Source: an uncultured Oscillibacter sp. (GTDB taxonomy: Bacteria; Bacillota_A; Clostridia; Oscillospirales; Oscillospiraceae). From it: DNA of 17,468 nt. The stretch is taken from contig CABQCB010000012.1 in assembly GCA_902462475.1 (NCBI GenBank), positions 1 to 17,468 on the forward strand. Direction: 5' to 3'. The notes below the pieces were generated by a model. The model worked only from the letters and a program-made list of their open reading frames with translations. It was not told the DNA's origin and did not search any database. The translations under genes were made by a program, and so were the position numbers. This document shows positions 1 to 17,468 of the stretch, piece after piece; position 1 is the first letter of the stretch; every line of letters begins with the position of its first letter.

Positions 1-125
1 TCAGAAGCCGACTGGCCATCGCTGCCATCGCCGGCATCGCTCTCAACGCCATCCTCCCCGGCAACGACTTCCAGTTCGGCAAGTCCGCCAACTCCGATAC
101 CGCCGCCTCTCTGGGCCGGTATTGA
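1..125 (+). CDS. NCS2-family nucleobase (uracil/xanthine) permease, C-terminal end only
   Basis: This is the last 40 codons of a gene that begins before the window; the frame starts at base 3 and stops with TGA at 123-125. The visible tail starts with RLAIAAIAGIALNAILPG, followed by a short polar end. That pattern (a last membrane helix ending in a GIxLNxILPG-type motif) is typical of uracil and xanthine permeases of the nucleobase:cation symporter-2 family, such as UraA/PyrP. These are inner-membrane, proton-coupled importers of uracil or purine bases. Only the tail is seen, so the substrate cannot be decided. A strong intrinsic terminator follows 13 nt after the stop, so it is the last gene of its transcript. 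Confidence 0.72.
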   Translation, partial: RSRLAIAAIAGIALNAILPGNDFQFGKSANSDTAASLGRY

Positions 126-137
126 GCAGTATCCGAA

Positions 138-174
138 AGCCGCCCCGCATCCAAAAATGCGGGGCGGCTTTTTT
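138..174 (+). terminator. Rho-independent terminator of the permease gene
   Basis: A perfect 13-bp stem (138-150 with 157-169) closes a 6-nt loop (CCAAAA) and is followed by five T residues. It sits directly after the permease stop codon. Confidence 0.93.
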
Positions 175-220
175 GTGCGGCGAAAAAAACGGGAAAAACC
201 GCAAAAAAGGCGGGAAATGG

Positions 221-248
221 TTGACAATTTTTTCATATCTTATATAAT
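221..248 (+). promoter_or_regulatory. Sigma-A promoter for the lysine-riboswitch/transporter transcript
   Basis: A consensus -35 TTGACA (221-226) and a consensus -10 TATAAT (243-248) are separated by 16 bp, within an AT-rich stretch. Transcription should begin near 255. That leaves a leader of about 255 nt before the start codon at 511, which is filled by the lysine riboswitch. Confidence 0.88.
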
Positions 249-265
249 GTACACGCAACGAGACC

Positions 266-431
266 CATGATAGAGGCGCGGGCTTCAAAAGTACCGCCTT
301 CCAACGGCAGAGCACCGGGGAGGCGGGAAAGGGGAGACCGCCGAGGCGCCTTTCCGCTGCCTGGCGGAAGGAGGCCGGGCCGCCGGAGAATATCCGTCGG
401 ACTGTCACCCCCGCGGTGGAGCGCTGTCATG
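266..431 (+). promoter_or_regulatory. Lysine riboswitch (L-box) aptamer
   Basis: The leader carries the conserved blocks of the lysine riboswitch in order. GATAGAGGCGCG (269-280) and TTCAAAAGTA (284-293) form the kink-turn side of P2. AAAGGGGAGACCGCCGAGG then gives the central conserved strand, followed by CTGGC, GGACTGTCA and TGGAGCGCTGTC. Helix P1 is an 8-bp pairing of CATGATAG (266-273) with CTGTCATG (424-431), containing one G-U pair. These blocks line up with the Bacillus subtilis lysC leader as I recall it. The aptamer lies between a consensus promoter and an NhaC-type transporter gene, the classic setting for lysine-repressed lysine uptake. Confidence 0.93.
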
Positions 432-492
432 ACCTATGGGATCTTCCCACGCTTTCCTGAAGTCATGATGCTGTATCATGGCTTCATTTTTT
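427..492 (+). promoter_or_regulatory. Riboswitch expression platform: antiterminator / intrinsic terminator switch
   Basis: A 12-bp stem (458-469 with 475-486, loop GCTGT) is followed by six T residues (487-492), forming an intrinsic terminator just upstream of the ribosome site. The 3' strand of P1 and the bases after it (TCATGAC, 427-433) can instead pair with GTCATGA (462-468) inside the terminator stem. Lysine binding would lock 427-431 into P1, freeing the terminator to form and stopping transcription. Without lysine the antiterminator would form and the gene would be read. A small internal hairpin (437-441 with 445-449) lies in the antiterminator loop. Confidence 0.85.
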
Positions 493-510
493 ATGTGAGG
501 AGAGAGAAAC

Positions 511-2265
511 ATGAAAAAGAACATGCGCCGCCTGCTGCCCATGCTGGTGCTGGCGGCCCTGGTGGCCACGGTGCTGTCGGTCACCGCACTGGCTGCCGAT
601 CCCACGGAGGAGCCGGGCACGAAGATGATCGAGTGCCCTGTCTGCGGTACCTCCGGCGCCTGTATGGACTGCTATGGTTTGGACCCGGCCTGTGAGAGCT
701 GCGGCGGCACCAACGTGTGCGCCAACTGCGGCGGCATGGGCTATGTGACCTCCCCCAGCCGGTTTTACAACACCCTCTGGGCTCTTTTGCCGCCGGTGAT
801 CGCCATTGCCCTGGCCCTCATCACCAAGGAAGTATACAGCTCGCTGTTCCTGGGCATCGTGGTAGGCGGACTGCTCTACTCCAACTTCAGCTTCGAGGGC
901 ACGGTGCTCCATGTGTTTGAAGACGGCATCATCTCCGTCCTCTCGGACAGCTACAACATGGGCATCCTGGTGTTTTTGGTGATCCTGGGCGCCATGGTGT
1001 GCCTCATGAACAAGGCCGGCGGCTCCGCCGCCTTCGGACGCTGGGCCCAGACCCACATCAAAAGCCGCGCCGGTGCCCAGCTTGCCACCATCGTGCTGGG
1101 CTGCCTTATCTTCATTGACGACTATTTCAACTGCCTGACCGTGGGCAGCGTTATGCGGCCCATCACGGATAAGCACCGGGTCTCCCGGGCCAAGCTGGCT
1201 TATCTGATCGACGCTACCGCCGCGCCCATCTGCATCATTGCACCCATCTCCTCCTGGGCCGCCGCCGTGGCGGGCTTTGCCGAGGACGGCCAGGGCCTGA
1301 ACCTCTTCATCCGGGCCATTCCCTTCAACTTCTATGCCATCTTGACGGTGGTCATGATGGTGGGCATGGTGGTAATGAAGGTGGAGTTCGGCACCATGGC
1401 CATTTTCGAGCGCAACGCCGAGGAGACCGGAGACCTGTTCTCCGGCCCCAACCCCTACGCCATGATGGACGAGGAAACGGTGGAGGACAAGGGCCGGGTG
1501 CTGGATCTGGTGCTGCCCATCGTGGCGCTGGTGATCTGCTGCGTCATCGGCATGATCTACTCCGGAGGCTTCTTCTCCGGCACCGGCTTCGTGGAGGCGT
1601 TCTCCAACTCTGACGCATCGGTGGGACTGATGCTGGGCTCTGCCTTCGCGCTGGTGTTCACCGTCGTGTACTACATGATCCGCCGCAGCCTGACCTTCCG
1701 CCAGATGATGGAGTGCATCCCCGAGGGCTTCAAGGCCATGGTGCCCGCTATTTTGATCCTGACCTTCGCCTGGAGCCTGAAGGCTATGACGGACTCCCTG
1801 GGCGCCAAGTACTTCGTCCGTGACTTTGTCCAGGGCAATGCCGCCAGCTTCCAGATGTTCCTGCCGGCCATCGTGTTCGTCATCGGCTGCCTGCTGGCCT
1901 TTGCCACCGGCACCAGCTGGGGCACCTTCGGCATGCTGATCCCCATCGTCCAGAACGTGTTCTCCATGGACGATCCTCTGGCCATCGTGTGCATTTCCGC
2001 CTGCATGGCCGGCGCCGTGTGCGGCGACCACTGCTCTCCTATCTCCGATACCACCATCATGGCCTCCGCCGGTGCCCAGTGCGACCATGTGAGCCATGTG
2101 TCCACCCAGCTGCCCTATGCCGTGGTAGCGGCTGCCGTCAGCTTTGTGAGCTACATCGTGGCGGGCATCGTGCCCAACGCGTTCGTGGCGCTGCCGGTAT
2201 CCATCGTGCTGATGCTGTGCACGCTGGTGGTGATCCGTGTGATCCACGGCAAAAAGACCGCGTAA
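511..2265 (+). CDS. lysW: NhaC-superfamily transporter, predicted lysine importer, with an exported cysteine-rich N-terminal domain
   Basis: This 584-residue membrane protein is likely a cation-coupled lysine importer. The substrate is inferred from the lysine riboswitch in its leader; NhaC-family genes under L-boxes have been called LysW. Residues 1-29 look like a signal peptide ending ALAA. Residues 42-73 hold eight cysteines as two copies of C-x2-C-x5-C-x2-C, starting 19 residues apart (C42, 45, 51, 54 and C61, 64, 70, 73), ending in a DnaJ-like CxxCGGMG. From about residue 88 the protein follows the NhaC antiporter pattern: many hydrophobic helices, an FIDDYFNCLTVGSVMRP stretch, and late GTSWGTFGMLIP and GDHCSPISDTTI motifs. 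The start at 511 has GAGGAGAG 7-8 nt upstream. The cysteine-rich insert is not part of ordinary NhaC proteins and is placed outside the cell if the signal peptide works. An Na+/H+ or other amine/amino-acid antiporter role is the main alternative. Confidence 0.88.
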   Translation: MKKNMRRLLPMLVLAALVATVLSVTALAADPTEEPGTKMIECPVCGTSGACMDCYGLDPACESCGGTNVCANCGGMGYVTSPSRFYNTLWALLPPVIAIALALITKEVYSSLFLGIVVGGLLYSNFSFEGTVLHVFEDGIISVLSDSYNMGILVFLVILGAMVCLMNKAGGSAAFGRWAQTHIKSRAGAQLATIVLGCLIFIDDYFNCLTVGSVMRPITDKHRVSRAKLAYLIDATAAPICIIAPISSWAAAVAGFAEDGQGLNLFIRAIPFNFYAILTVVMMVGMVVMKVEFGTMAIFERNAEETGDLFSGPNPYAMMDEETVEDKGRVLDLVLPIVALVICCVIGMIYSGGFFSGTGFVEAFSNSDASVGLMLGSAFALVFTVVYYMIRRSLTFRQMMECIPEGFKAMVPAILILTFAWSLKAMTDSLGAKYFVRDFVQGNAASFQMFLPAIVFVIGCLLAFATGTSWGTFGMLIPIVQNVFSMDDPLAIVCISACMAGAVCGDHCSPISDTTIMASAGAQCDHVSHVSTQLPYAVVAAAVSFVSYIVAGIVPNAFVALPVSIVLMLCTLVVIRVIHGKKTA

Positions 2266-2278
2266 TGAAAACAAAAAA

Positions 2279-2308
2279 AGCGCCGCCCGGCCGGGCGGCG
2301 CTTTTTTT
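2279..2308. terminator. Bidirectional terminator between the transporter and the BTAD regulator
   Basis: A 10-bp GC-rich stem (2279-2288 with 2293-2302, loop GGCC) has A residues before it and T residues after it. It can therefore end the plus-strand transporter transcript and the converging minus-strand regulator transcript, which stops at 2311. Confidence 0.92.
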
Positions 2309-2310
2309 GA

Positions 2311-3510
2311 TCAGGTGTTCGGTTCCAGAGGCTGCACGGTAAAGTGCAGCTTTGCCGGGGAGTGAGGGTACTGGCGGAAAAAGGCCCGGACGATCCGGTC
2401 GCAGACCTTGCAGCTGTTTTCATAGTTGGCCTGGGGCAGCATGAGGATGTACTGGGACACACTGCACCGGGCGGCGATGTCGCCCCGGCGGAGGCTGGTG
2501 CGGATCAGCTCCTGCAGGTTTTCCATGCACCGGTCCAGGCTGCGCTTGGCCAGCTCCTCGCCGGCGGCGTCCGTGACGGAGAGCAGGCAGATGTGCACCG
2601 CGTCCCCGCTGCGGGCCACGGCACGGGCTTCGGCATGGTAAATGACCTTGAAAAAGTCATAGTCGCAGAAGAGAGCGCCGCTGAGACCGTCAGGCTCCCG
2701 CAGCTGCTCGCGCAGCGTGCCCATGGACACGGCCCGGTCATTGACCGTGCGCACGGCCTCCCGGTACAGCGCCCGGGACTCGTCCGCCGGCATGATGCCG
2801 AAGTTGTCGAACAGCAGCTGGCTCATGTCCTCATAGATGGAGATGACTTCCCGCTGCTGGCCCTGGGCCAGAAGATCCCGCATCAGATGCTGATAGATCA
2901 GCTCGTTGTAGGGCTCGATGGTGATGGCGCCGCGGCACAGTGCCGCGGCCTGGTCCATCTGATCCCGCTCTTCCAGCAAGGTGAGCGTCTCCAGCAGCGT
3001 GTGGATATAGAGATTGTGGAAATAGGCCGAAATGGGAATGACCCATGCCTCGCTGGAGAGCTTTTGCAAAAAGTCGCCCCGATACAGCTCCAGGGCCTGC
3101 AGATAATTCTCCAGCCGCTGGTCATCGCTTTGGGCCATGGCACCGGCGCGGCAGAGCCGCTCGAACTCGTCCACGTCAAAGAAGAACGGAACGTCCGGGT
3201 TCCAGGTGTAGTTTCCGTCCCGGCGGATGATGAGGGAGTGGCCGGCGGTACTGTCCAGCTGGTTGAGAGAAGAGCGCACCCGGTGGAACATGGTCTTGAG
3301 TGCGTTGAGGGGATTGGAGCTGCTCTCGCCGTCGCTCCACAAAAGACCCACCAGCTCGTCCTGGGTAATGGAGCGGCTGCGGCAATAGATCATGTACGCC
3401 AGCAGCAGCCATACTTTTCGGGAGCGGTTGTCGCTGTCATTGATCTCCTGGTCGCCTTTACGGACAGAAAAGTTGCCAAACATCCGCACTTCGAGGACAT
3501 GATCCGCCAT
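2311..3510 (-). CDS. BTAD/SARP-type transcriptional regulator with a divergent GGDEF-like C-terminal domain
   Basis: This 399-residue cytoplasmic regulator has three parts. Residues 1-105 form an OmpR/PhoB-like winged helix (VRMFGNFSV start, then RKVWLLLAYMIY, the ITQDELVGLLW recognition region, and a LNALKTMFHRVR helix). Residues 110-255 are all-helical and TPR-like, matching the bacterial transcriptional activation domain (YRGDFLQ..., CRGAITIEPYNELIYQHLM). Residues 270-399 look like a worn nucleotide-cyclase fold: the usual GGDEF loop is replaced by RCSVSQY (348-354), before a strand ILML and a helix. Catalysis is therefore unlikely, and a ligand-sensing or dimerising role is inferred. The start has GGTGGTG 8-15 nt upstream. 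It is divergent from the transglutaminase lipoprotein, a possible target. The true targets and signal cannot be read from sequence. Confidence 0.82.
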   Translation of the reverse strand: MADHVLEVRMFGNFSVRKGDQEINDSDNRSRKVWLLLAYMIYCRSRSITQDELVGLLWSDGESSSNPLNALKTMFHRVRSSLNQLDSTAGHSLIIRRDGNYTWNPDVPFFFDVDEFERLCRAGAMAQSDDQRLENYLQALELYRGDFLQKLSSEAWVIPISAYFHNLYIHTLLETLTLLEERDQMDQAAALCRGAITIEPYNELIYQHLMRDLLAQGQQREVISIYEDMSQLLFDNFGIMPADESRALYREAVRTVNDRAVSMGTLREQLREPDGLSGALFCDYDFFKVIYHAEARAVARSGDAVHICLLSVTDAAGEELAKRSLDRCMENLQELIRTSLRRGDIAARCSVSQYILMLPQANYENSCKVCDRIVRAFFRQYPHSPAKLHFTVQPLEPNT

Positions 3511-3569
3511 CTGACATCACCACCTTTTCCCAAAACCTTCCACACATAACTCGCCCAATATATATGTAC

Positions 3570-3598
3570 AACATAGCACACTTGGAAAAACATTGCAA
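3570..3598 (-). promoter_or_regulatory. Probable promoter of the BTAD regulator
   Basis: On the minus strand there is TTGCAA (3598-3593), 17 bp, then TATGTT (3575-3570) preceded by TG one base upstream (an extended -10). This is about 60 nt before the start codon. It is a moderate match to sigma-A sites. Confidence 0.5.
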
Positions 3599-3656
3599 GC
3601 AAAAGTGGGCGGATACACAATTTGCCGGAAAAAGAAAAAGAAGTGCAAAAAAATAC

Positions 3657-3685
3657 TTTACCTTTCCAAGAGGGTGTGTTATACT
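3657..3685 (+). promoter_or_regulatory. Probable promoter of the transglutaminase-fold lipoprotein
   Basis: TTTACC (3657-3662), a 17-bp spacer and TATACT (3680-3685) lie about 53 nt before the TTG start. With the minus-strand promoter at 3570-3598 it forms a divergent control region spanning 3511-3738. No clear operator repeat was seen there. Confidence 0.6.
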
Positions 3686-3723
3686 GATGATGTAAAATTT
3701 TACTTATAACCAGGTACATATAG

Positions 3724-3731
3724 AAAGGAAG
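3724..3731 (+). promoter_or_regulatory. Ribosome binding site that fixes a TTG start
   Basis: AAAGGAAG lies 7 nt before TTG at 3739. The next in-frame ATG (3760) would remove the positively charged start of the lipoprotein signal peptide, so the TTG is preferred. Confidence 0.7.
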
Positions 3732-3738
3732 ACGCATT

Positions 3739-4761
3739 TTGCAGAAGTTTTTCAAGCGTATGCTGCCGCTGGTACTGGCAGTGTGCCTGCTGAGCGGCTG
3801 CGGTCAAAGCGGGGAGGAGCTCTCCGACGAGCAGGCCGAGGTCGATCTTACCCAGACGGAAGAGGTCGCTCCGGAGGAGGCCTACGTGGATGTGACCCCG
3901 CTGGACGAGGTGGAGCTGGAGGACGAGGCGGTGGCCCTGGCTGCCTCCCCTGCGCTGGACACCATGCTGGTGCCGGAGGCCTCCGGCACCCAGACTAAGG
4001 AGAACAGCAAGGCCGTCATTGACTACTCCAATACGAAAGACGGCTATGTGATGGTCAAGTATACCGCCTCCACCTCCAAGCGGCTCAAGGCCCAGCTCAA
4101 GGGCCCCACCACCACCTATACCTACAACATCACCGCCGGAAAGTGGGAGACGTTCCCCCTGTCTGACGGCAACGGCAGCTATCAGGTGACCGTCTACGAG
4201 AACATCTCCGGTTCCAAGTACTCCACCGTGCTCTCTGCCAGCTTTACCGCCTCCATGACGGATGAGTTCGCTCCCTTCCTGCGGCCCAACCAGTATGTGG
4301 ACTATGAAAATGCGCCCAATACGGTGGCCAAGGCCAAGGAGCTGACCGCCGGCATGACGGACCCGCTGCAGAAGGTGAAGGCAGTCTATGACTTCGTGGT
4401 CAACAACCTCACCTACGACAAGCAGCTGGCCGCCACGGTGCAAAGCGGATATCTGCCGGTACTGGACTCGGTTCTGGCCAGCAAGAAGGGCATCTGCTTC
4501 GACTATGCCGCATTGATGACCGGCATGCTCCGCAGCCAGGGCGTTCCCTGCAAGCTGGTCGTGGGCTATGCGGGCACCGCCTATCACGCCTGGATCAGTG
4601 TGTGGTCTGAGGAGACCGGATGGATCAACGGTGCCATCTATTTTGACGGCACCTCCTGGCAGCGGATGGACCCCACCTTTGCCTCCAGCGGACGGCAGAG
4701 CGCGGCCATCATGCAGTATATCGGCGACGGGAAAAACTACACCGCCAAATACTTCTACTAA
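3739..4761 (+). CDS. Transglutaminase-like (cysteine protease fold) surface lipoprotein
   Basis: This 340-residue protein is predicted to sit on the outer face of the membrane. Residues 1-21 form a lipoprotein signal peptide: charged start QKFFKR, a hydrophobic core, and lipobox LSGC with C21 as the lipidated residue. Residues 22-90 are an acidic linker. A beta-rich segment follows (about 85-175). The C-terminal part (about 190-340) is a transglutaminase-like domain with its triad visible: C253 in KKGICFDYAALM, H283 in YHAWISVW and D311 in RMDPTF. Such domains act as peptidases or amide cross-linkers on envelope proteins; the substrate here is unknown. It starts at TTG. It has its own promoter and terminator, so it is monocistronic, but lies just upstream of the pilus-like operon and divergent from the BTAD regulator. 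Confidence 0.88.
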   Translation: MQKFFKRMLPLVLAVCLLSGCGQSGEELSDEQAEVDLTQTEEVAPEEAYVDVTPLDEVELEDEAVALAASPALDTMLVPEASGTQTKENSKAVIDYSNTKDGYVMVKYTASTSKRLKAQLKGPTTTYTYNITAGKWETFPLSDGNGSYQVTVYENISGSKYSTVLSASFTASMTDEFAPFLRPNQYVDYENAPNTVAKAKELTAGMTDPLQKVKAVYDFVVNNLTYDKQLAATVQSGYLPVLDSVLASKKGICFDYAALMTGMLRSQGVPCKLVVGYAGTAYHAWISVWSEETGWINGAIYFDGTSWQRMDPTFASSGRQSAAIMQYIGDGKNYTAKYFY

Positions 4762-4774
4762 AGCGGATTTTGTC

Positions 4775-4803
4775 TTTACGAACCGGCGGAATTGGTTTAA
4801 AAT
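4775..4803 (+). promoter_or_regulatory. Possible promoter of the pilus-like operon, overlapping the terminator
   Basis: TTTACG (4775-4780), 17 bp, then TAAAAT (4798-4803). A start near 4810 would fall at the end of the terminator's left arm, so this RNA would lack most of that arm and could not fold the terminator. The match is moderate. It is the only reasonable promoter seen in the 92-nt gap. Confidence 0.4.
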
Positions 4804-4836
4804 GGGCTTGCGGTTGATCTGCAAGCCCATTTTTTT
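4798..4836 (+). terminator. Intrinsic terminator of the lipoprotein gene
   Basis: An 11-bp stem (4801-4811 with 4821-4831, loop GGTTGATCT) runs into a tract of seven T residues. It ends only 17 nt before the start codon of the next gene, so the downstream operon needs a promoter in or before this spot. Confidence 0.88.
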
Positions 4837-4853
4837 GGATTTGAGGACTGATA

Positions 4854-5897
4854 ATGAAAAACGAAAAACTGAGCAATGAGCAAATTTCGGGCCTTTGCAT
4901 GGAGCTTTCTTTGCTGCTGCACGCCGGCGTGCGGGCGGGAGACGGCCTGGCTCTTCTGGCGGAGGAGTCCCGGGGGGATGACCGGGCCTGGCTGGAGGAG
5001 ATGGCCCGGCAGGTGGACGACGGAGCGTCGCTGGCCGCAGCCCTGGGCGGCTCCGGCCGCTTTCCCGACTATGTCTCCGGCCTTTTGGAGATGGGGGAGC
5101 GCTCCGGCCGGACGGAGGAGGCCCTGCGGTCGCTGTCCGTCTATTATGAAGAACGCAGCCGGATGGAGCGGCGCCTGCGCAGCGCCCTTTTGTATCCGGC
5201 GGTGATGCTGCTTTTGATGCTGGCAGTGATCGTGATCCTGCTTGCCAAGGTGCTGCCGGTATTTGACGAGGTATATGCCTCCCTGGGTGGACAGCTCACC
5301 GGTGTGGCCGGCGGGCTTTTGTCCCTGGGCCGGGCGCTGGACGCGGCCATGCCGGTGCTGTGTGCACTGCTGGTGCTGATCGTGGCGTTTTTGGGGGCCT
5401 TTGCCGCCGTGCCCTCGTTCCGGGCGCGGATCATGGGCCTGTGGCGCCGTACCCGGGGGGACAAGGGCCTCTCCCGCATGATGTCCACTGCCCGCTTTGC
5501 CCAGGCGCTGGCCATGGGCCTTGGCAGCGGACTGCCTCTGGAGGAGGCGCTCGGTCTGGCCGGACAGCTGCAAAAGGACATTCCCACCGCCCAGGCCCGC
5601 TGCCAGGACTGCATGCAGCGGCTGGAGCGGGGCGAGGACCTGGCCGCCGCCATGAGCGCTTCCGGCGTGCTGCCCGGCGCCAGCTGCCGGCTGGTTGCAC
5701 TGGGCCAGCGCAGCGGCACGGGCGATACGGTCATGGAGGAAGTGGCCCGCCGGCTGAGCGAAGAGAGCGAGTACGCTTTGGAGGCCCGGGTGGGCCAGGT
5801 GGAGCCGGCACTGGTGCTGGTGACCTCCCTGCTGGTGGGTGCGATCCTGCTTTCCGTCATGCTGCCGCTGATGAACATCATGACGGCCATCGGGTGA
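4854..5897 (+). CDS. GspF/PilC-family inner-membrane platform protein
   Basis: This 347-residue protein is the membrane platform on which type II secretion and type IV pilus ATPases act. It shows the family's duplicated layout. A first helical cytoplasmic domain (about 10-110; LSLLLHAGVRAGDGL, LLEMGERSGRTEEAL) precedes membrane helices around 115-138 and 160-185. A second copy (about 205-315; FAQALAMGLGSGLPLEEAL, LVALGQRSGTGDTV) precedes a final membrane helix at 320-345 ending in PLMNIMTAIG. The paired LLxAGVxxxxxL and GExSGxxxxxL motifs are hallmarks of the family. Length is slightly below the usual 400 or so residues because the N-terminus is short. GAGG lies 7 nt before the ATG. It is the first gene of a tightly packed operon that also encodes PilT. 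Confidence 0.92.
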   Translation: MKNEKLSNEQISGLCMELSLLLHAGVRAGDGLALLAEESRGDDRAWLEEMARQVDDGASLAAALGGSGRFPDYVSGLLEMGERSGRTEEALRSLSVYYEERSRMERRLRSALLYPAVMLLLMLAVIVILLAKVLPVFDEVYASLGGQLTGVAGGLLSLGRALDAAMPVLCALLVLIVAFLGAFAAVPSFRARIMGLWRRTRGDKGLSRMMSTARFAQALAMGLGSGLPLEEALGLAGQLQKDIPTAQARCQDCMQRLERGEDLAAAMSASGVLPGASCRLVALGQRSGTGDTVMEEVARRLSEESEYALEARVGQVEPALVLVTSLLVGAILLSVMLPLMNIMTAIG

Positions 5898-5901
5898 GTG
5901 T

Positions 5902-6222
5902 ATGAGGCGGCAGAGACGTTGGCCCGCCCTTTTGGCCGGGCTGCTGGCCCCGGTGGTGTTCGCCGCCGGCGTGCTGGTATTTTTCACGGCGCTGAACCAT
6001 CTGGACAGCGGCCGGAAGACGGAGGGACGGACCCAGCTGGAGCAGTCGCTGCGCCGGGCGTCGGCGGCGTGCTACGCGGCCGAGGGGATCTACCCGCCGG
6101 ATCTTGCGTATTTGGAGGAGCACTACGGCGTGCAGGTGGATGAAGAGCGCTACACGGTGGATTACCGGGCGTTCGCCTCCAACCTGATGCCGGATATCAC
6201 AGTGCTGGAAAACGAGAAATGA
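5902..6222 (+). CDS. Small single-helix exported protein of the pilus-like operon
   Basis: This 106-residue protein is not a family I can name. Residues 1-8 are basic, residues 9-31 form one membrane helix, and the rest is polar and would lie outside the cell. The segment QLEQSLRRASAACYAAEGIYPPDLAYLEEHYGV (around residues 45-77) resembles the helix and YPxxLxxL loop of minor pseudopilins such as GspG. There is no G-x4-E cleavage motif at the N-terminus. The start at 5902 is 4 nt after the platform gene's stop, with GGGTGAG upstream overlapping that stop codon. Its place between pilC and pilT makes a pseudopilin-like structural role a reasonable inference. Confidence 0.7.
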   Translation: MRRQRRWPALLAGLLAPVVFAAGVLVFFTALNHLDSGRKTEGRTQLEQSLRRASAACYAAEGIYPPDLAYLEEHYGVQVDEERYTVDYRAFASNLMPDITVLENEK

Positions 6223-6722
6223 TGCGAAAAAAACCGGTTCAACACCATATGGAAGGGCTGCTGGTGCTGCTGCTGTTCGGTGTGTTCGCCGCCTGCATAT
6301 TGTCGGTGCTGCTGACGGGGGCGGGGCGCTACCGCGCCCTGACAGAGCGGGACGACGCGTCCTACTCCTGGCGCACTGCGGCTCAGTACCTGACCACCCG
6401 TATCCGCCAGGCGGATACAGCGGGCGGCGTGCACGTAGGCGCCTTTGACGGCGGCGAAGGGGAGGACACCCTCTTCCTCACCGAGCAGATCGACGGTGTG
6501 GCCTATACCACCCGGGTCTATTGGTATGACGGATCCCTGCGGGAGCTGTTTGCCGAGGAGGGCACAGAGCTGGACAAGGACGCCGGAGAGGCGGTGCTCT
6601 CCTCCGGCGGCGTGCGCTTTTTTGAGACGGACAGCGGCGTGAGCGCGGAGCTCACCGGCGCGGACGGGGAAGTCACCCGTCTGGATTGGACCCTCCGCAG
6701 CGGAGAGGGGGCGCCGTCATGA
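6219..6722 (+). CDS. Pseudopilin-like protein, possibly DUF4860
   Basis: This 167-residue protein has one N-terminal membrane helix (about 13-35), preceded by a charged start and HHMEG, and a beta-rich exterior domain. A glutamate sits at the head of the helix as in prepilins, but the glycine normally cleaved before it is missing (P6-V7 at that place). The exterior part (TLFLTEQIDGVAYTTRVYWY, LRELFAEEGTELD) resembles small Clostridia proteins labelled DUF4860 near pilus genes. That family assignment is from memory and uncertain. The gene overlaps the previous stop by 4 nt (ATGA), which points to coupled translation and fixed partnership. Confidence 0.72.
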   Translation: MMRKKPVQHHMEGLLVLLLFGVFAACILSVLLTGAGRYRALTERDDASYSWRTAAQYLTTRIRQADTAGGVHVGAFDGGEGEDTLFLTEQIDGVAYTTRVYWYDGSLRELFAEEGTELDKDAGEAVLSSGGVRFFETDSGVSAELTGADGEVTRLDWTLRSGEGAPS

Positions 6723-7147
6723 GAAGCAAGGCGCCTTTGGTGCTGATGGAGCAGCTGGTCATGGTGCTGGTGTTTGCCCTGGCGGCGGCGCTGTGCGTGC
6801 AGGTGTTCGTGCTCTCGGACCAGACCTCCCGGAGCCATGAGGCCCGGGACCGGGCCGTAGTGGCCGCCCAGAACGCTGCCGAGAACCTCAAGGGCTGCGG
6901 AGGCGATTATGCCGCCGCGGCAGAGCGCTGGGGCGGAGACTGGAACGGCTCCATGTGGGGCATTTCCTACGACGAGGCCTGGCAGGTGTGCCAAGACCAG
7001 AGCCAGGCGGCCTACCATGTGCTGGTGACGCCGGCGGAAAGCGGCCGGGACTTGCTGGGGCAGGCCCAGGTGACGGTGTATACGGCGGAGGGAGACGTGC
7101 TGTTCTCCATCCCCGTGGCCTGGCAGGAGGTGACGGACGTTGGGTGA
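6719..7147 (+). CDS. Pseudopilin-like protein with a non-canonical prepilin signal
   Basis: This 142-residue protein starts at ATG 6719, which overlaps the previous stop as ATGA and has GGAGAGGGGG just upstream. A longer reading from 6686 is less likely. Its N-terminus, MRSKAPLVLMEQLVMVLVF, mimics a type IV prepilin leader: short and basic, then a hydrophobic helix with glutamate (E11) at its head. However, alanine-proline replaces the glycine before the cleavage site. The helix spans roughly 12-34. The remainder is soluble and has a repeated VTVYTAEGDVLFSIPV strand pattern near the end. It is probably a minor subunit of the same pilus-like structure. Cleavage by a standard prepilin peptidase is doubtful. 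Confidence 0.75.
   Translation: MRSKAPLVLMEQLVMVLVFALAAALCVQVFVLSDQTSRSHEARDRAVVAAQNAAENLKGCGGDYAAAAERWGGDWNGSMWGISYDEAWQVCQDQSQAAYHVLVTPAESGRDLLGQAQVTVYTAEGDVLFSIPVAWQEVTDVG
7125..7133 (+). promoter_or_regulatory. Strong ribosome binding site fixing a TTG start inside the upstream gene
   Basis: AGGAGGTGA lies 6 nt before TTG at 7140. It sits within the end of the preceding gene, so the next protein starts at TTG and overlaps its neighbour by 8 nt. Confidence 0.8.
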
Positions 7148-7553
7148 AAAAGAGCGGTTTTCCCCGCCTGCCGTAGGCGGAAGTTCTCTGCTGGTCATCT
7201 TTGCCGTGCTGTGCCTGACGGTGTTCGCCCTGCTGGGCCTTTCCAGTGTGCAGGCCAGCGGCCGGCTCTCCGACGCGTCGGCCCAGGCCGTTTCCGCTTA
7301 CTATACGGCCGACTGCCAGGCGGAGGAGATCCTCTCGGCCCTGCGGCAGGGCGAGGTCCCGGAGGGCGTGCGGCAGGAAGAGAACGGCGTGTACGCCTAT
7401 ACCTGCCCCATTTCCGACACCCAGGCCCTGGAGGTGCGCGTGCGCGTGGACGGCGGGACGTGGACGGTGCTTCGCTGGCAGGCGGTGTCCACCGCCCAGT
7501 GGGAGGCGGACGAGAGTCTGGATCTTTGGGACGGCGGCGTCCCTATGAATTGA
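7140..7553 (+). CDS. Small single-helix protein of the pilus-like operon (PilX/GspK-like topology)
   Basis: This 137-residue protein uses a TTG start backed by a near-perfect ribosome site. After a short polar head, GGSSLLVIFAVLCLTVFALLGL (residues 13-34) forms one membrane helix. Its layout and the following alanine/serine-rich helix (SDASAQAVSAYYTADCQAEEIL) recall the N-terminus of minor pilins PilX and GspK, which often lack a full cleavage motif. The family is not recognised with confidence. The exterior domain is small and beta-rich (YAYTCPISDTQALEVRVRV). It overlaps the previous gene by 8 nt and precedes pilT by 18 nt. Confidence 0.7.
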   Translation: MGEKERFSPPAVGGSSLLVIFAVLCLTVFALLGLSSVQASGRLSDASAQAVSAYYTADCQAEEILSALRQGEVPEGVRQEENGVYAYTCPISDTQALEVRVRVDGGTWTVLRWQAVSTAQWEADESLDLWDGGVPMN

Positions 7554-7571
7554 GTCAAAGGAGCGATTCCC

Positions 7572-8630
7572 ATGCGTGAATTGTTGGATATTTTGGAACA
7601 GGCGGTGCAGGACCGTGCATCCGACCTTTTTATCGTGGCAGGCGGCCCGGTCAGCGAAAAGCGGGACGGGCGCATCATGCCCATCAGCGGCGAGAAGGTG
7701 TTCCCCGGTGAGACGGAGCGGCTGATCGCCGGCCTTTATGACCTGGCGGACCGGTCCATGGAGCGCTACCGCCAGACCGGCGACGACGATTTCTCCTTCG
7801 CGGTATCGGGCCTTGCCCGCTTCCGGGTCAACGCCTATCAGCAGCGCGGCTCTCTGGCTGCCGTGGTGCGCGTGGTGGCGTTCGAGATCCCGGACCACAC
7901 CGCGCTGCACATTCCCGACGCCGTCATGGACCTGGCGGACGTGTCCCACGGCATGGTGCTGGTCACCGGCACCGCCGGCAGCGGCAAATCTACCACCCAG
8001 GCGTGCATCATCGACCGGATCAACCGCACCCGGCAGGCCCATATCATCACGCTGGAGGACCCCATCGAATACCTCCACCGGGACCAGAAGAGCATCGTCA
8101 GCCAGCGGGAGATCGCCATCGATACCACGGATTATCTCTCCGCCCTGCGGGCCTGTCTGCGCCAGGCGCCGGACGTGATCTTGCTGGGAGAGATGCGGGA
8201 CCATGAGACCATCCGCACCGCCATGACCGCGGCGGAGACGGGCCACCTGCTCATCGCAACGCTCCACACCAACGGGGCGGTGAACACCATCGACCGCATC
8301 ATCGACTCCTTCCCCAGCACCCAGCAGTCCCAGATCCGGGTCCAGCTGAGCATGGTGCTGCACACGGTGGTTTCTCAGCGGCTGCTGCCCGACAAGCGGG
8401 GCGGCATGATCCCCGCCTGCGAGATCATGCACATGACGCCCGCCATCCGCAGCATGATCCGCGACTGCAAGAACCACCAGATCGACAATGCCATCGCAGC
8501 CGGCGGCGCGGAGGGCATGTGCTCCATGGATCAGTCCATTCTGGAGCTCTACCGCAAGGACTTCATCACCCGGGAGACGGCGCTGGATTATGCCGACAAT
8601 CCCGAGCAGATGCTCCGCCGCATGGGATAA
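7572..8630 (+). CDS. pilT: PilT-family type IV pilus ATPase
   Basis: This 352-residue cytoplasmic hexameric ATPase pulls pilin subunits back into the membrane. The N-terminal domain (about 1-100) starts MRELLDILEQAVQDRASDLFI, the usual PilT opening. The motor domain has Walker A GTAGSGKST (133-141), the Asp box (ITLEDPIEYLH), Walker B with catalytic E207 (VILLGEMRD) and the His box (GHLLIATLHT, 224-233). Near the end it keeps AIRSMIRD (291-298), the PilT-specific version of the AIRNLIRE motif needed for retraction. Length matches PilT and is far shorter than the extension ATPase PilB. AAAGGAG lies 8 nt before the ATG. No PilB-type extension motor is in the window, so one must come from elsewhere or PilT powers both directions. 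Confidence 0.95.
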   Translation: MRELLDILEQAVQDRASDLFIVAGGPVSEKRDGRIMPISGEKVFPGETERLIAGLYDLADRSMERYRQTGDDDFSFAVSGLARFRVNAYQQRGSLAAVVRVVAFEIPDHTALHIPDAVMDLADVSHGMVLVTGTAGSGKSTTQACIIDRINRTRQAHIITLEDPIEYLHRDQKSIVSQREIAIDTTDYLSALRACLRQAPDVILLGEMRDHETIRTAMTAAETGHLLIATLHTNGAVNTIDRIIDSFPSTQQSQIRVQLSMVLHTVVSQRLLPDKRGGMIPACEIMHMTPAIRSMIRDCKNHQIDNAIAAGGAEGMCSMDQSILELYRKDFITRETALDYADNPEQMLRRMG

Positions 8631-8636
8631 GACGAT

Positions 8637-9653
8637 ATGAAGAAAAAAGTAAGGCTTGGGATCATGGCGGTGCTGGCCATCGTGCTGGTGGTCAGCGCGG
8701 TCATGCTGATCCGCCAGCAGATGGAATACCGCCGGGGCGAGGAGATCTACCAGGAGGCTGAGGCGCTGGTGGAGCTGCCGGACCTGAGCGACCTGCCCGC
8801 GCCGGAGGTCCAGGAACCGGAGGGAGAGACGGAGCAGGAGGAAAAGCCGGTCTATGTGGACCCCTATGCCGACGCCCTGCGGAATATGGACTTCACCGCG
8901 CTGCGGGAGGTCAACGACGATGTGCTGGGCTGGATCCTCATTCCCAACACCGTGATTTCCTACCCGCTGGTGCAGGGAGACGACAACGAATACTACCTCA
9001 ACCACACCTGGAAAAAGTGGACCAGCGTGGTGGGCGCCATTTTCATGGAGAGCGCCAACAGCCCGGATCTCAGCAATTTCAATACCATTATCTACGGACA
9101 CCGGATGAACAACGGCTCCATGTTCGCCTCGCTGAAGTACTATAAGACCCTCAGCTACTGGCAGTCCCACCCCTATGTCTACATCACCAACGACGCCGGG
9201 AGCCACCAGTACGAGATCTTCGCGGCCTATGAGGTCAGCACGGCGGGCGAGACTTACCGCCTTCAGTTTGCGGACACCCAGGCCCGCCAGGATTTCATTG
9301 ACTACTGCCTGGAACAGTCCGTCATCGACACGGGCGTGGTGCCCAACACCTACGACCGGATCTTGACCCTCTCCACCTGCACCGGCAACGGCCACGCCAC
9401 CCGCTGGGTGGTGCAGGCGGTGCTGCGGGGCGAGGCCCCGTCGGACACGGCGGAGCAGGAGCCGGAGGCATCCCAGGAGCCGGAGACTGTTCCTGAAACT
9501 CCCGAAACTCCTGAGACCGGGGAGACGCCGGAAACCCAGGCGCCCCAGGAGACGGAAGAGGGCTCGTCTTTGCTGGACATCGCCCTGGGCAGCGTCACCG
9601 GCGGCTCTGCGGAGGACGAAACACAGGCGGACGATACACCGCCCGCCCAGTGA
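8637..9653 (+). CDS. srtB: Class B sortase with a Pro/Glu/Thr-rich C-terminal tail
   Basis: This 338-residue membrane-anchored transpeptidase is predicted to join surface proteins to the cell wall. Residues 5-27 form the membrane anchor, followed by an acidic, proline-rich spacer to about 78. The catalytic domain (about 80-265) shows class B signatures: VLGWILIPNTVISYPLVQG, DDNEYYLNHTWKKW and AIFMESANS. All three catalytic residues are present: H155 in YGHRM, C248 in LSTC and R256 in ATRWVV. Residues 270-338 are an unusual low-complexity tail with PET repeats and a TPETG string; class B sortases normally end soon after the catalytic arginine. The gene begins only 6 nt after pilT, so it belongs to the pilus-like operon. 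Its substrate is not identifiable in this window. Confidence 0.93.
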   Translation: MKKKVRLGIMAVLAIVLVVSAVMLIRQQMEYRRGEEIYQEAEALVELPDLSDLPAPEVQEPEGETEQEEKPVYVDPYADALRNMDFTALREVNDDVLGWILIPNTVISYPLVQGDDNEYYLNHTWKKWTSVVGAIFMESANSPDLSNFNTIIYGHRMNNGSMFASLKYYKTLSYWQSHPYVYITNDAGSHQYEIFAAYEVSTAGETYRLQFADTQARQDFIDYCLEQSVIDTGVVPNTYDRILTLSTCTGNGHATRWVVQAVLRGEAPSDTAEQEPEASQEPETVPETPETPETGETPETQAPQETEEGSSLLDIALGSVTGGSAEDETQADDTPPAQ

Positions 9654-9665
9654 CAGGAAAGATAC

Positions 9666-9697
9666 AGGGCGCCCCTTATCTGGGGCGCCCTTACTTC
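9666..9697 (+). terminator. Likely terminator ending the pilus-like operon
   Basis: A perfect 10-bp GC-rich stem (9666-9675 with 9682-9691, loop TTATCT) follows the sortase stop. The tail TTACTTC is only partly T-rich, so termination may be leaky. No clear promoter precedes birA, so birA may depend on read-through. Confidence 0.6.
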
Positions 9698-9723
9698 AAA
9701 GTGCGGAAAAGGAGGAAAGTCAC

Positions 9724-10725
9724 ATGAGCCGGGAGACGGTTTTGGAGGCGCTGCGCCGCAGCGGCGGCGCGTTTTTATCCGGGGAGGAGCTCAGCCGGCA
9801 GCTGGGGCTGAGCCGCACCGCCGTGTGGAAGGCGGTGGACGCCCTGCGGCGGGCAGGATATGACATCGAGGCCCGGACAGGCCTTGGCTACCGGCTTGCC
9901 GCCGTGCCGGACTTGCTGACGGAGCCGGAGATCCGCAGCCTGCTGGGCAGCGTGGACCGGGTGGGAAAGACCCTGGTGTGCCTGGACGAGGTGGACTCCA
10001 CCAACAACTATGCCAAGAGCCTGGCGGTCTCCGGCGCGGCGGACGGCACCGTGGTGGTGGCGGACGGGCAGACGGCGGGCCGGGGCCGCATGGACCGCGC
10101 CTTCCTCTCCCCAAAAGGGAAGGGCATCTATCTGACGGCCCTGCTGCGGCCGAGCCTGCCGCCGGAGCGGCTGATGTCCGTCACGGCCATGGCAGGCGTG
10201 GCCGTATGCCAGGCGGTGGAAGAGGTCTGCGGCGTGCAGCCGGGGCTCAAGTGGCCCAATGACCCTATTTTAAACGGCAAAAAGCTCAGCGGTATTTTGA
10301 CGGAGCTTTCCCTGGAGGCGGAGAGCGGGCGTCTTCAGTACCTGGTGGTGGGCATCGGCCTGAACGTGAGCCAGGAGCCGGAGGACTTTTCTCCCCAGGT
10401 GCGCCCCATCGCCACCTCTTTGGTCCAGGCCCTTGGCCATCCGGTGTCCCGTCCTGCTCTGGCAGCGGCGGAGATCCGGGCGCTGGACCGGCTGTACCGG
10501 GCGCTGGAGGCGGGGGACACGGCGTCGTATCTGGCCGATTACCGCCGCTGCTGCGTCAATCTGGGCAAGCGGGTGCAGCTCATCGGCCCCCAGGGGCGTA
10601 CGCAGGCCCTGGCGCTGGACGTGGACGACCAGTTCGGACTGGTGGTGCGCCTGGACAATGGAGAGGAGCGGGTGGTCCGCTCCGGTGAGGTCTCCGTCCG
10701 GGGCATGGACGGCTATGTGGAATAG
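9724..10725 (+). CDS. birA: Biotin--[acetyl-CoA-carboxylase] ligase / biotin operon repressor
   Basis: This 333-residue bifunctional protein activates biotin with ATP and attaches it to carboxylase lysines, and may repress biotin genes. Residues 1-62 are a winged-helix DNA-binding domain (LSGEELSRQLGLSRTAVWKAVDALRRAGY, then the wing GLGYRL). The ligase domain has the biotinoyl-AMP loop AGRGRMDR (G119-R120-G121-R122-M123) and KWPNDP (176-181), with LSGILTEL after it. A small SH3-like C-terminal domain (about 280-333) completes the long, DNA-binding form of BirA. AAAAGGAGG precedes the ATG. No biotin synthesis or transport gene and no obvious BirA operator were seen nearby. Confidence 0.95.
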   Translation: MSRETVLEALRRSGGAFLSGEELSRQLGLSRTAVWKAVDALRRAGYDIEARTGLGYRLAAVPDLLTEPEIRSLLGSVDRVGKTLVCLDEVDSTNNYAKSLAVSGAADGTVVVADGQTAGRGRMDRAFLSPKGKGIYLTALLRPSLPPERLMSVTAMAGVAVCQAVEEVCGVQPGLKWPNDPILNGKKLSGILTELSLEAESGRLQYLVVGIGLNVSQEPEDFSPQVRPIATSLVQALGHPVSRPALAAAEIRALDRLYRALEAGDTASYLADYRRCCVNLGKRVQLIGPQGRTQALALDVDDQFGLVVRLDNGEERVVRSGEVSVRGMDGYVE

Positions 10726-10729
10726 AGTA

Positions 10730-10765
10730 AAAAACGGACGGCATTTGAATGCCGTCCGTTTTTTT
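10730..10765. terminator. Bidirectional terminator between birA and udk
   Basis: An 11-bp core stem (10734-10744 with 10749-10759, loop TTGA) is extended by A residues on the left and T residues on the right. It can stop both converging transcripts. Confidence 0.93.
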
Positions 10766-10768
10766 GGT

Positions 10769-11386
10769 TCAGTTCCCGTCGATGTGGTTTTGGATGCGCT
10801 GCATGATCATCTCCAGGGCCACCAGATTGTGCCCGCCCTCCAGCACCACGATGTCCGCGTACTTCCGGGAGGGCTCCACGTACCGCTCGTGCATGGGCTT
10901 GACGGTGGTGAGGTACTGGTTGACCACCGACTGGAGCGTGCGGCCCCGTTCCTCCACGTCCCGCAGGCACCGGCGCAGGATGCGCACGTCCGCGTCCGTC
11001 TCCACGAAGATCTTGATGTCAAACATGTCCCGCAGGGCGGGGTTCTGGAAAATGAGGATGCCCTCCACGATGATGACCTTGTTGGGCATCACGGTGACCG
11101 TCTTGTCCGTGCGGTTGTGCTCCACATAGGAGTAGACGGGGCACTGGACGCTGTGGCCGGCCTTGAGCTGGCGCAGGTGCTCCACCAGCAGCTCCGTTTC
11201 AAAGGCGGCAGGGTGGTCATAGTTGACCTGGGCCCGCTCTTCGTAGGTCTTGCCCTCCTGGCGCTTGTAGTAGCTGTCGTGGCCGATGACGGTGACGGCG
11301 TCACCAAAGTGCTCTTTCAGGTGCCGGGTCAGGGTGGTTTTCCCGGAGCCGGTGCCGCCGGCGATGCCGATGAGGATGGTATCCAT
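10769..11386 (-). CDS. udk: Uridine kinase
   Basis: This 205-residue cytoplasmic enzyme of pyrimidine salvage phosphorylates uridine and cytidine to UMP and CMP. It has Walker A GGTGSGKT (10-17), the substrate-binding GHDSYYK region, YDHPAAFET, a TVTVMPNKVIIVEGIL strand with the catalytic/Mg-binding acidic residue, and the lid RCLRDVEERGRT. Length and order match bacterial Udk. The start at 11386 has AAGGGAGAAAG about 5 nt upstream on the minus strand. It converges with birA and has its own promoter. Confidence 0.95.
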   Translation of the reverse strand: MDTILIGIAGGTGSGKTTLTRHLKEHFGDAVTVIGHDSYYKRQEGKTYEERAQVNYDHPAAFETELLVEHLRQLKAGHSVQCPVYSYVEHNRTDKTVTVMPNKVIIVEGILIFQNPALRDMFDIKIFVETDADVRILRRCLRDVEERGRTLQSVVNQYLTTVKPMHERYVEPSRKYADIVVLEGGHNLVALEMIMQRIQNHIDGN

Positions 11387-11441
11387 GCAACTTTCTCCCT
11401 TCCGCGGTACCTGGAAACAAAATCACCGCATAATTCATCTT

Positions 11442-11470
11442 ATTATACAGCCTGCACCAAAAAACCGCAA
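11442..11470 (-). promoter_or_regulatory. Probable udk promoter
   Basis: On the minus strand TTGCGG (11470-11465) is followed after 17 bp by a consensus TATAAT (11447-11442), about 56 nt before the udk start codon. Confidence 0.6.
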
Positions 11471-11490
11471 GGGATGCGCCGGAAAGACAG

Positions 11491-11565
11491 CAAAAATTCC
11501 GCCCCTGCTGAAAAATGGCGAAAAACCAAAAATTCCGCCCCGTCGTACTTGACGGCAGGGCGGAA
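11491..11565 (+). repeat. Two 15-bp direct repeats plus an inverted half copy around a promoter
   Basis: The sequence CAAAAATTCCGCCCC occurs at 11491-11505 and again at 11527-11541, a 36-bp spacing. Its core TTCCGCCC is also present inverted as GGGCGGAA at 11558-11565. The second copy and the inverted copy flank the -35 box of the next promoter. This could be an operator; no protein is known to me for this site. Confidence 0.6.
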
Positions 11566-11577
11566 AGCCGATATTAT
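11549..11577 (+). promoter_or_regulatory. Promoter of the zinc-ribbon/SH3 protein
   Basis: TTGACG (11549-11554), 17 bp, then TATTAT (11572-11577), giving a leader of about 35 nt before the ATG at 11617. AAGGAG precedes that ATG at good spacing. Confidence 0.75.
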
Positions 11578-11616
11578 GTTATGTAAAGCATTGAACCATT
11601 CGGAAGGAGTGCCCTT

Positions 11617-12549
11617 ATGGCTATGAAACGCTGCCCCGTCTGCGGGGAAAAATATTCCGATACATATAAAAACTGTCCCTTCTGCGAGGAGGAGGCGGCC
11701 GAGCGCAGCGGCGGCAAGATCCGCCGCGGCGGCAGACGCTCTGCCTCCAAGGGCCAGCCCAATCTGCTGACGCCCACGCTGGTGGTGCTGATCCTCATCA
11801 TGCTGGCCCTTTTGGTCTATCTGCTCTTCGGCGACCAGTTCCAGAAAAAAGAGGAGACGCCCAACACGCCGGTGGAGGAGGTCACGCCCGGTGAGGAGGA
11901 GACCGGCGAAGGCGAGACGCCTGCCGGCGAGGACGGCGAGGTGGATATGCCCGAGGATCCGTCTGTGCCCTCCACCGGGGATGACACCCAGGAAGAGCCG
12001 GACACCTCCGGTGAGCTGACCTATGAGACGGCCTCCGCCCTGCCGGACGGCCTGACCCTGAGCACCACGGACTTCACTCTCAAGACCGTGGGCGAGAGCC
12101 ATACCGTCACCGTCTCCGGCGGCAGCGGCAGCTATACCTGGATCAGCGAGGATGAGGGTATCGCCTCTGTGGACTCCAGCGGCAAGATCACTGCCGTCTC
12201 CCGCGGTACGGTGAACGTGCTGGTGACAGACGGCAGCAAGAAGGCCGTGTGCATCGTCCGGTGCAACGTCAGCGGCAGCGCCGACTCCTCGTCGGGCACC
12301 AGCAGCGGCACCAGCACATCGTCCTCCAGCCTGAAGGCAGGCTCCGCCGTGGTGACCAATGCCGGCAACGGCGTGTTCGTGCGCTCCGGCCCCGGCACGG
12401 AGAACGAGGCCCTGGCCACCCTCTCCAACGGCGCGGAGGTCAAGATCGTGGAGAGCGCCGGCAGCGGCTGGTACAAGATCACCTTCGCCGGCAACGGCGG
12501 CGTAGACACCACCGGCTACATGAAGGGCGAGTTCCTGGCCAATCAGTAA
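11617..12549 (+). CDS. Membrane protein with cytoplasmic zinc ribbon, external Ig-like (BIG2) and SH3-like domains
   Basis: This 310-residue protein has parts on both sides of the membrane. Residues 1-25 form a zinc ribbon with C6, C9, C20 and C23 (CPVCG...CPFC). A basic stretch leads to one membrane helix at about 54-71. Residues 73-140 are an acidic, Pro/Thr-rich spacer. Residues 146-216 look like a bacterial Ig-like group 2 domain (SYTWISEDEGIASVDSSGKITAVSRGTVNVLV, quoted in part). After a Ser/Thr-rich linker, residues 243-310 form a bacterial SH3-type domain (VFVRSGPGTENEALATL, GSGWYKITF), a fold that often binds peptidoglycan. A role as envelope sensor or wall-tethering protein is inferred; no enzyme motif is present. 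It is a single-gene unit between its own promoter and a terminator hairpin. Confidence 0.85.
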   Translation: MAMKRCPVCGEKYSDTYKNCPFCEEEAAERSGGKIRRGGRRSASKGQPNLLTPTLVVLILIMLALLVYLLFGDQFQKKEETPNTPVEEVTPGEEETGEGETPAGEDGEVDMPEDPSVPSTGDDTQEEPDTSGELTYETASALPDGLTLSTTDFTLKTVGESHTVTVSGGSGSYTWISEDEGIASVDSSGKITAVSRGTVNVLVTDGSKKAVCIVRCNVSGSADSSSGTSSGTSTSSSSLKAGSAVVTNAGNGVFVRSGPGTENEALATLSNGAEVKIVESAGSGWYKITFAGNGGVDTTGYMKGEFLANQ

Positions 12550-12557
12550 GGAAGAAA

Positions 12558-12592
12558 AAAGATCCCCGGATGCCGTGCATCCGGGGATCTTT
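12558..12592 (+). terminator. Terminator-like hairpin after the zinc-ribbon gene
   Basis: A perfect 16-bp stem (12558-12573 with 12577-12592, loop CGT) starts 8 nt after the stop codon. Only three T residues close it and the next bases are CGTTG, so it is a strong hairpin with a weak tail. Confidence 0.65.
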
Positions 12593-12594
12593 CG

Positions 12595-12623
12595 TTGCGT
12601 ATGGCCGGGAAATGTGGTATCAT
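12595..12623 (+). promoter_or_regulatory. Promoter of the ABC exporter operon
   Basis: TTGCGT (12595-12600), 17 bp, then TATCAT (12618-12623) with TG at the extended -10 position (12615-12616). It lies about 40 nt before the ABC transporter start, directly after the upstream hairpin. Confidence 0.68.
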
Positions 12624-12663
12624 ATCAAACTGTATCAGTATGTGAAGAGCAAGGAGCGTAGCT

Positions 12664-14415
12664 ATGACCACTCGTGAATTTCAGCAAAAGTCGCCGCTGG
12701 CGATCTTCCTTTCCTACTTCCGGCCCCACCGGAAGCTGTTCATCATGGACCTTTCCTGCGCGCTGATGATCTCCCTGATCGATCTGGCGTTCCCCTATAT
12801 CTCCCGCTGGTGCATGTACGAGCTGCTGCCCCAGAACGCCTACCGCACGTTTTTCGCGGTGATGGCGGTGGTGTTCGTGGCGTTTGCCCTGCGGGCGGTG
12901 TTCCAGTATATCATCTGCTACTGGGGCCATACCTTCGGCATTCTGGTGGAGGCGGATATCCGCCGGGACCTGTTCCGCCACATGCAGGAGCTGAGCTTTG
13001 ACTACTACGACCGCAACCGCACCGGCCAGCTCATGAGCCGCCTGACTGCGGACCTCTTCGACATCACGGAGCTGGCGCACCACGGCCCGGAGGACATCTT
13101 CATCTCCGGCGTGACCATTGTGGGTTCTCTTGCCATCATGTTCACCATCCAGTGGCAGCTGGCGCTGGTGATCGCGCTGATCCTGCCGGTATTCTTCGCT
13201 GTGGTGTGGAAGTGCCGCAAGTCTATGAACGATGCGTCCCGCCATGTCAAGCAGCGCACCGCGGTCATCAACGCCGACATCGAGTCGGGCCTGTCCGGTA
13301 TCCGCACCGCCAAGGCCTTTGCCAACGAGGAGGCGGAGCTAAAGAAGTTCGACTCCTCCAACGACAGCTTCAAAACCTCCAAGCGGGCGTTCCACAAGGC
13401 CATGGGCCGCTTCAACGCCACCATGGAGTTCTTTTTGACCATCCTTTCCGTGGCGGTCATCGCCGTGGGCGGCCTGCTCATCATGCAGGGCCGCATGGAC
13501 ACGGTGGACCTCATTACCTTCAGCCTGTATATCACCACGTTTGTCAACCCCGTCCGCAAGCTCTCCAACTTCGCCGAGCTCTTTGCCAACGGCACTGCGG
13601 GCCTGGGCCGGTTCATCGAGCTGATGCGGGAGGAGCCCGCCATGCAGGACGCGCCGGACGCCAAGGTGCTCACCGATGTCCGCGGCCAGGTGGATGTGGA
13701 CCATGTGAGCTTTGCCTACCAGGATGATCTGGACGTGCTCCATGATGTGGACCTGCACATCCGCCCCGGCGAGACCGTGGCGGTGGTGGGTCCCTCCGGC
13801 GGCGGCAAGTCCACGCTGTGCCAGATGATCCCCCGGTTCTACGATGTGACGGAGGGCGCCGTGCGCATCGACGGACAGGACGTGCGCTCTGTGACCCAGG
13901 AATCTTTGCGTCAGAATGTGGGCGTGGTGCAGCAGGAGGTGTTCCTGTTCGCGGCCAGTATCCTGGAGAACATCCGCTACGGCCGCCCCGGCGCCACGGA
14001 GGAAGAGGTGGCCCGGGCGGCAAAGCTGGCGGAGATCTACGACGATATCATCGCCATGCCCGACGGCTTCAACACCTATGTGGGCGAGCGGGGCGCTCTG
14101 CTCTCCGGCGGACAGAAGCAGCGCATCTCCATCGCCCGTATTTTCCTGAAAGACCCTCCCGTCCTCATTCTGGATGAGGCCACCTCCGCTCTGGACAGCG
14201 TGACGGAGGCCAAGCTCCAGGAGACCTTTGAAAAGCTCTCCCAGGGGCGCACCACCATCATCATCGCCCATCGCCTCTCCACGGTCCGCAACGCTGACCG
14301 TATCGCCGTTATCGAGGAGGGCCGCATTGCCGAGCTTGGCACCCACGAGGAGCTGATGGCGAAGAACGGCGCCTATGCCGCCCTGGTGCGGACCCAGGAG
14401 CTGCGCCATGGATAA
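12664..14415 (+). CDS. ABC exporter half-transporter (fused membrane and ATPase domains)
   Basis: This 583-residue protein works as a dimer pumping a lipid, drug or peptide outward. Residues 1-310 form the six-helix exporter domain, including FDYYDRNRTGQLMSRLTAD, a coupling-region motif of type IV (ABCB/MsbA-like) exporters. The ATPase domain (about 335-583) is complete: Walker A GPSGGGKST (376-384), Q-loop VVQQEVFLF, signature LSGGQ (480-484), Walker B VLILDEATS with D504 and E505, and switch histidine H536. AAGGAG lies 7 nt before the ATG. Many Firmicutes exporters occur as adjacent heterodimer pairs, but only one copy is here with all catalytic residues intact, which favours a homodimer. 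The substrate cannot be inferred. It opens a five-gene operon and overlaps ylmH by 8 nt. Confidence 0.95.
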   Translation: MTTREFQQKSPLAIFLSYFRPHRKLFIMDLSCALMISLIDLAFPYISRWCMYELLPQNAYRTFFAVMAVVFVAFALRAVFQYIICYWGHTFGILVEADIRRDLFRHMQELSFDYYDRNRTGQLMSRLTADLFDITELAHHGPEDIFISGVTIVGSLAIMFTIQWQLALVIALILPVFFAVVWKCRKSMNDASRHVKQRTAVINADIESGLSGIRTAKAFANEEAELKKFDSSNDSFKTSKRAFHKAMGRFNATMEFFLTILSVAVIAVGGLLIMQGRMDTVDLITFSLYITTFVNPVRKLSNFAELFANGTAGLGRFIELMREEPAMQDAPDAKVLTDVRGQVDVDHVSFAYQDDLDVLHDVDLHIRPGETVAVVGPSGGGKSTLCQMIPRFYDVTEGAVRIDGQDVRSVTQESLRQNVGVVQQEVFLFAASILENIRYGRPGATEEEVARAAKLAEIYDDIIAMPDGFNTYVGERGALLSGGQKQRISIARIFLKDPPVLILDEATSALDSVTEAKLQETFEKLSQGRTTIIIAHRLSTVRNADRIAVIEEGRIAELGTHEELMAKNGAYAALVRTQELRHG

Positions 14416-15205
14416 GGGGGCGCTGCTGGACCGGCTGGGGGCGGCCGGCGAGGAGCGGCTGGCCCTTTCCCGGGTGCTGGACCGCTATGAGCAAAGCCGC
14501 CGCCGGGGCACCGGTGAGGCTACGGATTTCCTCACGCCCCAGCAGCGTCTTCGGTCGCTGGAGCTATTGCGCCTGGCAGGAGCCGGGGAGAGCGACTATG
14601 TATGCACCGGCGGCTACCCGGAGGCGGAGCGGCAGGTGATCTTGTTCCTGCCGGACTGGCTGGAGGCGGAGACGGCGGAGACCATGAGTCCCATCCGCTG
14701 CCTGCGGGCGTCCTTCCGGGCGGAAAAACCCCTGAGCCACCGGGATTTTCTGGGCAGTCTCATGGGCATGGGCGTTGCCCGGGAAAAGGTGGGCGACATC
14801 CTGGTGACGGCCGAGAGCGCAGATATCCTGGTGCTGGACACGGTGGCGGACTTCCTGCTGCAAAGCTGGGACAGTGCCGGCCGGACACGACTGCATCTTT
14901 CGGAGGTGGAGCGCAGCTGCATCCATATTCCCCAGGCATCTACGGAGGAGGTGCGGGACACGGTTTCCTCCTTGCGGCTGGACGCGGTGATCGCCGCAGG
15001 ACTGCGCATGTCCCGGGGAAAGGCGGCGGAGCTGGTGTCCTCCGGCCGGGTGCAGGTGAACTGGATGGAGTGCACCAAGGCGGACAAGCTCCTGGCAGAG
15101 GGAGACACGGTCTCCGCCCGGGGCTTTGGCAAATTCCGATTGGCGGAGGTGGGCGGCACCACGAAAAAGGGCCGCATCTCCGTGACACTGCTGCGGTATG
15201 TGTGA
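14408..15205 (+). CDS. ylmH: YlmH-family S4 RNA-binding protein
   Basis: This 265-residue cytoplasmic protein matches YlmH, first linked to cell division and more recently, as I recall, to ribosome-associated quality control in Bacillus. The N-terminal half is mixed (DFLTPQQRLRSLELL, VCTGGYPEAERQVILFLPDW). The middle holds SHRDFLGSLMGMGVAREKVGDI, the typical YlmH segment. The C-terminal S4 domain (about 190-250) has LRLDAVIAAGLRMSRGKAAELV and SGRVQVNW. I chose ATG 14408, which has AGGAG upstream and overlaps the ABC gene stop by 8 nt; a longer frame from 14375 lacks support. Elsewhere ylmH sits with sepF, ylmG and divIVA, so its place after an exporter is unusual. Confidence 0.9.
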   Translation: MDKGALLDRLGAAGEERLALSRVLDRYEQSRRRGTGEATDFLTPQQRLRSLELLRLAGAGESDYVCTGGYPEAERQVILFLPDWLEAETAETMSPIRCLRASFRAEKPLSHRDFLGSLMGMGVAREKVGDILVTAESADILVLDTVADFLLQSWDSAGRTRLHLSEVERSCIHIPQASTEEVRDTVSSLRLDAVIAAGLRMSRGKAAELVSSGRVQVNWMECTKADKLLAEGDTVSARGFGKFRLAEVGGTTKKGRISVTLLRYV

Positions 15206-15223
15206 AGATAAGGAGCGGTCGCC

Positions 15224-15448
15224 ATGGCGAAGTACGAATATGAATTTGAGACTGTGAATTGCGACAGCGCCTCCGGGTTCAGCCTTTTCGGCGGCGTGGG
15301 CCTGGTCACCGACGGGCATCGGGAGATCATCGCCCGGCGGGCGTCGGAGGGCTGGCGGTACGCCGGGTGCATCCCCTCGAGCCAGCGGGCCGGAGGATTT
15401 ATCGAAACTGTGGATTTGGTGTTTGAACGGCCTGTGGCCGAAGGGTAA
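15224..15448 (+). CDS. DUF4177 family small protein
   Basis: This 74-residue soluble protein has the compact pattern of DUF4177: a first strand KYEYEFETVNC, a helix REIIARRASEGWRYAG with the conserved G-W, and a last strand TVDLVFERP. The function of the family is unknown. AAGGAG lies 9 nt before the ATG, 18 nt after ylmH, so it is in the same operon. Confidence 0.85.
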   Translation: MAKYEYEFETVNCDSASGFSLFGGVGLVTDGHREIIARRASEGWRYAGCIPSSQRAGGFIETVDLVFERPVAEG

Positions 15449-15459
15449 GGAGGCATATT

Positions 15460-15669
15460 ATGGATCAAAAACAGATCGACCGGATCAACGAACTGGCCCG
15501 CAAGGCCAAGAGCCCCGAGGGACTTACGGAATGGGAAGCGGCAGAGCGCGCCGCCCTGCGACGGGAGTATGTGGACGCGGTACTGGGTAGCCTGAAAGGG
15601 CAGCTGAACCGCACCTACATCGTGGATGAGCAGGGCAATAAGCATAAGCTGAAAAAGAAAGGGGAGTAA
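15460..15669 (+). CDS. UPF0291/DUF896 family protein (YnzC-like)
   Basis: This 69-residue cytoplasmic protein is a short helical hairpin with the family signature: QIDRINELARKAKSPEGLT, then a second helix EWEAAERAALRREYVDAVL. After that comes the typical LKGQLNRTYIVDEQGN end with a lysine-rich tail. YnzC of Bacillus is part of the SOS-induced yneA operon, where its role is unclear. AAGGAGG lies 6-7 nt before the ATG. It follows the DUF4177 gene by 11 nt. Confidence 0.92.
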   Translation: MDQKQIDRINELARKAKSPEGLTEWEAAERAALRREYVDAVLGSLKGQLNRTYIVDEQGNKHKLKKKGE

Positions 15670-15672
15670 GGC

Positions 15673-16812
15673 GTGGCTTCCCAAAAGAAGAAAACAGACT
15701 GGGGCTGGCCGCTCATTATCGTGCTGTTTGTGATCGGCGCGTGGCCCATCGCCCTGGTGCTGCTTCTCATCAAGCTTTTCAAAAAGGACGGACAAAAGCA
15801 GCGCGTGCAGGCGCCGCCCCTGTCCGGGAGCATCCCGGAAAAACAGGAGACGGCCCCCAAGGCGCGGAAAGGGGCCGGGGTGACCCGCTCCCCCGCGGAA
15901 AAGCGGTCCACGGCCCGGATGCTGCGGATCGTGGGCGCTATCGTGGCCGCCGTGGGCCTTGTGGCCTGCTGGGAGCCCATCCAGATGATGATCTTCATGG
16001 GCGGGGTGGATCTTTGGTATGTGGAGGACCTGCTGGCGGCCCTGGCACTGACTGTGGGCGGTGCGGCGATGCTGTGCAGCGGCACGGTCATGGACCGTCG
16101 GCTCAAACGGTACGCCAAGTACCTGGCGGTCCTGGGGGACTATGAGGCCATGTCCCTGGAGCAGCTGAGCCGCACTCTGGGCTTTTCCCGCAGCCAGGTG
16201 GAGCGGGATCTGGAGAAAATGCTGGATCAGGGTTACTTCGGTCCCACGGCTTACCTGAACATGGAGCTGGGGTACCTGTTCCGCAGCGGCAAGGCCATGG
16301 AGGAGCTGCGGGCCAAGCAGGCGGCACAGGCCGCGCAGGCGGCGCAGACGCCCAAGGAGGCGGAGGAGGGCTATTCCGGCATCCTGCGCAGCATCCGCCG
16401 GGCCAACGACGCCATTGCAGACCCGGTGCTCTCCGCCAAGATCGACCGGCTGGAGGAGATCACCGCCCGCATTTTCCGGGCGGTGGAGGAGGACCCCAGG
16501 AAGGCCGGGCGCATCGATACGTTCCTCAACTATTATCTGCCCACCACCCAGAAGCTGCTGGACTCCTACGCGGAGTTTGAATCTGCCGGCGTGGAGGGGG
16601 AGAACCTGCGCCAGGCAAAGGGGCGCATCGAGTCCACCATGGACGCCATCATCCGCGGCTTTGAACACCAGCTGGACGAGCTGTATAAGGCGGACGCCAT
16701 GGACGTGGACAGCGATATCCGGGTCATGGAGACCATGCTCCGGCGGGATACGGCCACGGTGGAGGAGGACTTCGGCCTGGGTGCCGCGGCGGAGCGGAAG
16801 GAAAAAACATAA
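15673..16812 (+). CDS. XpaC-family (5-bromo-4-chloroindolyl phosphate hydrolysis) membrane protein
   Basis: This 379-residue protein starts at GTG (GGGGAG upstream) 3 nt after the UPF0291 gene. Membrane helices are visible at about 13-35, 80-100 and 115-137, so the bulk is cytoplasmic. Residues 155-190 form a winged-helix-like unit (YEAMSLEQLSRTLGFSRSQVERDLEKML). An alanine/glutamine-rich linker (QAAQAAQAAQ) follows. The C-terminal helical region (about 240-365) has FLNYYLPTTQKLLDSYAEF and AMDVDSDIRVMETML, the core signature of XpaC-family proteins. The family name comes from an indirect assay; its true role is unknown, and it often pairs with TelA. No telA is in the window. It ends the operon. 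Confidence 0.87.
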   Translation: MASQKKKTDWGWPLIIVLFVIGAWPIALVLLLIKLFKKDGQKQRVQAPPLSGSIPEKQETAPKARKGAGVTRSPAEKRSTARMLRIVGAIVAAVGLVACWEPIQMMIFMGGVDLWYVEDLLAALALTVGGAAMLCSGTVMDRRLKRYAKYLAVLGDYEAMSLEQLSRTLGFSRSQVERDLEKMLDQGYFGPTAYLNMELGYLFRSGKAMEELRAKQAAQAAQAAQTPKEAEEGYSGILRSIRRANDAIADPVLSAKIDRLEEITARIFRAVEEDPRKAGRIDTFLNYYLPTTQKLLDSYAEFESAGVEGENLRQAKGRIESTMDAIIRGFEHQLDELYKADAMDVDSDIRVMETMLRRDTATVEEDFGLGAAAERKEKT

Positions 16813-16821
16813 ACGCACTTA

Positions 16822-16859
16822 CGGCAGGGCGGACCCGGTTGGACGGGTCCGCCCTGTCG
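16822..16859 (+). terminator. Long terminator-like hairpin after the XpaC-family gene
   Basis: A 16-bp stem (16822-16837 with 16844-16859, one G-U pair, loop GTTGGA) lies 9 nt after the stop codon. It has no T tract after it, so it may protect the RNA 3' end or need a factor to terminate. Confidence 0.5.
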
Positions 16860-17056
16860 GCAAAATGCATAAAACACAAATGACCACACAGGGAAAACAC
16901 CCAAAAGAATCAGGTGGAATTGCACAATAGATTGAAATAAAATTTAGATAAAATAACAATTAAATGCGGGCGCGAAACGGTTCGAACAGAGAGAATGGCG
17001 ACAAAACCACCAAAATGGGAAGCAGGATTTCTCTACCGCCATCGGGGCCTGTTCAA
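16860..17056. other. AT-richer intergenic region without a recognisable gene
   Basis: The gap between the XpaC-family gene (ending 16812) and the oxidoreductase gene (starting 17171) is 358 nt. It holds the hairpin above, this stretch, and the promoter that follows. Part of it (16930-16965) is markedly A/T-rich. No open frame with a ribosome site, riboswitch core or tRNA was seen. ATGGCG (16995-17000) can pair with CGCCAT (17037-17042) around a 36-nt loop. Confidence 0.5.
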
Positions 17057-17086
17057 TTGACACGGCGTGGCAGGAAAGGATATACT
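17057..17086 (+). promoter_or_regulatory. Promoter of the 2-oxoacid oxidoreductase operon
   Basis: A consensus TTGACA (17057-17062), 18 bp, then TATACT (17081-17086). It leaves a leader of about 78 nt before the ATG. Confidence 0.75.
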
Positions 17087-17170
17087 GGATATGCTGACAA
17101 GCGTCCCTAAAAAGGTGTTAATTCGCCGATTTTCGAACACTGTGAAACATTTGAACGAGGAGGATCAGAC

Positions 17171-17468
17171 ATGAAAGACATCGTAGAGATCCGCTGGCAC
17201 GGCCGTGGCGGCCAGGGCGCAAAGACCGCGTCCCTGCTGCTTGCGGACGCCGCCTTCAACACGGGCAAGTATGTCCAGGGTTTCCCGGAATACGGCCCGG
17301 AGCGTATGGGCGCGCCCATCACGGCGTACAACCGGATCAGCTCTGAGCGCAGCACTGTCCACTCCAACATTTACTTCCCCGACTATGTGGTCGTGGTGGA
17401 TGAGACTCTGCTCTCCGCCGTGGACGTGACCGCCGGATTGAAGAAGGAAGGCGCCATCGTCATCAACT
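17171..17468 (+). CDS. 2-oxoacid:ferredoxin oxidoreductase gamma subunit, N-terminal part
   Basis: The first 99 codons of a gene that runs off the window end. The protein starts MKDIVEIRWHGRGGQGAKTA, the glycine-rich motif of the gamma chain of pyruvate or branched-chain 2-oxoacid:ferredoxin oxidoreductases (PorC/VorC). It continues with the matching FPEYGPERMGAPITAYNRIS and YVVVVDETLL segments. These enzymes oxidatively decarboxylate 2-oxoacids to acyl-CoA, passing electrons to ferredoxin, and are typical of anaerobes. GAGGAGG lies about 8 nt before the ATG. The delta, alpha and beta subunits probably follow outside the window. The exact substrate cannot be told from the gamma chain alone. 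Confidence 0.92.
   Translation, partial: MKDIVEIRWHGRGGQGAKTASLLLADAAFNTGKYVQGFPEYGPERMGAPITAYNRISSERSTVHSNIYFPDYVVVVDETLLSAVDVTAGLKKEGAIVIN

Follow-up and report, generated by a model that had tools for sequence, protein, structure and literature searches.

A conserved PilT–PilC operon with minor-pilin-like proteins in Oscillibacter and its relatives, apparently lacking two core parts of type IV filament systems

Results

Gene content of the locus

We analysed a 17,468-nt stretch of contig CABQCB010000012.1 from an uncultured Oscillibacter sp. (henceforth the window), in which seven forward-strand genes at positions 4854..9653 encode a PilC platform protein, four small proteins (O3, O4, O5 and O6), a PilT-family ATPase and a sortase. 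The genes are separated by gaps of 4, 18 and 6 nt or overlap by 4, 4 and 8 nt, and all coordinates, gaps and overlaps agree with the tight, one-strand arrangement given in a preliminary description of the sequence. These genes and the features upstream of them are as follows:

2311..3510, reverse strand: candidate regulator with a BTAD domain, divergent from the transglutaminase gene (PF03704, E = 5.3e-20)
3739..4761, forward strand: transglutaminase-like lipoprotein (PF01841, E = 1.4e-24)
4799..4833, forward strand: intrinsic terminator-like hairpin (15 pairs, then a T-run) in the spacer that separates the transglutaminase gene from PilC
4854..5897, forward strand: PilC/GspF platform protein with a short N-terminus (PF00482, E = 1.2e-41)
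5902..6222, forward strand: O3, small pilin-like protein, likely of G/H type by a weak assignment (family HMM against a canonical pilin, hhalign)
6219..6722, forward strand: O4 (DUF4860), GspJ-like minor pilin by predicted fold, without the Gly-1/Glu+5 motif
6719..7147, forward strand: O5, GspI-like minor pilin by predicted fold, leader MRSKAP
7140..7553, forward strand: O6, GspK/PilX/ComGG-like by weak profile matches, TTG start
7572..8630, forward strand: PilT-family ATPase, apparently the only motor (TIGR01420, 412.9 bits)
8637..9653, forward strand: class B sortase, a facultative neighbour (TIGR03064, 180.6 bits)

The platform protein covered profile positions 57–400 of 401 in TIGR02120, with a score below the model cut-off. 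The ATPase exceeded the curated cut-off of TIGR01420 (319.1 bits) and scored 125.1 bits against ComGA (cut-off 300); its Walker and AIRNLIRE-like motifs are conserved in a 79-row alignment, which, together with the PF00482 match of PilC, bears out the earlier reading of a platform and a PilT motor with intact motifs. In a tree of 40 selected ATPases (with CpaF as a single row on a very long branch) the operon ATPase fell on the PilT side, and 23 operon PilTs together with two solo PilTs formed a clade (100/99) separate from 9 canonical PilTs and PilBs.

A scan of 19 window proteins returned no Pfam match to PilB, PilD or PilM/N/O, and hence neither an extension ATPase (PilB/GspE/ComGA type) nor a prepilin peptidase (A24) was found among them. 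Secretin and GspL/M likewise had no match in the window, and none of its genes encodes a G-F-x3-E leader; apart from those of secretin and GspL/M, these absences had been noted in the preliminary description.

Conservation across relatives

The operon is real, with an ordered conservation and dN/dS values beyond chance. The ordered core PilC-O3-O4-O5-O6-PilT was complete in 77 of 80 relatives' loci (kept from 119 confirmed), by a frame filter that missed the PilT of one locus (L069) because of a run of N; tblastn finds the gene there, and PilC and the sortase of this locus are each split between frames. In L098 and L100 PilT has been lost. All eight genes gave dN/dS of about 0.16–0.42 when compared with locus L034. 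DUF4860 was detected in 78 of 300 family genomes, its best relative (93% identical) being from a Dysosmobacter sp., which fits the Oscillospiraceae supposed in the preliminary description. At the level of the order, where 18 loci were chosen from 70 matching genomes with larger contigs favoured, PilC-O3-O4-O5-O6 was found in all 18, PilT in 16 and the transglutaminase gene in 14, with no PilB or PilD HMM match in the fetched stretches.

Pilin-like proteins without a canonical leader

The four proteins between PilC and PilT had been described as odd single-helix proteins, a label that fails for at least O4 and O5: their predicted folds match GspJ-type and GspI-type entries, respectively, and their assignment as J-like and I-like pilin-fold proteins is well supported by these models. 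Foldseek E-values were poor, no better than 0.077 for O4, and the top row for O5 (0.11) was an unrelated phage chain; the fold calls draw on sequence profiles and on a second look with VIA. For chains in complexes, I or J identity was in part deduced from their letter and length, 3nje_A having XcpW in its title. These results give DUF4860 a likely fold and role.

HMMs of O3, O4 and O5 matched canonical pilins in one relative's genome (L081), the O3 family HMM with E = 6e-5 (hhalign, 17%), while 25 scanned members of O3 had no Pfam pilin match. O6 matched ComGG with E = 0.038, 4 of 25 of its relatives matched PilX_N (best E = 0.016), and hhalign against K-type canonical pilins gave only 6%; O3 as a G/H-like and O6 as a K-like pilin are thus weak assignments. 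Beyond the PilX_N matches and one Tt1218 match for O5, no curated Pfam pilin family was recovered when 25 members of each of O3, O5 and O6 were scanned, a PDB sequence search with profiles of these three proteins gave nothing convincing (O5 against one type IV major pilin, E = 1.3), and no ComGC match was listed for O3–O6.

The leader of O5 has Pro at position -1, Leu at +1 and Glu at +5. Glu+5 is present in 81 of 81 O5 sequences, whereas position -1, at which prepilin peptidase is expected to require Gly, is Pro in 79 of them. Where the genome has PilB and PilD, Pro-1 is likewise found in 8 of the 9 loci. Among O3–O6 only O5 carries Glu+5; O3, the only candidate for a major subunit, is without it, and in the window family Gly-1 and Glu+5 never occur together in a candidate subunit. 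By contrast, both residues are invariant in aligned canonical J-, I- and G/H-type pilins (4, 4 and 8 sequences; the comparison sets and their K, J, I and G/H labels were picked by position and eye). In the 18 order-level relatives, Gly-1 occurs in 5, and the residues seen at -1 (G, S, R, T, N, Q and L) share no new motif. An A24 match (E ≤ 0.001) was found in 4 of the 5 Gly-1 genomes (one of these matches, in G612, lying below the cut-off) and 9 of the 13 others (one, in G606, likewise), i.e., there was no clear link between the two. A membrane Cys in O4 and O5, considered as a lipobox, was rejected by eye. Neither Glu+5 without Gly-1 nor the pilin identity figured in the preliminary description.

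Motors and peptidases in relatives' genomes

To count motors and peptidases genome-wide we used relatives' genomes as a stand-in for the window strain. Of the 102 DUF4860-positive genomes, 30 were picked from the 80 loci with a preference for named strains and long contigs. The other 72 are what remains of the 78 PF16152-positive family genomes once 6 that belong to the 30 are set aside; in at least one of them (G061) the PF16152 match comes from a canonical J-type pilin. Counting T2SSE matches at E ≤ 1e-10, we found exactly one ATPase in 52 genomes, while A24 (PF01478) had no match in 53 and was present in 49, mostly with a second ATPase. Specifically, 49 genomes had exactly one ATPase and no A24 peptidase and 46 had two or more ATPases with A24; there were six exceptions, and one genome (G077, 1.2 Mb) had no ATPase match (Fisher p = 2e-21 for ATPase number against A24 presence). 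One genome (L040) had one ATPase and one A24 match.

The single ATPase lay on the DUF4860 contig in 32 of the 33 single-ATPase genomes of the 72, and all 19 single-ATPase genomes of the 30 had exactly one platform protein (E ≤ 1e-6). A second peptidase probe, PF06750, matched in 7 of the 30 genomes and in none of the 18 bare ones, and canonical N_methyl pilins were confined, among the 30, to the 8 genomes that have a PilB-size ATPase. Among the bare genomes (one ATPase, no A24) are six assemblies whose titles name a strain and not a MAG (L003, L021, L024, L039, L060 and L077); with A24 and several ATPases, and so not bare, were three strain-titled assemblies and the complete O. valericigenes genome (L012, L057, L063 and L074). 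PilB-size ATPases were found in 11 of the 18 order-level genomes.

The preliminary description had left two options, a compact machine driven by PilT alone or an accessory set that depends on parts whose genes lie elsewhere, and had proposed a search for pilB, pilD and canonical pilins. In relatives, this search supports the former: the latter fails as a general account in view of the 49 genomes with one ATPase and no A24 and of the canonical pilins being limited to genomes with a PilB-size ATPase. Given these 49 genomes and the missing Gly-1, the system seems to operate with the retraction-type motor PilT, a single platform and pilin-like proteins that are not cut; judged from sequence, two of the four parts held to be core in type IV filament systems are apparently missing.

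A constant and a facultative neighbour

The constant neighbour of the core is the transglutaminase-like lipoprotein, which lies outside the stretch first delimited as the operon. In 70 of 76 loci its gene immediately precedes that of PilC, and the protein has a lipobox (LLSGC) and a Cys-His-Asp triad (C253/H283/D311), of which the triad is invariant in 75 of 75 alignment rows and the lipobox Cys present in 54. Terminator-like hairpins were found in 24 of 71 equivalent transglutaminase–PilC spacers compared with 0 of 355 shuffles. A BTAD-domain gene is likewise divergent from the transglutaminase gene in 25 of the 65 loci that leave room for it; its product is a candidate regulator and not a core component. 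Archaeal type IV pili are also linked to transglutaminase-family surface peptidases, whose role is given as unknown in the relevant passage of PMC4858521.

The window sortase passes the TIGR03064 cut-off of 153.75 bits. A class B sortase adjoins the core in only 13 of 68 loci (L029 and L069, outside this count, also have one after PilT), which rules it out as the fixed partner it had been taken for. Relatives with an unlinked sortase had been named in advance as evidence against the proposal; they exist, and affect its sortase part only. Since class B sortases match in 28 of the 30 genomes (over the cut-off in 24), linkage with the core may still exceed chance. Downstream clusters present in at least 4 loci (longest-frame method) were the sortase (11) and a 153-aa frame (7), with no others. 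Overall, the gene order, motifs and absences originally observed stand, while the single-helix label and the fixed sortase link do not.

Discussion

Relation to known systems

By its PilC platform and the predicted pilin fold of O4 and O5 the operon resembles the type IV filament superfamily, but a class III leader with Gly-1 and Glu+5 is missing and no extension ATPase or A24 peptidase was found in the window; by score, its ATPase belongs to the PilT/PilU family (TIGR01420) and its sortase to class B (TIGR03064). With type II secretion (GspH-I-J-K; XcpVWX, EpsIJ, GspIJK) it shares the GspJ- and GspI-type folds and a row of four small genes beside a GspF-like platform, but its motor is of PilT rather than GspE/PilB type, and its window family has neither a Gly-1 site nor a major subunit with Glu+5; secretin and GspL/M are without a match in the window. 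Type IVa pili share the PilT family and PilC, yet PilB, PilD, a PilMNO sub-complex and a canonical pilin are all missing in or near the operon. The Com pilus of monoderms (ComGA-GG, ComC) has a similarly minimal set, i.e., one ATPase, one platform, few small pilins and no PilMNO; Com keeps the extension ATPase and prepilin peptidase and has lost PilT, according to the passages on Com in PMC10191384, while the operon is the reverse, and it lacks ComGA, ComGC and ComC. Tad/T4c pili also use one ATPase for all work, but theirs, CpaF, is a distant one, accompanied by a TadV peptidase and two platform proteins (PMC10191384 and PMC6668835, in the parts on Tad). Archaeal type IV pili resemble it in that their loci are linked with a surface enzyme of the transglutaminase family (PMC4858521), but they use other secretion ATPases and A24 peptidases; according to the same paper, archaea do not encode the PilT family.

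We found no paper on DUF4860 in the open-access literature, none joining type IV pili and PilT with Oscillibacter or Oscillospirales, and none combining three of type IV pili, class B sortase, PilT and Oscillospiraceae. As far as that literature goes, the system has not been described before.

Alternative explanations

One explanation is that PilT is a two-way or reversed motor that builds a genuine, if short, pseudopilus or pilus in which O3 is the major subunit and uncleaved leaders are tolerated, i.e., a Com-like system with a PilT-type motor. Com systems need just a platform and an ATPase in the membrane (PMC10191384, in part), a single Tad ATPase is reported to drive both extension and retraction (PMC11300603), O5 keeps Glu+5 throughout and the O3 HMM matches a canonical pilin; nevertheless, no subunit combines Gly-1 with Glu+5, O3 itself lacks Glu+5, and the prepilin peptidase is counted in every such system by the relevant part of the review (PMC10191384), so we regard this scenario as unlikely, if deserving real weight. 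We give considerably less credence to cleavage of the pilins by a protease outside the A24 family, for example the transglutaminase-like enzyme, followed by normal assembly. The enzyme is the usual neighbour and its triad is invariant, but the leader would be expected to face the cytoplasm and the lipoprotein the cell exterior, and the order-level residues at -1 reveal no shared new motif. In the part of their paper on archaeal peptidases, Makarova et al. suggest that these enzymes may further process or degrade pilins (PMC4858521).

If the operon were an accessory part of a canonical type IV pilus whose genes lie elsewhere, it would use the PilB and PilD of that pilus. This reading agrees with the 46 genomes holding several ATPases and A24 and with the PilB-size ATPases at order level. 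As a general rule this is refuted by the 49 genomes with neither, strain-titled assemblies included; moreover, O5 keeps Pro-1 even where PilD exists and the operon PilTs form their own clade, which makes borrowing very improbable. Decay into a functionless remnant of a type IV pilus would account for the loss of PilB, PilD and the leader glycine, and of PilT itself in L098 and L100, but is scarcely credible for an ordered core with conserved PilT motifs, an intact enzyme triad, dN/dS of about 0.16–0.42 and DUF4860 in 78 of 300 family genomes.

Proposed machine and its significance

On balance, we lean slightly towards a reduced type IV filament machine in which PilT, PilC and an uncleaved minor-pilin stub work with the lipoprotein enzyme. 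O3–O6 would stay uncleaved and, for that reason, would not polymerise into a long pilus; they would instead sit in the membrane on PilC as a pseudopilus tip, comparable to the I-J-K-type complex that starts the filament in other systems. ATP hydrolysis by PilT would turn PilC and thereby move the stub or change its conformation, so that it could push like a piston across the membrane and into the thick wall. The stub may work with the lipoprotein enzyme, a peptidase or cross-linker, to process or position surface proteins, with sortase B joining in some lineages. Whether this amounts to a separate, filament-less class found through the order of Oscillibacter (i.e., a PilT-only rotary or piston actuator with an uncleaved minor-pilin tip on PilC, coupled to an outer-face transglutaminase-like enzyme, that has shed the assembly ATPase and prepilin processing) is a closer call, and one we answer tentatively, leaning marginally towards no.

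According to the pertinent part of a 2023 review (PMC10191384), four parts occur in every type IV filament system, and two of them are absent from about half of the 102 relatives' genomes that carry this one. If true, a separate class would be an exception to the rule that every such system contains pilins, a prepilin peptidase, an extension ATPase and a platform. The operon adds a bacterial case to the unexplained link between type IV pili and the transglutaminase family (PMC4858521, in the part on archaeal loci), and it makes two questions testable: what a PilT–PilC motor and I-J-type pilins can achieve when no filament is assembled, and why Glu+5 has been retained but not the leader residue required for cleavage.

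Operon organisation and conservation across relatives

The tight operon of the preliminary description was borne out, and a transglutaminase-like lipoprotein gene was found directly upstream, outside the coordinates originally described.

Features of the locus in the window
2311-3510, divergent: BTAD-domain regulator, upstream of the transglutaminase-like gene
3739-4761, directly upstream of the operon: transglutaminase-like lipoprotein gene (PF01841, E 1.4e-24)
4799-4833, between the transglutaminase-like gene and PilC: strong terminator-like hairpin of the intrinsic type
4854-9653, + strand: tight operon that encodes a PilC/GspF platform, O3-O6 (four small pilin-like proteins), the PilT-family ATPase and, last, a class B sortase

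Scanning public genomes with an alignment of DUF4860 (PF16152, the family of O4), we confirmed 119 places and kept 80. Many of these loci come from records titled Oscillibacter, Dysosmobacter, Lawsonibacter, Flavonifractor, Flintibacter, Colidextribacter or Oscillospiraceae; the remaining titles, mostly MAGs, are labelled, as deposited, Clostridia, Lachnospiraceae, Peptostreptococcaceae or Peptococcaceae. The PilC-O3-O4-O5-O6-PilT core was complete and in order in 77/80 loci. Two of the others (L005 and L061) are truncated at a contig end, while in the third (L069) PilC is split and PilT was dropped by the frame filter yet found by tblastn. At this last locus (L069:8477-13305), which contains 300 N, the sortase is also split between frames and PilT is intact by tblastn; the split frames may be draft errors.

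The usual neighbour of the core is the transglutaminase-like enzyme, not the sortase. The enzyme gene lies directly upstream in 70/76 loci and just after PilT in two further ones (L022, on the other strand, and L073), and its Cys-His-Asp triad is invariant (75/75 rows). The fixed sortase link proposed earlier did not hold: in only 13/68 loci is a sortase gene found after PilT at a distance of up to 2.5 kb and, given that 28/30 genomes have a class B sortase match at some position, we regard it as a frequent companion outside the fixed unit. Comparison with the relative's locus L034 indicated purifying selection on each of the eight genes, among them those of the enzyme and the sortase.

Hairpins comparable to that in the window were found in 24/71 transglutaminase-PilC spacers of relatives vs 0/355 shuffles, suggesting that the enzyme gene and the PilC operon may be separate transcripts. 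A promoter-like site (4775-4803; 9 of 12) touches the hairpin. The divergent BTAD regulator holds the same position in 25/65 loci with room for it; at L110, a regulator-like frame, judged by eye, lies beyond PilT.

PilB and PilD in relatives' genomes

We then counted T2SSE ATPases (the family of PilB and PilT; E<=1e-10) and A24 prepilin peptidases (PilD) in 102 genomes: 30 selected among those behind the 80 loci, plus another 72 PF16152-positive genomes from a draw of 300 in the family (78/300 positive). About half had no PilB or PilD match: 49/102 carried one ATPase and no A24 (hereafter "bare"), 46/102 two or more ATPases and A24, 3/102 two or more ATPases without A24, 3/102 one ATPase with A24, and 1/102 neither. 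The idea that the operon is an accessory set serving a canonical pilus coded elsewhere suits the 46 genomes but, given the 49, fails as a rule. Three of the 49 (G010, G011 and G019) have an extra weak T2SSE match over Pfam's cut-off, which was not counted. In two of the three genomes with extra ATPases and no A24 (G108 and G210), the second ATPase is a PilT of the same clade as the operon PilTs.

Among the 30 genomes chosen from the loci, canonical N_methyl pilins were present in all 8 with a PilB-size ATPase and in no other, the A24 N-terminal domain (PF06750) occurred in 7, and each of the 19/19 single-ATPase genomes had exactly one platform protein. A single probe can miss a case: in the control, Lactococcus lactis escaped PF01478 and was recovered with PF06750. 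Neither probe matched in the 18 bare genomes among the 30. Six strain-titled (non-MAG) assemblies are bare (L003, L021, L024, L039, L060 and L077), and five are not (L012, L040, L057, L063 and L074). The bare state is rarer at order level, with one ATPase and no A24 in 4/18 genomes and several ATPases with A24 in 12/18; of the other two, G606 combines a single ATPase with an A24 match that stays below cut-off, and G336 has neither. Overall, the presence of A24 follows that of other pilus or Tad-type ATPases and not that of the PilC-PilT operon.

PilT motor and leader signature

When 40 ATPases were compared in a tree, the 23 PilTs from operons grouped with two solo PilTs in a single clade (100/99). 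This clade falls on the PilT side (96/91) and is distinct from the nine canonical PilTs included, as well as from the PilBs. Walker A, Walker B, the His box and the AIRNLIRE-like motif are conserved. The solo PilTs (L091:4722-5789 and L092:4792-5862) have genes for capsule or wall polymers as neighbours (LytR-CpsA-Psr, CpsB, CpsD-like ATPase, Wzz); near that of L092, one frame matches the sortase HMM and no Pfam family at 1e-5. Two related order-level loci (L098:4312-6966 and L100:5504-8266) keep PilC and four pilin-like genes, with neither PilT nor the transglutaminase-like gene seen there, and at E<=1e-10 no T2SSE match was obtained in G336, the genome of L100. Unless these absences reflect assembly gaps, the pilin-platform part can outlive its motor.

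All 81 O5 sequences have Leu+1 and Glu+5, while position -1 is Pro in 79/81 and Gly in none; Pro-1 also occurs in 8/9 loci taken from eight genomes that additionally have PilB and A24. By contrast, Gly-1 and Glu+5 are invariant in canonical J-, I- and G/H-type pilins of relatives' pilus loci (n=4, 4 and 8). In the more distant order-level loci, Glu+5 is again universal (18/18) and position -1 is Gly in 5/18, otherwise S, R, T, N, Q or L. Thus, Glu+5 is retained while the residue on which cutting depends is variable. Glu5 of known filaments is paired with a neighbour's free N-terminal amine (PMC10191384); Glu+5 must have another partner here if the leader stays on. Conserved Cys residues lie within the N-terminal helix of O4 and O5 (residue 26 in 81/81 each), at O3 position 57 (81/81) and at O6 position 25 (73/80). 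DUF4860 gives a weak match to the J-type pilin of a canonical pilus locus, L081:2575-16295 (PF16152 E 8.4e-6; family HMM 1.1e-5), a sign of common descent.

Proposed mechanism and relation to known systems

We propose that O3-O6 would keep their leaders and form a tip-like complex that stays in the membrane, seated on PilC, and that PilT would turn PilC and so move this stub. Its outward end, together with the transglutaminase-like lipoprotein, could act on surface or wall proteins, with sortase B joining in some lineages. Archaeal pilus loci likewise carry transglutaminase-family surface peptidases, whose role there is described as unexplained (PMC4858521). As the main alternative, PilT may build a short pseudopilus out of uncut subunits, a reading that the retained Glu+5 of O5 would suit. 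Cleavage by a protease other than A24 is possible; position -1 of the order-level loci shows no shared new motif. Decay would fit the loci without PilT; it is unlikely beside an ordered core and genes under purifying selection.

One review gives just four components as common to all type IV filament systems, namely pilins, prepilin peptidase, extension ATPase and platform, and adds that PilT has been lost from Com pili (PMC10191384). Denise et al. regard PilB-driven assembly as indispensable in every family (PMC6668835). Imam et al. described Gram-positive pil, tad and com operons, including some tad-like loci without an apparent prepilin motif yet having tadV (PMC3244431). In the open-access literature, we found no paper naming DUF4860 and none that connects PilT and type IV pili to Oscillibacter or Oscillospirales. 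The PilC-PilT system is related to type IV filaments by descent and, as tested, departs from them in three of their defining features.
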